A DNA stretch of 64,000 bases, from positions 380,389 through 444,388 of the forward strand of contig NZ_LMVC01000003.1 in the NCBI RefSeq assembly GCF_001510655.1. The letters run 5' to 3'. The notes under the pieces were generated by a model, which was not told the origin of the DNA, searched no databases, and saw nothing but the letters and a program-made list of their open reading frames with translations. The position numbers and the translations under genes were made by a program. Below are positions 1 to 64,000 of the stretch, in pieces (position 1 is the stretch's first letter; each line of letters starts with the position of its first letter). Source of the stretch: Fictibacillus sp. FJAT-27399. GTDB lineage: Bacteria > Bacillota > Bacilli > Bacillales > Fictibacillaceae.

Positions 1-1
1 T

Positions 2-397
2 TTTGAAAAAAGCTTTGGATTCGGCATCGGTTCGGGGAACTCTAAATACTATCTCATGCATTTTGCGGAATTTCCGACGAAGGGAATCATCAACGTCCAT
101 AACTGGTGGATCGAGATTCTCGTCAATTACGGAGCTGTTATTTTTGCCGGTTATGTCCTCCTGTATCTCTGGGTCATCCTGCAGCTTTTCCGCATCTTCA
201 GGCAAAGTGATACCCTTTATGAAAAAATGATCAGTGAAGGGCTGCTTGGCGGCATGATTGCTTTCTCGCTTTCCTGCATCAGCCCAAGCTCGCAAATTTC
301 TCTAAACTACCTCTGGCTGCTTTTCGCATTCTCCATCAGCTATATTAATTTCTGGAGAGTGAAACAAAATGAGGTTCAATATCGACCAAAGAAGTAA
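2..397 (+). CDS. tuaE: Teichuronic acid polymerase TuaE-like, C-terminal part (Wzy/O-antigen ligase family)
   Basis: The reading frame is open from base 2 to the stop at 397, so only the last 131 residues are present. Visible are an FGFGIGSGN-type glycine-rich loop, the segment HNWWIEILVNYG and at least three hydrophobic helices, typical of the C-terminal end of Wzy/O-antigen-ligase-type polymerases. In B. subtilis tuaE lies just before tuaF, and a TuaF-like gene follows here after 12 bp. By family knowledge it would polymerise lipid-linked teichuronic acid repeats at the membrane; this is inferred from context and partial sequence. The first methionine codon, at 56, is internal. Confidence 0.72.
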   Translation, partial: FEKSFGFGIGSGNSKYYLMHFAEFPTKGIINVHNWWIEILVNYGAVIFAGYVLLYLWVILQLFRIFRQSDTLYEKMISEGLLGGMIAFSLSCISPSSQISLNYLWLLFAFSISYINFWRVKQNEVQYRPKK

Positions 398-409
398 GGG
401 AGTAAGTGT

Positions 410-1078
410 ATGGACAAGCAAATGAAAGAAATCACGGAAAGTATCTGGCAGCGGTTCAAAAAATTCTTCGTTCTATTGCTGCTGATTCCTGTTTTAACGA
501 CAGTGATCGCCTACTTTATGGCTTCAAAAGCGCCGAGCACGTCCCAGGCGACCGCGAAAGTGAAGCTGGGACAAGCTGAAAACTCCATCCTGAACACGCC
601 GGACAGTGCGAAAGAGTACCTTACGAGCGAAGAGTTTTTACGTTCTGTCAAAGGTTTGAACAAGGATGAAGAAAAGGCGATGAAAGACAAACTTCAGGTC
701 GTTCCTGAAACAGATACGATCATCACGCTGTCATTGATGGATGAGGATAAAAGCAAAGCAAAGTCCCAATTGAAGCCAGTGGTGAAAGAATTCATGAAAG
801 AAAGCAACCACCAAACTGAAAAATGGAAAACAACACTGGAGGATCAAATCAAGAAGGTAGAAGGAACACAAGTCTCTGGTGAAGGCACCATTAAGAAAGA
901 AGAATATTTATTTGACCTGAAAACAAGAGTGCTGAAAGTAAAAGAACCAAAGCTTCTTGAAAAAGTAGGTACGACAGACATGGCCGGGGATCCGAAAAGG
1001 AAGGCTGTGCTGGGTCTCCTGGTAGGACTGATGCTTAGCGCCTCCATTCTGCTGCTGCCGGAAATTTTTAAAAAGTAG
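410..1078 (+). CDS. tuaF: TuaF-like membrane protein, Wzz-type chain-length regulator
   Basis: 222 residues with the topology of polysaccharide chain-length (Wzz-like) proteins: a membrane helix near residues 18-38, a charged, coiled-coil-prone extracytoplasmic middle part, and a second helix near residues 198-217. B. subtilis TuaF is of similar size. An AAGGGAG ribosome site lies 7 bases before the ATG. The gene follows tuaE closely, so the two are probably one operon. Odd: in B. subtilis tuaG and tuaH separate this gene from tagO, and here they are absent. A role in length control of teichuronic acid is inferred from synteny and architecture. Confidence 0.7.
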   Translation: MDKQMKEITESIWQRFKKFFVLLLLIPVLTTVIAYFMASKAPSTSQATAKVKLGQAENSILNTPDSAKEYLTSEEFLRSVKGLNKDEEKAMKDKLQVVPETDTIITLSLMDEDKSKAKSQLKPVVKEFMKESNHQTEKWKTTLEDQIKKVEGTQVSGEGTIKKEEYLFDLKTRVLKVKEPKLLEKVGTTDMAGDPKRKAVLGLLVGLMLSASILLLPEIFKK

Positions 1079-1172
1079 CTTCAAACCTCTGTTTTAGTGG
1101 TAAAGAGTAGAGATGATCGGCAATTATGAAGCGGAAATTCCGGTTCTTCGCCGGACAAGCATAGTTTTACTT

Positions 1173-1199
1173 TTGTTTATCACGGTTTCGAGATATAAT
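1173..1199 (+). promoter_or_regulatory. Possible SigA promoter for tagO
   Basis: A perfect TATAAT (1194-1199) lies about 100 bp before tagO. The upstream hexamer TTGTTT (1173-1178) is only 15 bp away, so the -35 assignment is weak. It sits in the 224-bp gap between tuaF and tagO, and no tuaF terminator is seen. Confidence 0.35.
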
Positions 1200-1302
1200 T
1201 TCTGAAGAAGATGAATGCGAATTTTCATGGGGCGTTGTTGGGCAACATAAGCAGGAGGACCCTTGCTTAAATCCATTGAAGAGTTGGAAAAAGAGGGATA
1301 AC

Positions 1303-2385
1303 ATGAATGTTCAATTGATCATTGCTGCGGTGGTGTCGTTCGCGGTTGTCGTGGTCGCCATGCCTTTTATCATTAAGCTGGCGGTCCGCCTGAATGTGAC
1401 CGACAAACCAAATCAACGAAAAGTACATCAAAAATTAATGCCTCGCTGGGGCGGAGTCGGTATCTTCCTTGGCGTAGTTGTCGGATATTTTGTCTCGGGC
1501 CTGTATGAAATGCAGCTAACCGGGATTATTGTAGGTGCAGTTCTTATTGTCGTGATTGGCATGATTGACGATAAATACGAATTAAGTGCGAGAGTTAAGC
1601 TTGTCGGCCAGATTTTTGCGGCCCTTCTCGTAGCTTCTACAGGATTAACCATTGAATTGATCACCATACCTTTTGTTGGTACATTTCATTTAGGTCCATG
1701 GGCATACATCACGACTATCTTCTGGATTATCGCCATCACCAATGCGATCAATCTGATTGACGGCCTGGATGGCCTGGCAGCGGGTGTATCTGTCATCGTG
1801 ATGGTGACCATCGCGATCATGGCGGGATTAAACGGAAACATGATGATTCTTTCCCTCGCCCTCATCATCGCAGCTTCTACTGCAGGCTTCCTGATGTACA
1901 ACTTTAATCCGGCCAAAATCTTTATGGGTGATGCAGGATCTCTGTTCCTCGGCTACTCCATATCGATTCTGTCACTGCTCGGACTGTATAAAAGCGTTAC
2001 TCTGTTTAGTTTCGTTGTACCGATCATCATCCTTGGCGTCCCGGTTTTCGATACTTCCTTTGCCATCATCCGCAGAATGGCCAACAAAAAGCCGATTTCT
2101 GCACCGGATAAAGGACATCTGCATCACCGTCTGATCAACTTGGGATGGTCCCACCGCAAGACCGTACTCGTGATCTACGCGCTCAGCATCGTGTTCAGCG
2201 TCGCTGCCGTCGTGTTTGAATCCAGTACACTGTGGGGCTCTGTCGTGATCATCATCGGACTTCTGCTGATGCTTGAAGTCATCGCAGAGATCATCGGACT
2301 CGTCCATCACAAATACCGCCCGGTGCTCTTCCTCTACAAGAAGTTCATCGGCACCATGCAGGTCAACAGCCCGGACAAGGAATAA
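1303..2385 (+). CDS. tagO: Undecaprenyl-phosphate N-acetylglucosaminyl 1-phosphate transferase TagO
   Basis: TagO transfers GlcNAc-1-phosphate from UDP-GlcNAc to undecaprenyl phosphate, the first step of wall teichoic acid (and often teichuronic acid) synthesis. The 360-residue polytopic protein has the MraY/WecA signatures: MIDDK at 87-91, the catalytic segment NAINLIDGLDG at 147-157, MGDAGSLFLG after it, and HLHHR at 272-276. B. subtilis TagO has 358 residues. The frame opens upstream at a TTG (1276), but the ATG at 1303 is preceded by AGAGGG at suitable spacing and matches the family N-terminus. A palindromic repeat with a T run lies just after the stop. Confidence 0.95.
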   Translation: MNVQLIIAAVVSFAVVVVAMPFIIKLAVRLNVTDKPNQRKVHQKLMPRWGGVGIFLGVVVGYFVSGLYEMQLTGIIVGAVLIVVIGMIDDKYELSARVKLVGQIFAALLVASTGLTIELITIPFVGTFHLGPWAYITTIFWIIAITNAINLIDGLDGLAAGVSVIVMVTIAIMAGLNGNMMILSLALIIAASTAGFLMYNFNPAKIFMGDAGSLFLGYSISILSLLGLYKSVTLFSFVVPIIILGVPVFDTSFAIIRRMANKKPISAPDKGHLHHRLINLGWSHRKTVLVIYALSIVFSVAAVVFESSTLWGSVVIIIGLLLMLEVIAEIIGLVHHKYRPVLFLYKKFIGTMQVNSPDKE

Positions 2386-2395
2386 CTAAATATAA

Positions 2396-2445
2396 GGTGC
2401 CAGGCACCCGTTTTTGACATATGTCAAAAGCCGGTGCCTGGCACC
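2396..2445. repeat. 50-bp triple-palindrome repeat, copy 1 (doubles as tagO terminator)
   Basis: Two 13-bp arms, GGTGCCAGGCACC and GGTGCCTGGCACC, each a palindrome in itself, flank a third perfect palindrome TTTTGACATATGTCAAAA. The arms are also mutually complementary, so the whole 50 bp can fold into one long hairpin. A T run follows directly, and at 10 bp after the tagO stop it would work as an intrinsic terminator. Confidence 0.9.
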
Positions 2446-2633
2446 TTTTTTGTTTGTCTCACAGGCTTGTATAGGAATATGTTCAAGTAGAAAACTCTCT
2501 CCCCTTAAGCTTGTTCAAAAAGCGTTAAATAAGGGAGATGTGAGGCTTACAGAAGGGGGATGCTCTCCTTCTATACTCTATCACTAGGGTAGTAGGCCCT
2601 CATTTAAAGGCATAACTGCGCAGCCAGTGACGC
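2446..2633. other. Intergenic stretch without a recognisable gene
   Basis: Between the repeat after tagO and the 21-bp array I see no plausible coding frame with a ribosome site, no RNA gene and no clear promoter. Confidence 0.5.
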
Positions 2634-2759
2634 TTACTTGCAAAAATAACTGTTTTACTTGCGAAATTAGTCGGATTACTTGCGGTTCGACACAAAATAC
2701 TTGCGAAACTTATCCAATTACTTGCGAAAACCTAAACTTTACTTGCAAACTAAAGCATT
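2634..2759 (+). repeat. 21-bp tandem array 1, six units starting TTACTTGC
   Basis: The octamer TTACTTGC (once ATACTTGC) starts at 2634, 2655, 2676, 2697, 2718 and 2739, exactly 21 bp apart. The rest of each unit is variable but often continues with GAAA or GGTTCGACAC. After the last unit come TTTTTC and an A-rich tail that runs into the tagV terminator. A frame through the array encodes a 7-residue repeat with Thr-Cys in each unit, without a ribosome site. A second array with the same period lies at 61792-61917 on the other strand. Function unknown. Confidence 0.9.
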
Positions 2760-2777
2760 TTTCAAAAAAGGCACAAA

Positions 2778-2803
2778 AAAAACCCCGCCAATCGGCGGGT
2801 TTC
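2778..2803 (-). terminator. Terminator of tagV
   Basis: CCCGCC (2784-2789) and GGCGGG (2794-2799) pair around AATC; read on the minus strand the hairpin is followed by a T8 run (2775-2782 as A's). It lies 10 bp beyond the tagV stop. Confidence 0.85.
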
Positions 2804-2812
2804 TTCTTTATC

Positions 2813-3895
2813 TTATTCTCCTGTTCCCTGACTTTGCTCGCTAGTCCCATCAGAACTGCTGCTGTCAGCGGAAGCGGAGCCTTTTCCTTTATAATTAAGG
2901 ATCTCTCTAATACGGTCTCTTACTTTTTGAACGACTTGCTCATCAGGGCTGAAGTAGTAAACACCGTTAATGTATTCATCCTGTCCACCGATGTTCATGC
3001 GTTCAAGTTCTTTACTTTGAATTTGTTTGTAGAAGTTTCTCATGCCGAACATTTCTTTTAAGGAGATATTCGTTTGAACGTTGTCTCCTACAGAGTTCAG
3101 CAGGTTGTCCGCCCTTGAGATGGACTTGATGGACAGCGCTTTGTCCGCTACAGCTTTCATTGCCTGCTGCTGGCGTTCCTGGCGTCCAAAGTCCCCGCGT
3201 TTATCCTGTTTACGCATTTGTACGTAGGTTAGTGCTTCGTCGCCGTTCAGATCCATTTTTCCTTTATGGAAGTAGATCTTGTGGCCTTTCAAGTTCTTCT
3301 GATAGAAGTCGAATGGTACGTCTACTGTAATTCCACCGACAGAGTCAACAACTTCTTTGAAGCCCTGGAAGTTTGTACGTACATAGTAATCGATCGGAAC
3401 ATCAAGGAAATGCTCTACCGCATCAATCGTAGCCTGCTCTTTATGGCCTTTTTTGCCGTAAGCATAAGCATGGGTGATTTTGTCTTTGCGTCCCACATCA
3501 GGCAAGTACGTTCTAGTATCCCTTGGGATACTTACAATCGATGCTTCCTTGGTATCCGGGTTGATGGTCAGTACCATCAGCGCATCGGAATGGCCTGGTG
3601 AGCCTTTATAGTCTTCGACACCCATCAGGAGAATGTTGACAGGGTCTTTACCCATTGTGACTTTATCCATGCGAAGATCGGATTTGTTGCCATGGGCAAG
3701 TCCTTTATAGCTGTTGTCTGCCGTTGATTTAACCTTATACGCTAAATAGCCGGCATACGCGACTCCGCCCAGCATACAAAGCACAAGGAGAACGAGAATA
3801 ATACGGATCAAGCGCCGAAAAGGACGGCGTTTCCTTTTCTTGACTCTCCTTCTGACAAGCCGTGTAGGCTGCCTTTCTTCATTATAATAACTCAT
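2813..3895 (-). CDS. tagV: LytR-CpsA-Psr (LCP) family wall polymer ligase TagV-like
   Basis: LCP enzymes transfer completed anionic polymers such as teichoic acid from undecaprenyl pyrophosphate to peptidoglycan outside the membrane. The 360-residue protein has a short, strongly basic cytoplasmic tail (RRRVKKRKRR), one membrane anchor near residues 30-52 and an LCP domain from about residue 80 to 300. That domain includes NILLMGVED, SDALMVLTI, SIPRDT and the arginine-rich RGDFGRQERQQ. The C-terminus is a Ser/Gly-rich tail. Its place between tagO and yvyE matches B. subtilis yvhJ (tagV), though here it is on the opposite strand to tagO. Confidence 0.9.
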   Translation of the reverse strand: MSYYNEERQPTRLVRRRVKKRKRRPFRRLIRIILVLLVLCMLGGVAYAGYLAYKVKSTADNSYKGLAHGNKSDLRMDKVTMGKDPVNILLMGVEDYKGSPGHSDALMVLTINPDTKEASIVSIPRDTRTYLPDVGRKDKITHAYAYGKKGHKEQATIDAVEHFLDVPIDYYVRTNFQGFKEVVDSVGGITVDVPFDFYQKNLKGHKIYFHKGKMDLNGDEALTYVQMRKQDKRGDFGRQERQQQAMKAVADKALSIKSISRADNLLNSVGDNVQTNISLKEMFGMRNFYKQIQSKELERMNIGGQDEYINGVYYFSPDEQVVQKVRDRIREILNYKGKGSASADSSSSDGTSEQSQGTGE

Positions 3896-3999
3896 GTTTT
3901 ATTCCTCACTTTAACGGAAAAGTTCCCTAATTGATCTCTCAATAATTCAACCCTACAGTCCATAGGTTTCGACAATATCTGAGATAAATGGGGATAGAA

Positions 4000-4635
4000 T
4001 CACAAGATTTTTTCTTCCAGATATTCCAATGAACCGTCTTCTATTGTAGCATGTGCATTCGTGAGGTTTATTAAGTATTCTTTAAAGTTTTGTAAGTCTT
4101 TTACCGCAACATACGTTAAAATTTCGACCTGTTCGAGGTAATTGATCTCTTTGATCATATAGGGAGAGGACCTTATATCGTTTTCTACTTTGCCGAGAAG
4201 AGTGTAGTCGATTTTAGTATGCACAATTTGCATGAGTTTCCGTTCGACGACCCCGATGGCGTTCAATCCTTCGCTCACACTCTTCCCGTAAGCGCGTATC
4301 AATCCTCCTGCTCCGAGTTTAATGCCGCCGAAGTAACGGGTAACCACAACGACTACATCTTTTAATTTCCTTTTTTTCAGAACTTCTAACATCGGAACAC
4401 CGGCTGTACCGCTCGGCTCTCCATCATCATTCGCCTTTTGGATATGGTCATGCTCCCCTATCAGATAGGCGGAACAGTTATGGTTGGCGCTATGATGCAT
4501 TTTTTTGATGCGTTGAATAAATTCTATCGCTTCTGCCTCAGTCGTTGCCCTGGCGAAATGAGCGATGAACCTTGACCGCTCGATGACAATCTCATGCTCG
4601 CCGGTTTCTTTGACAGTAAAATAATTGGATAACAT
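4000..4635 (-). CDS. yvyE: YigZ/IMPACT family protein YvyE
   Basis: 211 residues, the usual length. The N-terminal UPF0029/IMPACT domain shows SRFIAHFA, HHSANHNCSAYLIG, NDDGEPSGTAG and VVVTRYFGGIKLGAGGLIRAYG; a DUF1949-type ferredoxin-like domain makes up the last ~65 residues. Start at 4635 is supported by AGGAGC upstream. The family is linked to translation regulation and proline-related phenotypes, but its biochemical role is not settled. It is transcribed away from degS, as in B. subtilis. Confidence 0.92.
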   Translation of the reverse strand: MLSNYFTVKETGEHEIVIERSRFIAHFARATTEAEAIEFIQRIKKMHHSANHNCSAYLIGEHDHIQKANDDGEPSGTAGVPMLEVLKKRKLKDVVVVVTRYFGGIKLGAGGLIRAYGKSVSEGLNAIGVVERKLMQIVHTKIDYTLLGKVENDIRSSPYMIKEINYLEQVEILTYVAVKDLQNFKEYLINLTNAHATIEDGSLEYLEEKIL

Positions 4636-4981
4636 TTTTAACGTGCTCCTTACTAATGGATTTAAGTAAAAACCTTTAATTAGTAATAAATTTCAATAAG
4701 ATAAATGGTAATGGAAAAATGTAAAGTTCTCATAAAAATTATCCCGAAAAAACTACAAATTAAGGGGATTTAGTGCTATCCTTCATTATAAGGCGCGAGC
4801 AACCTTCCTACAAATTTCTTTGCAGAATAGACATAAACTTCCTTTTTCATACGAAAGATTTATGGAATAAATGTTTTTATTTGGATTCATGGTAAGAAAG
4901 ACCCAAGCTTAAATTAGGTAGGATGGTTCTAGAACTAAAGTCTGTTCTTCTTTATCGTTTTAATTGGAGGATATTTACAAG
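4636..4981. other. Divergent intergenic region yvyE / degS
   Basis: About 345 bp, AT-rich, containing the control regions of both flanking genes. I see no convincing -35/-10 pair and no hairpin with a T run. The only clear signal is the TTGGAGG ribosome site of degS at 4964-4970. Confidence 0.5.
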
Positions 4982-6142
4982 ATGGCAGCTAAAACACAAA
5001 TCGATCCAAAGCTTTTAGATGGCATTCTTACAGAAACCATCAATACCGTTAAAGTAAGCCAGACTCAAGTGTTTGATATCAGCGAGGAATCTCGGCAGGA
5101 GTTTCTTCGGCTGAATAAAGAGCTTGAAGATGTGAAGGAAAAAGCGCTCGAGGCCATTGACCGGTCGGACCTGCTTGAAGAAAGGTCCAAGTTTGCCAGG
5201 TCAAAGCTCGCTCAAGTAAGCAAACATTTTCAAAAGTACAGTGAGGGCGATATTCGCGACGCATACGAAAGCGCGAACGCCATTCAGATCGAAATGTCCA
5301 TTGCCCGCCAGACTGAAAAACAGCTGCGGGAAAAACGAAACGATTTGGAAAGGCGCTTAAATGGCCTGAAAGAGACGGTGTCTAAAGCAGAATCACTCGT
5401 CGGCCAGATATCGGTTGTCCTGAACTATTTAAGCGGAGATTTACTGAAAATTAATGAGCTTGTGGAAGATGCCAAGCAAAAGCAGGAATTTGGCCTTCAG
5501 ATCATTGAAGCTCAAGAGGAAGAACGCCGCCGGGTATCACGTGAGATCCATGACGGTCCGGCCCAGCTTATGGCTAATGTGTTGATTCGTTCCGAGCTGG
5601 TCGAAAAGGTGTTTAATGAAAAAGGTACAAAAGCAGCAGTAACTGAAATTAGAGACTTAAGAGAGATGGTCAGAGCCTCCTTAAGGGAAGTCAGGAGAAT
5701 TATCTATGATCTCCGGCCAATGGCGCTTGATGACCTTGGGCTCGTCCCTACATTAAAAAAATACTTGCGCAACGTCCAGGAAAGTACCGGTATTGAGATC
5801 GAACTCGTTCCGATGGGGAATGAGCGGAGATTTCATACGAAGATGGAAATAGCGTTATTTCGATTGATTCAAGAAGCTGTCCAGAATTCTTGCAAGCATG
5901 CAGAGCCGAAGAACATCTCGGTGAAAATTGAATTCACGGACCGCAATGTATCCTTATTTGTAAAAGATGACGGAAAAGGTTTCGATGCCACAGTACCGCA
6001 AAAGACCAATTCATTTGGGCTGATCGGCATGAGAGAACGCGTGGAGCTGCTGGAAGGCACTCTGAAAATCAATTCGCGTCTAAACATTGGAACCAACGTT
6101 TATATTCAAATACCTATACGAGATCGGGAGGGTTCAGAATGA
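4982..6142 (+). CDS. degS: Cytoplasmic sensor histidine kinase DegS
   Basis: DegS phosphorylates DegU and controls exoenzymes, competence, motility and biofilm formation. 386 residues (385 in B. subtilis), without membrane helices. A long coiled-coil sensor region (about 30-180) leads to a HisKA_3 dimerisation domain with phospho-acceptor His190 in VSREIHDGP. The C-terminal HATPase has DDGKGFD and [11 protein letters not shown]. The frame also opens at a TTG (4964), but that triplet is part of the ribosome site TTGGAGG; the ATG at 4982 is the proper start. The stop overlaps the degU start (ATGA), giving translational coupling. Confidence 0.97.
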
Positions 6143-6879
6143 GAAGTGTAGATGTTTATGAATCCAGTGCCTCTGCACCGGACAAAACAAGAATTGCAAT
6201 TATTGATGACCATCGATTGTTCCGGGAAGGCGTAAAGCGCATCCTGGATATGGAGGACGAATTCTCTGTTGTAGCCGAAGGAGATGACGGTTCAGAAGCC
6301 GAGGATATCGTGAACGAGCACCATCCTGATGTTGTGCTGATGGATATCAACATGCCGCATATCAATGGTGTAGAAGCAACTCGCCGTTTGGTTGAAAAGG
6401 CTCCCGATACGAAAGTGATCATTCTCTCCATCCATGATGACGAGACCTATGTGACGCATGCGGTTCAGACAGGGGCTTCCGGCTACCTGTTAAAAGAAAT
6501 GGATGCTGACTCCCTGATCGAAGCAGTGAAAGTCGTAGCAGATGGCGGAGCGTATCTTCACCCGAAGATCACGTACAATCTATTAAATGAGTTCCGCCGT
6601 TTGTCTACAACAACGAAGAACAATGCCAACAATCCGAACAACATCGGCCTTAACGAAATTGAGTACCGCAAACCGCTTCATATCCTGACACGCCGTGAAT
6701 GTGAAGTACTGCAATTGCTGGCAGACGGAAAAAGCAACCGCGGTATCGGAGAAGACCTGTTCATCTCTGAGAAAACGGTTAAAAACCATGTGAGCAATAT
6801 TCTTCAAAAAATGAACGTGAACGACCGAACCCAGGCGGTTGTTGAAGCCATTAAAAACGGCTGGGTAAAAGTAAAATAG
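6139..6879 (+). CDS. degU: Response regulator DegU (NarL/FixJ family)
   Basis: Receiver domain at about 18-135 with acidic pair Asp23-Asp24 and phospho-acceptor Asp69 in VVLMDINMP; LuxR/GerE-type helix-turn-helix in the last 65 residues ([23 protein letters not shown], then [16 protein letters not shown]). At 246 residues it is longer than B. subtilis DegU (229). The extra residues are at the N-terminus, about 13 before the conserved IAIIDDH, and in a linker with NNANNPNN. The start chosen overlaps the degS stop by 4 bases; an internal start is possible but no methionine lies close to the domain edge. Confidence 0.97.
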
Positions 6880-6892
6880 TAAATGCTTGTGG

Positions 6893-6922
6893 AAGCCCGG
6901 TTCTGTTTGAGCCAGGCTTTTT
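6893..6922 (+). terminator. Terminator of degSU
   Basis: An imperfect hairpin (AGCCCGG paired with CCAGGCT) is followed by T7. The right arm and T run pass directly into the first bases of the structured repeat that follows. Confidence 0.7.
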
Positions 6923-7161
6923 TTATTTGTTAACCTTTGCAGCTCATGAGGGCGGTTGATCTCCGTTCCAGGATGCTCGCTTTTACCGGCGTAAACGCCT
7001 ACTTTCGCAGGGCGTGCGCTGAACCCCTCGGCGCAAGCGCCTGCGGGTTTCACCTGTCACACTCGTCCCGCTGGAGTCTCGCACCTTGCACTCCAATCAA
7101 CTTGTCAATGAAGGCACTTTACAGAAATGTTTCCAAAGCAACAATCTTTTAGAAAACAGCC
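6913..7161. repeat. MITE-like structured repeat, copy A (degenerate)
   Basis: Shares with copies at 11048-11278 and 34120-34421 the blocks GTTGATxTCCGTTxCAGG, ATGCTCGCTTTxCCG, CTCGGCGCxxGCGCCTG, AGTCTCGC, CTCCAATCAACTT and GCAACAATCTTTTAGAAAA. The ends are inverted relative to each other (GGCTxTTTT at the left, GAAAACAGCC at the right). It lies between the convergent genes degU and the MHYT kinase. The middle is more diverged than in the other two copies. Short frames inside it are not genes. Confidence 0.8.
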
Positions 7162-7176
7162 TTCATTTAAAACCCT

Positions 7177-8979
7177 TCAGCTTGCTGTCGGGCTTGGAAG
7201 TTCTGTCACACTTTCAGCAGGAAGCGTGATCTCTGCAAGCGTCCCCTCACCAAGCGTACTCGTGAACCGTAAATGCCCCATATGGTTATCCAAAATCTTT
7301 TGGCTGACCATCAATCCGAGTCCCTTGCCGTTCTCTTTAGTCGTGAAAAAAGGGTGGAAGAGCTGTTTTAAGTGGACTTCAGATATTCCCACACCTTCGT
7401 CCTTGATCTGAATGAGCAGATTTTCGTTTTGAATGCCTGTAACGGTTATTGTTACCTTTCCGCCATCAGGCATAGCTTCGATCGCGTTCTTGATCACATT
7501 AACAAACACTTTCTTTAACTGGTTTTCTTCGCCTTTAACTGTTCCGCTGTCAATGTAAAACTGCGTCTCAATCTGTGTATTGTTGAGGCTTGCCTGCCCG
7601 GTCAAAAGCAGGGTAACCTGTTTGATCAAGGGGAGCAGGTCGATCCGCTTTGTCATCCTCAAATGAGGCTTAGCCAGCACCATAAATTCATTGGTAATGA
7701 GATTAATGGATTCAATCTCTTCCAGCATGATATTTAAATATTCTTCACGGCCAGGAATGTTGGGATGATCTTTGAACATCTGTGTAAAACCTTTAAGCGA
7801 GGTGAGGGGATTGCGGATCTCATGGGCAACCCCGGCAGCCAGTTCTCCGACAACGGCTAGTTTTTCCGACAGGCGTAATTTCTCTTCCATGATCCTGAAT
7901 TCTGTCAGGTCCTTGATCGTACCGATAATGCCAATCAGTTTGTTCTCAACAAAATAAGGGATATTTGTAATTTCTGCCTCGAACTCTGTTCCGTTTTTAT
8001 GTTTGATGCGTGTCTCGCGTTTGATCGGTTCACCGGCAAGTGTACGCTGAAAAAACTCTTCTGTTCTCTCTGCTTCTGATGGGGCCAGGAGAAAGGTATA
8101 GAGAGAGCCCTGCAGTTCATCTGCAGAATAGCCCGTGATCTTTTCTAAAGAATGATTGCCGCCTGTAATCTTTCTGTCCTTGCCGATCATATAAACGCCA
8201 TCTGGATTCAGTGCGATCAAGGAATGGTTGCGCTGTTCGCTTTCATCCAGCTGCAATGATTTCAGCTTCAGCTGCTGATCACTCATTGCCCCCAGTACAT
8301 ACAGAAGTGCGATGAACAACGAAGCAACGATTACAATAGCCGTAGCGATCAAAGAAAGACTTCCGAGGCGTGGATCGTGCATGATTAGAAAAATGTGATG
8401 AGACTTCATAAGCATCGCTTTTTCACCGATATAATGTAATCCCGTCAATGCCAAAACCATAAACAGACTATTGATGAATTGGGTGAATAATGAGGGCTGA
8501 GAGGCAGAAAATTGGCGGTAGAGCGCGATGCCTGAAAATAGATAAGCGGCTGCAGCAGCAAGGGTAGATACAAAAAAGTCATAGTGGAGATTGGAGTTTA
8601 TGGCTGCTGTTTTCATTCCGAAATAATGAAGGGCGATGATGCAGGAGCCCATAAAGAAGGCAGAAAGAAAGACACTGCTTTTTTTATGAAAGGATTTGGT
8701 GAAATAAAAGGCCCCATATGTTCCGGCAACGGCGATCAGCATACATTGGCTGATGGCGGGAATATGATGGGCTGCAGTCAAAGACATGTTCACAGACATC
8801 ATCCCGACGAAATGCGTACCCCATATTCCGATCCCCATGGTCAATGAAGCGCTGAACAGCCACAAACGGCGGGATGACTCCGTTTTACGGTTACTTCTGC
8901 GGGCAAAATCTAAGGCGACGAATGTGTAGACAATGGAAACGACGACAGATAGTGCCACGATATATAGATTATGCTGCAT
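7177..8979 (-). CDS. MHYT-PAS sensor histidine kinase
   Basis: 600 residues. The first ~245 form a membrane MHYT sensor of seven helices with three motif variants: GTHFVGMM, ALHYFGM and GLHYIGE. MHYT domains are proposed to bind metal and sense gases or redox state. A PAS domain follows (about 260-375). The C-terminal part is a HisKA domain with phospho-His in GVAHEIRNPLTSLKG and a HATPase with N box NVIKNAIEAMP, DEGVGIS and GKGLGLMVS. This resembles B. subtilis KinB/KinC-type kinases that feed sporulation, but no partner regulator is adjacent. The ATG at 8979 is preceded by GGAGGT; an upstream in-frame start has no such site. Confidence 0.88.
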   Translation of the reverse strand: MQHNLYIVALSVVVSIVYTFVALDFARRSNRKTESSRRLWLFSASLTMGIGIWGTHFVGMMSVNMSLTAAHHIPAISQCMLIAVAGTYGAFYFTKSFHKKSSVFLSAFFMGSCIIALHYFGMKTAAINSNLHYDFFVSTLAAAAAYLFSGIALYRQFSASQPSLFTQFINSLFMVLALTGLHYIGEKAMLMKSHHIFLIMHDPRLGSLSLIATAIVIVASLFIALLYVLGAMSDQQLKLKSLQLDESEQRNHSLIALNPDGVYMIGKDRKITGGNHSLEKITGYSADELQGSLYTFLLAPSEAERTEEFFQRTLAGEPIKRETRIKHKNGTEFEAEITNIPYFVENKLIGIIGTIKDLTEFRIMEEKLRLSEKLAVVGELAAGVAHEIRNPLTSLKGFTQMFKDHPNIPGREEYLNIMLEEIESINLITNEFMVLAKPHLRMTKRIDLLPLIKQVTLLLTGQASLNNTQIETQFYIDSGTVKGEENQLKKVFVNVIKNAIEAMPDGGKVTITVTGIQNENLLIQIKDEGVGISEVHLKQLFHPFFTTKENGKGLGLMVSQKILDNHMGHLRFTSTLGEGTLAEITLPAESVTELPSPTAS

Positions 8980-9194
8980 AGTATGAAGTACCTCCAATTC
9001 ATGAATATATTTTACTAATTTCTTACAATTTCGACGTTTTCCTTCTTTTACTCTCAAATTTTTACAAAAAAATTATTAGGTCCATTGAACCCTCTTTAAG
9101 AAGGACTCTTACCATAGAACCATGTCCTGTTTTTAAACCGTTTTTTTCTATCCTGCCAGGGGTAATAGTAAGAAAAACAGGAGTGGTGGCATAC

Positions 9195-10169
9195 ATGGGA
9201 GATAAATATTACCTAACAACAGATATTGGCGGTACCAATGTGGAAGCAGCCCTTTTTGAAGCAGATGGTACAATGCTGGCAAACAGAGAATTTCCGACAC
9301 AGGAATTTGTGGATTCCGGTGTTTTAATAGAATTGGCGAAACAAGCTAAAGAGATGGCTGAAGAAAAGAATGTCAGCTGGGAGGATATTGTTTCGGCAGG
9401 GATCGTGGCACCAGGTGTCATTGATCCGGATACGGGTGTGGTGTTTCATGCCCCTAATCTAAAGTGGCAGGATTATGAGCTGAAAAAAGAAGCAGAAGAA
9501 ATGCTGGGCGTACCTGTTCATATCGATAATGACGTAAATGGCGGATTGCTGGGCGAGGTCTATTACGGTGCCGCACAGGGAAAGAAAAATGTCCTGCTGT
9601 TCATGATCGGAACGAGCATCGGAGCAGGATTGTTGATCAATGGTGAAATCTACCGTGGAGCCCATTGGGCATCAGGGGAGGTGGGCCATATGATCAGCGA
9701 TCCTGAAGCGGCTACGGGTTCATTTATTCCAATCAAGGACGGATATGGCTTTTTAAGCAGCAAAATGGGCGGTGTGGCTATCGCACACCATTACCGGGAG
9801 GCAAAACGGCTGGACGGTGAGGTTTCTGGAGAAGAGCTAAATAGACTGAAAGCATCAGATGTGTTTCAGTTCGCGGAGGAGGGAGACAAGCTCGCCCAGG
9901 GCATTATCCGGGAAGGCATCCTTCATATGGGGATGGCCATCGTCAATGCTGCTGCCCTTATCAATCCTGAAACGATTGTCATCGGCGGAGGCGTTGCTCA
10001 GTCGGGAAATTGGTTCCTTGGAAAAATAAAAAGCATGCTTGAAGAGTTTGTGCCGTGCCCGACCGAGGTTGTCCTTGCGGGATTAAAGGATCAATCCCCG
10101 CTCTATGGGGCGCTGGCTCTTTGTCAGCTCATGGATAAAGAGGAAAAGGTTCAGGAAGGAAATGGATGA
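9195..10169 (+). CDS. ROK family sugar kinase-like protein lacking the zinc-binding cysteines
   Basis: 324 residues with an N-terminal ATP-binding DIGGTN, then HIDNDVNGG and GTSIGAGLLINGEIYRGAHWASGEVGHM, all diagnostic of the ROK fold (glucokinases, related sugar kinases and regulators). After the ExGH segment the usual CxCGxxGCxE zinc motif of bacterial ROK glucokinases is missing; the region reads through SDPEAATGSFIPIKDGYG without cysteine. Substrate is therefore open. GGAG lies 11 bases before the ATG at 9195; a GTG at 9183 is an alternative. No sugar transport genes are adjacent. Confidence 0.82.
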   Translation: MGDKYYLTTDIGGTNVEAALFEADGTMLANREFPTQEFVDSGVLIELAKQAKEMAEEKNVSWEDIVSAGIVAPGVIDPDTGVVFHAPNLKWQDYELKKEAEEMLGVPVHIDNDVNGGLLGEVYYGAAQGKKNVLLFMIGTSIGAGLLINGEIYRGAHWASGEVGHMISDPEAATGSFIPIKDGYGFLSSKMGGVAIAHHYREAKRLDGEVSGEELNRLKASDVFQFAEEGDKLAQGIIREGILHMGMAIVNAAALINPETIVIGGGVAQSGNWFLGKIKSMLEEFVPCPTEVVLAGLKDQSPLYGALALCQLMDKEEKVQEGNG

Positions 10170-10206
10170 AAGATGGAGAAGGAAAGAAAAACAGAGATAA
10201 AGAAAT

Positions 10207-10230
10207 GCGCCGTTTTAATGAAAACGGCGC
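10207..10230 (+). terminator. Hairpin after the ROK gene
   Basis: A perfect 10-bp stem, GCGCCGTTTT with AAAACGGCGC, around ATGA-type loop bases, 37 bp after the ROK stop. The following tail is CTGTTTCG, so termination may be modest. Confidence 0.65.
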
Positions 10231-10296
10231 CTGTTTCGTGTAAACTACTACGTAGATGAGACAACGGACGAAATACTGTCAGGAAAGGAAATTACA

Positions 10297-11046
10297 ATGA
10301 GCAAGGTAGCGATAATGACAGACAGCACGGCATATATACCAGAACACATCAGAAACGAAAAAAACATTGTAATGATTCCGCTCAACGTTATTTTTGGCAA
10401 TGAATCGTATAAGGAAGAAGTGGAGCTTAACAAGGATGATTTTTACGGGATGGTTGGCAAGGGAGGAGCCCTTCCTAAAACGTCACAGCCATCCATCGGC
10501 GAACTCGCAGACATGGTGGAAGGCATCAAGTTCCATGTGTTTGATTCTGAGATCAGCTGCGCCCCGCAAGCCTTTTATACGTACAAAGCAGTCGAAATGG
10601 CGGCGGAGGGAGCAAATGCAACGGAAATCATGGAGAAACTGAACTCTATGAAAGAGCGAGGCATTCCCGCCTATTTCGTGGTCGATGACCTCAACCACCT
10701 GCATCGCGGCGGACGAATGAACGCGGCCCAGCTTCTCGTTGGGAATCTTCTGCAGATCAAGCCTGTGCTTCATTTTCAGGATAAAAGAATAGTTCCTTTC
10801 GAAAAAATCCGTACAAAGAAAAAAGCGATCTCCCGCATTCATCACCTCATGGAGCAATCGGTAAAGCAGGATGAGAGTTTCAAAGTCAGTGTGATCCATG
10901 CCCAGCGTGAAGAAGAGGCAAAGGAAATCGCAGCCGATATTCAGGAGAGATATCCCAATGCTGATGTCGCGGTAGATTATTTTGGCCCTGTTATTGGGAC
11001 CCACCTTGGCGAAGGATCGATCGGCATCACGTGGATGAAAAATTAA
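10297..11046 (+). CDS. degV: DegV family fatty-acid-binding protein with an internal deletion
   Basis: DegV (FakB-type) proteins hold a fatty acid for phosphorylation by FakA. This 249-residue protein follows B. subtilis DegV closely at both ends: IMTDSTAYIP, TSQPSIGEL, FDSEISC, DDLNHLHRGGRM, PFEKIRTKKKAISRI and GTHLGEGSIGI. Around residues 70-78, however, GEL is joined almost directly to VEGIKFHVFDSEISC. About 32 residues are missing, including the conserved SIHLSSGxSGT segment that contacts the lipid carboxylate. The frame is intact. Context matches B. subtilis (between degU and comFA). Binding activity is doubtful. Confidence 0.88.
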   Translation: MSKVAIMTDSTAYIPEHIRNEKNIVMIPLNVIFGNESYKEEVELNKDDFYGMVGKGGALPKTSQPSIGELADMVEGIKFHVFDSEISCAPQAFYTYKAVEMAAEGANATEIMEKLNSMKERGIPAYFVVDDLNHLHRGGRMNAAQLLVGNLLQIKPVLHFQDKRIVPFEKIRTKKKAISRIHHLMEQSVKQDESFKVSVIHAQREEEAKEIAADIQERYPNADVAVDYFGPVIGTHLGEGSIGITWMKN

Positions 11047-11047
11047 A

Positions 11048-11278
11048 TAAAGGCTGTTTTCGTAACCTTTGTTGCTCATAGGAGTAGTTGATTTCCGTTT
11101 CAGGATGCTCGCTTTCCGCGGGGCGGGCGGTGAGCCTCCTCGGCGCATGGCGCCTGTGGGTCTCACCTGTCCCGCATCTCCCGCAGGAGTCTCGCCCCTT
11201 GCACTCCAATCAACTTGGCAATGAAGGATTCTTACAGAAGACTTCCCAAAGCAACAATCTTTTAGAAAAGAGCCTTTA
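11048..11278. repeat. MITE-like structured repeat, copy B
   Basis: 231 bp bounded by the exact inverted ends TAAAGGCT and AGCCTTTA, extended by TTTTC/GAAAA and TTGTTGCT/AGCAACAA inside. GTTGATTTCC near the left end pairs with CCAATCAAC near the right. The centre holds GC-rich inverted blocks such as CTTTCCGCGGGGCG and CTCGGCGCATGGCGCC. It begins 2 bp after the degV stop and ends 43 bp before the comFA leader, so it fills the whole gap and could act as its terminator. Confidence 0.85.
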
Positions 11279-11320
11279 GAAAAGAATCAAAGTCTAAATA
11301 AACATACGGAGGGATTTTAT

Positions 11321-11356
11321 ATGAAAATTCCTATTCAACAGGAGACGGCACCATGA
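11321..11356 (+). CDS. Possible 11-residue leader peptide overlapping the comFA start
   Basis: ATG at 11321 is preceded by a very strong site GGAGGG (11308-11313). The frame encodes MKIPIQQETAP and ends in TGA at 11354-11356, sharing ATGA with the comFA start at 11353. Such overlap suggests translational coupling of comFA to the leader. Its sequence resembles the first residues of B. subtilis ComFA (MNVPVEKN), so it may instead be the old comFA N-terminus cut off by a frame change. Not seen as a protein family. Confidence 0.5.
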   Translation: MKIPIQQETAP

Positions 11357-12852
11357 GGTTCGTCTCTTTTTTTGTTGATGGAAAAAGCGTGGCGGTTCCT
11401 GAAGTGCTGAAGCCGCCTGATGTCAGTACTGTGCCTGTTTCCTTTCACAAGCTTCAAGTCCTTGATACCCCCGATTTTAGTGAGGTATACCCCTTTTCTG
11501 CTGAACTACAAGCCTCTTTATCAGGCAAACTCCTCTTGTTTGAAGAACTTCCCTACTCGATTGATGTGATTCATGAGCACTATCTTAATGGCTGCTTAGC
11601 TTATGAAAAAGGAATTGAAGAAGCTGGCGGTTCGTTTGTATGCAAGCGTTGTGGCAACGATAAGCCGCGTTTGTTTTCGTCTTTTTCCTGTTTTCGGTGT
11701 AAGGAGAGGGAATGTGTTTACTGCCGGAAGTGCCTTGTGATGGGACGGGTGAGTCAGTGTACACCGCTTGTCCGCTGGTGCGGTCCGGAGGTGGAGTGGA
11801 AGGTGAATGAGGTTAGGTTGGAATGGGAAGGGAAGCTGTCGGCTGCTCAGAGGAAGGCTTCGGATGAGTTGGTTTCCCGTGTTGGGGGTAAAGGTGAGTT
11901 GCTGATTTGGGCGGTGTGCGGAGCTGGGAAAACAGAGGTGCTTTTTTATGGACTGGAGAGAGCATTGAAGGCTGGACTGAGAGTTTGTTTGGCCACTCCG
12001 AGAACCGATGTTGTGCTCGAACTGCTGCCACGGCTTCGTAAAGTGTTTCCTGGTGTTACTTTGGCAGGTTTGTATGGAGGAAGTGAGGAGAAGCTGGAAG
12101 GTGCACAGCTTGTGGTTTCAACAATACACCAATTATATCGTTATCGGGATGCGTTTGATCTCGTGGTGGTTGATGAAGTGGATGCTTTTCCGTATTCGTA
12201 TGACTCGTCTTTGGAGTATGCGGTTCTTCAGGCAAAGAAGGAGGATGCCCTGCTCGTCTATTTGAGTGCAACTCCGGGAAGGAAGATGAAGAAAAGAGCA
12301 GTGGCAGGAGGGCTTCCTCATGTGAAGATTCCGCTTCGGTTCCATGGCTACCCGCTGCCTGTTCCTCAGTTTGTATGGTGCGGGAATTGGAAGAAGAGAT
12401 TGAAGAAAGGCAGATTGCCAAAAAACGTGATGAACTGGGTGGAGCATCAGTTGGAAGTAAAGCGTCAGGGTTTTTTGTTTGTTCCATCTGTTGTGGCTCT
12501 ACATCAGGTGGCGGCGTTATTGCAGGCAGTTTTCCCGGGTATTGAGGGTGTGCATGCAGAAGATCCTGATCGTAAAGAGAAGGTCATGAAGTTCCGGAAT
12601 GGTGAGATATCCATATTGGTGACAACGACGATCCTAGAGCGCGGTGTTACAGTTCCCTATACGGATGTAGCAGTGCTCGGTGCAGAAGAGGATATTTTTA
12701 CGGAGAGTGCACTCGTGCAGATTTCCGGTCGTGCCGGACGAAGCAAGGATGACCCGGCAGGAGAGGTTGTGTTTTTTCATTATGGAAAAACGAATGCGAT
12801 GGTGGATGCTAGACGGCACATTGAAGGGATGAATCAGGAGGCTGGTTTATGA
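11353..12852 (+). CDS. comFA: Late competence DNA-uptake helicase ComFA
   Basis: ComFA is the membrane-associated ATPase that drives transforming single-stranded DNA into the cytosol. 499 residues (463 in B. subtilis). The N-terminal zinc finger has cysteines at 97, 100, 113, 116, 121, 124 and 127. The DEAD-type core has Walker A CGAGKT at 189-194, DEVD at 274-277, SATP, then TTTILERGVTVP and QISGRAGRSKDDP in the second RecA domain. The N-terminus is about 35 residues longer than in B. subtilis. AGGAGA precedes the start. The stop overlaps the comFC start (ATGA); comFB is absent. Confidence 0.95.
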   Translation: MRFVSFFVDGKSVAVPEVLKPPDVSTVPVSFHKLQVLDTPDFSEVYPFSAELQASLSGKLLLFEELPYSIDVIHEHYLNGCLAYEKGIEEAGGSFVCKRCGNDKPRLFSSFSCFRCKERECVYCRKCLVMGRVSQCTPLVRWCGPEVEWKVNEVRLEWEGKLSAAQRKASDELVSRVGGKGELLIWAVCGAGKTEVLFYGLERALKAGLRVCLATPRTDVVLELLPRLRKVFPGVTLAGLYGGSEEKLEGAQLVVSTIHQLYRYRDAFDLVVVDEVDAFPYSYDSSLEYAVLQAKKEDALLVYLSATPGRKMKKRAVAGGLPHVKIPLRFHGYPLPVPQFVWCGNWKKRLKKGRLPKNVMNWVEHQLEVKRQGFLFVPSVVALHQVAALLQAVFPGIEGVHAEDPDRKEKVMKFRNGEISILVTTTILERGVTVPYTDVAVLGAEEDIFTESALVQISGRAGRSKDDPAGEVVFFHYGKTNAMVDARRHIEGMNQEAGL

Positions 12853-13562
12853 ATTATTGCCTGTTTTGTGATGAAGGTTTTTACGAGACGGTGAGCTGGA
12901 GCTTTGTGCTTGGCATTGCAGGTGAAATGCACTTTTGCGAGGAATGCAACTCATCCTTAGAGAGAATTGGAGGGGAAATATGCGAGATCTGCGGACGTTC
13001 TTTTTCTTTATTTCCCGAGGAATATCGACAAGATAACCGTTGTAACGACTGTATACGTTGGGAAGAAGACGACAATTGGCGGGGTGTTCTCGTTAAGAAC
13101 CGGTCATTGTATGTCTATAACGACCTTTTAAAGGAATTGATCAGCCGGCTGAAATATAGAGGTGATGCCGAGCTGGTGAAGGGGTTTGGACAGGAGCTTA
13201 GAAAAATCTATTTGCACGAGTTTAAAGGATTTGTGGTCGTTCCTGTGCCGTTAAGTCAGGAAAGGCATTACGAGCGTGGATTTAACCAGGCGCAGTTGCT
13301 GGCGGAATTATTGGGTGTGGATATCGTGTATGCACTGAAAAGGGTCTTGCATGAAAAGAAGCAGAGTAAGAAGTCAAGACAGGAGCGGCTGGAGATGAAG
13401 GAAACAATTTTTGAGCTGGCTGTTGACGCTAAGTTGACTGAAGGAAAATGCGTCGTTCTTGTTGATGACGTATATACAACGGGGGCAACGCTCAGACAGG
13501 CTGCAAGGATGCTGAAGGAAGCAAGTGCTTTGCAGGTTTCGTCCATGACACTCGGCCGTTAA
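12849..13562 (+). CDS. comFC: Competence protein ComFC (phosphoribosyltransferase-like)
   Basis: 237 residues of the ComF/GntX family, required for natural transformation and proposed to help deliver DNA to recombination functions together with ComFA. An N-terminal double zinc finger has CLFC, CEEC, CEIC and CNDC pairs in the first ~70 residues. The phosphoribosyltransferase fold has PVPLSQERHYERGFNQAQLL and the PRPP loop VVLVDDVYTTGATL. It starts within the comFA stop, so both are translated from one message. Confidence 0.93.
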   Translation: MNYCLFCDEGFYETVSWSFVLGIAGEMHFCEECNSSLERIGGEICEICGRSFSLFPEEYRQDNRCNDCIRWEEDDNWRGVLVKNRSLYVYNDLLKELISRLKYRGDAELVKGFGQELRKIYLHEFKGFVVVPVPLSQERHYERGFNQAQLLAELLGVDIVYALKRVLHEKKQSKKSRQERLEMKETIFELAVDAKLTEGKCVVLVDDVYTTGATLRQAARMLKEASALQVSSMTLGR

Positions 13563-13662
13563 GGAAGGTTTTCACTTTTTTTGTTTAGTTCGGATGAGGG
13601 TCTATCAACATTCCAATCTTCCTTCCGATAATTACGGTAGAGATATTAGAGGAGTGATCGGA

Positions 13663-14055
13663 ATGGGAGAATTGAAAAATTGCCCAAGCTGTGGAAATTT
13701 ATATGTTCAGCACCTTCGTTCAGTATGTGATTCGTGCTACACGGAAGAAGAGCTGATGTTTGAAAAGGTGTTTCAGTATATGAGGAAGCGGGAGAATCGG
13801 CAGGCAACCTTGCTTGATGTTCATCAGCAAACCGGGGTGGATGAAGAGAAAATCACAAAGTTTATCCGCCAGGGCAGAATCCGTGTGGTCGGGTTTCCGA
13901 ATTTTTATTATCCATGTGAAACATGTGAGGGTCCGACCCAGGAAGGGCGACTCTGCTGCTCATGCAAAAAGAAAATCATGGGTGATCTGAAAACCAATGA
14001 ATTCGAAGCGCAAAAGAAGCTTGTTGATCTAGGAAGGTCTTACTATACCGATTAA
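13663..14055 (+). CDS. yvyF: Flagellar operon protein YvyF
   Basis: 130 residues with cysteine pairs CPSCGN and CDSC near the N-terminus and CETC ... CCSC near residues 88-105, suggesting zinc ribbons around a small MerR/helix-turn-helix-like middle part (TLLDVHQQTGVDEEKITKFIRQGRI). This is the TIGR03826 family found before flgM in bacilli; YvyF has been tied to control of flagellar gene expression, mechanism unclear. The frame is open from 13594, but GAGGAG before the ATG at 13663 and the family N-terminus set the start. Confidence 0.9.
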   Translation: MGELKNCPSCGNLYVQHLRSVCDSCYTEEELMFEKVFQYMRKRENRQATLLDVHQQTGVDEEKITKFIRQGRIRVVGFPNFYYPCETCEGPTQEGRLCCSCKKKIMGDLKTNEFEAQKKLVDLGRSYYTD

Positions 14056-14083
14056 TCAAAAGTCCTATTTTTACGTGAATAGC

Positions 14084-14110
14084 TTCAGTCTTGTTATTTT
14101 AAACCGATAT
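14084..14110 (+). promoter_or_regulatory. SigD-type promoter before flgM
   Basis: A -10 element ACCGATAT (14103-14110; consensus GCCGATAT) lies 48 bp before the flgM start, with TTCA (14084-14087; consensus TAAA) 15 bp upstream. The B. subtilis flgM operon has a SigD promoter at this place. Confidence 0.6.
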
Positions 14111-14158
14111 AAGAAATAGGAAATGCAGGAGCGATCCTGCTTAATAGAGGTGAATCCT

Positions 14159-14419
14159 ATGAAGATCAATAGCTTTAATCATGTCAATATTAACCCTTAC
14201 ACTAAACAAATCCAACAATATTCCAAAAACGAGGAAAAGATGAAGCAGAGCGACGAAATTCAAATCTCAGCTGAAGCGAAAGAACTTCAATCATCACAGC
14301 AATTTTCAGTTAGCCGCCAGGATAAAATACATGAAATTAAAACCCAGATTGATTCCGGCCAGTACCACCCCGACGCAAGAGAGGTCGCCCGGAAGTTCTA
14401 TCAGTTCTGGAATAACTAG
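14159..14419 (+). CDS. flgM: Anti-sigma-D factor FlgM
   Basis: 86 residues (88 in B. subtilis). FlgM binds SigD and blocks late flagellar gene expression until the hook-basal body is complete. Visible are the conserved N-terminal MKINSFNHVNINPY, the EIQISAEAKELQ segment and the SigD-binding C-terminal helices IKTQIDSGQYHPDAREVARK. The frame is open from 14123, but AGAGGTGA lies before the ATG at 14159. First gene of flgM-flgN-flgK-flgL, probably a SigD-driven feedback loop. Confidence 0.95.
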   Translation: MKINSFNHVNINPYTKQIQQYSKNEEKMKQSDEIQISAEAKELQSSQQFSVSRQDKIHEIKTQIDSGQYHPDAREVARKFYQFWNN

Positions 14420-14428
14420 GAGGATCTC

Positions 14429-14887
14429 ATGGCGCTAAAGGACATGAAATCTTTATTAAACAAGCTGCTCGACGTCCACCGTGAACTTAACAGCATCGCT
14501 GAACAGAAAACAACGATATTAAAAACAGGTGACGTAAAGGCGCTTGATGCCTTGATGCTTAAAGAGAACGAGCATGTGAAAACTCTGATGGAGCTTGAAG
14601 AAATGCGGAATGGAACAAGCGCTCTCACGATGTCAGAACTGATTGAGCAGGCTGTTCCAAGTGAGAAAGAGCAGCTTGAAGCTCTTCAATATGAACTTTC
14701 TAAAGAATACATGCTTTTAAAGGAACGAAACGAACTGAACCAGCAGCTGATCCATCAGTCGCTGCAGTTTGTGAACATGTCATTGAACATGTTCATGCCT
14801 GAGCCGGAAAAAGTAACATACAGCCGTCCGCAGGCAAAGGAATATGCGGGAGCAGGGAGCTTTTCCCTGTTTGATTCAAAAGCCTAG
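14429..14887 (+). CDS. flgN: FlgN-type flagellar chaperone (YvyG)
   Basis: 152 residues, almost all alpha-helical and charged, with two long heptad-like helices (about 1-60 and 75-120). In B. subtilis the gene in this position, yvyG (flgN), acts as export chaperone for the hook-associated proteins FlgK and FlgL, which are encoded next. GGAGG precedes the ATG, 9 bp after the flgM stop. Confidence 0.88.
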   Translation: MALKDMKSLLNKLLDVHRELNSIAEQKTTILKTGDVKALDALMLKENEHVKTLMELEEMRNGTSALTMSELIEQAVPSEKEQLEALQYELSKEYMLLKERNELNQQLIHQSLQFVNMSLNMFMPEPEKVTYSRPQAKEYAGAGSFSLFDSKA

Positions 14888-14902
14888 AACGGAGGAACAT
14901 TC

Positions 14903-16405
14903 ATGGTATCAACGTTTCACGGGTTAGAGACCGCCCGCCGCGGAATGACAACCCAGCAATACGCCCTTCAAGTGACCGGGCAGAATATCGCCAATGCAAA
15001 CACAGCCGGATACTCACGCCAACGTGTCAACTTTACCCAGACCGAGCCTTATCCCGCACCAGCCATGAACCGCCCGCAAATCCCGGGACAAATGGGAACT
15101 GGGGTGCAAGCCGGTTCGATTCAGCGGGTGAGGGAAGATTTTTTGGATGTACAATTCCGCGGAGAAAACACGAAGTCCGGATATTGGGGAGCCAAAAGCG
15201 AAGCACTTGGAAAAATGGAAGATATCATGAATGAACCTAGTGATAACGGGCTGTCCAAGACTCTCGATCAGTTCTGGCAATCTCTTCAGGATCTTGCCAC
15301 AAACCCTGAAGATGACGGGGCTCGTTCCGTCGTACGCCAGCGCGGAGTAGCGGTTGCAGAGACCTTTAATTATCTATCAAACTCGTTATCTACGATTCGT
15401 GATGATATTAATAGTCAAGTGGATATATCCGTCAAAGAGATTAATTCCATTGCGGAACAAATCAACAACATCAACCAGCAGATCAGTGAAATCGAACCGC
15501 ACGGCTATCTGCCAAACGATCTTTATGATGAAAGAGACAACCTGGTGGATCAACTTTCCCAGCTTGTGAATGTAAAGGTAACTAAGACTGCAAGCGGTGG
15601 TCAGACTTCACCGCAAGCGATTGGTAAATATACCATAGAGATTACAGATCCATCTGGAGCCTCATTAGGAACATTAGTCGATGGGAACAGTGCACCGCTC
15701 TCTTTTCAATCTCTATCAATCAATGAAAGCGACGGGAATATCTCAGGCTTTTCAGTGGGTGGTAAACCATTAACCTCAACTTCTCTTGGAGGTAAGCTGG
15801 AAGGAATGACGTCAGCTTATAACAATGATTACCCGGCTATGCTCGATCAGTTAGATAATTTGGCTCTCGATTTTGCGAAGGCATTCAATGATGTTCACAG
15901 CAAAGGATGGAGCTTAAACGATATTAATAACGGAACTCAAACACCCCATGACTTCTTTGCTTTACAAGGTGCAGCAAGCGATCAAACGAAAATCGATGAT
16001 ACAACTCAAGCTAAAGGAGCGGCAAAACTTCTTCAAGTTTCAACATCCATAACAGATGATCTGAAAAACATTGCAGCTGCGACAAGTAAAGCAGCTGGTG
16101 ATGGAAGCAATGCGCTGAATTTAGCAGGTGTAAAAGATACGACAAACTTAAAATCAAAGTATGAAGCAGCGATTGGAAAAATGGCTGTTGATGCTCAGCA
16201 GGCCAACCGAATGAGCGCGAACTCAGATACTCTCGCTAGTTCAGTTGACCAGCGCCGTCAATCCGTAAGTGGAGTATCATTGGACGAAGAGATGACGAAC
16301 ATGATTCAATTTCAGCATGCCTATAATGCGTCTGCCCGAATGATTACGGTTGTGGACCAGATGCTCGATAAAATTATTAACGGAATGGGTATGGGAGGAA
16401 GGTAG
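14903..16405 (+). CDS. flgK: Flagellar hook-associated protein 1 FlgK
   Basis: 500 residues. FlgK forms the first hook-filament junction ring. The N-terminal flagellar rod motif is clear (LETARRGMTTQQYALQVTGQ, then NANTAGYSRQRVN), followed by PGQMGTGVQ and the coiled region LSNSLSTIRDDINSQ. The C-terminal SGVSLDEEMTNMIQFQHAYNASARMI matches flgK/flgE-type ends. GGAGG 8 bases before the start. Central domain (about 200-370) is variable, as usual for the surface-exposed part. Confidence 0.96.
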   Translation: MVSTFHGLETARRGMTTQQYALQVTGQNIANANTAGYSRQRVNFTQTEPYPAPAMNRPQIPGQMGTGVQAGSIQRVREDFLDVQFRGENTKSGYWGAKSEALGKMEDIMNEPSDNGLSKTLDQFWQSLQDLATNPEDDGARSVVRQRGVAVAETFNYLSNSLSTIRDDINSQVDISVKEINSIAEQINNINQQISEIEPHGYLPNDLYDERDNLVDQLSQLVNVKVTKTASGGQTSPQAIGKYTIEITDPSGASLGTLVDGNSAPLSFQSLSINESDGNISGFSVGGKPLTSTSLGGKLEGMTSAYNNDYPAMLDQLDNLALDFAKAFNDVHSKGWSLNDINNGTQTPHDFFALQGAASDQTKIDDTTQAKGAAKLLQVSTSITDDLKNIAAATSKAAGDGSNALNLAGVKDTTNLKSKYEAAIGKMAVDAQQANRMSANSDTLASSVDQRRQSVSGVSLDEEMTNMIQFQHAYNASARMITVVDQMLDKIINGMGMGGR

Positions 16406-16415
16406 GTGACGATAC

Positions 16416-17330
16416 ATGCGTGTAACGCAAAGCATGCTTTCAGGAAATATGCTGCGTAACCTCAGCAACAGCTATGCCAAGATGGGGGGATACCAGGATC
16501 AGCTTTCTACAGGAAAGAAGATTACCAGACCGTCCCAAGATCCGGTTGTCGCAATGAAAGGGATGTCTTACCGTACGAATTTGACAGAGGTAGAGCAGTT
16601 CAAACGGAATTTTGGTGAGGCTTACAACTGGGTTGAAAACACGGATGCCGCACTTGATAAAGCAACCAGTGCTCTACAGCGTATCCGTGAACTAACGGTT
16701 CAGGCTTCAAACGGAACCTATGAAGAAAATCAAAAAGCCGTAATTGGTCAGGAAATCAAGCAGTTGAAGGAATACCTTGTTACAATTGCCAACACACAAG
16801 TTGCGGGAAAGTATATTTTTAACGGGAATGACACAACAAATGCTCCGGTTACTTTAACAAACGGAGAAGTGACACAAGTATCGACAAATAACAACGAAGT
16901 GAAAATTGAACTCACTAAAGGCATTCAACTTGGTGTCAATGTGAAAGGATCAGAAATTTTCACAACTAGTGCTAACCCAGGAAAGGGCTTGTTCAGTGAT
17001 CTATCTGCATTGGAAAAAGCGCTGGACTCTCAAACAACCCCTGAAGGTTATTCCAAAGAGATCGGTAACTTCTTAGGTGTGCTGGATGGACACATTAATA
17101 AAGTTGTGGCTGAAAGAGCGGAACTTGGTGCGAAAAGCAACCGTCTTGAGTTAATGGAAGACCGCGTGGATGAGCAGGAAGTTATCGCAAACAAGATTCT
17201 GTCGGATAACGAAGACGCTGATGTAGAAAAAGTGATTACCGACATGAAGTCACAGGAAAGTGTTCTTCGAGCGGCTATGGGTGTAGGGTCCCGTATCATT
17301 CAGCCATCATTATTAGACTTTTTACGTTAA
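16416..17330 (+). CDS. flgL: Flagellar hook-associated protein 3 FlgL
   Basis: 304 residues with flagellin-like ends: MRVTQSMLSGNMLRNLSNSY and LSTGKKITRPSQDP at the N-terminus, and a C-terminal D0 helix with SRIIQPSLLDFL. FlgL forms the second junction ring between FlgK and flagellin. It starts 10 bp after flgK and shares its export chaperone. A hairpin with a T run follows the stop. Confidence 0.95.
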   Translation: MRVTQSMLSGNMLRNLSNSYAKMGGYQDQLSTGKKITRPSQDPVVAMKGMSYRTNLTEVEQFKRNFGEAYNWVENTDAALDKATSALQRIRELTVQASNGTYEENQKAVIGQEIKQLKEYLVTIANTQVAGKYIFNGNDTTNAPVTLTNGEVTQVSTNNNEVKIELTKGIQLGVNVKGSEIFTTSANPGKGLFSDLSALEKALDSQTTPEGYSKEIGNFLGVLDGHINKVVAERAELGAKSNRLELMEDRVDEQEVIANKILSDNEDADVEKVITDMKSQESVLRAAMGVGSRIIQPSLLDFLR

Positions 17331-17334
17331 AATG

Positions 17335-17365
17335 GAGCTATCGATGTAGATAGCTCTATCTTTTT
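17335..17365 (+). terminator. Intrinsic terminator between flgL and yviE
   Basis: A perfect 8-bp stem, GAGCTATC with GATAGCTC, loop GATGTA, then T6 at 17360-17365. It lies 4 bp after the flgL stop and just before yviE, so expression of yviE-fliW-csrA depends on read-through or a separate promoter. Confidence 0.8.
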
Positions 17366-17379
17366 TAGGGGGAATTACC

Positions 17380-17922
17380 ATGAGCGTTCCTCAGCTTAAA
17401 ATGGAATCGACAAAAGGGCAAATCGTTATAACAACCATACAGCCAGTTCAGGAAATTGAACAGCAGCCCGCAGACCTTGAAATCCAGCAGCCAAAAGCCG
17501 ATTTAAGTATTGAAACAACGCCAGGAAAGCTTACGATTGACCAATCACAAGCGTGGGCGGACATGGACTTAAAGCCCATATCCAAGCGCATCGAAGAGTT
17601 TGCTCAAAAAGGATACAGCGACTGGCTGGATGGACTGGCTAGAATGGCGAGTCAAGGTGATGAACTGATGAGAATCGAAAACGGGGGCCAGCCTATCGCA
17701 GAGCAAGCCAAAGAAAATGGTGAAGACTCAATGCTGGAATTCAACATCGGGTTTGTCCCGTCTCCTTTTAGTGTAAAAACAAACTATGAGCCTGCAAAAG
17801 TAAACATCGACTGGCAAGTTAACAAGCCAATTATCGAAGCTAGAATTAACAAACCTCGCCACAGCTACAAACCTGGTGAGGTGCATATTGATATGAAGCA
17901 ATGGCCTTCTTCTAAGGATTGA
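17380..17922 (+). CDS. yviE: YviE-like protein (DUF6470)
   Basis: 180 residues, soluble, no signal peptide, beta-rich with regular stretches such as PQLKMESTKGQI, ADLEIQQPKADLSIETTPGKL and KVNIDWQVNKPIIEA, and a short helical middle part (ISKRIEEFAQKGYSDWLDGLARMA). This is the family between flgL and fliW in bacilli; its function is not known. Part of yviE-fliW-csrA by spacing, and start set by AGGGGG upstream of the ATG. Confidence 0.85.
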   Translation: MSVPQLKMESTKGQIVITTIQPVQEIEQQPADLEIQQPKADLSIETTPGKLTIDQSQAWADMDLKPISKRIEEFAQKGYSDWLDGLARMASQGDELMRIENGGQPIAEQAKENGEDSMLEFNIGFVPSPFSVKTNYEPAKVNIDWQVNKPIIEARINKPRHSYKPGEVHIDMKQWPSSKD

Positions 17923-17968
17923 TATTGCAGGCTAGGAGATCGACCAAATAAAGTAAAGTGGTGAAAAC

Positions 17969-18412
17969 ATGGAACTCAGAAGCAAATTTCATGGTGATAT
18001 AGAAATTGAACAAAAAGATGTTATAACATTTGAACACGGAATACCAGGATTTGAAGAGGAAACAGAGTTTGTTATTCTTCCATTTGAAGATACGCCCTTT
18101 TCTATCTTGCAGTCCGTTACTACTCCGGGGCTGGCATTTGTTACAGCTGATCCGTTTACGTATTTTCCGGGATATGATTTTACTTTGCCTGAATCTGTTG
18201 TTAATGGATTAGCCATCAAAGAACAACAAGATGTTTTTGTACAAGTCATTGTTACTTTACGTGATGAATTGAAGGAATCGACGGCTAACCTTCAAGCGCC
18301 GGTCATCATTAATAAAATGAAGAGCCTTGGGAAGCAAGTTGTGCTCAACGATAACCAGTATACGTCAAGACACCTGATTTTTACTGCAGTTGCAGAAGAG
18401 CGGGGTGTGTAA
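17969..18412 (+). CDS. fliW: Flagellar assembly factor FliW
   Basis: 147 residues (143 in B. subtilis). FliW binds flagellin, and when flagellin is secreted the released FliW binds CsrA and frees hag mRNA for translation. Recognisable are FEHGIPGFEEETEFVILPF, the DPFTYFPGYDF segment and the C-terminal APVIINKMKSLGKQVVL. Its stop is 3 bp before the csrA start. Confidence 0.95.
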   Translation: MELRSKFHGDIEIEQKDVITFEHGIPGFEEETEFVILPFEDTPFSILQSVTTPGLAFVTADPFTYFPGYDFTLPESVVNGLAIKEQQDVFVQVIVTLRDELKESTANLQAPVIINKMKSLGKQVVLNDNQYTSRHLIFTAVAEERGV

Positions 18413-18415
18413 AAT

Positions 18416-18640
18416 ATGCTAGTGTTAACACGTAAAACAAAAGAAGCAATTCAAATTGGTGACGATATTGAAATCACTGTTTTGGGAATCGAAGGCGATC
18501 AGGTAAAACTCGGGATAAACGCACCGAAACAAGTAGAAATCCATCGCAAGGAAGTCTATCTCTCCATCAAACAGGAAAACAGCGAAGCAGCAAATACATC
18601 GATCACCCTGATGGATCAATTAAAAACATTAAATAAGTAG
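18416..18640 (+). CDS. csrA: Carbon storage regulator CsrA
   Basis: 74 residues. CsrA is a dimeric RNA-binding repressor that blocks the hag ribosome site. The canonical [20 protein letters not shown] start and [19 protein letters not shown] segment carry the RNA-binding edges. There is no good ribosome site between the fliW stop and the ATG, so translation is probably coupled to fliW. Two CsrA target motifs lie just downstream in the hag leader. Confidence 0.97.
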
Positions 18641-18650
18641 TAATTTACTA

Positions 18651-18677
18651 TAAACATTCCCATTCAAAAGACGATAT
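18651..18677 (+). promoter_or_regulatory. SigD promoter of hag
   Basis: TAAA (18651-18654), a 15-bp spacer, then GACGATAT (18670-18677); SigD consensus is TAAA-N15-GCCGATAT. The start of transcription would fall near 18684, giving a leader of about 105 bases. Confidence 0.85.
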
Positions 18678-18727
18678 TAGTGGTGAGCAAACAATTAAGA
18701 TGTTTGACGGCCGCAATCGTCTTTTTT
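18666..18727 (+). terminator. Likely terminator of the fliW-csrA transcript, interleaved with the hag promoter
   Basis: AAAAGACGAT (18666-18675) pairs perfectly with ATCGTCTTTT (18716-18725), followed by a T6 run. The loop is long (40 bases) but the stem is exact. The left arm overlaps the hag -10 element, so only transcripts from upstream contain both arms. Transcripts that start at the hag promoter lack the left arm. Confidence 0.5.
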
Positions 18728-18745
18728 GTTTGAATAAAAAGCCAA

Positions 18746-18780
18746 CCACAAGGATGTGGGCGGAACACATTTCAAGGAGG
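18746..18780 (+). promoter_or_regulatory. Two CsrA binding sites in the hag leader
   Basis: The hairpin CCACAAGGATGTGG (18746-18759) shows the CsrA recognition core AGGAU in its loop. CAAGGAGG (18773-18780) is both the second site and the hag ribosome site, 8 bases before the ATG. The arrangement matches the two sites known in the B. subtilis hag leader. Confidence 0.85.
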
Positions 18781-18788
18781 AAATATAA

Positions 18789-19964
18789 ATGCAAATCAAT
18801 CACAATATTGCTGCATTAAACACGTACAACAGATTAAATGCGGCATCTAACGCACAATCAAAATCAATGGAAAAATTATCTTCAGGTCTTCGTATTAACC
18901 GTGCTGGGGATGATGCTGCAGGACTTGCAATCTCTGAAAAAATGCGAGGACAGATTCGTGGTCTTGATCAAGCTTCTCGTAACGCTCAAGATGGTATCTC
19001 GTTGATTCAAACAGCTGAGGGTGCTCTAAATGAGACTCATGATATTCTTCAAAGAATGCGTGAACTAGCAGTTCAATCTACAAACGACACTAATACTGCG
19101 GATGACCGTGGAGAAATACAGAAAGAAGTAACACAGTTAAAGGAAGAAATTGACCGTATTGCGAACAACACTGAGTTCAACACACAAAAGTTGTTGAATG
19201 GGGATTTGAGTGCTAAACAATTTAAAGATGATTCAGCAACTGTAACAAGCAAGACCGGTGATTTTGGAGTAACTGTCTCTACGACAGGTATTGGGAACGG
19301 TAATGCAGGCGACGGTATAGTAACGGCTAATGATACCTTTGTTGTTAAATTTACTGAATATGATGCAACTAATGACCAATATAAATACACGATCACATCA
19401 GAAGCCACTGGGTCAACCACCAATGGAGCTGCTCCTTTGAGTAATGCTGCTGCACAATCTATCACAGTTGGTGGTGGAGTAGATGTCAGCTTAGACGCTA
19501 GTAAAGTTAAGGTAGGGGATTCATTTACCCTAGTTACTCGTAAAGAAGAAAATGCTGCTGGAGGTGCATCTGGGGAAATGACATTCCAAATTGGTTCTAA
19601 CTCGAACCAAACGTTAAACGTTGGAATTGAATCAATGAAAACAGCTGATCTTCACATCAATAATGTAAATGTTTCCTCTGCTGAGCAAGCAACGGCAGCT
19701 ATCTCTTCTCTTGATGATGCTATTAAAAATGTTTCAGCAGAACGTTCAAAACTTGGTGCATACCAAAACCGTTTAGATCATACTATTAATAACTTAGGAA
19801 CATCTTCTGAAAACTTAACTGCGGCTGAGTCTCGTGTGCGTGACGTAGACATGGCGAAAGAAATGATGAACCAAACTAAAAACTCAATTCTATCACAAGC
19901 TGCTCAAGCTATGTTGGCTCAAGCCAATCAACAGCCACAAGGGGTACTTCAACTTCTTCGTTAA
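18789..19964 (+). CDS. hag: Flagellin Hag
   Basis: 391 residues, the filament subunit, exported through the flagellar type III apparatus. Conserved D0/D1 ends: QINHNIAALNTYNRL, MEKLSSGLRINRAGDDAAG and, at the C-terminus, ESRVRDVDMAKEMMNQTKN ending in QPQGVLQLLR. The central part (about 140-290), Thr/Ala/Gly-rich, is the exposed and variable domain, longer than in B. subtilis (304 residues). Expression is controlled by SigD and by CsrA/FliW at the leader. A terminator follows. Confidence 0.98.
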   Translation: MQINHNIAALNTYNRLNAASNAQSKSMEKLSSGLRINRAGDDAAGLAISEKMRGQIRGLDQASRNAQDGISLIQTAEGALNETHDILQRMRELAVQSTNDTNTADDRGEIQKEVTQLKEEIDRIANNTEFNTQKLLNGDLSAKQFKDDSATVTSKTGDFGVTVSTTGIGNGNAGDGIVTANDTFVVKFTEYDATNDQYKYTITSEATGSTTNGAAPLSNAAAQSITVGGGVDVSLDASKVKVGDSFTLVTRKEENAAGGASGEMTFQIGSNSNQTLNVGIESMKTADLHINNVNVSSAEQATAAISSLDDAIKNVSAERSKLGAYQNRLDHTINNLGTSSENLTAAESRVRDVDMAKEMMNQTKNSILSQAAQAMLAQANQQPQGVLQLLR

Positions 19965-19988
19965 TTTTTGTTACTTCTTAAAGGAGGA

Positions 19989-20018
19989 CCTTAGGAATTT
20001 CCTAAGGCCTTTTTTTTT
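19989..20018 (+). terminator. Terminator of hag
   Basis: CCTTAGGAA (19989-19997) pairs with TTCCTAAGG (19999-20007), followed by CC and T9. Confidence 0.9.
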
Positions 20019-20034
20019 CGATAGAACAATGTTA

Positions 20035-20079
20035 CCTATGCCAAAACAATGATTTATTACTTGTTTCAGGCGGCATAGG
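20035..20079. other. Inverted repeat in the hag / surface-protein gap
   Basis: CCTATGCC (20035-20042) and GGCATAGG (20072-20079) form an 8-bp inverted repeat around 29 bases. It lies between the hag terminator and the next gene; it could be an operator, but no promoter pair is clear nearby. Confidence 0.35.
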
Positions 20080-20205
20080 ATATCCCATACGAGATGGTTT
20101 ATTTACTTTAGAAGGGTGCCGAAAACAAATGGAAGAGGAAAAGAATGTTTAGTCTGCCTGAATGGTTTATTCATATATTTGAAACATCAGAGGGAGAAAA
20201 TTGGC

Positions 20206-22827
20206 TTGTATAAAAATAAAATTATAACAAAAATTATATTCATTATTTTATCTTTAATGTTAATACTTCCTAAGTTTACTTCTGTAAAAGCTGAGGAATT
20301 GAATTCGGTTCAATCTGTCGGGGATTTAGTGAATAACGGATTTGAGTCCGGAGATTTAGCCAGTTGGAATATATTAAACAAAACAGATAGTATCGATGTT
20401 ATTAGTGCTGATAACTACACATTTCCTTACAGTGGTAATTATATGATGAGGCTGGGGACAGCTGCACTATCAAAAGATGTGAAACAGACAATTGGAGAGA
20501 ATAGTGTCTATCAAGATTTTATTGCACAGTCTCAAAATTTAACATTTCATTATAATGTTTTTACGTTTGATTACACAGGTTTTGATGAGTTCCAATATAA
20601 ACTTGAGCGACTTGATACAGGGGAAGTTGTAGCGGATTTTACTCAAGGTGGATGGGGACCATCGGGAGACACAACCTTAAAAAATACTGGATGGCAAACC
20701 GTAAGCCTTGACTTATCAAAGCAATTAGGAAAGCCACTTAGATTAACCTTTAATGGAGCAGGTACTAAAGATACTTTGTATCCTATGTGGGCTTACATAG
20801 ATATGGATCAAACTGATAATTTGGCTGGTTCTATCCTGATTAATCAACCTTCAGCTAACATGAATATAACAGAGGGAGGGCCACCAATAAGTTATCAATT
20901 ATCCTTATCCAAGCAACCAACAAATGATGTTGTTATTGATTTATCGGAAGATGCAAATACGCAAGTTTCTATACAACCGAAGCATGTTGTGTTTACAAAA
21001 GATAACTGGAATCAACCGATAACAGTACAAGTCTCCGCTATTGATGATAATGTTTACGAAGGAAACCATTTTGCCAAAATTAATCATAGTGCTACAAGCA
21101 ATGATGCTAATTATAAAAATTCAACAAAATCTTTAACAATAAATATAGGAGATAACGATACTCAAAATTCAGGATATTTTAGCATAACCTCAACTGTTTC
21201 AACAGGAAAAGGAACTGTTGAACCAGCGGCCCAAAATATTAAATTAGGAGACTCTGCTAGTATCAATTTATCACCTGAAGAAGGTTACTTTCCTCAAGTT
21301 ATGGATAATGGACTAAATGTATCAAATTTAATTATAAATAATAAATATTATATTGAAAATGTAAATCAACACCATAATGTAGTAGTTTCATATATTCCTA
21401 TAACTCCACCAAAAATTATTAAAACAGTGCCATTAAATAACGAAAGTAATGTAGGTGTAGACCAGACGGTATCTATTATGTTTAATGATAATATAACTGC
21501 TAGCACTGCATTTAATAATGTCTATTTAAAAGACAGCAGTGGAAATAACGTAGCAATTACAAAAAAAATTACAAATAACATTTTGGAAATTGGTCATGTA
21601 GAACCTTTAAAAGCAGCTACAAACTATACCCTTACTTTACCAAAAGACTCAATCCAAGACTCTTATAAAATAGGTCTTCAGAGTGAATATAGTTTAATGT
21701 TTACAACCGATAAGTCCTCAGATTCAGAGAATATTATACAAAATATTATGTTTAAACCAGCAAGTATTACTATGGGGACAGGTGAAACTGAACAATTTAT
21801 GTTAATTGCCGAAATGAGTGACGGGACCACAAAAGATGTGACAAATTTAGCGACGTATACCAAGTCAAGTGCATTTGTTACAGTGACAGGGACAGAAGGG
21901 ATATTCAAGCTTGCCGGTACTACGCCAGTCGATCAAAAGATCATGGTAACAGCCAACTATGACGGAAAAACAGCAACAAGCGAAATCACAGTGGTCGATA
22001 CCACCCCGAAACCAGTGAGCATTGCGTATGGCCCATCGAGTGTCACGATGGGTCCAGGAGAAACGAAGACGTTTAAATTAATGGCCGAGATGAGTGACGG
22101 AACCACAAAAGATGTGACAAGTTTAGCGACGTATACCAAGTCAAGTGCATTTGTTACGGTGACAGGGGCAGATGGGACATTCAAGTTGACAAGTACAACA
22201 CCGATAGGGCAAAAAATTACGGTTACATCAAACTATGCAGGCAAGACAGCTACAAACGAAATCACAGTGGTCGATACCACCCCGAAACCAGTGAGCATTG
22301 CGTATGGCCCATCGAGTGTCACGATGGGTCCAGGAGAAACGAAGACGTTTAAATTAATGGCCGAGATGAGTGACGGAACCACAAAAGATGTGACAAGTTT
22401 AGTGACGTACACCAAGTCAAGTGCATTTGTTACGGTGACAGGGGCAGATGGGACATTCAAGTTGACAAGTACAACACCGATAGGGCAAAAAATTACGGTT
22501 ACAGCAAACTATGCAGGCAAGACAGCTACAAACGAAATCACAGTGGTCGATACCACCCCGAAACCAGTGAGCATTGCGTATGACCCATCGAGTGTCACGA
22601 TGGGTCCAGGAGAAACGAAGACGTTTAAATTAATGGCCGAAATGAGTGATGGGACCACGAAAGATGTGACAAGCTTAGCTACGTATACTAAATCAAGCGG
22701 CTTTGTAACTGTGACTGGAGTAGATGGAACTATCAAACTCTCAAACGCCACGCCAGTTGGTCAAAAGATTACCATAACGGCCAATTATGGTGGTAAAACG
22801 GGAACAATTGAAATTATGGTGGAATAG
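20206..22827 (+). CDS. Secreted multi-domain surface protein with four tandem Ig-like repeats
   Basis: 873 residues. TTG at 20206 is chosen because AGAGGGAG lies 9 bases upstream and it starts a typical signal peptide (YKNKIITKIIFIILSLMLIL, cleavage near TSVKA-EE). The frame is open further upstream. Inferred domains: a jelly-roll, carbohydrate-binding-like N-terminal part (35-205), a Calx-beta-like domain (208-315), an InlB-B-like repeat (318-395), a Big_5-like domain (398-500) and four 92-residue Ig-like repeats from residue 513. Copies 2 and 3 differ at only three of 276 bases. No sorting motif or transmembrane end is seen. An adhesin or appendage-associated role is possible but unproven. 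B. subtilis has no gene here. Confidence 0.8.
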   Translation: MYKNKIITKIIFIILSLMLILPKFTSVKAEELNSVQSVGDLVNNGFESGDLASWNILNKTDSIDVISADNYTFPYSGNYMMRLGTAALSKDVKQTIGENSVYQDFIAQSQNLTFHYNVFTFDYTGFDEFQYKLERLDTGEVVADFTQGGWGPSGDTTLKNTGWQTVSLDLSKQLGKPLRLTFNGAGTKDTLYPMWAYIDMDQTDNLAGSILINQPSANMNITEGGPPISYQLSLSKQPTNDVVIDLSEDANTQVSIQPKHVVFTKDNWNQPITVQVSAIDDNVYEGNHFAKINHSATSNDANYKNSTKSLTINIGDNDTQNSGYFSITSTVSTGKGTVEPAAQNIKLGDSASINLSPEEGYFPQVMDNGLNVSNLIINNKYYIENVNQHHNVVVSYIPITPPKIIKTVPLNNESNVGVDQTVSIMFNDNITASTAFNNVYLKDSSGNNVAITKKITNNILEIGHVEPLKAATNYTLTLPKDSIQDSYKIGLQSEYSLMFTTDKSSDSENIIQNIMFKPASITMGTGETEQFMLIAEMSDGTTKDVTNLATYTKSSAFVTVTGTEGIFKLAGTTPVDQKIMVTANYDGKTATSEITVVDTTPKPVSIAYGPSSVTMGPGETKTFKLMAEMSDGTTKDVTSLATYTKSSAFVTVTGADGTFKLTSTTPIGQKITVTSNYAGKTATNEITVVDTTPKPVSIAYGPSSVTMGPGETKTFKLMAEMSDGTTKDVTSLVTYTKSSAFVTVTGADGTFKLTSTTPIGQKITVTANYAGKTATNEITVVDTTPKPVSIAYDPSSVTMGPGETKTFKLMAEMSDGTTKDVTSLATYTKSSGFVTVTGVDGTIKLSNATPVGQKITITANYGGKTGTIEIMVE
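21742..22827 (+). repeat. Four in-frame 276-bp repeats inside the surface protein gene
   Basis: Units start at 21742, 22018, 22294 and 22570, exactly 276 bp apart. Units 2 and 3 are almost identical, unit 4 diverges near its end, and unit 1 is the most diverged. The pattern points to recent tandem duplication or gene conversion, so copy number may vary between strains. Confidence 0.92.
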
Positions 22828-22839
22828 TACTAATTACAA

Positions 22840-22870
22840 ATGGCCACCTCTCTGGAGATGGCCATTTTTA
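22840..22870 (+). terminator. Terminator of the surface protein gene
   Basis: ATGGCCA (22840-22846) pairs with TGGCCAT (22859-22865), followed by a T-rich tail. Confidence 0.8.
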
Positions 22871-22980
22871 TTTCTTATTTCCCCTAAGCTTATAGGCAAC
22901 TGACCATTCGAGCGGTCAACGACTGGTTGCCACAATCAACTGACCATGAGTAATGAGGATAGCTATGTTTTCGGCTTTCC

Positions 22981-23007
22981 TAAAATTTGGTGTTTTTTTA
23001 CCGATAA
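22981..23007 (+). promoter_or_regulatory. SigD-type promoter of the 400-residue secreted repeat protein
   Basis: TAAA (22981-22984), 15-bp spacer, ACCGATAA (23000-23007). The bases around and after the -10 (TTTACCGATAAAACTA, then TAGA) recur before flaG at 24331, so the two promoters look duplicated. Confidence 0.7.
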
Positions 23008-23063
23008 AACTACTAGACCGATTTTTCAGGGTCGCTTAAATCATCAAAAAGGGGGAAATTACA

Positions 23064-24266
23064 ATGAATCAAAAATCAAGTAAACTGTATACAAAACTAA
23101 TTACCAGTGCACTTGTAGCAGGAAGTATCGTTATGCCTGCTTTTCAAACTACTGCGTTTGCTGAGGGTTCAGACTATTTCGCAGTAAACAATAATGTAGG
23201 GACAGCTGATACTGTGACTTTTTTCAGTGCTAAAGCGAAAGATGTTGTTAAAGTATATAGTGCTGATGGAAATACGTTATTGGGATCGGGGAAAGCTTCG
23301 AAGGCAGGAGACTTAACCGTGAAACTAAAGAACCAATTAACGGAATCCAGTGTTCAAGTGAGCTTGACCAACTACAACAAAAGAGAAAGTGAAAAGGTAG
23401 ATGTTGATGTACCTGAAGAAACAACGACAGAATCCTTATCATCAGACAATATCGTTGTTAACAATAATGTGGGTACTGCAGATACTATAGTAGTTAGTGG
23501 AGTTAAGGCTAAAGATGTTGTGAGAGTGTACAATGCTGCGGGTGAAATCTTGCTGGGATCAGCAAAAGCATCGAAAGACGGGGCCGTAACGATAAAACTT
23601 AGATCTCAGTTGGCAGAAGATACTGTTCAAGTAAGCTTGAGTACATATAACAGCCTGGAAAGTGACAAAATAGATGCTGAAGTACCTGAAGAAATGGCAT
23701 CTGATGAGTTATCAGCGGATTCGATTACCGTTAGTAATAATGTAGGCAACTCAGACACCGTATTCATTACGGGACTTAAAGCGAAAGATGTTGTAAAAGT
23801 GTATAACGCATCTGGCGAAACCCTCTTGGGGACAGGAAAGGTATCTAAAGATGGAGATTTAACGGTGAAATTGAAGGCTCAGCTGGCAGAAGAAAGTGTT
23901 CAAGTGAGTTTGACCAGCTACAACAAAATTGAAAGTGAAAAAGTTGATGCTGAGGTACCTGAAGAAACGACAACAGAAGCTTTAACACCGGAAACTATTA
24001 TAGTTAACAATAACGTAGATATGGCAGACACTGTAGTTGTCCCAGGCCGTAAAGCGAAAGATGTTGTGAAAGTGTACAATGGATCTGGTGAGACCCTGCT
24101 TGGTACAGCGAAGGCATCCAAAGGTGGCGATGTGACGGTGAAACTGAAGGCACAATTAACAGAAGAAGGCATTGTCCAAGTAAGCCTGACCAGCTATAAC
24201 AGCCTGGAAGGTGAAAAAGTGGATGTTGATGTACCGGAGGAAGAAATCACAGAGTTTCCCAATTAA
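23064..24266 (+). CDS. Secreted protein of four 91-residue repeats, SigD-type promoter
   Basis: 400 residues with a signal peptide (basic start, hydrophobic LITSALVAGSIVMPA, cleavage near TTAFA-EG). The rest is four repeats whose VNNNVG-type starts lie exactly 273 bp apart (23187, 23460, 23733, 24006). Each has a KAKDVVKVYNASGETLLG segment, K-x-QL-x-E-x-VQVSLTSYN and ends in EVPEE; the fold is probably an Ig-like beta sandwich (Big_6-like). The linkers are acidic. No anchor motif. GGGGG precedes the ATG. Its promoter and place between hag and flaG suggest co-expression with flagella; function unknown. Confidence 0.82.
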   Translation: MNQKSSKLYTKLITSALVAGSIVMPAFQTTAFAEGSDYFAVNNNVGTADTVTFFSAKAKDVVKVYSADGNTLLGSGKASKAGDLTVKLKNQLTESSVQVSLTNYNKRESEKVDVDVPEETTTESLSSDNIVVNNNVGTADTIVVSGVKAKDVVRVYNAAGEILLGSAKASKDGAVTIKLRSQLAEDTVQVSLSTYNSLESDKIDAEVPEEMASDELSADSITVSNNVGNSDTVFITGLKAKDVVKVYNASGETLLGTGKVSKDGDLTVKLKAQLAEESVQVSLTSYNKIESEKVDAEVPEETTTEALTPETIIVNNNVDMADTVVVPGRKAKDVVKVYNGSGETLLGTAKASKGGDVTVKLKAQLTEEGIVQVSLTSYNSLEGEKVDVDVPEEEITEFPN

Positions 24267-24275
24267 TTTTATTTA

Positions 24276-24306
24276 GAATCCTAGCAAAGGCTAGGGTTCT
24301 TTTTTG
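24276..24306 (+). terminator. Terminator of the secreted repeat protein gene
   Basis: GAATCCTAGC pairs with GCTAGGGTTC (24290-24299) around AAAG, followed by T6. Confidence 0.88.
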
Positions 24307-24314
24307 ATTTCATC

Positions 24315-24341
24315 TTGATTTTTATGGATGTTTACCGATAA
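24315..24341 (+). promoter_or_regulatory. SigD-type promoter of flaG-fliD-fliS-fliT
   Basis: ACCGATAA (24334-24341) with TTGA (24315-24318) 15 bp upstream in the -35 place. The -10 matches SigD consensus well, the -35 poorly. It lies 40 bp before flaG. Confidence 0.6.
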
Positions 24342-24380
24342 AACTAGTAGATCAACTTTTTCATTTCAGGAGAGATTATT

Positions 24381-24716
24381 GTGAAATTAACTCGTATCAC
24401 TTCATCTGTAGCCCTAAACACACCATTAGATCCAGCAGAAAAAGTCAGCGAATTCCCAACGGACAACAAATCAACAAGTGAAGGCCCTCCGAATCCAAAA
24501 AAATTAAAAGAATTGGTGAAAGGAATCAACGATTTGTTAATTCCGGCCCACACTTCATCCAAGTTTGTACTCCATGAAAAGTTAAATGATTATTACGTTC
24601 AAATTATTGATGATAAAACACAGGAAGTCATTAAAGAGCTTCCTTCCAAAAAGTTTTTGGACATGTATGCGTCCATGCTTGATTTTGTAGGACTGTTTAT
24701 TGATAAAAAAATTTAA
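24381..24716 (+). CDS. flaG: FlaG family protein (YvyC)
   Basis: 111 residues. FlaG-type proteins lie before fliD and influence filament length in several bacteria. The N-terminal half is polar and probably disordered; the conserved C-terminal part reads FVLHEKLNDYYVQIIDDKTQEV then IKELPSKKFLDMYASM. GTG start with AGGAGAG 9 bases upstream. First gene of flaG-fliD-fliS-fliT. Confidence 0.93.
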   Translation: MKLTRITSSVALNTPLDPAEKVSEFPTDNKSTSEGPPNPKKLKELVKGINDLLIPAHTSSKFVLHEKLNDYYVQIIDDKTQEVIKELPSKKFLDMYASMLDFVGLFIDKKI

Positions 24717-24731
24717 TGAGAGGTGAAGTGA

Positions 24732-26291
24732 ATGACTACACGAATTAGCGGACTGGCCAGTGGAATGGACATTGATTCGATGGTTAAGGATCTAATGAAG
24801 GCAGAGCGGATACCCTTGGACAAGCTGACACAGAAGAAACAGCTTCTGGAATGGCAGCGGGATGACTATCGCGATATGAATAAAGTGCTGAAAGACTTTG
24901 ATCAGCTGATTTTTAACGGGGTAGGAAGGCAGAGTACTTTTCTGAAGAAAACGGTGACGAGTACAAATGAATCTGCTGTGACCGCTACTTCAAACGGTTC
25001 CTCTGGAAATATCAGCACGACGATGGATGATATTACTCTAGCTACAGCGAGAACCTGGATAGGCAACGGAGTAAAAGATTCGAACGGAAAGGTACCTGGT
25101 TCTGATGTGAAACTGAAGGATGCTGGATTGCTGCCATTGAATTCTACTTTGAAATTTAACCTAACAAAAGCTGGCGCAACAGATTATGTCAAAGAAGCTG
25201 ACGGAACTACCAATAAAATATTTTCTATAACTATTGATCCGGAAACTGAAACCATGGACTCTTTGGCGAAAAAAATTTCTGATTCTGAACTAGGAGTAAA
25301 TGCATTTTATGACAGCCGCTCAGGTCAGATGGTTATCACCAACAAGGAAACAGGTACAGGTTCAAAAATTAAACTTTCAGATTCAAACACCCAGGGTTTT
25401 TTTAAGTCTTTAGGTTTTACAACAAATACGTATAACAATTTGACAGGCAATTCTAAGAGCACCCAAGGTACAGACGCAACCTTCACTCTTAATGGACTTA
25501 AAATGACTCGTCCATCCAATTCCTTCACTGTTTCTGGGGTTACGTATAACCTTAAATCCAATACAACGGATCCGGTTACTATATCAAGTTCAACGGACTC
25601 ACAGGGGATTTTTGATTCCATTGTAAAGTTTGTAGATCAGTACAATACGACCATTGGAAAGATCAACGATAAAGTTTCTGAAGAGCGTTATCGTACCTAT
25701 ACGCCTCTAACCGACGAACAGCGGAAAGATCTTTCGGATAAAGAAGCTGAATTGTGGGATGTCAAGGCTAAGAGCGGGATGCTAAAGGGAGACACCATTT
25801 TATCGAGCGGACTTAACCAACTGCGAAGCAACATGTATGCCAGTGCGAATACCGGAAAATCCGACTATGATCAGCTGGCGAAAATCGGCATTCAAACGTC
25901 TGCCAACTACCTTGAAAAAGGCAAGCTGATCATCACTGATGAAAATAAGTTGAAAGATGCCATCGCAAAAGATCCAGAAGCTGTTATGAAACTATTTACG
26001 AATAATGGAACAACAAGTGATACAAAAGGAATTGCCTACCGTCTTCGTGATACCATTGACTCTATTATGGATAAGGTTGAAGCGAAAGCAGGTAACGCGC
26101 TTCGTACGAACAATCAGTTTGCGATCGGAAAGCAGCTTATCGATATGGACACACGAATCACAAATTTCAACACGAGGCTAACGCAGGTAGAAGACCGCTA
26201 TTATCGCCAATTCACCGCCATGGAACAAGCCATCTCACGTTCCAATCAACAAAGTATGTACTTGTCTCAACAATTTGGCGGCGGACAATAA
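24732..26291 (+). CDS. fliD: Flagellar cap protein FliD
   Basis: 519 residues. FliD caps the growing filament and folds exported flagellin. The N-terminal MTTRISGLASGMDIDSMVKD and PLDKLTQKKQLLEWQRDDYR are diagnostic, as is the C-terminal coiled coil with QVEDRYYRQFTAMEQAIS. Variable exposed domains lie at about 100-300. GAGGTGA precedes the ATG. Confidence 0.96.
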   Translation: MTTRISGLASGMDIDSMVKDLMKAERIPLDKLTQKKQLLEWQRDDYRDMNKVLKDFDQLIFNGVGRQSTFLKKTVTSTNESAVTATSNGSSGNISTTMDDITLATARTWIGNGVKDSNGKVPGSDVKLKDAGLLPLNSTLKFNLTKAGATDYVKEADGTTNKIFSITIDPETETMDSLAKKISDSELGVNAFYDSRSGQMVITNKETGTGSKIKLSDSNTQGFFKSLGFTTNTYNNLTGNSKSTQGTDATFTLNGLKMTRPSNSFTVSGVTYNLKSNTTDPVTISSSTDSQGIFDSIVKFVDQYNTTIGKINDKVSEERYRTYTPLTDEQRKDLSDKEAELWDVKAKSGMLKGDTILSSGLNQLRSNMYASANTGKSDYDQLAKIGIQTSANYLEKGKLIITDENKLKDAIAKDPEAVMKLFTNNGTTSDTKGIAYRLRDTIDSIMDKVEAKAGNALRTNNQFAIGKQLIDMDTRITNFNTRLTQVEDRYYRQFTAMEQAISRSNQQSMYLSQQFGGGQ

Positions 26292-26319
26292 CAAAAGCAA
26301 CAAAACCTAAGGGAGTGAC

Positions 26320-26724
26320 ATGATGTCTTTACCAAACCCGTATCAGTCGTACCAGAATAACTCGGTTCAGACGGCTTCGCCCGGTGAACTGACATTGATG
26401 CTATATAATGGCTGTCTGAAGTTTATTACTCAGGCGAAGCAAGCCATACAAAATAAAAACCTTCAAGAGAAAAATACAAATCTGCTTAAAGCACAAAAGA
26501 TCATCCAGGAGCTTATGGTGACACTAAACATGGATGCTCCAGTATCACAAACGCTGATGCCGATGTACGATTATTTGAACCGCCGCTTGATCGAGGCGAA
26601 CGTGCAAGGCAGCATTGAGATTTTGGATGAGGTGGAGAGTTTTGTGACGGAATTCCGTGATACGTGGAAGGAAGTTATCCAGATCAACCGCCGTCAGCAA
26701 TATGGTCAGGGAGGAAGAGTATAA
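26320..26724 (+). CDS. fliS: Flagellar export chaperone FliS
   Basis: 134 residues, helical. FliS binds flagellin in the cytosol, prevents early polymerisation and, in bacilli, joins FliW and CsrA in controlling flagellin supply. Typical segments: NPYQSYQNNSVQTASPGEL, LMLYNGCLKFITQAK and the MDAPVSQTLMPMYDYLNRRL region. Two ATGs (26320 and 26323) are both possible after GGGAG. Confidence 0.95.
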   Translation: MMSLPNPYQSYQNNSVQTASPGELTLMLYNGCLKFITQAKQAIQNKNLQEKNTNLLKAQKIIQELMVTLNMDAPVSQTLMPMYDYLNRRLIEANVQGSIEILDEVESFVTEFRDTWKEVIQINRRQQYGQGGRV

Positions 26725-26725
26725 G

Positions 26726-27076
26726 ATGGGAGCGGTCAGCGTTTTACTTGAGATCACACATAACCTGCACGGCCACGTGGCGAGCGGTCTTCCGAAAGAA
26801 GAGCGCGAACCCTACATTGAGCGGTTGAATGAGCTGTTGGATCAGCGGGAATCGCTGCTGAGCGAAATCCCGGTTTCTTTTACGGAAGAAGAAAAGCGGA
26901 TGGGACTCGCCATCCTCCAGCTGAATGAAGTCGTTCAGCCTTTGCTCGACCGCCAGCTCGCTGAAATTAAGCGTGACATTACTTTGATGAACCAAAAGAA
27001 AACCCATTCTGCGCAGTACGCGAATCCGTACGCAGCAGTTTCGGGTGACGGCATGTTTTTCGATAAAAAGAATTAA
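26726..27076 (+). CDS. fliT: FliT-like flagellar protein
   Basis: 116 residues, helical and charged. Position after fliS and size match fliT, a chaperone of the cap protein FliD. Sequence conservation in this family is low, so the call rests on synteny. The frame is open from 26657 inside fliS; the ATG at 26726, one base after the fliS stop and preceded by GGGAGG, is the better start. Confidence 0.85.
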   Translation: MGAVSVLLEITHNLHGHVASGLPKEEREPYIERLNELLDQRESLLSEIPVSFTEEEKRMGLAILQLNEVVQPLLDRQLAEIKRDITLMNQKKTHSAQYANPYAAVSGDGMFFDKKN

Positions 27077-27078
27077 GG

Positions 27079-27109
27079 AACTCTGGCCTATATGAGCCGG
27101 AGTTTTTTT
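27079..27109 (+). terminator. Terminator of the flaG-fliT operon
   Basis: AACTC-TGGC pairs with GCCGGAGTT around CTATATGA, followed by T7. Confidence 0.85.
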
Positions 27110-27115
27110 CTTTGC

Positions 27116-27147
27116 CATAAAAAAGCAACGGCAGCTAAGCCGTTGCT
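27116..27147 (-). terminator. Terminator of the OatA-type acyltransferase gene
   Basis: AGCAACGGC and GCCGTTGCT (27124-27147) form a perfect stem; on the minus strand a T run (A's at 27119-27124) follows. It lies 20 bp past the stop. Confidence 0.85.
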
Positions 27148-27167
27148 CTCTTTTTCCTTCTATTATT

Positions 27168-29021
27168 CTAGTTCACTGCGCTCTCAACAAGCTTCGCATA
27201 GGCAGAAGCGCCTTTTGGCTTGAGATGGACGCCGTCATTATAAAAATACGAGGTTTGTCCATTGCTTGCCTGGTTCCAGTTTACAAGCTTGGTATGAGGA
27301 TGTGTAGAAGCCACTTCCGCGAGCATCCGGTTCACATCTTTTTCCCACGAACGGGGAACCTGGCTGTTGATCAGTACGATTTCTTTGTCTTTACCAACTT
27401 TATCGAGCACGTTTACGAGCTGGTCTTTTGAGAAAGGACCGTTCGTTCCGAGACCGATGACGACCGTGTGGCCGAGGCTTCCGGTTGCCTTCATGTGATC
27501 GATGACATCTGAAGCATCCTTCAGCTGGCGGCCGATCTTGGCGTCAACCGTTGCCTTTGGAAATTTTTTCTTGATATAAGGTGCCACGTTCACCATGACC
27601 GAGTCACCGATTACTGAGATTCGTTCGTCCGCCGGTTTAGACGGCGGGGCAGGTGCTGGTTTTGAATCTGGTTTTTGGTCAGGCTTTGGTTTCGGTTTAT
27701 CTTCCGGTTTTGGATGCTCATGTTTTGGTTTTTCCTTGTGCTTTTCAGCGTCAGGATTCATGATCGCCTGCTCGGCTTTCTTTTTCTGTCCTGCTTCAAG
27801 CTTGTGAAGCTCCGGAACGACAACCGTGAAGAAGATGACCACTATAACCGCTGCTGAGCAGCCAAGGATCGATTTTTGAACGAGTGTCGCGCGTTTCCAT
27901 GAACGGGTCGTGACATTTAGTTTTGCTCTCCAGCGTTTCAATGCACCGTGCCGGACAGGCTCCTCGATAAAGTGCCAGGACAGGGCGGACAGAATAATGA
28001 TCAAAGCAAACTGAGCGATTCTGAGCCATACGGATGGATGGGCGTTTTCCTGTGCCGGGTTGGTGAGAACAATGACCGGAAAGTGCCAAAGGTAAATTCC
28101 GTACGACCGGACACCGATCCAGCGAAGCGGCTTCCATCCCATCGCCATGCCGAGCCGGCTGGACGGATGGGCAAGCGCCGCTACGACAAATAAGGTGAAA
28201 ATCGACAGAATGACCATACCGCCTCGATATAAGAAGCTATCAAATTGACTGGTGAATCCGATTAAGAGCAGAATGCCTAAAAGACTGAGTGTTCCTACGA
28301 TATCCAGTGCTTTGCGCTGTTCTTTCGGCAGGCGGGTGGACAGCTTTCGGCTTGGCCAAATGATCGCAAGTCCGGCTCCGATCAGCAGGGAAAAGGCTCT
28401 CGTGTCGGTTCCGTAATACACACGGCTCGGATCTTCTCCCGGTGAGTAAATCATAGCCATCGCAATGGCTGAAAGGATGGCTGCGGCGAGTATGCTCCCG
28501 AGAATCAATCTATTATTTTTTATGTAGCGAAGGCCGAGTAACAGCACGAGCGGCCATATGAGATAGAACTGTTCCTCCACCGCCAGCGACCATAGATGGT
28601 TGAGCGGAGAGGGAGGACCGAACTGCGCGAAATAAGACACTTTGTGAAAAATGAGCCACCAGTTGCTTACGTACGTAAGGACAGATAGAACATTGCCCCA
28701 GAGGTCCAGTAAAAACGATCGTTCAAAAAGAAGGACCCAAAGAATGACAAGAGCAAGCATGGACAGTAAAGCCGGCAAGAGTCTGCGTGCCCGTCTGATC
28801 CAGAACTGTTTAAAGTCGATTTCTCCGGTTCGATGGTATTCCGTTATGATTAAATCTGTGATCAGGTAGCCGGATAGAACGAAAAAGATGCCTACGCCCA
28901 ATAATCCGCCAGGTGCCCATCCAAGATTTAAGTGATAAGCGATGACGGCGAGAACAGCGAACGCCCGCAGCCCGTCAATCCCGGGCATATACCGCTTGTT
29001 TTTCTGGGTAGGTTCAGGCAT
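27168..29021 (-). CDS. OatA-type acyltransferase: acyltransferase-3 membrane domain plus SGNH domain
   Basis: 617 residues in the arrangement of peptidoglycan O-acetyltransferases. The N-terminal acyltransferase-3 domain (about 10-370) has the signature PGIDGLRAFAVLAVIAYHL, then GVGIFFVLSGYLI and NHLWSLAVEEQFYLIWP, in about ten helices. A Pro/Lys/Glu-rich linker (about 430-475) crosses the wall side. The C-terminal SGNH domain carries GDSVMVN, GLGTNGPF and the DGVHL catalytic Asp/His pair. It would acetylate muramic acid, giving lysozyme resistance, but related proteins acetylate other wall sugars. First gene of the accessory block after fliT. Confidence 0.87.
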   Translation of the reverse strand: MPEPTQKNKRYMPGIDGLRAFAVLAVIAYHLNLGWAPGGLLGVGIFFVLSGYLITDLIITEYHRTGEIDFKQFWIRRARRLLPALLSMLALVILWVLLFERSFLLDLWGNVLSVLTYVSNWWLIFHKVSYFAQFGPPSPLNHLWSLAVEEQFYLIWPLVLLLGLRYIKNNRLILGSILAAAILSAIAMAMIYSPGEDPSRVYYGTDTRAFSLLIGAGLAIIWPSRKLSTRLPKEQRKALDIVGTLSLLGILLLIGFTSQFDSFLYRGGMVILSIFTLFVVAALAHPSSRLGMAMGWKPLRWIGVRSYGIYLWHFPVIVLTNPAQENAHPSVWLRIAQFALIIILSALSWHFIEEPVRHGALKRWRAKLNVTTRSWKRATLVQKSILGCSAAVIVVIFFTVVVPELHKLEAGQKKKAEQAIMNPDAEKHKEKPKHEHPKPEDKPKPKPDQKPDSKPAPAPPSKPADERISVIGDSVMVNVAPYIKKKFPKATVDAKIGRQLKDASDVIDHMKATGSLGHTVVIGLGTNGPFSKDQLVNVLDKVGKDKEIVLINSQVPRSWEKDVNRMLAEVASTHPHTKLVNWNQASNGQTSYFYNDGVHLKPKGASAYAKLVESAVN

Positions 29022-29465
29022 CCAACTCCTCCCTTACCCTGAAATTTTTCTTCTTTTTATATTGTAACGTTGCCGCCTCATAACCCGCAGTGAATTCTTG
29101 CTGCTGGCAGCATGCGATGTAAAACATGGTCGTTCTCCCTTCGCATAAAGCAGATCTTTTTATCTCCCATAATAGTTTAGTGGTTTTCAAGGGTATTGGA
29201 AACAAAACAATTCTACTATTTTCGACAAATTTTTATGTTAAAAAATCCCTGCTGACAGGGGAATTTAGCCTAGAGTCTACTATAGTGCAATTGGATTTGC
29301 CGAATCAAGGAATAAATGGCTAATGAGGCGGGAATAGGAAATATGTCGCAGTGGAATGGGGATAAAAGGCCGAGTAATTACCTGATTTTAGTAAAATCGG
29401 CTAGTACCTCTGCCCGTGTGCCTTCTTTACAATAGGAAGAGAGAGAATAAGCAGGCGGTGATCGG
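29022..29465. other. Divergent intergenic region, acyltransferase / orphan WXG-like gene
   Basis: About 440 bp without a credible gene. Its right end holds the promoter block shared with the toxin locus at 41930-42000. The part before it is AT-rich and I see no hairpin with a T run or RNA gene. Confidence 0.5.
29385..29433 (+). promoter_or_regulatory. Promoter block 1 shared with the type VII toxin locus
   Basis: TTTTAGTAA, then CTAGTACCTC (29401-29410), 17 bp, TACAAT (29428-29433). The same three elements with the same 17-bp spacing recur at 41926-41974 before the paralogous gene. After the -10 both continue with AGAGA and GCAGGCGGTGAT, the ribosome site region. Confidence 0.65.
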
Positions 29466-29792
29466 ATGTTTTTTGACAAGCAAAAATACAGGATGCAGGC
29501 GGAAATGCTGGATTGGTATTCCGGCAAGGTAACGGAGTCGATGCATAAGCTGGGTCGCCTCGGACGAGACCGCGCACATGTATTGACCAAAGCTCAAGAC
29601 TGGGAAAGCAAAAGCAAAGCGAGCTATAAGCAGATCATGTCAGAAGCAGCAAGTACTTATTTTTCATCAGCCAGTACGGGAGAACAGTTGAAGGATGCGT
29701 TGAAAAGAGAAGCGACAAGGCTTAGGGAAAAGGCGAACGATATCGAGAGGCAGGAAAAGCTGGAAGAAGCAAAAAAGTTAAATAAGCATTGA
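29466..29792 (+). CDS. Orphan WXG100-like helical protein, paralogue of the gene before the toxin
   Basis: 108 residues, helical throughout, with the shared start FDKQKYRMQAEMLDWYS and blocks WESKSKA, QIMSEAA and SASTGEQLK-ALKREA. It is closely similar along its whole length to the protein at 42007-42333, which stands directly before a type VII toxin. Here no toxin follows. By analogy with the small proteins encoded before LXG/WXG toxins it may be an export partner or targeting factor; the family name is not certain. The ATG is preceded by AGGCGGTGA. Confidence 0.7.
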   Translation: MFFDKQKYRMQAEMLDWYSGKVTESMHKLGRLGRDRAHVLTKAQDWESKSKASYKQIMSEAASTYFSSASTGEQLKDALKREATRLREKANDIERQEKLEEAKKLNKH

Positions 29793-29864
29793 TCTGAGGT
29801 AACCATGACGAGAGAGGTGGCTTTATAAAATAAATCAAGTAGTAACAGAAAGGACTATCGTAAT

Positions 29865-30167
29865 ATGGGTTGCTTAGGTTCAGTTTTTCGATTTTTTTTA
29901 TTAGTCGTATGTTTAATCCCCATTATATGTTTCGGTTTCTTGTCTATTTATACTTTTTTCTCTGCCTTATTTGGAGGGAACTGGATCGCTTTTGGTAAGG
30001 TTTTTTTCGTATGGCTCACATTAAGTTATATTATTGGGTGGCTGTTTGATGTTCCGTGGAAGGATACAGATATGGGGGATAGTTTTCTGGGAATAGTCCT
30101 TGAAATGAGCAGTATCATAGTTTATCGAGGGGTGAATCGAGTTGGCAGGTTGGTTACAAGAAGTTAA
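29865..30167 (+). CDS. Small membrane protein of unknown function
   Basis: 100 residues with three hydrophobic stretches (about 8-32, 40-60, 75-90). The ATG is preceded by AGAAAGGAC at usable spacing. It follows the orphan WXG-like gene by 72 bp. I do not recognise the family. Its place suggests it could be a leftover immunity-type membrane protein of a lost toxin gene, which is a guess from context. Confidence 0.5.
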   Translation: MGCLGSVFRFFLLVVCLIPIICFGFLSIYTFFSALFGGNWIAFGKVFFVWLTLSYIIGWLFDVPWKDTDMGDSFLGIVLEMSSIIVYRGVNRVGRLVTRS

Positions 30168-30301
30168 TTTGCTCCTTTGATTTAAGAAAAAGTAATCCCT
30201 CTTTATTCCAATAACTAGTTTACTAGGCTAAAGGATATATTTGGTAATGAGGAGGATTCGGCCTTTGCTAAAAAACCATTCCTGGATTTTTCCACCTCGA
30301 A

Positions 30302-30454
30302 ATGATCATTGTTATAATTCCGGCTCTTATCGTAGGTTATGTCAGGGGGGGCATTCCTCTGTACGTCTGTATAGGATTGATTATTTTGTGTGTAGTCTTG
30401 TATTCCTATTTTGTAAAGAAAACAAAGAAAAACGGGAAGGTACGAGAGATATAA
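30302..30454 (+). CDS. Very small membrane peptide, possibly a frameshifted remnant
   Basis: 50 residues: MIIVIIPALIVGYVRGG, a second hydrophobic stretch IPLYVCIGLIILCVVLYSY and a basic tail KKTKKNGK. No ribosome site lies before the ATG. A good GGAGG (30250-30254) followed by TTG at 30265 opens in another frame and would join this one with a one-base shift, possibly in the A6 or T5 runs between them. This looks like a broken small gene. A terminator follows. Confidence 0.4.
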   Translation: MIIVIIPALIVGYVRGGIPLYVCIGLIILCVVLYSYFVKKTKKNGKVREI

Positions 30455-30468
30455 ACGTTAGAATCCAA

Positions 30469-30501
30469 GCTTTAGAGGCTGTGCTTCTAAAGCTCATTTT
30501 T
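30469..30501 (+). terminator. Terminator after the small membrane genes
   Basis: GCTTTAGA (30469-30476) pairs with TCTAAAGC (30486-30493), followed by T6. Confidence 0.8.
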
Positions 30502-30627
30502 TGTAGAAATGTCTGCAATAGGGACCCTTTTATTTCCAAAAGTGATGTATAATGTGGTTGATACATAGAATGAATAAATGTTCATTAGTTGGTTTTTAGC
30601 AATAACGATGTAAAAGCGGGGTGTCGC

Positions 30628-33600
30628 ATGAAGGGTCCAGAATTGATCAAGGACTTGTTTGACCTGAAGGAAAAGGGATATTTAAAATATGAAGATTACT
30701 TAAGAGTGGTTGAAGGGATCAACCGCTATGAAAAGGACCAGAGAAGGATTGCGGAAGGGAAGGAACCGTATATACAGGCAACATCCGGACCAAAGCGCTC
30801 GGAGGAAACACCCCAGGTTGAGAGGGAACAGCCGAACATGACCAGCACGGTGCCAGCGGCTCAGGATCAGCCTGTACCGAAGCCGAGGCCAGTGACTCAA
30901 CCAGCCCCCAAGCCGGCACTGACCGCTGAACAAAAGCGGGAGCGGAACTTGACGCTGCTCATGACAGCGGGTGTCGTGCTTCTTCTGCTTGGCGGGCTTA
31001 CCCTTGCAACGAGCAACTGGGACGTATTCAGTTCTCTGGCGAAAACCTTGCTTGTAGGCGGAATCGCCGCTCTATTCGGAGGGCTCGGTGCATTGTCACA
31101 GCGGGTGCTTCACATCAGGAAGACAGCATTTGCGTTCTTTGTGCTGTTTGCGCTATTCGTGCCGATCACCATTCTGTCGGCAGGATATTTTGAGCTGTTT
31201 GGCAGCTGGCTGAGTTTTTCGGGGAACGGTAAGTATGTGCTGGGGGCTGTAACCAGTCTAATCTGTCTGCCGATTTATTGGATGTTCACGAAGTCGTTTT
31301 CATCCAAATTGTTCGCCTGGTTTACACTGATAGCTTCAGCTATCGGCTATGCGTTTGTTCTTTTGGCGTTCGGCATTGAGAAGAACGCTTTCTATTTTGC
31401 ATATGCACTCGGAAATGCGGGTTACATCTATCTTTTTCATGTGCGAAAAGCGAAGGAGGCAGACATTTATCAAAAGGTCTTGCCCATCTTTATTCAAAGC
31501 AATCTGATCCTATCCACGTTATTCATTATCATTTCGTTTGAACAGCCGCTTTCTCAGAGCTTTAACCTGATATTGACCGCTGTTCTGTATTTGGCGATGA
31601 GAATGGTCAACAAACGGGTGGAGTATGAGCTCTTGTTTATGGCTTTTGTTTCGTATGGCCTCTATCAGCTCGTTGAACAAGCCGCTGGTGCCGGGCTGAG
31701 CCTGGTCCTCATTCCAATTGTGCCGGTGGTGCTGCTCGCTGTTGCCCGCTATTCGAAGGGCAATTTGAAAAAGTACTACCAGATCGCCAACGGGGCTGTC
31801 TCTGCTCTTGCGTTTTTACTCGTTACGGGAAAAGGGCTGATGCTTTCAAGCGGTGAGGGAAGCGTGTGGATGTTTCTGGGGTATATCGTGATTGCCGGTA
31901 ACTTTGTTTACTTAAGCTATAACACGGCTTTCCGCCTCTTTACGTATCTTGCGCCTTTTTACATTTTCAGCGCTGCGCTGGAGGTGTATCATCTCACCAG
32001 CCCGTCCAGCATAAAGTATTGGCCGCTTGCTATCGGAATATCCGGGCTGGTTGCGTATGTGATCGGCCAGTTCATTGTGCCGATCCGTCGTTCCAGCCTT
32101 TATGTTGGCGGAGCGTTCCTGATGGCTGGTTTCGGATTGACGCTGCTGATTCCTGAGTATTGGCAGACAGTGGGTCTCGCCCTCCTGTTGACAGGACTGG
32201 GGGCCAGACATTATTTGACCGAGCAGGGCATCTCTCAAAAAGTATTTGGTGCAGGTGTCTCTGTCTTCCTGTTCTTTGCGGGCTTTTCAATGGGAATGGC
32301 GCTTATTCCTGACCCAGATCGTGCGCTCGCGACTGGACTGGGAACAATACTTCTGGCTGCACTTTATTATTGGAAAAAAACAGACCGCATTCTCGGTCAA
32401 TACGCATTGATCGGTGCGATGTTCGTTTCTCTTATCAGTTTTCTTGCCTCCTTTGACACGGAAGCCGACTGGATCCGTCTCGTTTGCAGTTTGCTGTTTA
32501 GTTGTATGATGTTCGTGGGGACGCGGTATTTTAAACAGAGTGTCGGTTATGGAGTGGTGCAGGCAGGATTGTTCTTTGTTTTTTATGCGCTGCTTCACTT
32601 GACGGCAGATCCGCTGAGCGAACGGCTCACACTGATCACGATTGCCGCTCTCCTTTTTGTTTCCTATGAAGTGTTAAAGCGGGTGGAACGCCAAAGCCAT
32701 CTGCCTGCGCTGGTTGTCGGCCAAGCGGCTCTTCTGTACGCGGTATTCTATAACTTCATTACTTCGGGTGAAACGCTGCCGTATCTCTTGCTGACGATTT
32801 TATTTGGGTTATATGTATGGCGTTCGGTGTTTGAAGCGGAGAGAAAATACAGTCTGTACGCTGGACTGACCGTTTTATCCGCGGCATTCGGTTTCATGGT
32901 CAACGAATGGTTCCCTAACGAGAATCGTCTCGTCTACAGCTTGTTGCTGCTGGCTGCTTATTTTGTTCTTTCAAAAGCCTGGAAGGAACGGCTTAGATGG
33001 TATATCGTTCCGTTCTCCATTCTGGTGATGGCCGAATACCTGGCTGATTCCTATTACAGCGGAGACGTAATCTCTCTTTGGTTCTATATCGGTGTCATCT
33101 TTGTGTTCATGGCGTTTTTCCACTCACTAAAAGGGTATTGGAGAACGGCTGCAGCCTTTCCGTTGATTTTTTTCTGGCTCGGAATGGCCGATTTGATGGA
33201 TATTTACAGTCTTTCTTCTCCACTCCGTGCGGTCGTGTGGTATGCGATCGGTATTCTGTTTACCGCAATCGGAATGTTTTTATATGAAAAGCTGTATCAT
33301 CACGAGAATGAGGAAAAAGTTGATTTTTACGGAATAGCGGGGCTGGTCTATGTATGGGCCGGCTGCATGCAGGCTGTGGAATGGGTATTTATCACAGGAT
33401 TCACCCTGATTGCGTTATTGCTGTACCAGCATTCAAGACGGATCAATGAGGTTCCTATCGCACAAAAAGTGCTTCAAACGCTGTCGCTGCTCGTTGGTCT
33501 GTTAACCTACTATACGATCATCGACATGATTGATTTCCCTGAGTATCTTATGACAGAGCTGTATGTCTTGCCTTGGATCCTAGTCAGTTATCTGCTGACG

Positions 33601-34002
33601 CGAAAGACGTGGAATCTGAGCGAAAAGGTGATCATGTATGTTCAATACAGCTTGATCGGCGTCATCTCATTGATTCTTATGATTGATGCGATGTACAGCT
33701 ATAAAATAATCGATGCAATTATTCTTGGCACACTGGCTGTTATCGCTATCCTCTATGGCTTTGTTTCCAAACAAAAAAGCTACTTTTTCAGCGGTTTGAT
33801 CGTGCTGCTGGTCAATGTACTCGTGCAGACCCGGCCATACTGGGGCAACATGCCGTGGTGGGTGTACCTGTTGATCGCAGGAATCCTGCTGATCGGGTTT
33901 GCCGGCTATAATGAATTTAAAAAACAGAAGGGCATTGAGTCTCCATCGCTGAAAGAGCAGCTCCTCCGAAAATGGGGCACGTGGTTCGGGGCCTGGAAGT
34001 AA
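30628..34002 (+). CDS. Large polytopic membrane protein (DUF2157-like), 1124 residues
   Basis: The first ~45 residues form a small helical module (MKGPELIKDLFDLKEKGYL, then YEDYLRVVEGINRYEKDQRR). A Pro/Gln/Lys-rich linker follows to about residue 105. The rest is roughly 30 membrane helices of regular length, starting with LTLLMTAGVVLLLLGGLTLA. The pattern (short soluble head, repeated hydrophobic helices, SNW near the first helix) resembles giant DUF2157-type membrane proteins of bacilli, whose function is unknown. The frame is open from 30589; the ATG at 30628 starts the conserved-looking module. It stands alone, closed by a terminator. Confidence 0.72.
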   Translation: MKGPELIKDLFDLKEKGYLKYEDYLRVVEGINRYEKDQRRIAEGKEPYIQATSGPKRSEETPQVEREQPNMTSTVPAAQDQPVPKPRPVTQPAPKPALTAEQKRERNLTLLMTAGVVLLLLGGLTLATSNWDVFSSLAKTLLVGGIAALFGGLGALSQRVLHIRKTAFAFFVLFALFVPITILSAGYFELFGSWLSFSGNGKYVLGAVTSLICLPIYWMFTKSFSSKLFAWFTLIASAIGYAFVLLAFGIEKNAFYFAYALGNAGYIYLFHVRKAKEADIYQKVLPIFIQSNLILSTLFIIISFEQPLSQSFNLILTAVLYLAMRMVNKRVEYELLFMAFVSYGLYQLVEQAAGAGLSLVLIPIVPVVLLAVARYSKGNLKKYYQIANGAVSALAFLLVTGKGLMLSSGEGSVWMFLGYIVIAGNFVYLSYNTAFRLFTYLAPFYIFSAALEVYHLTSPSSIKYWPLAIGISGLVAYVIGQFIVPIRRSSLYVGGAFLMAGFGLTLLIPEYWQTVGLALLLTGLGARHYLTEQGISQKVFGAGVSVFLFFAGFSMGMALIPDPDRALATGLGTILLAALYYWKKTDRILGQYALIGAMFVSLISFLASFDTEADWIRLVCSLLFSCMMFVGTRYFKQSVGYGVVQAGLFFVFYALLHLTADPLSERLTLITIAALLFVSYEVLKRVERQSHLPALVVGQAALLYAVFYNFITSGETLPYLLLTILFGLYVWRSVFEAERKYSLYAGLTVLSAAFGFMVNEWFPNENRLVYSLLLLAAYFVLSKAWKERLRWYIVPFSILVMAEYLADSYYSGDVISLWFYIGVIFVFMAFFHSLKGYWRTAAAFPLIFFWLGMADLMDIYSLSSPLRAVVWYAIGILFTAIGMFLYEKLYHHENEEKVDFYGIAGLVYVWAGCMQAVEWVFITGFTLIALLLYQHSRRINEVPIAQKVLQTLSLLVGLLTYYTIIDMIDFPEYLMTELYVLPWILVSYLLTRKTWNLSEKVIMYVQYSLIGVISLILMIDAMYSYKIIDAIILGTLAVIAILYGFVSKQKSYFFSGLIVLLVNVLVQTRPYWGNMPWWVYLLIAGILLIGFAGYNEFKKQKGIESPSLKEQLLRKWGTWFGAWK

Positions 34003-34013
34003 AATAGCGAAAG

Positions 34014-34044
34014 GACAGTTCCTCTTATAGGAGCTGTCTTTTTT
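34014..34044 (+). terminator. Terminator of the large membrane protein gene
   Basis: GACAGTTCCT pairs with AGGAGCTGTC (34029-34038), followed by T6. Confidence 0.88.
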
Positions 34045-34119
34045 GGGGTGTTTGTGGAAAGATTGTTCATCGTACTTGTACATTATTGGTATAAAGATGC
34101 TATATAGCATTTAATAAAA

Positions 34120-34421
34120 GGGCTTTTTTCGTAAGCTTTGTTGCTTTTGGGAGTGGTTGATTTCCGTTTCAGGATGCTCGCTTTCCGCGGGGCGTGCGGT
34201 GAGCCTTACCGGCGCCAGCGCCTACTTTCTCGGCGCATGCGCCTGTGGGTCTCACCTGTCCCGCTGCTCCCGCAGGACAAGGAAGGCTTCGGCAGCGTTA
34301 TATCGCACGAAGAAAATGTGAAATTCATTTTCGAGGAGTCTCGCACCTTACACTCCAATCAACTTATCAATGAAGCTTCTTTACAAGAAGGTTCCCAAGC
34401 AACAATCTTTTAGAAAACAGC
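34120..34421. repeat. MITE-like structured repeat, copy C, with a flanking 9-bp direct repeat
   Basis: Same block order as copies A and B. The ends are GGGCTTTTTTC and GAAAACAGC. TTAATAAAA stands immediately on both sides (34111-34119 and 34422-34430), which looks like a target site duplication. Relative to copy B it carries about 60 extra bases (near 34277-34336) between CCCGCAGGA and GTCTCGC. The extra part itself contains GAAAATG and CATTTTC facing each other. Short frames inside are not genes. Confidence 0.85.
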
Positions 34422-34455
34422 TTAATAAAAAATATCTTACGCCAATTCGGGTCAC

Positions 34456-35175
34456 TTATTGATAAACTGACTTTGGAATTTTAATAAATGGATTCCCATC
34501 ATCATATGATGCAATTTCATATTCATCATAATCTTGAAATAGCAGATAAATTCCGTCTTTATAAAACGAGAATTGAGAGTTTTTGTTAACTGGAACGTCG
34601 CTTAATTGAAATACAGAATCAGAATACGGTTTATGTGTACTAAGATATTTATATGCATACTTTTGTACTTTTTTATAATTGCAAGATGTTTTAAGAATAT
34701 CATTAATTTTATAGTGTTTACCTGTTGAAAGGTCAAAGTTATACATTGTTACTTTGCCTTTTCCATGTGCTCCACCAGTATAAGTGTATTCCAAATAATA
34801 GATACTCAATTTACCATTTGAATTATGCTTTACTTGATAAAGAGAGTTGAATGAATATTTACATTTTTTAGGGGTTTTTTTACAGAAATCTTCTTTTTGA
34901 ATCACTTTTTCTGCTTTCTTTACATTAAGGTATGATTTATACGAATTTTCAGCTGCTTTTTTAAGCGTGGAATTAATCTTACTAGCCGTATTTTTATTGA
35001 TTCCGTAAACTTGAGGATACCGTAATAAATAAATACCTTTATATGAGTGTTTTGTAAATTCAGCTTTTTGTGAGCTTGCATCAGAGTCTGTACTTGGCAC
35101 GAAAAAAGAAAAGGAAAAAACCATGATTAACAGAACTGCTGAGATCATTCTCAAAAAAGATGATCGTTTTTTCAT
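34456..35175 (-). CDS. Secreted DUF4163/DUF3298-type protein
   Basis: 239 residues. The ATG at 35175 has GGGAGG upstream and begins a signal peptide (KKRSSFLRM, then ISAVLLIMVFSFSFFV). The frame is open upstream to 35265 without a better site. The mature part has a DUF4163-like segment (about 35-130) with two cysteines in FCKKTPKKC, the YYLEYTYTGGAHG motif, and a DUF3298-like end (LSTGKHYKINDIL ... FYKDGIYLLFQDYD). The same two-domain arrangement occurs in the sensor part of RsiV and the N-terminal part of PdaC; no catalytic domain follows here. Role unknown, extracellular. Confidence 0.75.
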   Translation of the reverse strand: MKKRSSFLRMISAVLLIMVFSFSFFVPSTDSDASSQKAEFTKHSYKGIYLLRYPQVYGINKNTASKINSTLKKAAENSYKSYLNVKKAEKVIQKEDFCKKTPKKCKYSFNSLYQVKHNSNGKLSIYYLEYTYTGGAHGKGKVTMYNFDLSTGKHYKINDILKTSCNYKKVQKYAYKYLSTHKPYSDSVFQLSDVPVNKNSQFSFYKDGIYLLFQDYDEYEIASYDDGNPFIKIPKSVYQ

Positions 35176-35694
35176 GTGAAATCCTCCCAGTCCCAAAAGA
35201 TTTCTAATTGAACATATAGGTAAAGAAATTCTCCGCTTGAACTTTGGTATTAATATCCACGCCAATAACCCTTTATATGTTTAGACGAAATGTATGTTAG
35301 GAAGTTACAAAATTTTATTTAAGGGCATGTATATTGCACAGTACGTTGATGATATGCAGCAGAGTTTGAATAGATACGCGGGTAAAATCTCCTTAATATA
35401 TTTCATCCCAAACTGCATTTTAACCATACGGTAAAAGAAGTTTTTGGGACAAAAAATCATTAATGCTTTGGTTTTTGTGTGTTTCTAGGCCTTTTGGACG
35501 GACTAATCACTTTTAACAACTTTTAAAAAACTTATAATTATCATATAATAGTAGATGATTTAGTATTTAAATGATTGTAATACATTATGATATGGTTATA
35601 ACTGGGACAGAAAAAGTGTGTGACTAGATCGCATCTTAGCTTGGTGTGAGGCCTGCATCTTTTCTGCAAATTTTAGGCGAAAAGGTTGGTAAAA
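35176..35694. other. Divergent intergenic region before mqo
   Basis: About 520 bp, strongly AT-rich. Two TATAAT hexamers (35533-35538 and 35544-35549) are possible -10 elements, but neither has a convincing -35 at 16-18 bp. I see no gene, riboswitch fold or terminator. Confidence 0.4.
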
Positions 35695-37200
35695 ATGAGC
35701 AGCAGAGAAACTAACACTGACGTCATTTTAATTGGCGCCGGAATCATGAGTGCGACTTTAGGGACAATCTTGAAAGAATTAGTACCGGAATGGGAAATTA
35801 AAGTGTTTGAGAAGCTCGAAAACGCAGGAGAGGAAAGCTCTAACGAATGGAATAATGCGGGAACGGGGCATGCGGCACTGTGCGAGCTTAACTACACGGT
35901 CGAAAAACCGGATGGGTCTGTAGATATTAGTAAAGCTATAAAAATTAATGAACAGTTTCAGCTTTCAACGCAGTTCTGGTCCTATCTTGTAAACGGCAAG
36001 CTGATACGTAATCCAGAGAATTTTATCAAGCCATTGCCCCATATGAGTTTAGTACAAGGGGAAGAAAACGTAGCGTTTTTAAAGAAACGTTTTAAAGCGC
36101 TGTCAAACAATCCGCTATTTCAAGGGATGGAATTTTCCGATGTTCCGGAAAAACTGTTGGAATGGATTCCGCTTATCATGGAAGGCCGTTCATTGAATGA
36201 ACCGATTGCAGCTACCAAAATTGACTCTGGAACAGATGTCAACTTTGGTGCGTTGACGCGTATGTTGTTTGACCATTTAAAGACTAAAAACGTCGATATC
36301 AAATACAAACATAGTGTTGATAATATTAAACGTACAAGCGATGGGTCGTGGGAATTGAAAGTGAAAAATCTCGATAGCGGGAGCGCAGAACGCCATACGG
36401 CAAAATTTGTCTTTATTGGTGGCGGAGGAGGAAGCCTGCATTTACTGCAAAAATCCGGTATTCCTGAAGGGAAACATATCGGAGGATTCCCGGTAAGCGG
36501 AATCTTCATGGTATGCAAAAATCCGGATGTCATAGCGCAGCAGCATGCAAAAGTATACGGCAAAGCTAAGGTTGGGGCTCCGCCAATGTCTGTTCCGCAT
36601 CTTGATACCAGATATATCGACAATAAGAAATCGTTGCTATTTGGACCATTTGCCGGCTTCTCACCAAAGTTCTTAAAAACTGGTTCCTTGTTGGATTTAG
36701 TAACTTCCGTAAAACCGGATAATGTCTTAACGATGCTGGCGGCAGGTGCAAAAGAGATGTCATTGACAAAGTATCTGATTCAGCAAGTTATGTTATCAAA
36801 GGAACAGCGCATGGAAGAGCTGCGGGAATTTATTCCGACCGCCAAAAGCGAGGATTGGGATTTAGTCGTAGCTGGCCAACGTGTGCAAGTTATTAAAGAT
36901 ACAGAGGCAGGCGGCAAAGGAACACTTCAATTTGGTACGGAAGTGATTACTGCTGCTGATGGCTCGATCGCAGCATTACTAGGCGCATCTCCGGGTGCTT
37001 CTACTGCCGTTCACGTTATGCTTGAGGTAATCAAAAAATGCTTCCCGCAGCATATGGAAGAGTGGGAACCGAAAATCAAAGAAATGATTCCTTCTTATGG
37101 TGTTTCACTAATGGAAAACCCAGAGCTTCTGCACGAAATTCATTCTTCAACAGCACAGGCGCTTGGTCTAAGGAAAAAAAAAGAGATGGCCTTTAGTTAA
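35695..37200 (+). CDS. mqo: Malate:quinone oxidoreductase, C-terminus possibly frameshifted
   Basis: FAD-dependent membrane-associated enzyme that oxidises malate to oxaloacetate and reduces quinone. 501 residues with the FAD-binding start [17 protein letters not shown], then [38 protein letters not shown] and [16 protein letters not shown]. The ATG at 35695 follows AAAAGG; a TTG at 35686 also fits the frame. The last codons follow an A9 run (37174-37182) and end at TAA 37198-37200. A one-base shift there would continue with [20 protein letters not shown] to a stop at 37271-37273, close to the terminator. Confidence 0.93.
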
Positions 37201-37296
37201 TTCTTTGGATGTAGAAACCATTAATGGACAAGCTTTCTATGATGAAGAGATTGAAAAGACAATGATTGAATAAAACAGAGATAAAATAAAATATTA

Positions 37297-37342
37297 AAAA
37301 CAGAACCTTTGATCCATCTTTGGATTGAAGGTTCTGTTTTTT
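37297..37342 (+). terminator. Terminator of mqo
   Basis: CAGAACCTTTGATCCA (37301-37316) pairs with TGGATTGAAGGTTCTG (37321-37336) with one mismatch pair, then T6. It lies 97 bp after the annotated stop but only 24 bp after the stop in the alternative frame. Confidence 0.88.
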
Positions 37343-37498
37343 AAATTCGCATCAACTAACGGGCTGCAATTGCAGAAAGGCATCTAATTAAATGTCTTTT
37401 TATTTTGGCCTCAATAGGTTTTTTTACGTTCAATTGTTTGTATAAAAGAAAGGGGGTTGATAGAATGAACCTAAAAATCCCAGTCAGGAGGAACAGCA

Positions 37499-38266
37499 AT
37501 GGATCTTACGGGAAACACCATTTTGATAACAGGCGGGGCTTCAGGGATCGGATTTTCTTTCGCTGAACGTTTTATAAAAAAAGGAAACAAGGTCATTGCA
37601 GTTGGCCGGCGGGAAGACAAGCTGGCAGAAGCAAAAGAGATGCTCCCAGAACTGCATATAAAAGTGTGTGATGTTTCCAAAGAGGAAGAACGCATTGAAC
37701 TGGTTGAGTGGGCAGTCAATGAATTTCCGGATCTCAATCTATTGGTGAATAATGCCGGAATTCAGCAGCGAGTAAATTTGAAAAACGCCACTCATGACTG
37801 GAGTTATTATCAAAATGAGTTGGCGATCAATATTGAAGGTCCCATCCATTTGTCCATGCTGTTAATTCCTCACCTGAAAAAACAAAAAAGGGCAGCCATC
37901 ATGAACGTAACATCAGGATTGGCGATACAGCCAGGAGTCTGGGTTCCGATTTATAGTGCGACAAAAGCTGCGATGCACTCCTTTACGCTTACACTAAGAC
38001 ATCAGCTGGCAGACACGAATATTGAGATCGTGGAAGTGATTCCTCCTGCTGTAAATACCGACCTGGGAGGGGTAGGTTTGCATACGTTCGGTGCTCCGTT
38101 GGATGATTTCGCAGATACCATTTTTGAAGGATTAAAAAAGGAACAATTGGAGGTTGGTTACGGCGGGACAGAAGAGCGTCTTAGCGCTCCGAGGGAAGAA
38201 ATTCAACAAGGAATCAAGATGGCGTGGCAAAACTTTCAGAAGAACAATCCGGATTTTATGAAGTGA
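37499..38266 (+). CDS. Short-chain dehydrogenase/reductase (DltE-like)
   Basis: 255 residues, classical SDR: NAD(P)-binding TGGASGIG at about 11-18, NNAG at about 85-88, and the catalytic Ser and Tyr-x3-Lys in NVTSGLAIQ and YSATKAA. The C-terminal part is of the DltE/YvrD type (VIPPAVNTDLGG ... ALDDFADTIFEGL-like). Substrate unknown; B. subtilis DltE lies in the dlt operon, which is absent here. AGGAGGAA precedes the ATG. Confidence 0.85.
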   Translation: MDLTGNTILITGGASGIGFSFAERFIKKGNKVIAVGRREDKLAEAKEMLPELHIKVCDVSKEEERIELVEWAVNEFPDLNLLVNNAGIQQRVNLKNATHDWSYYQNELAINIEGPIHLSMLLIPHLKKQKRAAIMNVTSGLAIQPGVWVPIYSATKAAMHSFTLTLRHQLADTNIEIVEVIPPAVNTDLGGVGLHTFGAPLDDFADTIFEGLKKEQLEVGYGGTEERLSAPREEIQQGIKMAWQNFQKNNPDFMK

Positions 38267-38270
38267 TCTT

Positions 38271-38302
38271 AATCCCCTTTCATTTGGAAAGGGGATTTTG
38301 TT
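38271..38302 (+). terminator. Terminator of the SDR gene
   Basis: AATCCCCTTTC pairs with GAAAGGGGATT (38287-38297) around ATTTG, followed by TTG and T's. Confidence 0.82.
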
Positions 38303-38334
38303 GTTACAGGGTGAATAACTCCATTTTGTGCTCT

Positions 38335-39090
38335 TTATCTGGCCTCAAAATGAGACTCTTCAATCCTGACGATACTGATCTCTTCATGCTGCTCTTTTAT
38401 TTTTTTTGCCAGGCTTTCTACACCAAATATCTCGGTAAACGTATGGCTTCCGGCAATAAGATTGATTCCTGCAAACTGGGCATATTGGATACTGTATAAC
38501 GTAGCTTCACCTGTTATGTAGGTATCACATCCGGCATCCACTGCCTTTTTGATAGTGTTGGAGGAATGGCCCGCTCCCGTCACCATACCGATCCGTTTCA
38601 CTGGCCGGTCATGATGCTTCCAGGCACGAACGTGTTCGTTTAAGGTTAGGGTTGTTTTTACAGTCAGGACTTCAAAGGATTGCGGTTCAGTCAACTCGCC
38701 GATCCCTGGAATGTCGCCCTCATCATAGATGGAGAGTTGAATGATATTGTTGATCTCAAGTTCGTTCATCAGCGATGTGCACGTTCCAAATTCCACATAA
38801 TCAAGTGGCCCGTGAATATAGAAGTGGCTCATGTTGTATTCTTTTAACTTTTCCATGCAGACATCCCGTAAACCGTAGAGGAAATCCCACGCATCATGAT
38901 GCGTCAGCAGCAGGTCAACGTTTTGAGCGGCAGCAAGCTCTATAGCTTCCAGGGAAAGATTAGTGCAGTAGCCAACTCTCTTAATCTCGTTCTTTACACA
39001 GCTCGTGAAACCATAATCATTATGAAACTCACTAAGAAGCTCTTCAGGAAAAAGTGATTTAATCGTATCTTCAAATCGATCCAGGTTCAT
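38335..39090 (-). CDS. NIF3/DUF34 family dinuclear metal-binding protein
   Basis: 251 residues. The family's metal-ligand segments are present: LLLTHHDAWD near residue 63, GAGHSSNTIKKAVDAGCDTY, YITGEATLY and the C-terminal AGSHTFTEIFG. It is of the short type, without the inserted PII-like domain. NIF3-like proteins are widespread; the biochemical role is unresolved, with GTP cyclohydrolase-like or hydrolase activity discussed. Downstream of, and probably co-transcribed with, the RNPP-type regulator gene. Confidence 0.82.
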   Translation of the reverse strand: MNLDRFEDTIKSLFPEELLSEFHNDYGFTSCVKNEIKRVGYCTNLSLEAIELAAAQNVDLLLTHHDAWDFLYGLRDVCMEKLKEYNMSHFYIHGPLDYVEFGTCTSLMNELEINNIIQLSIYDEGDIPGIGELTEPQSFEVLTVKTTLTLNEHVRAWKHHDRPVKRIGMVTGAGHSSNTIKKAVDAGCDTYITGEATLYSIQYAQFAGINLIAGSHTFTEIFGVESLAKKIKEQHEEISIVRIEESHFEAR

Positions 39091-39115
39091 AAGTGGAACT
39101 CCTTTTGATTTTATA

Positions 39116-39128
39116 GGTGCCTGGCACC
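39116..39128. repeat. Half copy of the 50-bp palindromic repeat
   Basis: A single arm GGTGCCTGGCACC followed by CGGTTTTT, in the 44-bp gap between the regulator gene and the NIF3 gene. The second arm and most of the core are missing. Confidence 0.75.
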
Positions 39129-39134
39129 CGGTTT

Positions 39135-40373
39135 TTAAATGAATGAGCTCTCGACGCTGTTGGCTTCACAGTAGCATTCGCTTGAGCGCTTGTACTGTTT
39201 CTTCCGGTAATAATAATCGCCCAGCTGTTCATAGCACATCCGGATATACATGAATTCATCCTTCTGCTTGAAGATGGGAAGGGCGGTCTCTTCAAGAAAA
39301 ATCTTATAATCTTCTTCGTTACGTCTTTTTTGCACTTGAAATTGCAGGATCTTCAGCAGGCAGTAGGTTTCGTTCAGTTCGCCTTTTAACAGCACTAGCC
39401 CTTTTTCAATCCAGCGGGTGGCATCTTCAATCTCGTTCAGCTGAAAAAGGTTACGGGCGAGAAGGTAGATCGTAAGCTCCCCGCCTTGCAGATCTTTGCG
39501 CACATTAAGAGATTTTAAGAAATAATCGATCGCTTCCCACGGCTTCTTTTGCTTATGATAGACAATCCCAATATTATGATAGATATGTATCTTTAAATGG
39601 CCGATGTCCGGCAGGGATTCGATGCCTTTCAGCGCCTTTTTAAAATAGGAGAGGGCAGTTGCGTGTTCGTTAATCCGGTTGTAGTTGATGCCCAACAGGA
39701 TGTAGCAATCGACCACTTTAAAAAATAAGATGTTTTTGTTGAACTCTTCCATCGCCCGCTCGGAGTGAAAGATGGAAAGTGTAATCTTACCCAACCGGCT
39801 GTAGATGAGTGCAAGCTGGTAATGGTACTCCGGCTCATTTACATATTCGCTTGCTTTTAAATACAGCTCCAGCGCTTTTTGAAAGTGTCCTTTTAAGTAT
39901 TCATTCAATCCTGAAAAGTAAAAGTAGTATCCTTCAATCTCTTTTGGCATATACGTCATGTATTTTTCTGCAAAAGCCAGCTGCTCTTCGGCTTTGTTAA
40001 ATTCTCTAATAAGCAAAAAATGCCGGGTAGCGGCCAGGTGAAACATCGTTAAAAGTTCTATGTCGGTGATGCCTTTAATCTTTTTCTCGATCGCTGCGTA
40101 ATGGTCGGCGGAAGCAGGTCGATTTCTTGCTTTTATATCTTCATACCAATTAAAAATCATCTTCTTGATGCCATCGCTTGAGGAGGATTGCAGCAGCTCA
40201 TCGTATTCAATATTCAGCCTTTTGCAAAGCAAAATTAGAATTTCCCGAGAAGGGACGATGCTGTTGTTCTCGACTTTACTAAGGTAGGGAACTGAACATA
40301 TGCCAGAAGTGAGTTCTTTTTGGGTAAGTTTATTTTTTTCTCTAAAATACTTAATTTTCTCCCCTCTAATCAT
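39135..40373 (-). CDS. RNPP-type (NprR/PlcR-like) peptide-responsive regulator
   Basis: 412 residues. An XRE helix-turn-helix occupies the first ~60 (GEKIKYFREKNKLTQKELTSG, SVPYLSKVENNSIVPSRE). The remainder is a right-handed superhelix of about nine TPR-like repeats (YQLALIYSRLGKITLSIFHS, CYILLGINYNRINEHATALS, YHNIGIVYHKQKKPWEAIDY). Length and layout match NprR. Members normally bind a short secreted peptide encoded just downstream; the 44-bp gap to the next gene has no room for one. It is divergent from the StyA-like gene, which it may control. AGAGGTGG precedes the ATG. Confidence 0.82.
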   Translation of the reverse strand: MIRGEKIKYFREKNKLTQKELTSGICSVPYLSKVENNSIVPSREILILLCKRLNIEYDELLQSSSSDGIKKMIFNWYEDIKARNRPASADHYAAIEKKIKGITDIELLTMFHLAATRHFLLIREFNKAEEQLAFAEKYMTYMPKEIEGYYFYFSGLNEYLKGHFQKALELYLKASEYVNEPEYHYQLALIYSRLGKITLSIFHSERAMEEFNKNILFFKVVDCYILLGINYNRINEHATALSYFKKALKGIESLPDIGHLKIHIYHNIGIVYHKQKKPWEAIDYFLKSLNVRKDLQGGELTIYLLARNLFQLNEIEDATRWIEKGLVLLKGELNETYCLLKILQFQVQKRRNEEDYKIFLEETALPIFKQKDEFMYIRMCYEQLGDYYYRKKQYKRSSECYCEANSVESSFI

Positions 40374-40519
40374 GATCCACCTCTTTAATCCATTCTAGTT
40401 TTTTCTATCATATCATATAAAAAAACTGATTTTTCCTATTATATACATAATTTTGCCGATTTCTATCCTATTTTGTCTGTAAATGGCAAGGAGGTTTGAT
40501 TTCAAAGAGGATAAGTCGA

Positions 40520-40533
40520 ATTTCCTAGGAAAT
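40520..40533. promoter_or_regulatory. Candidate operator, 14-bp perfect palindrome
   Basis: ATTTCCTAGGAAAT lies in the 268-bp divergent region between the RNPP-type regulator and the StyA-like gene. Related half-sites TTTCCT or ATCCTA recur around it, near 40434, 40464 and 40557. Confidence 0.5.
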
Positions 40534-40641
40534 AATCTGTCGAAACCTGTTCTATATTTCCTGTTTTTAAAGGTAAAAAAGGACTTTACCCATCAAAGAA
40601 GAAGTTAGGCATAAGAATTTTTAATAAAGGAGTTGAGGGTT

Positions 40642-41817
40642 TTGAAAAAGCGTATTGGAATTGTGGGAAGCGGAACGACCGGATTGCAGCTGGCTTATGC
40701 TTTAAAGGATGATTTTGAAGTGGCCATTGTTTCTCATCGTACACCAGAACAGCTGCGCAGCGGGCGGATCATGTCCACGCAGGTTCATTTCAGTCCAACA
40801 CGAGCCCGCGAGGAACGATTTCATATGCCGAAGTGGGAAAGCGATTCAATGATTGAAAGCATTCATATCACGGTCGGTGACCAAAAGCTGTTTGCGGGTA
40901 TGCTTGAAAAACCGGCATTATCCGTCGATCAGCGTCTGGCATACTCTCGTTATGCAGAAGAATTAGAGAGAGCTGGTGTGTCCTTTCAGCAGAAAAAGGT
41001 CATAAAAGAGGAGATTGAAGCATTCAGTGACGAGTTTGATCTGGTTATTGATTGTACAGGGAAAAACGGTCCGCTTGTTCCGTTTCCAGTCGAAAAAGAA
41101 CTTACTCCATTTCAAACCCCGCAGCGAAAATGTATCGTCGGGTATTTTAAAGGAGTGAAACCAACTTCTCCTCTAGGTGTAAGTGTGACGGTGATTCCGG
41201 AACTTGGGGAAATGTTCGAAATTCCTTCTGAAACGGAGTACGGTCCTGTTACGATCCTGTTCATCACGGCCGTTCCTGAAGGGCCGCTGGATATGTTTAA
41301 AGGCATCAAGACACCTGAAGCATTCACGATAAAAATGAGAGAAGCCGTCGAAATGTTTTTTCCTGAAATCCATGAGCGAATTGTAGATATCGAGTTCGCT
41401 CTATGTGATGGGAACGGCTTCTTACAAATCGCGATTACTCCAGAGGTACGCATTCCTTATCTCAACGTGAACGATAAGCTGTTCCTTGGCTGTGGAGACA
41501 GTGTAATTCTCAACGATCCGATTACCGGACAGGGAAGCAATCTCTCATCCTATTGCGCGGAACAGCTGTCTGACTTGCTGATTGAACATAAGCATTCTGA
41601 TCGATGGGATGAAGAACTCGGCCGTTTATACTGGGAGCGTATAAAGTCCTTCGTCAAAGAGGTGACAGAGTGGACGAACGCCATGACACAACCACTTCCA
41701 GGGCATGTCATTCAGATGCTGCTGAGTGCTGCAGAAGATCAGCAAAAAGCGGATCAGATCGCCCGCTGGTTCGAAAACCCATCCACCGCTCACCAGGCAT
41801 TTCTCGCGAAGGTTTAA
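40642..41817 (+). CDS. Styrene monooxygenase StyA-like FAD-dependent monooxygenase
   Basis: 391 residues of the two-component styrene monooxygenase type. N-terminal Rossmann FAD motif RIGIVGSGTTGLQLAYAL; second FAD region LFLGCGDSVILNDPITGQGSNL; and the StyA-type segments STQVHFSPTRAREERF and DLVIDCTGKNG. Such oxygenases need a separate flavin reductase, and none is encoded nearby. The substrate is open; many homologues act on indole or unknown compounds. TTG at 40642 is 9 bases after AAAGGAG; TTG at 40633 is too close to it. Confidence 0.82.
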   Translation: MKKRIGIVGSGTTGLQLAYALKDDFEVAIVSHRTPEQLRSGRIMSTQVHFSPTRAREERFHMPKWESDSMIESIHITVGDQKLFAGMLEKPALSVDQRLAYSRYAEELERAGVSFQQKKVIKEEIEAFSDEFDLVIDCTGKNGPLVPFPVEKELTPFQTPQRKCIVGYFKGVKPTSPLGVSVTVIPELGEMFEIPSETEYGPVTILFITAVPEGPLDMFKGIKTPEAFTIKMREAVEMFFPEIHERIVDIEFALCDGNGFLQIAITPEVRIPYLNVNDKLFLGCGDSVILNDPITGQGSNLSSYCAEQLSDLLIEHKHSDRWDEELGRLYWERIKSFVKEVTEWTNAMTQPLPGHVIQMLLSAAEDQQKADQIARWFENPSTAHQAFLAKV

Positions 41818-41824
41818 GAGAGAG

Positions 41825-41874
41825 GGTGCCAGGCACCGTTTTTACACACTTGTGTAATCTCGGTGCCTGGCACC
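41825..41874. repeat. 50-bp triple-palindrome repeat, copy 2
   Basis: Arms GGTGCCAGGCACC and GGTGCCTGGCACC with core TTACACACTTGTGTAA. It starts 7 bp after the StyA-like stop and is followed by a long T run (TTTTC then T10), so it probably serves as that gene's terminator. Confidence 0.9.
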
Positions 41875-41925
41875 CTTTTCTTTTTTTTTTCTCATGTCTA
41901 GTCCAATCATCCCGTCTTTTAGCAA

Positions 41926-41974
41926 ATTTTAGTAACTTAGTCTAGTACCTCCATCCCTTTTTCTTTTTTACAAT
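41926..41974 (+). promoter_or_regulatory. Promoter block 2 of the type VII toxin locus
   Basis: TTTTAGTAA, then CTAGTACCTC (41942-41951), 17 bp, TACAAT (41969-41974), the same as block 1 at 29385-29433. No normal -35 is present; the conserved CTAGTACCTC occupies that place. Confidence 0.65.
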
Positions 41975-42006
41975 AGAGAGACAGAGATTGAGCAGGCGGT
42001 GATGTC

Positions 42007-42333
42007 GTGATTTTTGATAAGCAGAAATACAGGATGCAGGCTGAGATGCTGGATTGGTATTCGCATAAAGTGAATGAATCGATGCAAAAGCTCGACCAGC
42101 TTAGATGGGATCGAAACCGTGTGCTGACAAAAGCTTATACATGGGAAAGCAAAAGCAAAGCCACCTACCTGCAAATCATGTCAGAAGCAGCAGTCACTCA
42201 CTTTGCTTCGGCAAGTACAGGAGAACAATTGAAAGAAGCGTTAAAAAGAGAAGCAGCCCGGCTGAGAGAAATGGCGAATGAAATGGAAAGGCAGGAGAAG
42301 CTGGATGAGCCAAATCAACGTCAAGCCCGATGA
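42007..42333 (+). CDS. WXG100-like helical protein encoded before the toxin
   Basis: 108 residues, all helical, with a central WESKSKATY region where WXG proteins have their turn. GTG start after GCAGGCGGTGAT. It is the paralogue of the protein at 29466-29792. The gene overlaps the toxin start by 29 bases, so both are co-translated. In B. subtilis small partner genes of this size (such as ywqH/ywqI) precede LXG toxins; this protein may form the export complex with the toxin's N-terminal helices. Inferred from layout. Confidence 0.72.
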   Translation: MIFDKQKYRMQAEMLDWYSHKVNESMQKLDQLRWDRNRVLTKAYTWESKSKATYLQIMSEAAVTHFASASTGEQLKEALKREAARLREMANEMERQEKLDEPNQRQAR

Positions 42334-43450
42334 ACTCGAAGCCCTGGCCAATGATATAGAAAAATTGGAAGATCAATGCGATGACATTAAAGATGCGTTA
42401 AAATGGAACTATAATCTCCTCCATGCAACCTACTGGGATATCGACAGTACCCATGCAGGAGGACTCTACCATAGCCTTATTCAAAAACTCGATCATTATA
42501 GAACCCTGCTGAACAATGCACAGGAAGTCGTCAAAAGAACGGAAGCCCAGTTTCGTGAAGCCGATCAGGGTTGGTTTGGCAAGGCGAAGGAATGGGGCAT
42601 GGAGCTCGTCGGCGTAAATGACGTTGTCCGTATTTTTGCCGAGTATGACCCGGTAACCGGTGAAAAACTTGATGGATGGGACAGGCTTCAAGCTGTTGGC
42701 TGGACGGCGCTGACCATCTTTCCACCTGCAAAACTAGCCGGATTGGGAGGCAAAGCGATCATTAAAGGTGCGAAGGTTTTAAAGATGGGCGACAAAGCCG
42801 TCGAAACTTTCCGCGGTATGATGAAGGTGCTAGATCCTAAGATTATAAAAAATGCTTTTAACAGAGCATTAGCTGGCATAAAAGAGTTCCCTTTGTATCC
42901 TAGAACGATTTCTCAATTAACTACTGGGCATAATGTTATTGATTTTTATAAGGTTAAAGATTTAGGACAATTATTTTCTGTCGCAAATGGCAGCGCAGGA
43001 ACAACTTTAAAAAAATCCGGAAAAGTTTTAAGAACCTCTTCAGGGGGTCTTAAATACAGAACCACACATGGCGAAAATGGAGAATTATTGTCCGCATTTG
43101 CAAAAATTGAAAAACATCATATAAACACAGGTACCGCTACCAATACTTCATCTCGTGAATTGGCTAGAGTACTTGGCAAATCAACGGATGATGCAGGGCA
43201 TGCGATAGGGAAAAAATTAGGAGGACCTGGAGGGTCTAATTCTGGTAATATCTTTCCTCAAACTCCAAGCGTAAATCGTGGTGACTTTAGACAATTTGAA
43301 AAAGAAATTTCGCAAGAGGTATCCTCAGGTAAAGAGGTTTTTGTTAGGGTAGTGCCTAAATATCATAGTGGATCTACAAGACCTTATGAAATACTTTATC
43401 AGGTACGTATTGATGGTCAGACGATTAAAAGGATTTTTCCTAATCCCTAG
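42305..43450 (+). CDS. Polymorphic toxin, probable type VII substrate with a C-terminal nuclease
   Basis: 381 residues. ATG at 42305 has GGAG 7 bases upstream. A helical WXG/LXG-like N-terminal region (about 1-90, with YWDIDSTHAGGLYHSL) is followed by a pre-toxin TG-type segment (VGVNDVVRIFAEYDPVTGEKL, about 100-145) and a hydrophobic/Gly linker. The C-terminal domain (about 225-381) matches the DNA/RNA non-specific endonuclease (Endonuclease_NS_2) type: DDAGHAIGKKLGGPGG with the metal-site DxGH, then NSGNIFPQTPSVNRGDF. The second half is visibly more AT-rich than the first, as when the toxin tip has been exchanged. No secretion genes are in the window. Confidence 0.83.
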   Translation: MSQINVKPDELEALANDIEKLEDQCDDIKDALKWNYNLLHATYWDIDSTHAGGLYHSLIQKLDHYRTLLNNAQEVVKRTEAQFREADQGWFGKAKEWGMELVGVNDVVRIFAEYDPVTGEKLDGWDRLQAVGWTALTIFPPAKLAGLGGKAIIKGAKVLKMGDKAVETFRGMMKVLDPKIIKNAFNRALAGIKEFPLYPRTISQLTTGHNVIDFYKVKDLGQLFSVANGSAGTTLKKSGKVLRTSSGGLKYRTTHGENGELLSAFAKIEKHHINTGTATNTSSRELARVLGKSTDDAGHAIGKKLGGPGGSNSGNIFPQTPSVNRGDFRQFEKEISQEVSSGKEVFVRVVPKYHSGSTRPYEILYQVRIDGQTIKRIFPNP

Positions 43451-43477
43451 TAGTTCTAGATTAAAGGAGTGTTAATT

Positions 43478-44176
43478 TTGAGTGACTGCTATCGAATAAA
43501 GATAAGTGATAGTGAAGAGACGCAAAGTCAGAGCGACCTTTCTTTTTTAGGTGGAAAACCTAGAGTACCTAATTCTATTGATATACCTAAATGTGAATTA
43601 TGTGGAGAAGAACAATCTTTTTTCTTTCAAATTGCTTTTCCAGAGAATCATAAATGGAATGAATTCAGTATGGCAGTTTTTGCATGCACTTCTTGTGCTC
43701 GTGAAGGATATTTTATTCCAGAGATGCTTGAGGACGAGCTATCTGGAATTAATATACCGAGTGATTTTTTAAGAGAATATCAGAAAAATTTCAGAATAGA
43801 AGTTTTTAAAACAACTGATGGAGCTATTCAGACTAACTATAAAGAAAAAGTAAAATTCAAAAGGATTATTTTGATTGAAGAGATTGATAAAGAAATATTT
43901 AATAATAAAATTGGAGGTTCCCCAAATTGGGTAGCTGATGATGAAACTCCGGGCAGCTTTAATAAAACAGAACCTATGGTTTTCCTGATGCAGTTGCTTG
44001 AAGATTTTAAATTTGAAAAATTACCTGATGCACCTTCACAAGTGAAACTAAGCTTAACTAAAAAGCAAGAACCTTCAAACAGGGATTATTATGAACTCTT
44101 TTTAGGTAATAATATTTACTTTTTTGGGACAGCAAGCCTTGAGAATCCGCTAGTTTACGTTCTTACTCAAATATAA
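43478..44176 (+). CDS. Probable immunity protein, DUF1963-like
   Basis: 232 residues, soluble. The segments SFLGGKPRVPNSIDIPKCELCG, FFFQIAFPENHKW and CTSCARE with two CxxC pairs, and KIGGSPNWVADD near residue 145, follow the DUF1963 (YwqG-type) plan. TTG at 43478 is 8 bases after AAAGGAG. It lies 27 bp after the nuclease toxin, is equally AT-rich and ends in a terminator, the usual place of the immunity gene. The immunity role is inferred from position. Confidence 0.65.
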   Translation: MSDCYRIKISDSEETQSQSDLSFLGGKPRVPNSIDIPKCELCGEEQSFFFQIAFPENHKWNEFSMAVFACTSCAREGYFIPEMLEDELSGINIPSDFLREYQKNFRIEVFKTTDGAIQTNYKEKVKFKRIILIEEIDKEIFNNKIGGSPNWVADDETPGSFNKTEPMVFLMQLLEDFKFEKLPDAPSQVKLSLTKKQEPSNRDYYELFLGNNIYFFGTASLENPLVYVLTQI

Positions 44177-44192
44177 TAATTAAGAGTGAAGA

Positions 44193-44226
44193 AGCCCTGG
44201 ATTTATTATTCCAGGGCTCCTTTTTA
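44193..44226 (+). terminator. Terminator of the toxin-immunity operon
   Basis: AGCCCTGGA pairs with TCCAGGGCT (44210-44218), followed by CC and T5. It lies between convergent operons and may serve dhaKLM weakly. Confidence 0.82.
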
Positions 44227-44232
44227 CCTTTA

Positions 44233-44598
44233 TTAAGAAAACTCCCCCTCCAACGCCTTCACAATCTCCTCCACCGATTGGCCCTGACCACTCTGGACAG
44301 CGGCCAAAAACGCGCCTTCCACAAGGGGAACGTCCACAAATTGAATGGTTCGGTCACCGGTGTAGAGCTCCAGTGCCATCTCGGCGTTCATGGTCGCTGA
44401 GCCGATGTCGGTTAAGATGATGGCGTCGTCGGTTACTGAAGAAAAAGCTTCTTCAATCCGGGAGACATCTGTTCCGATCTTTCCGCCTTCTAAGCCTGCA
44501 GCATTGTGAATCTCCACATCCGACGCCATTTCGGCGAGCAGTTCTTTAAGACCGTCAACCAATTTTTCACTATGAGATACGAGAATCAGATTAACCAT
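44233..44598 (-). CDS. dhaM: PTS-dependent dihydroxyacetone kinase, phosphotransferase subunit DhaM
   Basis: 121 residues, EIIA-mannose fold. The phospho-histidine is in LILVSHSEKL near the N-terminus, and GTDVSRIEEAF and TDIGSATMNAEMALE follow the DhaM pattern. It relays phosphate from HPr to DhaL-bound ADP. ATG at 44598 has GGAGGTG upstream and lies inside the end of dhaL, so translation is coupled. The frame is open further upstream without a site. Confidence 0.93.
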   Translation of the reverse strand: MVNLILVSHSEKLVDGLKELLAEMASDVEIHNAAGLEGGKIGTDVSRIEEAFSSVTDDAIILTDIGSATMNAEMALELYTGDRTIQFVDVPLVEGAFLAAVQSGQGQSVEEIVKALEGEFS

Positions 44599-45193
44599 TA
44601 AGCACCTCCGCGAACTGGCGAAGCAGAATGGAACTGGACAACGCACCTGGATCCTGAACACCCTTGGAGGCGTCGCCGAAGTAGGAAGCCCGTCCTTTTG
44701 TTGCCTTCAATTCCTTCGTATCACCCAGAGCTTTTTCTATCACCTTCTCAAGGGGTTCATCGCTCTTAAGAGCTTCGGTAAACGGCTCCCAAACATCCAG
44801 CATGGTCTTTTGGCCGGCCTCGGATTTTCCGCGGGCGGAAATGCCATCAACGGCTTCTTTAAATCCGTTGTACAACTCATCGCCTTCCACCGCATCTTTG
44901 CCGTTCCACTTGGCTGCGAATTTTACAAAAACGGTACCGAAGAGGGGTCCGGATGCGCCGCCGACTGTTTTGATCAAGGTCATTCCGACAAGCTTGGAAA
45001 GCTCACCGAGATCTTCAAAAGAATCCTTGTTCTCCAGTTCTTTTTTTACCGCCTGATAACCGCGTGACATGTTGATGCCGTGGTCACCGTCTCCAATTTC
45101 GCGGTCAAGGTCTGTGAGTTCATCTTTTTGCTGTTCGATCTGTTCTGCGGTTTGAAGCAGTACTTTTTGCAATCCTTCTGCAGTTAGTTTCAT
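44591..45193 (-). CDS. dhaL: Dihydroxyacetone kinase ADP-binding subunit DhaL
   Basis: 200 residues. DhaL holds ADP/ATP as a cofactor and phosphorylates dihydroxyacetone bound to DhaK. The nucleotide/Mg motif is LTDLDREIGDGDHGINMSRG near residues 25-45, followed by VGGASGPLFGT and KGRASYFGDASKGVQDPGA. ATG at 45193 is preceded by GAGGTG; a GTG at 45202 overlaps the dhaK stop and is less likely. Confidence 0.95.
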   Translation of the reverse strand: MKLTAEGLQKVLLQTAEQIEQQKDELTDLDREIGDGDHGINMSRGYQAVKKELENKDSFEDLGELSKLVGMTLIKTVGGASGPLFGTVFVKFAAKWNGKDAVEGDELYNGFKEAVDGISARGKSEAGQKTMLDVWEPFTEALKSDEPLEKVIEKALGDTKELKATKGRASYFGDASKGVQDPGALSSSILLRQFAEVLNG

Positions 45194-45194
45194 C

Positions 45195-46187
45195 TTATTC
45201 ACCTCTCACTGGAAATCCGATCGTATTTGACGGGGCATCCAAGTACCCCAGTAATTCATCATCTACAGCTAGCAGCGTGATGGAAAAACCGTGCATCTCT
45301 AGAGCTGTCATATAGTTTCCTGTATAGCTGCGGACGATTTCATATTCTTTCTGTTCCAATTGTTCACTCACATATTTATAGGTTAGATAGAGTTCGGACA
45401 CCGGGGTGCCGCCCATCCCGTTCACCATGACGGCGATCCGTTTGTCTGTCACTTCTGCGGTCAGTTTCTCCAGCAGCTGAGCGACAATCTCTTTTACCGA
45501 AGCAATGGGTTTCCGTTCGATGCCTTTCTCTCCATGGATGCCAATGCCGATCTCCATTTCATCTTCGTGCAGTTCAAATCCCGGTTTTCCGCTTTCCGGC
45601 ATATAGCAAGGGGAGAGGGCCATCCCAATGGAACGCACCTGGGCAATGGCTTTTTCTGCGATCTTTTTTACATCCTTTAACGATTTCCCTGCAGCCGCTG
45701 CGGCTCCAGCAATTTTATGAACGAACACAGTACCTGCAACACCGCGCCGGTCATCATGGTTCTTTATGGCGATGTCGTCGTTGACGATTAACGTTTCGAC
45801 CTGGATGCCTTCAAGTTCTGCCAATTCCTTCGCCATGTCAAAGTTCATCACATCGCCTGAATAGTTTTTTACAATGAGAAGGACACCAGAACCTCCGTCT
45901 GCCGCCTTGATTCCTTCGAGCACCATGTCTGGCGTCGGGGAGGTGAAAATTTCTCCGCATACTGCCGCACTAAGCATGCCATCACCGACATAGCCTGCGT
46001 GGGCAGGTTCGTGCCCGCTTCCTCCTCCGGAAACGAGACCGACGTGTCCTGAAGGTGTACCGCCTTTTCTTTTAATCACATTTACGCTTTCCACTTTTTC
46101 GTATTGATCGGGGTGGGAACGTACGAGTCCGTCAACGATGTCTGATACGAATTGATTGGGATCCTGCATGAGTTTGTCCAACTTCAT
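45195..46187 (-). CDS. dhaK: Dihydroxyacetone kinase substrate-binding subunit DhaK
   Basis: 330 residues. DhaK binds dihydroxyacetone covalently through a histidine; the GIGIHGEKG motif near residue 215 carries it. Also seen: GLVSGGGSGHEPAHAGYVG, the NYSGDVMNFDMA segment and VNDDIAIK. First gene of dhaK-dhaL-dhaM, which converts dihydroxyacetone to DHAP with PEP as donor. A cre-like site lies about 85 bp upstream, which fits glycerol/DHA catabolism under carbon control. Confidence 0.95.
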   Translation of the reverse strand: MKLDKLMQDPNQFVSDIVDGLVRSHPDQYEKVESVNVIKRKGGTPSGHVGLVSGGGSGHEPAHAGYVGDGMLSAAVCGEIFTSPTPDMVLEGIKAADGGSGVLLIVKNYSGDVMNFDMAKELAELEGIQVETLIVNDDIAIKNHDDRRGVAGTVFVHKIAGAAAAAGKSLKDVKKIAEKAIAQVRSIGMALSPCYMPESGKPGFELHEDEMEIGIGIHGEKGIERKPIASVKEIVAQLLEKLTAEVTDKRIAVMVNGMGGTPVSELYLTYKYVSEQLEQKEYEIVRSYTGNYMTALEMHGFSITLLAVDDELLGYLDAPSNTIGFPVRGE

Positions 46188-46270
46188 CTCTCCTTCTCTG
46201 CTTGAAATCGAGTACTGATAAGAACCCGTTATTATAACTTTCGCTGGAATTCTGGAAAACTGTCAAGGAA

Positions 46271-46284
46271 TTAAAACGCTTTCT
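46271..46284. promoter_or_regulatory. Possible CcpA (cre) site upstream of dhaK
   Basis: TTAAAACGCTTTCT matches the cre consensus (WTGNAANCGNWNNCA) except at two positions; the centre AAAACGCTTT is nearly palindromic. Confidence 0.4.
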
Positions 46285-46334
46285 TACTATTCCCCGCGCT
46301 CTTTTGCTTTAATCATAGAATAGCAGTCTCGAAA

Positions 46335-46368
46335 TTTAAAAACCCCTGCCGCTTAACTGACAGGGGTT
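46335..46368 (-). terminator. Terminator of the first APC permease gene
   Basis: AACCCCTG (46341-46348) pairs with CAGGGGTT (46361-46368); on the minus strand a short T run follows. It lies 6 bp past the stop. Confidence 0.75.
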
Positions 46369-46373
46369 AACGA

Positions 46374-47969
46374 TCAATGGGTGCTTTCCACATCATCCAT
46401 TTTGATCTCTGGGTCGTCGAGGGCTGAATGAACGCCCCAATAATAGAATATGAGTGAAAGAACGCCGGCCACCAACGTGTCCCAAGGTGCGTGGATGAGA
46501 TGGTCTGCTCTCGTTCCCGGGCCATAGCTGCCGACATATGACATGGCAAGCAGGAATAAGTAATAGATGATGAGCCACCATCCGGATTTCAAATGAAGCC
46601 TGACTTTTTCTTTTGAATATGATGCTTCACGGTACGCAAAAATGAAATATAGAATAAGTGATAAAATAATGATCGGAATGATGAACGAGACAACCTTCCA
46701 TTTGCTCCAATAGATCACCAGTGTTGCACCGACAAAAGCAAGCGGAGTGACGATGTTGGCCGCTTTGAGCAAGAATGGACGCTTGAGTTCGGGCGCTCTA
46801 TGGCGAAGGGACATTAAGGAGACAGGCCCGACGACAAAGGTTAGCGCTTTCAGCGAGGTGCTGGCATCGACCAAGTCTGCCCATGCCTGGAACCGGTAGG
46901 GAAGCATCCAGATGATGGCCAGCGCAAGAGTAAGCCAGAGTGCCGCACGCGGCAATCCGCTTTTTTTATCAATCTTCTGAAAGATTTTAAAGAAATAGCC
47001 ATTCTTTGCCCAGGCGAAGAGAGAGCGGGCTGTTGCTGAGAAATAGATATTCCCGGTAGCGGAAGGCGAGATGACCGCATCGACGAGCACCAGGTTGGCA
47101 AGCCATACGATTCCGAGTGCAGAAGCCAAGTCTGCCCATGGAGAGTCGAAGTGGAGGCCACTCCAGCCTTTATCCAGCATATTTGACGGTACGGCTCCTA
47201 TGTAGGCAATCTGCAGCAGCATGTAGACAAGGAGGCCGATCAGTACGGCGTAGATAATGGCAAACGGAATGCTTTTCTCCGGACGCTTCGCTTCACCGGC
47301 AAATTCGATCGGCTGTCGGAAGCCGTTAAAAGCAAACACGATACCGGCTCCTGTAACGGCAGCGAATATCCCTTTAGCTCCGCCAGGCTGTGCACCGCTC
47401 ACAGCGAAGTTAGAAGCATCAAAGTGCATGAAAAGCACGATGATAATGATGGAAGGAACGACGAATTTAAAGACAGTAAGAAAAGTATTGATCTTGCCGA
47501 ATAATGCGACGCTCCAGTAATTCAGGAAAAAGAACAGAAGGATGAGACCGATCTGAACGGCAAAACCTGCGAACGTAGGCGTTCCGTCTTTATGACCGAG
47601 GGCGTCAAACCAGTATTCCAGGTACCCCCTGACCGCTTGCGATTCAATACTGATGACCGCTGAATAGGCCAGCATGGAGATGAATCCGATCAGAAAACCG
47701 ACGATGGATCCGTGAGTGAAATCCGGATAGCGGACAAAGCCGCCTGCAACGGGGATAGCCGCGCCAAGTTCTGCATAAACAAGTCCGATGAACATGATGA
47801 TGACAGCCCCGATGAGCCAGGAAATCCAGGCATAGGGTCCTGCGTATTGAGCACCGGTGGCCGCTGCATACAGCCATCCTGATCCGATAATGGAACCGAG
47901 CCCGAGAAACGTTAAGTCCAATGTGCTTAGTCTTCGTTTAAATTTACCATTGCTTTGATCTGCAGACAC
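46374..47969 (-). CDS. APC family amino acid permease (531 residues)
   Basis: About 12-14 membrane helices. The APC signature is in the first helix, FLGLGSIIGSGWLYAAATGA, followed by a conserved NGFRQPIEFAGEAKRPEKSIP segment. The substrate cannot be read from sequence. GTG start at 47969 has AAGGAGGTG 7 bases upstream. The neighbouring regulator gene is tnrA, a nitrogen regulator, so an amino acid or amine as nitrogen source is plausible; no TnrA box was found directly before this gene. Confidence 0.85.
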   Translation of the reverse strand: MSADQSNGKFKRRLSTLDLTFLGLGSIIGSGWLYAAATGAQYAGPYAWISWLIGAVIIMFIGLVYAELGAAIPVAGGFVRYPDFTHGSIVGFLIGFISMLAYSAVISIESQAVRGYLEYWFDALGHKDGTPTFAGFAVQIGLILLFFFLNYWSVALFGKINTFLTVFKFVVPSIIIIVLFMHFDASNFAVSGAQPGGAKGIFAAVTGAGIVFAFNGFRQPIEFAGEAKRPEKSIPFAIIYAVLIGLLVYMLLQIAYIGAVPSNMLDKGWSGLHFDSPWADLASALGIVWLANLVLVDAVISPSATGNIYFSATARSLFAWAKNGYFFKIFQKIDKKSGLPRAALWLTLALAIIWMLPYRFQAWADLVDASTSLKALTFVVGPVSLMSLRHRAPELKRPFLLKAANIVTPLAFVGATLVIYWSKWKVVSFIIPIIILSLILYFIFAYREASYSKEKVRLHLKSGWWLIIYYLFLLAMSYVGSYGPGTRADHLIHAPWDTLVAGVLSLIFYYWGVHSALDDPEIKMDDVESTH

Positions 47970-48051
47970 TTAAGGCACCTCCTTAATTTTGGTAAAGTGT
48001 ATATATAGTAAAATTCCCCTGAAAATCAGCGGCATAAACGCTGTTCAAAAT

Positions 48052-48092
48052 AAAAACCAGTTCTTTCAGGCTATAACCTGCAGAAACTGGCA
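48052..48092 (-). terminator. Terminator of tnrA
   Basis: CCAGTT-x-TTTCAGG pairs with CCTGCAGAAACTGG (48078-48091) around CTATAA; on the minus strand a T5 run follows. Confidence 0.78.
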
Positions 48093-48098
48093 TCTTTT

Positions 48099-48428
48099 CT
48101 ATCTTTTTATCATATTAAAATGCGCGTTCAACTGCCCCCTGATCATCGTATCCCGCAACTGTTCTTTTCTCGTTCGTTCCTCTGCTTTTTTCAGCTCCTT
48201 CCTGATTTCATGCGTCTGAACCCCGTCTTCTCTCTTGTCTGCTATGCTCATCAGCATCTCCACATCTGAAAAGGAATACTTGCGTGTGCCTTTTTCCGTC
48301 CGGGCAGGAAAGATTAAATTCCGCTCTTCATAATACCGGATCTGCCTGACCGATAACCCCGTTAAGTCTTTAACCGTGCCGATGGAAATCACTTTTTTCT
48401 CTTTATATGAGGAACTCTCATTAGACAC
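48099..48428 (-). CDS. tnrA: Nitrogen regulator TnrA (MerR family)
   Basis: 109 residues. TnrA activates or represses nitrogen genes during limitation and is held inactive by feedback-inhibited glutamine synthetase. The MerR helix-turn-helix is [20 protein letters not shown] then [20 protein letters not shown]. The C-terminal [12 protein letters not shown] matches the glutamine-synthetase-binding tail of B. subtilis TnrA (GQLNAHF), which separates it from GlnR. GTG at 48428 is the start with best spacing to AAAGGAG; an ATG only 3 bases from that site is less likely. A perfect TnrA box is upstream. Confidence 0.92.
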
Positions 48429-48507
48429 CCACATCACTCCTTTGTCAGTGGTGGCACGAAGTTCTTTCCATTACTATAATGTTTTCTTACCTTAATGAAA
48501 AGAAGTA

Positions 48508-48524
48508 TGTTAGATTTTCTCACA
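48508..48524. promoter_or_regulatory. TnrA/GlnR operator, perfect consensus
   Basis: TGTTAGATTTTCTCACA matches TGTNANATTTTNTNACA at every defined position. It lies 80 bp before the tnrA start and 116 bp before the divergent CidA-like gene, so it could serve autoregulation, the divergent operon or both. Confidence 0.85.
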
Positions 48525-48639
48525 TGAGTTTTTGCTCTTTGAAAAAAGTGCGTAAGGTAATCTGACAGAATGGGAGATTTCTGTATTTTTCTTTTTTATA
48601 ATAGCCTTAACCGTTCCGGGTAACTGAGGGGGGATCATT

Positions 48640-49002
48640 TTGAAAACATTGCTATGGCAGTTTGGGATCATCCTTATGGCCTTAGGAGCTGGAAACGCAG
48701 CTGCATCATTTTTTCATTTGCCGCTGTCCGGAAGTATCATCGGAATGTTTTTACTGTTGCTTGGCTTGCTGGCCGGAATCGTGAAGCTGGAATGGGTGGA
48801 AGGAGCGGCAAACTATCATCTCCGGCACATGACGCTTTTGTTTATTCCGCCGGTTGTCGGACTCCTGTTGAACTGGGGAACCGTTCATGTTCAGATATGG
48901 AAGGTGCTGCTCGTGCTTTCATTGAGCAGTTTATGTATTTTACTGGGTACGGGATTTTCTGTTGAATACTACGAAAAGAGAAAGAGGAGGAGAAATCGAT
49001 GA
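48640..49002 (+). CDS. CidA/LrgA family holin-like protein
   Basis: 120 residues, four hydrophobic helices, with GNAAASFFHLPLSGSIIGM and FLLLLGLLAGIVKLEWVEGA and a very basic tail (YYEKRKRRRNR). CidA/LrgA proteins modulate murein hydrolase activity, overflow metabolite handling and pyruvate uptake in different bacilli and staphylococci. The stop overlaps the start of the CidB-type gene (ATGA). GGGGGG before the start. Confidence 0.88.
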   Translation: MKTLLWQFGIILMALGAGNAAASFFHLPLSGSIIGMFLLLLGLLAGIVKLEWVEGAANYHLRHMTLLFIPPVVGLLLNWGTVHVQIWKVLLVLSLSSLCILLGTGFSVEYYEKRKRRRNR

Positions 49003-49700
49003 GCATGATGTTGGGGAATGCCATGATAAGTATTGTCACAACGAGCCTCGCATATTTGTGTGGGTTGAAGGTCTATCGCAAGTCCAATCATAGCGTCTGG
49101 CTGAATCCGCTATATACGGTTACGCTGCTGCTGTTTCTTCTGCTGCCTTTTCTTCATATGGATGTAAAAACGTATGAAAAAGGAAGCAGCATCTTTTCCA
49201 TTCTTCTTCAGACGGCGATTGTATCGCTTGCTATTCCTGTTTACAAACAATACCCGCTCATTAAGAAAAATATAAAGAAAATCACGGTCGGAATTGTCAG
49301 CGGCGGGCTGGCAGGAGTTGTCTCTGCAGGTGCGTTCGCTGTCCTGCTCGGATTTAAAGGAAACGTGGTCGCATCATTGCTCCCAAAAGCGGCAACCTTG
49401 CCCGTAGCTTTATCTGTTTCGAATTCTCTTGGAGGAACAGCATCCTTAACTATTCTTTTTGTATTGTTCTCTGCTTTATTTTCGCTGATCGTCGGCCCCC
49501 GCGTACTAGACCGATGCAACATTAAAAGTAAAACGGCCCGGGGACTGGCAATGGGTGTTTCAGCACAGGCGCTCGGAGCCAACCGGTCGTTCCAGTGGGG
49601 AGAAGAAGAAGGTGTGATGGGAAGCGTCGGAATGACAACCACAGCTGTTCTTGTTTCTGTTTTCATTCCAGCGGGCATGATAATAATTGCGTATCTATAA
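48999..49700 (+). CDS. CidB/LrgB family membrane protein
   Basis: 233 residues, about seven helices. Conserved features: LLQTAIVSLAIPVYKQYPLI, LLPKAATLPVALSVSNSLGG and the C-terminal ARGLAMGVSAQALGANRSFQ. Partner of the CidA-like protein, translationally coupled. Regulation may involve the TnrA box in the divergent region, which would be unusual for this family. Confidence 0.9.
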   Translation: MSMMLGNAMISIVTTSLAYLCGLKVYRKSNHSVWLNPLYTVTLLLFLLLPFLHMDVKTYEKGSSIFSILLQTAIVSLAIPVYKQYPLIKKNIKKITVGIVSGGLAGVVSAGAFAVLLGFKGNVVASLLPKAATLPVALSVSNSLGGTASLTILFVLFSALFSLIVGPRVLDRCNIKSKTARGLAMGVSAQALGANRSFQWGEEEGVMGSVGMTTTAVLVSVFIPAGMIIIAYL

Positions 49701-49717
49701 AGGAGGTTATCATCAGT

Positions 49718-49861
49718 ATGGAACAGAAAAAGCAGGTCTTGATCAGTAAGCTGATTGATGCAGGCTACTATAAATCAGAGAACGGCCATCTGCACGAACT
49801 GAGCGTAGAGGAACTACTGAAAGAATACCAGACGCTGAAACTTAAGGCGCTGTATCAATAG
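49718..49861 (+). CDS. FbpA-like small protein (Fur-regulated basic protein family)
   Basis: 47 residues: KKQVLISKLIDAGYYKSENG then HLHELSVEELLKEYQTLKL follows the FbpA pattern (LI-x-LG-x-YK ... LYELSLSELE-x-EY). AAGGAGG lies 11 bases before the ATG. It is 17 bp after the CidB-like gene and probably in the same message. In B. subtilis FbpA takes part in iron sparing; no Fur box was found here, so iron control is not shown. Confidence 0.7.
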   Translation: MEQKKQVLISKLIDAGYYKSENGHLHELSVEELLKEYQTLKLKALYQ

Positions 49862-49875
49862 AGCGTGGCATTGGT

Positions 49876-49925
49876 GGTGCCAGGCACCGCCGTTACACAA
49901 GTATGTAAAAGCGGTGCCTGGCACC
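49876..49925. repeat. 50-bp triple-palindrome repeat, copy 3
   Basis: Arms GGTGCCAGGCACC and GGTGCCTGGCACC; core TTACACAAGTATGTAA. It begins 14 bp after the FbpA-like stop. No T run follows here. Confidence 0.9.
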
Positions 49926-49975
49926 ACAGTGCTGAGGCACCACGTGCTGAAAAAGTGAAGATGGAGAGTCAAAAT

Positions 49976-50003
49976 AAACCGCCTGATCCTAGGCGGTTTT
50001 TCT
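49976..50003 (+). terminator. Terminator of the cidA-like operon
   Basis: AAACCGCC pairs with GGCGGTTT (49992-49999) around TGATCCTA, followed by TTC. Confidence 0.85.
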
Positions 50004-50113
50004 TCTGCGGGTCTGTAACTTTTTCCACATTGGTACGTATATGTGGTATGGTTTGGATAGATAAAATTACAGATTCTTACTTCTTGCCGCAGAGATTATT
50101 GGGGGTATGATGA

Positions 50114-51361
50114 ATGGCTGAAAGAGCTGAAAAAAAGAGCCAGTCTAAATTTTTGACGGTTCTGGCTGCAATTGGTGTATTTATTCTAGGAAAATTAAAA
50201 TGGGTATTTGGATTATTGAAGCTTGGAAAATTTGCAACGCTCATTTCCATGTTCCTGTCGGTCGGTGCCTACGCCGTCTTTTACGGATGGAAGTTTGCTG
50301 TTGCCCTTGTGTACCTCCTTTTTGTCCATGAGATGGGCCATTTGGTCGCCATGAAGCGAAAGGGCATACCTACCTCGCCGGCGATTTTTATCCCCTTTAT
50401 GGGTGCGGTCGTGGGAATGAAAGAAATGCCCAAGAACGCAAAGGATGAAGCATTTGTAGCTTATGCCGGGCCGCTGTTCGGTTTGCTGTCCTTTTTGCCG
50501 GCCGTTTATTTGTACGAGACACAAGGATCGCCATTCTGGGGATTGGTTGTATTTTTAGGCGCGATGCTGAACCTTTTCAACCTGTTTCCGGTATCTCCGC
50601 TGGACGGGGGCCGGATTGTAGGTGTTCTTTCCACAAAATTATGGCTGATCGGGCTGATCTGTATGATTCCATACATGTTTATTTCACCTGATCCAATTAT
50701 CTTTTTGATCTTCCTGTTCGGAATCGCCACGTGGTGGAGAAGGGTGAGAGAGGATTATGTCCTGCAGGAGAGCAGCCAGGCGCTGGAAATCTGCCGCAGA
50801 GAAGAAGAAAAAATTCATTCTCTCGTGGAAGACATGAGTGAATACCGGGAGCTTCCTAACTTTCCATACATCGTGGATACTTTTATCGATGAAGGAAGGG
50901 TGCAGCAGCAGCGTTTGATGCGCCAGATTCCAACAGGAAGGAATATTCCATTCTTTCATGATAAAAAACGTCTGAAAAAAGCCGCATTGCTGACGGAGCT
51001 TGAATTGCTCGCTAAACGGGAAAAATGGTTCCTGCTTATCTACAAAGAAGAAGTCATGAAAGCGCGGGAGAAAGCGCGTATTCTTGCTGAGAGGTCTTTG
51101 CATCCAGAGGAAGAAACCCATTGGGAAGAGCCGGAGGGCGGACGTCCTGAAATCGTGGTTGAGGCCTATCTTTCGGCTGTGAGAGAAGAAGCAGATAAAC
51201 AGCAGGAAGAGGTCGAACGGCGTAAGAATTATTATGTCGCAAACATGAAAACGAAAGTTATAGTGCTGATCCTGTATCTTGCACTCGCTGGTGTGTTATC
51301 CTACTTTGCCGTTTATGGGCATACCATCATGGAAGTCCACCGCGAGCTGCTGGGGAGATAA
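50114..51361 (+). CDS. Membrane metalloprotease of the M50 / site-2 protease family
   Basis: 415 residues. Zinc motif HEMGH in VYLLFVHEMGHLVAMKRKG near residue 75 and the second ligand in NLFPVSPLDGGRI near residue 157 define the family; FIPFMGAVVGMK is typical. The membrane core is followed by a long charged, coiled-coil-like cytoplasmic region (about 210-385) and a final membrane helix. Such a tail differs from SpoIVFB and RseP (no PDZ domain is seen). The substrate is unknown. It is preceded by GGGGG. Confidence 0.85.
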   Translation: MAERAEKKSQSKFLTVLAAIGVFILGKLKWVFGLLKLGKFATLISMFLSVGAYAVFYGWKFAVALVYLLFVHEMGHLVAMKRKGIPTSPAIFIPFMGAVVGMKEMPKNAKDEAFVAYAGPLFGLLSFLPAVYLYETQGSPFWGLVVFLGAMLNLFNLFPVSPLDGGRIVGVLSTKLWLIGLICMIPYMFISPDPIIFLIFLFGIATWWRRVREDYVLQESSQALEICRREEEKIHSLVEDMSEYRELPNFPYIVDTFIDEGRVQQQRLMRQIPTGRNIPFFHDKKRLKKAALLTELELLAKREKWFLLIYKEEVMKAREKARILAERSLHPEEETHWEEPEGGRPEIVVEAYLSAVREEADKQQEEVERRKNYYVANMKTKVIVLILYLALAGVLSYFAVYGHTIMEVHRELLGR

Positions 51362-51377
51362 TATTGAAAAAAATTCA

Positions 51378-51427
51378 GGTGCCAGGCACCGTCGTTACAC
51401 AAGTGTGTAAACGCGGTGCCTAGCACC
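51378..51427. repeat. 50-bp triple-palindrome repeat, copy 4
   Basis: Left arm GGTGCCAGGCACC, right arm GGTGCCTAGCACC (one mismatch), core TTACACAAGTGTGTAA. It starts 17 bp after the M50 gene and ends exactly where the truncated chemoreceptor sequence begins. Confidence 0.88.
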
Positions 51428-52111
51428 CTATTTCTGAATTTTCGTATAAATTTTTTCTCCTTATTGGATGAAAAATCGGAAGAGACGAGTAATGTGCTCG
51501 AAACAATCGGCTTCGTTATTCTAGGGCTATCAGAAAAAGTACAGGAGATAGAAGAGGTTGTTCAAACCATCACCGACATATCCAATCAAACGAATCTATT
51601 AGCTCTCAACGCCAGTATTGAGGCTGCCAGGGCTGGAGAAAGCGGAAAAGGCTTTGCGGTTGTTGCGAATGAGGTCAGAAAACTGGCAGAGCAATCCAAA
51701 AACGCGACTGAGCGTATCCGCCAAACCATTGAGGGAATTGAAACGGAGACAGAACGTGTCGTTAAAGAAATGGAGAACACCAAAAACATCTCAGTTGAGC
51801 AAAAAGAAAGTGTTAAGAACACCATCGAAGCTTTTCAGCTGATCTCAAATACGGTCCTGCAAATTGTAGATTCCATCTCAGGCGTTCGTAAAGAGGTAGA
51901 ATTTGTTCAATCATTTAAAGAAGAAGTTGTGGGATCCATTCAAAATATCGCTGCAGTAGCGGAACAATCTGCAGCAGCTTCAGAACAAGTCAGCGCTTCA
52001 ACCGATGAACAGGTCCGTGCACTTGGTAGTGTGGCTCAATCGGCAAACGAACTCAATGCAGCAAGCAGCCATTTACAGGATCAGATTAAGCACTTTAACC
52101 TCGAGTCGTAA
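51428..52111 (+). pseudogene. 5'-truncated methyl-accepting chemotaxis protein
   Basis: About 227 codons without a start codon and ribosome site of its own; the open frame only begins at a GTG inside the adjacent repeat. The sequence is a chemoreceptor signalling domain: the conserved hairpin tip [20 protein letters not shown] then [20 protein letters not shown] and the C-terminal methylation helix with [17 protein letters not shown]. The sensor, transmembrane and HAMP parts are missing. It is most likely a remnant after deletion, though a soluble signalling fragment cannot be excluded. Confidence 0.8.
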
Positions 52112-52143
52112 AATTAGATATCTTACTATAGCATTCGAATGTT

Positions 52144-52182
52144 AAGCACTGCCTTTAATCGATGTTAAGGCAGTGCTTTTAG
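52144..52182 (+). terminator. Terminator of the chemoreceptor remnant
   Basis: AAGCACTGCCTT pairs perfectly with AAGGCAGTGCTT (52167-52178), followed by a short T stretch. Confidence 0.85.
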
Positions 52183-52200
52183 CATTTTGGGATAACTTAT

Positions 52201-52473
52201 TCATTTTCTTATTCCGTAGACGATGAGCCCCAGTCCTGCCAGGATCCACAGCAGTTTACCTGTACTGATCTTGGCGGTGATGCCGACTAGCCCCAGGGAC
52301 ATCGTGGAAAAGAAAATGAATGGGCCGATGATGGATAAAGTGGAATTGATCAGCAGTGCTTTTTCCACAGAATTAAAGCGGAGCATCAGGAAAGCGGCGG
52401 ATACTTCACATAAGCCGGAAACCATTCGGATCAATGCCATTCCAAGGACAATCTTCTCAAACACCTGAAACAT
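52201..52473 (-). CDS. YqhV-like membrane protein (DUF2619)
   Basis: 90 residues with three hydrophobic helices. The segment LGMALIRMVSGLCEVSAAFL followed by MLRFNSVEKALLINSTLSII fits the YqhV/DUF2619 family of bacilli, in which yqhV lies near spoIIIA genes; here it is elsewhere. Function unknown. The ATG at 52473 is 9 bases after GGGGG; ATG at 52488 is an alternative. Confidence 0.72.
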   Translation of the reverse strand: MFQVFEKIVLGMALIRMVSGLCEVSAAFLMLRFNSVEKALLINSTLSIIGPFIFFSTMSLGLVGITAKISTGKLLWILAGLGLIVYGIRK

Positions 52474-52492
52474 ATCTTCAACCCCCATTGCG

Positions 52493-52542
52493 GGTGCCAG
52501 GCACCAGGATTACACACATATGTAAAAGCGGTGCCTGGCACC
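52493..52542. repeat. 50-bp triple-palindrome repeat, copy 5
   Basis: Arms GGTGCCAGGCACC and GGTGCCTGGCACC with core TTACACACATATGTAA. It lies directly upstream of the YqhV-like gene (minus strand), within 20 bp of its possible starts. Confidence 0.9.
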
Positions 52543-52725
52543 GTCTGCTCCATACACTATATGTTGTCCACATGGAAGTAGAAGTGAATAATATTTCCCG
52601 GATTCTTATCCTTGGATTAAGAAGGATTTTTCACAAATCCGGGTGTTTTTATTTAGTATTTTAAAAGAATATATCCGGAAAAAGATTATTCGACAAAACT
52701 TCTCACTATTCGCTAAATGAAGAGT

Positions 52726-52754
52726 TTGACAACAAATTTTTAAATATGTAATAC
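52726..52754 (+). promoter_or_regulatory. Promoter of the cold shock gene
   Basis: TTGACA (52726-52731), 17-bp spacer, TAATAC (52749-52754). The leader would be about 50 bases, as in other csp genes where it helps cold-dependent translation. Confidence 0.6.
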
Positions 52755-52810
52755 TATGATTGTATAGGGCAACTATACAGATCGTCATGATGAAGGGATA
52801 GTGAAAGTGC

Positions 52811-53008
52811 ATGCAAGGTAAAGTAAAATGGTTTAACGCAGAAAAAGGTTTCGGTTTTATTGAAAGAGAAGACGGAGACGATGTATTCGTACATTTCTCA
52901 GCAATCAATTCTGATGGTTACAAATCTCTTGATGAGGGCCAAGAAGTTGAGTTTGAAATCGTAGATGGAGCTCGCGGACCTCAAGCAGCTAACGTAACGA
53001 AACTATAA
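52811..53008 (+). CDS. Cold shock protein (CspA family)
   Basis: 65 residues, a single OB-fold. RNA-binding motifs RNP1 KGFGFIE and RNP2 VFVHFSAI are intact; [17 protein letters not shown] is the standard start. It binds single-stranded RNA and DNA and acts as an RNA chaperone. Which of cspB/C/D it corresponds to cannot be decided from sequence. Confidence 0.96.
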
Positions 53009-53035
53009 TTTAAACTAACCGATACATCGGATAAT

Positions 53036-53066
53036 AACCCGGCATTCACAGAATGCCGGGTTATTT
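53036..53066 (+). terminator. Terminator of the cold shock gene
   Basis: AACCCGGCATTC pairs with GAATGCCGGGTT (53051-53062) around ACA, followed by ATTT. Confidence 0.9.
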
Positions 53067-53085
53067 ATGTTCTGATTTTTGATGT

Positions 53086-53135
53086 GGTGCCAGGCACCGT
53101 TATTACACAAGTGTGTAAACGCGGTGCCTGGCACC
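53086..53135. repeat. 50-bp triple-palindrome repeat, copy 6
   Basis: Arms GGTGCCAGGCACC and GGTGCCTGGCACC, core TTACACAAGTGTGTAA identical to copy 4. It lies between the convergent cold shock and permease genes; the next 25 bases contain loose GGGCACC and GGCACC remnants. Confidence 0.9.
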
Positions 53136-53171
53136 ACAATGGGCACCAACTAATGGCACCGCATAAACCAA

Positions 53172-54596
53172 TCAATACTCTTCTTCGGATTTGTGGACTT
53201 TCTTGAACTTGCCGAAGCGGGAGCCGAGGAAGTAAGCGCCGAGGATGACGGCGACGAAGCCCAGACTGATAAAGAAGCCGACGCGCTGGTTCGTGTGGAG
53301 CAGGGAACCAGCGATTGTAAATGCGATCAGCGCGATTCCTAAATAAGAAGTCACCGGGTAGGATGCAGAACGGTAATGTTCTTCCTCCGCACCGATCAGC
53401 TTTCTTTTTTTAATATGAGAGGCCAGGATAATCAGCCAGTTCAAAATAAGCATAATGCCTGCAGAGGTGGTCATGTATTCATAAACGGTATCCGGAAGCA
53501 AAAAAGAAAACAGTACAGAGATGGCAAGCCCGATTCCGCTGAGCATCAGCGCTCCTGAAGCTACACCTCGACTGTTTTTCTTCTGCAGGCGCCCCGGTGC
53601 GTCACCGTCTTTAGCCAGTGAAATCATGATGCTGGTAATGGAGAACAGCGCACCAACCATCGTGGAGAATGCGGCGCTGATTAATATGACGTTAAAGATA
53701 CTGTCCAGATAGGGAATCGGGAAATGGGACAGTGCTTTGACAAACGGACTTTTATCCTCATTGATCGCCCTAAAAGAGACCATCATCAGGATAAAGAAAA
53801 TACTGATGGCATACATCACGGTTAAAGCGATGACAAGAAATGTGCCGGCTTTTGGCACGTCTTTTTTATTTCGTAATTCGGTAGATAAAACGCCGAGAAC
53901 TTCAATGCCGCCATAGGAAAACAAAATAAAGATCACCGCGGACCAGAAGCCGGAAAATCGGTTCGGGAACCAGCCGCCGGAAAAGGAGGATGACGACAGT
54001 CCATCATGGACGGTCCCCGGTGATATCACCCCGGTTACTGCCAATGCGCCAAATCCGATAAAGGCAACGAGGGTAGATATTTTGATGACTGCAAAAAAAG
54101 ATTCAATGCTGCCAAAGTTTTTTACGCCAAGAAGGTTAATTCCAAGAGCCAGCACAGAATACACAACGGATAAAAGCCATAGAGGCACATGTGGAAGCCA
54201 GAGCTGTGTAAAGATGGCCAGAGCCGTTACCTCACTGGACATGATCAGTACGCCTGCCGTCCAATAAATCCATCCGCTCATAAAACCGGCCGGGTGGCCG
54301 AATGCCTGGCCGGCGTATGTCCGGAACGAACCTGGCTGCGGATCCTGCACCGTCATCTCTGCCAGGGCGCTGAATACAAAATAGGCAGTCAGGCCTGCGA
54401 GAACATAACCGATCAGAACCGAGGGGCCTGCTGAATGGATGGAAAGGCCTGAACCCAGAAAAAATCCAGCTCCAATGACTGATCCGATCCCGATCAGTGA
54501 GAGCTGCCACCAGGCAAGCTTATGGGACTTGCCTTTTTCAACCTTGCCCTTTTGCACATTTTTAACACTTTGTTTTACAACATTTTGATTATGCAC
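53172..54596 (-). CDS. APC family amino acid permease (474 residues)
   Basis: Twelve predicted helices after a basic N-terminal tail (KNVQKGKVEKGKSHKLAWWQ). The first-helix signature SLIGIGSVIGAGFFLGSGLS and the loop TVQDPQPGSFRTYAGQAFG are typical of the AnsP/GabP/YvbW-like amino acid transporters. Substrate not readable from sequence. GTG at 54596 has AGGAGGG at proper spacing; the ATG at 54602 overlaps that site and is less likely. Confidence 0.85.
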   Translation of the reverse strand: MHNQNVVKQSVKNVQKGKVEKGKSHKLAWWQLSLIGIGSVIGAGFFLGSGLSIHSAGPSVLIGYVLAGLTAYFVFSALAEMTVQDPQPGSFRTYAGQAFGHPAGFMSGWIYWTAGVLIMSSEVTALAIFTQLWLPHVPLWLLSVVYSVLALGINLLGVKNFGSIESFFAVIKISTLVAFIGFGALAVTGVISPGTVHDGLSSSSFSGGWFPNRFSGFWSAVIFILFSYGGIEVLGVLSTELRNKKDVPKAGTFLVIALTVMYAISIFFILMMVSFRAINEDKSPFVKALSHFPIPYLDSIFNVILISAAFSTMVGALFSITSIMISLAKDGDAPGRLQKKNSRGVASGALMLSGIGLAISVLFSFLLPDTVYEYMTTSAGIMLILNWLIILASHIKKRKLIGAEEEHYRSASYPVTSYLGIALIAFTIAGSLLHTNQRVGFFISLGFVAVILGAYFLGSRFGKFKKVHKSEEEY

Positions 54597-54713
54597 GGTC
54601 ATCCCTCCTGATTTATACATACCCATTGTTCCCGGAACCTATCACTTCCATAAATGTAAATGCAAAATGAAAGATATGTCGATAAAGTAAATTTTTTGTC
54701 AAGAGATTTTTAA

Positions 54714-54740
54714 GTTTACGAAGGAATTGATAAAGGGTAT
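54714..54740 (+). promoter_or_regulatory. SigB-type promoter of hpf
   Basis: GTTTAC (54714-54719), 15-bp spacer, GGGTAT (54735-54740); SigB consensus is GTTTAA-N12-15-GGGTAT. It lies 40 bp before the start codon. B. subtilis hpf (yvyD) is also under SigB control. Confidence 0.75.
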
Positions 54741-54779
54741 ATCGAAATATATATACATCACGGAAGGAGGAGTTAAGAT

Positions 54780-55337
54780 ATGCAATTTAACATTCGTGGA
54801 GAAAACATTGAGGTGACTCCAGCTTTAAGGGAGTATGTGGAAAAGAAAGTTGCTAAACTTCAACGCTATTTTAACGAAACTCCGAACACTGACGCGCATG
54901 TCAACTTAAGGGTCTATAACAATGACCAATCTGTTGAGGTGACCATCCCTATGACAGGGTTGCTGCTCCGTGCTGAGGAAAGCCATACGGATATGTATGC
55001 TGCAATCGACCTCGTGATTGAAAAACTAGAGCGTCAGATTCGTAAACATAAAACGAAGGTGAACCGCCGTTCCAAACAAAACGGAGGCATTCATGAAATG
55101 ATTGCCAACAGTGCAGATGCAACAACAACTTTAGTCATTGATGACGAAGAGGAAGACGAGTTTGAAATCGTCCGTGAAAAACGATTTGATTTAAAACCGA
55201 TGGATACTGAAGAAGCCATCTTACAGATGGATCTGCTGGGCCACAACTTTTTCGTATATAATCATGCGGAAACCGGTACTACAAACGTGGTGTACAAACG
55301 CAGAGATGGAAGATATGGCTTGATCAGCCCAGAATAA
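54780..55337 (+). CDS. hpf: Long-form ribosome hibernation promoting factor Hpf (YvyD)
   Basis: 185 residues. The N-terminal S30AE domain (about 1-100; MQFNIRGENIEVTPALREYV, KVNRRSK) binds the decoding centre; the C-terminal domain (about 125-185; VREKRFDLKPMDTEEAILQM, GHNFFVYNHAETG) dimerises ribosomes into 100S particles. GGAGGAG precedes the ATG. Together with secA and prfB it forms the conserved tail of the region; here a GNAT gene and a symporter are inserted before secA. Confidence 0.97.
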   Translation: MQFNIRGENIEVTPALREYVEKKVAKLQRYFNETPNTDAHVNLRVYNNDQSVEVTIPMTGLLLRAEESHTDMYAAIDLVIEKLERQIRKHKTKVNRRSKQNGGIHEMIANSADATTTLVIDDEEEDEFEIVREKRFDLKPMDTEEAILQMDLLGHNFFVYNHAETGTTNVVYKRRDGRYGLISPE

Positions 55338-55367
55338 CTTTTTACTTTTACTAAAAATAAAAAAATC

Positions 55368-55412
55368 AGCCGGCTCGAGGGACATACAGTGCCCTTTGAG
55401 CCGGCTTTTATT
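55368..55412 (+). terminator. Terminator of hpf
   Basis: AGCCGGCTC pairs with GAGCCGGCT (55398-55406), with an inner GGG/CCC pairing, followed by TTTATTTT. Confidence 0.85.
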
Positions 55413-55504
55413 TTGCCTGCCTTTTCCTCATTCCTGATTTCATTAGAGGACTTTTGCTGCTCGGCAAGAAATGAGAAAGAAAGAGAAAAAATTGGGGGAT
55501 CCAC

Positions 55505-56329
55505 ATGCTATCAGAAAAACAGCTGTCAGATATCAAAAAACTTCAGCATCAATGCGAATCAGATGAAAACCTGCAATTAAAGCTGAACTGGGACATGCTT
55601 GAACAGCGGACTGACGAGAGAAAGGAGGATTTTTTTCATTATGAGGCAGGTGAATTAGCTGCTTTTATTGGCCTTTACAGCTTTGGAAATAAAGTAGAGC
55701 TCTGCGGGATGGTCTCACCGGAATATCGGCGAAAAGGACTGTTCACCTCCTTGTTCAAGGAAGCGCTGGAAGCTGTTAAATACCAGGGCTATGAACAGAT
55801 CCTTTTGAATGCACCAGCCAATTCGAATACAGCAAAAGAATATTTAAAAACCGTTCCGTGCCGTTTCGCGTTTTCTGAACATCAGATGAAATGGCAGCAG
55901 GGACCGATTCAGCTTGAAGAGGGAGTCACGTTAAGGGCGTCCCGTCCAGAAGATCTGATGTTTGAGGTACAGGTTGATGTTGACTGTTTTGGGTTTAACC
56001 CTGAAAAGGCAAAAGACTACAACCATCGAATAAAAAATGATGATAAACAGCAATTCTACATCATTGAGAATGATGGAAAAGCGGTAGGAAAAGTACGAGT
56101 GGCAGCTGATTCTGGTGAAGCTTGGATTTATGGTTTTGCGGTTACTCCGTCGGAACAGGGAAAGGGAATCGGCCGAAAGACACTGAAGACCATTATCGCA
56201 GCTCAGAACGCGAAGGGAAATTCGGTCTTTCTGGAAGTGGAAGCGAAAAATAACCATGCCTTGAAGCTTTATGAAGCTTGCGGTTTTAAAGCGTACTACA
56301 CTCAGGATTATTTTCGTTTATCCAATTGA
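55505..56329 (+). CDS. Tandem GNAT N-acetyltransferase
   Basis: 274 residues with two GNAT folds. The N-terminal copy (about 1-135) keeps a GMVSPEYRRKGLFTSLFKEA acetyl-CoA loop. The C-terminal copy (about 140-274) has the fuller motif A, GFAVTPSEQGKGIGRKTLKT, and motif B LEVEAKNNHALKLYEACGF. Substrate unknown. TGGGGG lies before the ATG. Not part of the B. subtilis hpf-secA order. Confidence 0.87.
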   Translation: MLSEKQLSDIKKLQHQCESDENLQLKLNWDMLEQRTDERKEDFFHYEAGELAAFIGLYSFGNKVELCGMVSPEYRRKGLFTSLFKEALEAVKYQGYEQILLNAPANSNTAKEYLKTVPCRFAFSEHQMKWQQGPIQLEEGVTLRASRPEDLMFEVQVDVDCFGFNPEKAKDYNHRIKNDDKQQFYIIENDGKAVGKVRVAADSGEAWIYGFAVTPSEQGKGIGRKTLKTIIAAQNAKGNSVFLEVEAKNNHALKLYEACGFKAYYTQDYFRLSN

Positions 56330-56408
56330 TTGATCTGTTGAACACTCATTGTAATTTTCTGCAATAATGCCTATAATTTACATGATCATGATAAAGGGGA
56401 TATTAACT

Positions 56409-57662
56409 ATGAAGAGTATTTTAAAGACTTACCGTTTTCCGCTCATTCTTCTGCTGTCGATCGTCATCGGAAGCATCATCGGTTTTACGGAAGGCAAGGA
56501 TGCCGCCGTATTAAAACCGTTTGGTGATATATTTTTAAATGCGATGTTTATGATCGTCGTACCGCTCGTTTTCTTTTCCATTTCATCAGCCATTGCCTCT
56601 ATGGGAGGAGTCAAGCGGTTCGGAAAAGTGATGGGCTCAATGATGGTCGTTTTCCTTTTTACAGGAGTCGTTGCTTCCGTGATAGCCATGGCAGGAGTAA
56701 AGCTTTACTCGCCATCTAAAGGAGTTAACATTGATCTTGTAAAACCTGAAGATGCTGCGGAAAAGGTGTCGCTGGGTGACCAGATTGTCCAAACATTAAC
56801 CGTTTCTGATTTCTCTGAGCTGTTTTCACGCAATAACATGCTCGCTCTCATCCTATTTTCTGTGTTGATGGGAGTAGCCGTTTCTATGATCGGTGAAAAA
56901 GGAAAACCATTCGCGAACTTCCTGAAATCAGGAAGCGAAGTGATGCTGAAGATGGTCAGCCTCGTCATGTATTATGCGCCGATTGGTCTTGGTGCTTATT
57001 TTGCAGCCTTAATTGGAGAGTTCGGACCGACGCTTCTTGGATCTTATTTCCGCGCGGTTCTGTATTACTACCCGCTTGCTATTATTTATTTCTTTGGATT
57101 TTTCTCGCTGTATGCGTTTATGGCCAGTGGAAAAGAAGGTGTCCGTCATTTCTGGAAAAACATGCTTTCTCCATCGCTGACGGCTCTTGCCACTTGCAGC
57201 TCGGCCGCTTCTATTCCGGTTAACCTGGAAGCCTCCAAAAAGATGGGTGTGCCACACGATATTAGTGAGACAGCCATTCCGCTCGGGGCGACGCTTCATA
57301 AAGACGGCTCAGTAATGGGCGGTGTCCTGAAGATCACTTTCTTGTTCGGGATCTTCGGACATGATTTCTCTGGGATCGGTACGTACCTTCTCGTTCTTGT
57401 CGTTTCTTTATTGGTAGGAATGGTCATGGGTGCGATTCCGCAAGGCGGGATGATCGGTGAAATGCTGATTCTTTCACTCTTCGGGTTCCCGGTTGAAGCC
57501 TTGCCGATCGCCGCTGCGATCAGTACGATTATCGATCCGCCGGCTACCCTGCTGAATGCAACTGGAGATAATGTGGCCAGCATGCTGACAGCACGACTCG
57601 TAGAAGGCAAAAAGAGAATGAAAGAAACCGTCATGAAACTTGGAGAACAAAAAGGAGCGTAA
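56409..57662 (+). CDS. Sodium/proton:dicarboxylate symporter family protein
   Basis: 417 residues, SDF (DctA/GltP/GltT) family. Conserved elements: serine-rich re-entrant loop LATCSSAASIPVNLE, the ATLHKDGSVMGGVLK region, GAIPQGGMIGEM and DPPATLLNATGDNVASM with the substrate-binding Asp and Asn. It transports C4-dicarboxylates or acidic amino acids; which one is not decided. The ATG at 56409 has AAGGGG at good spacing; the frame is open from 56367. Malate uptake would fit the mqo gene in this window. Confidence 0.9.
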   Translation: MKSILKTYRFPLILLLSIVIGSIIGFTEGKDAAVLKPFGDIFLNAMFMIVVPLVFFSISSAIASMGGVKRFGKVMGSMMVVFLFTGVVASVIAMAGVKLYSPSKGVNIDLVKPEDAAEKVSLGDQIVQTLTVSDFSELFSRNNMLALILFSVLMGVAVSMIGEKGKPFANFLKSGSEVMLKMVSLVMYYAPIGLGAYFAALIGEFGPTLLGSYFRAVLYYYPLAIIYFFGFFSLYAFMASGKEGVRHFWKNMLSPSLTALATCSSAASIPVNLEASKKMGVPHDISETAIPLGATLHKDGSVMGGVLKITFLFGIFGHDFSGIGTYLLVLVVSLLVGMVMGAIPQGGMIGEMLILSLFGFPVEALPIAAAISTIIDPPATLLNATGDNVASMLTARLVEGKKRMKETVMKLGEQKGA

Positions 57663-57671
57663 CAGCTCAGG

Positions 57672-57698
57672 GCACAGCCATGGAGGCTGTGCTTTTTT
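57672..57698 (+). terminator. Terminator of the symporter gene
   Basis: GCACAGCC pairs with GGCTGTGC (57685-57692) around ATGGA, followed by T6. Confidence 0.92.
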
Positions 57699-57984
57699 GT
57701 ATGTTATCATGCGTTTAAAAGGACAGCAGGGAGTGTATCCTTATGGATGAAAGGAAAATGCCTTTGCCAATTTAGCTTTAGCTTGTGTTACGGCTTTTTG
57801 TAAATTCTTTTACATTTCCACCATTCAATTCATTTTTCTTTATACTGAGAAACAGAGAGTTTGTGAAAGGACGTGCCAAAAATTGAATTGACAGTTGAAG
57901 AGATTTCAGCTTTCTTGTCGTAAAATTCACAAACTGATAGAATAAGTAATAGCACTTATTTCCTGAACAGAGGAGCGTTAGCAG
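57699..57984. other. Leader region of secA
   Basis: About 285 bp before secA. A TTGACA occurs near 57890 but without a -10 at proper distance; no riboswitch-like fold or small gene is recognised. GAGGAGCG serves as the secA ribosome site. Confidence 0.45.
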
Positions 57985-60501
57985 ATGATAGGATTGCTTA
58001 AAAAGATTTTTCCAAGTACGAACGATCGAAATTTAAATAGATACCAGAAGATCGCTGATCAGGTAGATGGACTGGGGGATGCTCTTAAAGGTCTTTCCGA
58101 GGATGAACTTCGTCAAAAAACGGAGGGATTCAGAGAGCGCATCGCCAAAGGGGAATCTCTGGATGCCCTTCTTCCTGAGGCGTTTGCGGTTGTCAGAGAA
58201 GCGGCAGAACGTGTACTCGGAATGCGTCCATATCCTGTTCAAATCATGGGGGCGACTGCACTTCATGAAGGAAACATTTCTGAAATGAAAACCGGTGAAG
58301 GTAAAACACTCGTAGCGACGATGCCTGTTTATTTGAATGCCCTTGAAGGTAAAGGCGTTCACGTGGTCACAGTCAATGAATACCTTGCCCGCCGTGACTC
58401 CGAATTGATGAGTCCTCTGTATAATTTTCTTGGCCTTTCGGTTGGTCTGAACATCTCCGACCTTTCCAGAGAAGAAAAGAAGGAAGCGTATGCAGCCGAC
58501 ATCACGTACGGTACAAACAACGAATATGGCTTTGATTATCTTCGTGACAACATGGTTGTTTATAAAGAACAAATGGTTCAGCGTCCGTTGAACTATGCCA
58601 TTGTCGATGAGGTGGACTCCATTCTTATTGACGAAGCCCGTACACCGCTGATCATTTCTGGTTCAGCTCAAAAGTCTACGGAAATGTACATGATGGCCAA
58701 CATGTTTGTCCGCACACTGAAAAAAGAAGAAGATTACACCGTTGATGTGAAGACAAAAAACGTTCAGCTCACAGAAGATGGGATTACAAAAGCAGAAAAA
58801 TATTTTAATATTGATAACTTGTATGATTATAACCACGTTACCCTGAACCACCATATCAACCAGGCGCTTAAAGCGAATATCATTATGATTCTAGATGTGG
58901 ATTACGTTGTTCAGGATGGCGAAGTTGTCATCGTTGACCCGTTCACCGGCCGGCTGATGGCAGGCCGCCGCTACAGCGAAGGTCTCCACCAGGCGATTGA
59001 AGCAAAAGAAGGTCTGGAAATTCAGCGCGAGAGCATGACGCTTGCAACGATTACCTTCCAAAACTACTTCCGTATGTACAATAAGCTTTCCGGTATGACG
59101 GGTACAGCAAAAACGGAAGAAGAAGAATTCCGCAACATTTACAATATGGAGGTTGTCGCGATTCCGACGAACCGTCCGATTGCGCGTGAAGATAACTCCG
59201 ATTTTGTTTATAAATCAATGGCAGGCAAATTCCGCGCCATCGTTAAAGAAATTCAGGAACGCCATGAGACCGGACAGCCGATCCTCGTCGGTACGGTTGC
59301 AGTTGAAACATCTGAGCTGCTTTCACAAATGCTTCGCAAAAAAGGGATTCCGCATAATGTTTTGAATGCGAAAAACCACGAGCGTGAAGCGGAAATCATT
59401 GAAAATGCAGGCCAGGCCGGCATGGTTACCATCGCCACAAACATGGCGGGCCGTGGTACGGATATCAAGCTTGGAGAAGGTGTCCGTGAACTTGGAGGCC
59501 TCCATATTTTAGGTACAGAACGCCATGAATCACGCCGTATCGATAACCAGCTCCGCGGACGTTCCGGACGCCAGGGAGATCCAGGCTCTTCTCAATTCTA
59601 CATCTCCATGGAAGATGAGCTGATGCGCCGATTCGGTTCAGATAATATGATGAACATGATGGAACGCCTTGGGATGGATGAAGATACGCCAATTGAAAGC
59701 AAGCTCGTCACCAAAGCGGTTGAATCTGCGCAAAAACGTGTTGAAGGATCCAACTTTGATGCTCGTAAGCAGCTTCTTCAATATGACGATGTTATGCGCC
59801 AGCAGCGTGAGATCATCTACAAACAGCGCCAGGAAGTGCTTGATGCTGAAAATCTAGGTGACATCGTTCTTAGAATGGTGGATTCCGTTATTGACCGTAT
59901 CGTTAAAGCACATACTGCTGACGAAATGGTTCAGGAAGAATGGGATCTTACTGAGATTGTAAATTACGCTTTCGCTACTTTCCTAAATGAAGATGACGTG
60001 ACAGTCAAAGAGCTTGAAGGACTGGATCAGGAAGAAATCATCGAGCTTCTGAAAGAAAAAGCGCACAACGCGTTTGCTGAGAAAGAAGCGATGATCGAGC
60101 CTGAACATATGCGCGAGTTTGAAAAAGCGGTCATCCTGCGTTCTGTTGACTCCAAATGGATGGATCACATCGACCAGATGGAACAGCTTCGACAAGGGAT
60201 CCACCTTCGTGCATACGGACAAAACGATCCACTTCGCGAGTACCAGTTTGAAGGATTTGAGATGTTCGAGTCCATGATTGCTGCAATTGAAGAAGAAGTC
60301 GCAATGTATATCATGAAAGCTCAAGTGGAGCAGAACATGCAGCGTGAGCAAGTGGCTGAAGGTAAAGCGGTTGTTCCTAGCGATAAGCAGGAGACCAAGC
60401 GCCAGCCAGTTAAAAAGAAACAGGATATCGGCCGAAACGCCTTATGTCCTTGCGGCAGCGGCAAAAAATATAAACAATGTCACGGTGCAGCGGAGAATTA
60501 A
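57985..60501 (+). CDS. secA: Preprotein translocase ATPase SecA
   Basis: 838 residues (841 in B. subtilis). The motor that pushes preproteins through SecYEG. Walker A TGEGKT at 103-108, DEVD at 208-211, the second nucleotide-binding fold with [14 protein letters not shown] and [15 protein letters not shown], a helical scaffold/wing region, and the C-terminal zinc finger [14 protein letters not shown] at 821-834. All key residues are present. Confidence 0.99.
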
Positions 60502-60534
60502 TCCCGCCGTGGTGATATAATAAAGGAAGAAGCA

Positions 60535-60583
60535 GGAGAGTCGGGTTTTAAGGCTCTCTTTGCTGTGTTTTTTCACAGCAAAA
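60535..60583 (+). terminator. Hairpins after secA
   Basis: GGAGAG (60535-60540) can pair with CTCTCT near 60554, followed by TTGCTG; a second hairpin TTTGCTGTG / CACAGCAAA (60559-60582) has six T's in its loop. One or both may end the secA message. Confidence 0.45.
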
Positions 60584-60631
60584 CAACATATACTCACGAT
60601 TAGGATATAACCAAAAACACGAGGTGGCAGA

Positions 60632-61730
60632 ATGGAATTAGTAGAGATTAAGCAGGAACTGAACATTATGGCTAAGCGATTAGCGGACTTCAGGGGGTCT
60701 CTTTGACCTCGATAACAAAAAAGCAAAGATAGCAGAGCTCGATGAAAAAATGAGCGCACCGGCATTCTGGGATAACCAGAATGCTGCGCAAACGGTCATC
60801 AGTGAAGCAAACGGATTGAAAGAGCAAGTGAACCAGTTCGAAGATTTAAACGGACGTTACGAAGATCTTGAAGTCGCACATGAAATGCTGAAGGAAGAAC
60901 CCGATGCTGACATGCAGAAGGAACTTGAGCGTGATTTAAAGGAACTGTCCAATGCTTTAAATACATTTGAGCTTTCTCTTCTTTTAAACCAGCCATACGA
61001 CAGGAACAATGCGATACTCGAACTTCATCCGGGTGCTGGGGGGACCGAGTCACAGGACTGGGCTTCCATGCTTCTCCGCATGTACACACGCTATGCGGAA
61101 CGTAAAGGATTCAAGGTAGAAACGCTGGATTACCTGCCTGGAGATGAAGCGGGTGTAAAAAGCGTAACGCTTGGCATTAAAGGCCACAATGCATACGGTT
61201 ATTTAAAAGCGGAAAAAGGAGTTCACCGATTGGTCAGGATCTCTCCATTTGACTCATCGGGACGCCGGCATACGTCGTTCGTATCATGCGACGTCGTTCC
61301 AGAGATCAATGATGATTCTGAAATTGATGTTCGTACCGAAGATTTAAAAGTGGACACGTACCGGGCCAGCGGAGCAGGCGGCCAGCACGTTAACACGACG
61401 GACTCGGCCGTACGGATTACCCATATTCCTACAAACACCGTCGTATCGTGCCAAACTGAGCGCTCACAGATCAAGAACCGTGACCATGCGATGAAAATGC
61501 TGAAAGCGAAACTTCTTCAGCGGAAGATTGAAGAGCAGCAGGCAGAATTGGCTGAAATCCGCGGAGAACAAAAAGAGATCGGGTGGGGAAGCCAGATTCG
61601 TTCCTACGTTTTCCATCCATACAGCCTCGTAAAAGACCACCGTACCAATACGGAGATGGGGAACGTTCAAGCAGTTATGGACGGAGACATCGAAAGCTTT
61701 ATCGACGCGTATCTGCGTTCTAAAATTTAA
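60632..61730 (+). CDS. prfB: Peptide chain release factor 2, with programmed +1 frameshift
   Basis: RF2 terminates translation at UGA and UAA. The first 24 codons run from ATG 60632 (site GAGGTGG) to CTT, then an in-frame TGA at 60704-60706. A +1 shift at CTT-T continues in the frame GAC CTC GAT to the stop at 61728-61730, giving 365 residues in total. The GGQ catalytic motif is at about 249-251 in [19 protein letters not shown]; the stop-codon-reading SPF segment is in [15 protein letters not shown]. Internal starts such as ATG 60750 are not used. Confidence 0.96.
60692..60707 (+). promoter_or_regulatory. RF2 autoregulatory frameshift site
   Basis: AGGGGG (60692-60697) acts as an internal Shine-Dalgarno three bases before the slippery CTT TGA C (60701-60707). 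Low RF2 lets the ribosome pause at TGA and shift, the classic feedback loop. Confidence 0.95.
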
Positions 61731-61743
61731 TAGGATAAGGGAA

Positions 61744-61776
61744 AAGGCTGGTCCTGTGTGGGCCAGCCTTTTTTTG
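61744..61776 (+). terminator. Terminator of prfB
   Basis: AAGGCTGG pairs with CCAGCCTT (61763-61770), followed by T7 in all. Confidence 0.92.
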
Positions 61777-61791
61777 TATTTTTTTTATGAA

Positions 61792-61917
61792 AATGATGCG
61801 TTTTGCAAGTAAACCTAGTCGAACCGCAAGTAAGTCTTTTCGAACTGCAAGTAAACATAGCATTTTCGCAAATAACGCGAACCGAACTGCAAGTAAAGCG
61901 TGTCGAACCGCAAGTAA
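61792..61917 (-). repeat. 21-bp tandem array 2, six units, minus strand
   Basis: On the plus strand GCAAGTAA (once GCAAATAA) starts at 61805, 61826, 61847, 61868, 61889 and 61910, exactly 21 bp apart. Read on the minus strand the units begin TTACTTGC as in array 1. Its first unit starts TTACTTGCGGTTCGACAC, identical over 18 bases to unit 3 of array 1. The last unit runs into an A-rich tail and then the prfB terminator, the same arrangement as array 1 with tagV. Confidence 0.92.
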
Positions 61918-61984
61918 TGGCACGTAATGGCACGCACGAGCCTCGGCAGAGCCTGCTAACATAGATCTTTTCATTCCAAAATGA

Positions 61985-62020
61985 ACAAAAAAACTATCCA
62001 GATCGCACCCTGGATAGTTT
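61985..62020 (-). terminator. Terminator of the 84-residue coiled-coil gene
   Basis: AAACTATCCAG (61991-62001) pairs with CTGGATAGTTT (62010-62020); on the minus strand a T run follows. Confidence 0.85.
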
Positions 62021-62039
62021 CGATTCTTTCTCTATGTAA

Positions 62040-62294
62040 TTATTGCAGAGGCAAGGCCTCATCAGCTCCGGGCACATTGCGCTGAAGTATTTCGATCTCA
62101 TGCTCCAGGTGGGATATATAGTGTTCCATCTGCTCAAAACGCTGGAGTACGGCGGAATGATAGTTTTCCATTCCTTGATCAAGCTTATTGAAATTGGTTT
62201 CAATGATTTCAATTTTAGCTTGATAACGGTCGAGTCTGCCGAGTGCTTCCTCCATACGCTGCAAAAGGAGGAGAAACAGCTTTTTTTCATCCAT
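62040..62294 (-). CDS. Small coiled-coil protein of unknown function
   Basis: 84 residues: a long amphipathic coil with regular heptads (LLLLQRMEEALGRLDRYQAK, IEIIETNFNKLDQGMENY, FEQMEHYISHLEHEIEILQ) and a short tail. AAAGGGG lies about 12 bases before the ATG and a good terminator follows, which supports a real gene. A longer frame on the same strand in another phase is less protein-like. No family recognised. Confidence 0.65.
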   Translation of the reverse strand: MDEKKLFLLLLQRMEEALGRLDRYQAKIEIIETNFNKLDQGMENYHSAVLQRFEQMEHYISHLEHEIEILQRNVPGADEALPLQ

Positions 62295-62627
62295 CTCAAT
62301 TTTTATCCCCTTTCCTGTCCCTCAATATGTTGTTACTAGTTTAACGGAAAGCTGTCTGAATTTGTAAAAAACCGTTCGACAAAAGAAAGCCCGCCAGGTT
62401 CCCGGAAGCAGACCGGACGCAGCGGCCATCTGCTGAAGCGTATTGTTTAATTCTTGTTTAAATAAATTTCATCTAATTTACGGTTAAAAATATAATCGGA
62501 AATTTCAATTTTATTCCTTTACCGCGTCATCGGGATCACGTTCACAGGGCAGACTAGTAGTGATATAATGATTCGGGTTTTACCATTTTACGAACTTAGG
62601 TGGTTTAGAAAGTAGGGTAATGTAGCA
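62295..62627. other. Divergent intergenic region before yvjA
   Basis: About 330 bp. Contains the yvjA promoter at its right end and the ribosome site of the coiled-coil gene at its left. The middle is AT-rich; no other feature recognised. Confidence 0.5.
62541..62569 (+). promoter_or_regulatory. SigA-type promoter of yvjA
   Basis: TTCACA (62541-62546; one mismatch to TTGACA), 17-bp spacer, TATAAT (62564-62569), 59 bp before the start codon. Confidence 0.72.
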
Positions 62628-63500
62628 ATGATGACAGCTTTGCGAAGACGTAATGGGGTTTTGCCGCCAAAGGCAGAACTCGCTTTGGAATATATATTTG
62701 TGGTGATCGGTTCGGCCTTCGTAGCGCTTGCCTTTTCTGTGTTTTTGCTGCCGAACAAGATTGCTTCCGGCGGGGTGAGCGGGATCAGTACCATCTTAAA
62801 ATGGGTTGTAGGCTGGGATCCGTCGATTGTCCAATGGGCACTTAACATTCCGCTATTTTTTGCCGGTATAATTTTTCTCGGAAGGCAGTTTGGCGCTAAA
62901 ACACTCGTCGGCACTGTCGTTTTACCCCTCTTCGTTTTTGTATTCAGCGGTTGGGGACCAGCTACGAACGATCCGCTGCTTGGTGCATTATTCGGAGGAT
63001 TGGGTGTTGGAGCCGGACTGGGCATCGTATTCCGAGGAAAAGCATCAACAGGCGGTGTTGACTTGCTGGCGCAGATCCTTCACAAATATGCCGAAATCTC
63101 CCTCGGGACATGCATTCTGTTTATTGATGGAACGATTGTTTGTACATCCGCACTTGTTTTCGGTCTTGAAAAAGCTCTTTACGCTTTGATCGCCATGTTC
63201 CTGACGGCAAAAACGATTGACGTTGTGCAAATGGGGCTTGGGGTTTCTAAAGTGGCACTGATCATTTCGGATCAGGAGGAAGAAATGCGCCAAGGGATTC
63301 TTACCGAGATCTACAGAGGTGTAACAAAGATCAATGCGTTCGGGGGATATACACAGGATGAGCGTCCGATGCTCATGTGTGTAGTCGCTCAATATGAGGT
63401 GACCAAACTGAAGCAATTTGTCAAAAGTATAGATCCTTCTGCGTTCATTATCCTGTTGAACGCCAATGAAGTACTGGGCGAAGGATTTAAGCGTGCATAA
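62628..63500 (+). CDS. yvjA: YitT family membrane protein YvjA
   Basis: 290 residues. The first ~200 form the YitT (DUF161) membrane domain of about six helices, with FLLPNKIASGGVSGISTIL and GKASTGGVDLLAQIL. The last ~85 are a DUF2179 cytoplasmic domain (TEIYRGVTKINAFGGYTQDE then RPMLMCVVAQYEVTKLK). Function of the family is not established. The place after prfB matches B. subtilis yvjA. ATG 62628 and 62631 are both possible. Confidence 0.9.
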   Translation: MMTALRRRNGVLPPKAELALEYIFVVIGSAFVALAFSVFLLPNKIASGGVSGISTILKWVVGWDPSIVQWALNIPLFFAGIIFLGRQFGAKTLVGTVVLPLFVFVFSGWGPATNDPLLGALFGGLGVGAGLGIVFRGKASTGGVDLLAQILHKYAEISLGTCILFIDGTIVCTSALVFGLEKALYALIAMFLTAKTIDVVQMGLGVSKVALIISDQEEEMRQGILTEIYRGVTKINAFGGYTQDERPMLMCVVAQYEVTKLKQFVKSIDPSAFIILLNANEVLGEGFKRA

Positions 63501-63514
63501 TCGATAAAAAACAC

Positions 63515-63546
63515 ACCGGTGAGCAAATTGCTCGCCGGTTTTTTTA
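63515..63546 (+). terminator. Terminator of yvjA
   Basis: ACCGGTGAGCAA pairs with TTGCTCGCCGGT (63528-63539, one G-T pair), followed by T7. Confidence 0.92.
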
Positions 63547-63958
63547 TGAAAAGACTGAGAAATGATGGATTTTGTCCGATTTCATGAAACGTACCGACAT
63601 GATAACAGAAAAAAATACGAATGGGTATGTTTGTCGGCTAAGTAAATAGCAGTGATTTTTTGGAACCTTTCAGCTTGATTAAAATCGTAAATAACGTATT
63701 CTCCAACCGCTGACAGAAAAATGCGAATAATGTCGTAATATATTTGTCGAAAAGCTGTAAAGATAGTGAAAAAGTCACTTGTTATTCGAAAATAACGTCG
63801 TAACTTGAAATGAAACTGTAATAAATTTTACAGTTTCCGATGTTATAATAGGAATTACGGGAAAAAACACTGATTTTAATAAATTGGTTGTTATAGATTG
63901 TCGAATTTAAAAGGCGGATGGGGAAATACGCAGTTCTGAATTAAGGAAGTGATGAATT
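63547..63958. other. Intergenic region before ftsE
   Basis: About 410 bp without a gene. TATAAT at 63844-63849 is a possible -10 for ftsE but has no clear -35. Three similar segments, AATAACGTATT (63690), AATAATGTCGTAAT (63726) and AATAACGTCGTAA (63791), recur in it. Confidence 0.5.
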
Positions 63959-64000
63959 TTGATAGAAATGAAAGATGTATGGAAAACATATCCCAATGGT
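63959..64000 (+). CDS. ftsE: Cell division ABC transporter ATPase FtsE, first 14 codons
   Basis: TTG start at 63959 after AAGGAAGTGA. The 14 visible residues, MIEMKDVWKTYPNG, match the FtsE N-terminus of bacilli (MIEMKEVYKAYPNG-like). FtsE with FtsX controls the murein hydrolase CwlO in B. subtilis. The rest lies beyond the window. Confidence 0.8.
   Translation, partial: MIEMKDVWKTYPNG

Follow-up and report, generated by a model that had tools for sequence, protein, structure and literature searches.

Dispersed six-unit arrays with a 21-bp period behind gene ends in Fictibacillus: possible operator arrays of a cooperative DNA-binding protein

The two arrays of 21-bp direct repeats in the window (the whole stretch of 64,000 nucleotides that was analysed) belong to a set of about 20 arrays dispersed over the chromosome of Fictibacillus, a soil bacterium, behind the 3' ends of genes and rRNA operons, mostly consisting of six units in which a conserved 8-bp word, GCAAGTAA, is followed by 13 nt. 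The word itself is the target of purifying selection, and other words occupy the same 21-bp architecture elsewhere in the order. Tentatively, we regard the arrays as phased operator arrays for a cooperative DNA-binding protein, most likely forming a boundary or roadblock behind terminators.

The features of the window are collected in Table 1. Array 2, behind prfB, has its cores at 61805, 61826, 61847, 61868, 61889 and 61910, i.e., at strict 21-bp steps, and the fourth core is GCAAATAA, with one mismatch to GCAAGTAA. Array 1 has the same layout on the opposite strand, behind a LytR-family gene and its terminator. The orthologues of arrays 1 and 2 in G023, a genome of the same species, are at positions 3589401 (locus L206) and 3532858 (locus L205). 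A preliminary description of array 2 had reported six units, the 21-bp period and an 18-base unit shared exactly with array 1, all of which was borne out: TTACTTGCGGTTCGACAC occurs at 2676-2693 on the forward strand and at 61900-61917 on the reverse strand. When up to three mismatches are allowed the window holds four matches to it, against 0.04 expected, and none of 100 shuffles reached four. The extent then given, 61792-61917, covers most of the array, but its borders had to be moved, as 61792 lies inside the head and the last unit ends at 61930. What had been described as an A-rich tail running into a terminator is the conserved head; the terminator itself is present. The two flanking genes, named prfB and tagV at the time, do end at the arrays, and by Pfam the second is a member of the LytR_CpsA_Psr family.

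Table 1. Array features of the window (window positions) and related sites in other genomes (locus:positions)
Feature	Position	Strand	Details
Array 2	61805..61930	+	six 21-bp units (GCAAGTAA + 13 nt), sense with prfB
Array 2 head, conserved 22 nt	61783..61804	+	TTTTATGAAAATGATGCGTTTT; shared by nearly all class I arrays
prfB intrinsic terminator	61742..61775	+	GGCTGG...CCAGCC + T-tract; also found in terminator scan of orthologue L205
prfB (peptide chain release factor 2), upstream of array 2	60750..61730	+	Pfam PCRF and RF-1
Array 1	2634..2746	-	six cores (TTACTTGC on + strand), sense with LytR-family gene
Array 1 head, divergent copy	2747..2768	-	TTTTTGAAAAATGCTTTAGTTT; orthologue L206
LytR-family gene intrinsic terminator	2776..2807	-	CCCGCC...GGCGGG + T-tract; terminator scan of orthologue L206
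LytR_CpsA_Psr family gene ("tagV" earlier), upstream of array 1	2813..3895	-	Pfam PF03816
Word-replaced sister sites	L237:1430-1715 vs L222; L236:18000-18320 vs L221		
Psychrobacillus duplicated blocks	L071:6448-7875; L067:1347-1906; L090:1465-2273		

The open reading frames that run through the arrays (2627-3061 on the forward strand and 61720-61974 on the reverse strand) have no Pfam match and are probably spurious repeat-peptide genes, of a kind that the arrays generate in annotations and that makes them an annotation hazard. Elsewhere in the window, a long hairpin (GGTGCCAGGCACC...GGTGCCTGGCACC, 2396-2452) lies behind the gene at 1276-2385 and faces array 1, and two long open reading frames contain tandem repeats of 276 bp (3.4 copies with 91% matches, 21802-22727) and 273 bp (3.3 copies, 23349-24242).

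Arrays of the GCAAGTAA word in Fictibacillus are termed class I here. The pattern search found about 22 of them in the genome of the window (G000) and 20 in G023, which has a 4.35-Mb chromosome, while the reversed-pattern control of the three-core search returned zero arrays. The same arrays are also present in G021 and in contigs of Fictibacillus fluitans. Six units were counted in 34 of the 40 class I array loci examined, and nearly all of the 20 G023 arrays have exactly six. Read on the GCAAGTAA strand, the order is a gene or rRNA operon, in most cases an intrinsic terminator, the head TTTTATGAAAATGAYGTGNTTT, and six copies of GCAAGTAA plus 13 nt. All units of an array are direct, non-palindromic and in one orientation; the head stands at one end only and no tail is common to the class I arrays. 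A terminator was located just upstream of 12 of the 20 G023 arrays, with one mirror case.

The motif TGTCGAA, which we take to be the Spo0A 0A-box consensus, occurs in nearly every class I array (G023 loci L196-L215) at unit position 12, in the sense direction only and mostly in units 1, 3 and 5; 31 of its 164 copies in 1.6 Mb fall within 2.5 kb of arrays. In the window, TGTCGAAC is found in unit 4 from the head of array 1 (near 2684-2690, reverse strand) and in unit 5 of array 2 (near 61901-61907). Spo0A as the binder is retained only as a lead, since the motif was not seen in Psychrobacillus arrays.

Across 16 orthologous pairs from G000 and G023, and counting only sites still recognisable as arrays, the cores differ at 5 of 760 sites (0.7%) and the spacers at 102 of 1223 (8%; core versus spacer p=1e-16). 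The heads are intermediate (15/340, 4.4%), and the flanks differ at 13-14% of sites (301/2237 downstream, 289/2010 upstream). The core is thus far less divergent than the spacers and flanks around it, which places the word under purifying selection. Comparison of 19 single-copy sites between the two genomes gave 16 intact arrays, two sites with arrays of other words and one without an array. At the two replaced sites, GCAAGTAA in G000 corresponds to another word in the sister strain, and one of these two replacing arrays points the other way. In G020 the prfB site retains no more than a head-like remnant, and in G025 (L245) the array there is cut after two units by an IS3-like-looking insertion. 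MITEs have terminal inverted repeats and a target duplication; no clean empty site was seen here among the sister sites of prfB and three other loci.

Gene contexts were assigned with a simple gene caller and not from curated annotation. On this basis the G023 arrays of all words are found in 19 convergent, 16 tandem-sense, 3 tandem-antisense and 3 divergent contexts, so that sense exceeds antisense in tandem contexts (p=0.002) and convergent gaps exceed divergent gaps (p=0.0004). Relative to other gaps of at least 150 bp, convergent gaps are about six-fold enriched (p=5e-7), a value that is approximate because an array lengthens its own gap, and divergent gaps are depleted (p=0.005). The corresponding counts are 8, 7, 3 and 1 in Psychrobacillus, and 17, 8, 12 and 3 in ten other genomes with mostly other words. 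The link to gene 3' ends is general, whereas polarity belongs to the GCAAGTAA word and to Fictibacillus. Neither random orientation nor loss of the 3'-end link was found in the G023 survey, in keeping with the dispersed, orientation-aware family that the preliminary description had supposed from two arrays. The family proved to be only one among many words with a common 21-bp architecture, and orientation-awareness, which holds in Fictibacillus, does not extend to the other genera and words, though the 3'-end link does.

Apart from rRNA operons, the upstream genes examined are ordinary. Eight strong 5S genes were counted in G023. In five of the rRNA operons a terminator comes immediately after 5S, and each of these terminators is followed by an array (four GCAAGTAA arrays and one TTAATTGAGCC array); the other three run on into tRNA clusters. 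One rRNA operon is followed by the F array in antisense orientation. Weak second 5S rRNA copies were noticed beyond the arrays of two rRNA operons (L198:4350-4468 and L216:3683-3801). Rfam reported no family at the arrays, and an rRNA, tRNA or riboswitch identity was rejected on that ground. A coding peptide repeat was also considered. Frame 0 at first looked open, and its ATG falls within the head (MKMMRFASK...), yet stops come early in other arrays and several frames behave alike: none is open in all arrays, and several on both strands are more open than in shuffles. No single reading frame being favoured, the arrays are not coding.

The replacement of arrays at sister sites led us to a de novo periodicity scan, which covered 1.6 Mb of G023. 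Lags of 20-22 and 40-43 dominate among the noncoding periodic segments near the origin. The other words sit in the frame TTTnG-N4-TAAA, likewise with a period of 21 bp, and fall into class II (GGACAG, GGCCAG, GGCGGG, GGCTAG) and class III (GAACA, GAAAA, GAGAA, GATAA), each with its own head (GTAGTTTACCATAATC in class II, TGTCGAAA...GTGTCGCGTATAAACG in class III). The class III heads contain three boxes similar to TGTCGAA, 10-11 bp apart. A detector based on the frame found 32 arrays in these 1.6 Mb of G023 against 1 in the reversed sequence. Three frame units at 21 bp, with up to two mismatches, were present in 66 of 397 genomes and 36 of 135 genera of the order, the reversed control being almost empty; lineage-specific words include TTTATTAGCCAAA, TTTATTATCGAAA, TTTATGAACAAAA and TTTATCGGCGAAA. 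No match (up to one mismatch) occurred among 184 genomes of a class-wide sample outside the order. The period stays at 21 bp whatever the word, although some steps are of 20 bp; over 56 arrays of other words the mean is 20.85.

Psychrobacillus has the GCAAGTAA word itself at the same period, with six units in 32 of 41 arrays and with a different head and spacers. Whole blocks of six units recur there in tandem, duplicated up to eight times at intervals of 156-194 bp (Table 1). More distant matches in the TACTTGC scan (Bacteroidetes, cyanobacterial and other) are homogeneous tandem repeats with near-identical spacers and were judged unrelated. A phage origin was set aside, as the sole viral match was in one contig.

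We envisage the following mechanism. The repeated word, here GCAAGTAA, would be recognised by its sequence in double-stranded DNA. Steps of 21 bp would bring every site onto one helix face, and five to six protein units could bind side by side into a single nucleoprotein complex about 105-126 bp long. Placed in the intergenic DNA that immediately follows a terminator, such an array would most likely act as a boundary that stops RNA polymerases leaking through the terminator and separates convergent units, and the conserved head probably sets the end and polarity of the assembly. Constraint on the word and not on the A/T tracts argues for specific recognition, the step of two B-DNA turns argues for duplex DNA and side-by-side binding, and the fixed unit number, shared by unrelated genera, speaks for a defined size of the complex. 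The roadblock role is suggested by the location behind terminators. The random orientation of other words outside Fictibacillus and the antisense F array weaken a roadblock that is polar. With their patchy distribution in the order, the arrays are dispensable.

Another explanation is topological. Phased DNA might capture gyrase or another wrapping protein where positive supercoils collect, beyond units with heavy transcription and in the gaps of convergent gene pairs, and would then be functionally like BIME-2 of E. coli. The arrays do lie behind rRNA operons and in convergent gaps, and in Fictibacillus class I they provide about 126 bp with A/T tracts phased at 10.5 bp (R 0.84 versus 0.56 ± 0.04 with spacers shuffled). 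In E. coli, gyrase builds up in BIME-2 and in the DNA that follows rRNA operons, but the sites it takes downstream are not encoded in the sequence (PMC6379681), which we count against this explanation. Moreover, the GC-containing word is far better conserved than the A/T tracts, Psychrobacillus lacks spacer-tract phasing beyond the core (0.51 versus 0.46), and a wrapping enzyme is not expected to need exact words. We consider topological sites unlikely.

The position of the arrays on the chromosome bears on a role in its organisation or segregation, with centromere-like arrays marking the origin-proximal region for nucleoid folding or sporulation, in a layout analogous to ParR-parC or RacA sites. 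The G023 chromosome has dnaA at position 22 and a dif-like site at 2.27 Mb. None of its 20 class I arrays is further than 1.25 Mb from dnaA, the median distance being 260 kb (KS p=1e-6), and none is near the dif-like site; the 20 loci span about 2.5 Mb. Arrays of all words number 25 in 0.8 Mb near the origin, 5 in 0.4 Mb of mid-arm and 2 in 0.4 Mb near the terminus, and the GCAAGTAA strand has leading-strand sense in 17 of the 20 class I arrays. So strong an origin bias would not be expected if the arrays were nothing but boundaries behind terminators, and it counts against that role. However, sites of chromosome organisation would have no need to be tied so closely to terminators and the 3' ends of genes, the listed array positions in other genera look spread out, and the leading-strand bias is confounded with gene direction; 6 of 23 arrays of any word, like array 1 of the window, follow lagging-strand genes. 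Such a role seems improbable to us.

We assign a similarly low probability to a selfish dispersed element, i.e., a non-autonomous repeat copied into terminator regions, whose lineages the words and heads would mark. Head and array behave as a unit, and the word swaps in sister genomes, the duplication of whole six-unit blocks in Psychrobacillus, the head-only remnant at prfB in G020 and the patchy distribution are all consistent with it. Against it, no second end, target duplication or mobility gene was seen, the core is under strong selection at fixed positions, the unit number is identical in distant genera, and the viral match is a single one. An RNA-level element, in which readthrough or antisense RNA with six GCAAGUAA sites is bound by a protein or small RNA, is very improbable: the GCAAGTAA word does lie in sense behind genes in two genera, but duplex DNA is indicated both by the helical step of 20/21 bp and by the pseudo-symmetry of the TTT...AAA frame, the arrays are usually behind the terminator, orientation is random in other genera, and Rfam places no family there. 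A polar replication-fork barrier protecting gene 3' ends, like the eukaryotic rDNA barriers, would fit the polarity and rRNA 3'-end location in Fictibacillus, but is highly unlikely because arrays also follow lagging-strand genes, where they would block normal forks.

Returning to phased operator arrays, it is conceivable, though somewhat doubtful, that they form an order-wide system of genome architecture, in which families of DNA-binding proteins of changing specificity would assemble as five- to six-unit complexes on 21-bp phased arrays and punctuate the ends of transcription units, one word giving way to another between species and, at a single site, even between sister strains. The strict geometry of 21 bp and about six units, the measurable selection on an 8-bp word and the presence of arrays behind every G023 rRNA operon that ends directly in a terminator make a binder behind terminators directly testable, and word replacement between relatives is a natural experiment in protein-DNA co-evolution.

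No description of these arrays was found in the open-access literature, with the words themselves included as queries, and within that literature the earlier statement that they could not be assigned to a described repeat class is upheld. To our knowledge, dispersed gene-end repeats in Bacillales are little described. The bcr repeats of the Bacillus cereus group are dispersed, intergenic and from Bacillales; they are not known as 21-bp direct-repeat arrays. The arrays lack a defining feature of CRISPR arrays, coding tandem repeats, iterons and REP/BIME elements. CRISPR arrays have identical repeats of about 21-48 bp, unique spacers and cas genes, whereas only 8 bp are constant here, the spacers of different arrays have motifs in common (TGTCGAAC) and there are about 20 separate six-unit arrays. 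Coding tandem repeats have one open reading frame through the array, which these do not, and the helically phased A/T tracts of curved DNA are seen in Fictibacillus but not beyond the core in Psychrobacillus.

Closer likenesses are found among protein-bound repeats. Plasmid iterons (R6K, P1) are direct repeats of about two helical turns in five to seven copies, cooperatively bound, and the arrays share with them the single orientation and a length near 21 bp. Unlike iterons, they form no origin cluster beside a rep gene but about 20 loci dispersed on the chromosome at gene ends, with 13-nt spacers free to vary. The tandem repeats of parC, with a period of about 20 bp, are bound by ParR as one nucleoprotein; the layout is similar, but the present arrays are at many sites and at terminators. 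In eukaryotes, polymerase is blocked immediately downstream of rRNA genes at repeated binding sites for proteins (TTF-I Sal boxes, Reb1 sites); these belong to another domain of life, and the arrays here serve many protein genes too and have a putative binder. The REP/BIME elements of enterobacteria are likewise dispersed and extragenic, often at gene 3' ends or behind terminators, with a possible gyrase link, but REPs are hairpin-forming palindromes in alternating orientation, whereas the units here are direct and non-palindromic, at exactly 21 bp and in one orientation. There is a substantial chance that the arrays are a new kind of chromosome element. In kind they are dispersed extragenic repeats, with a layout that resembles iterons and parC and a location that resembles REP/BIME.
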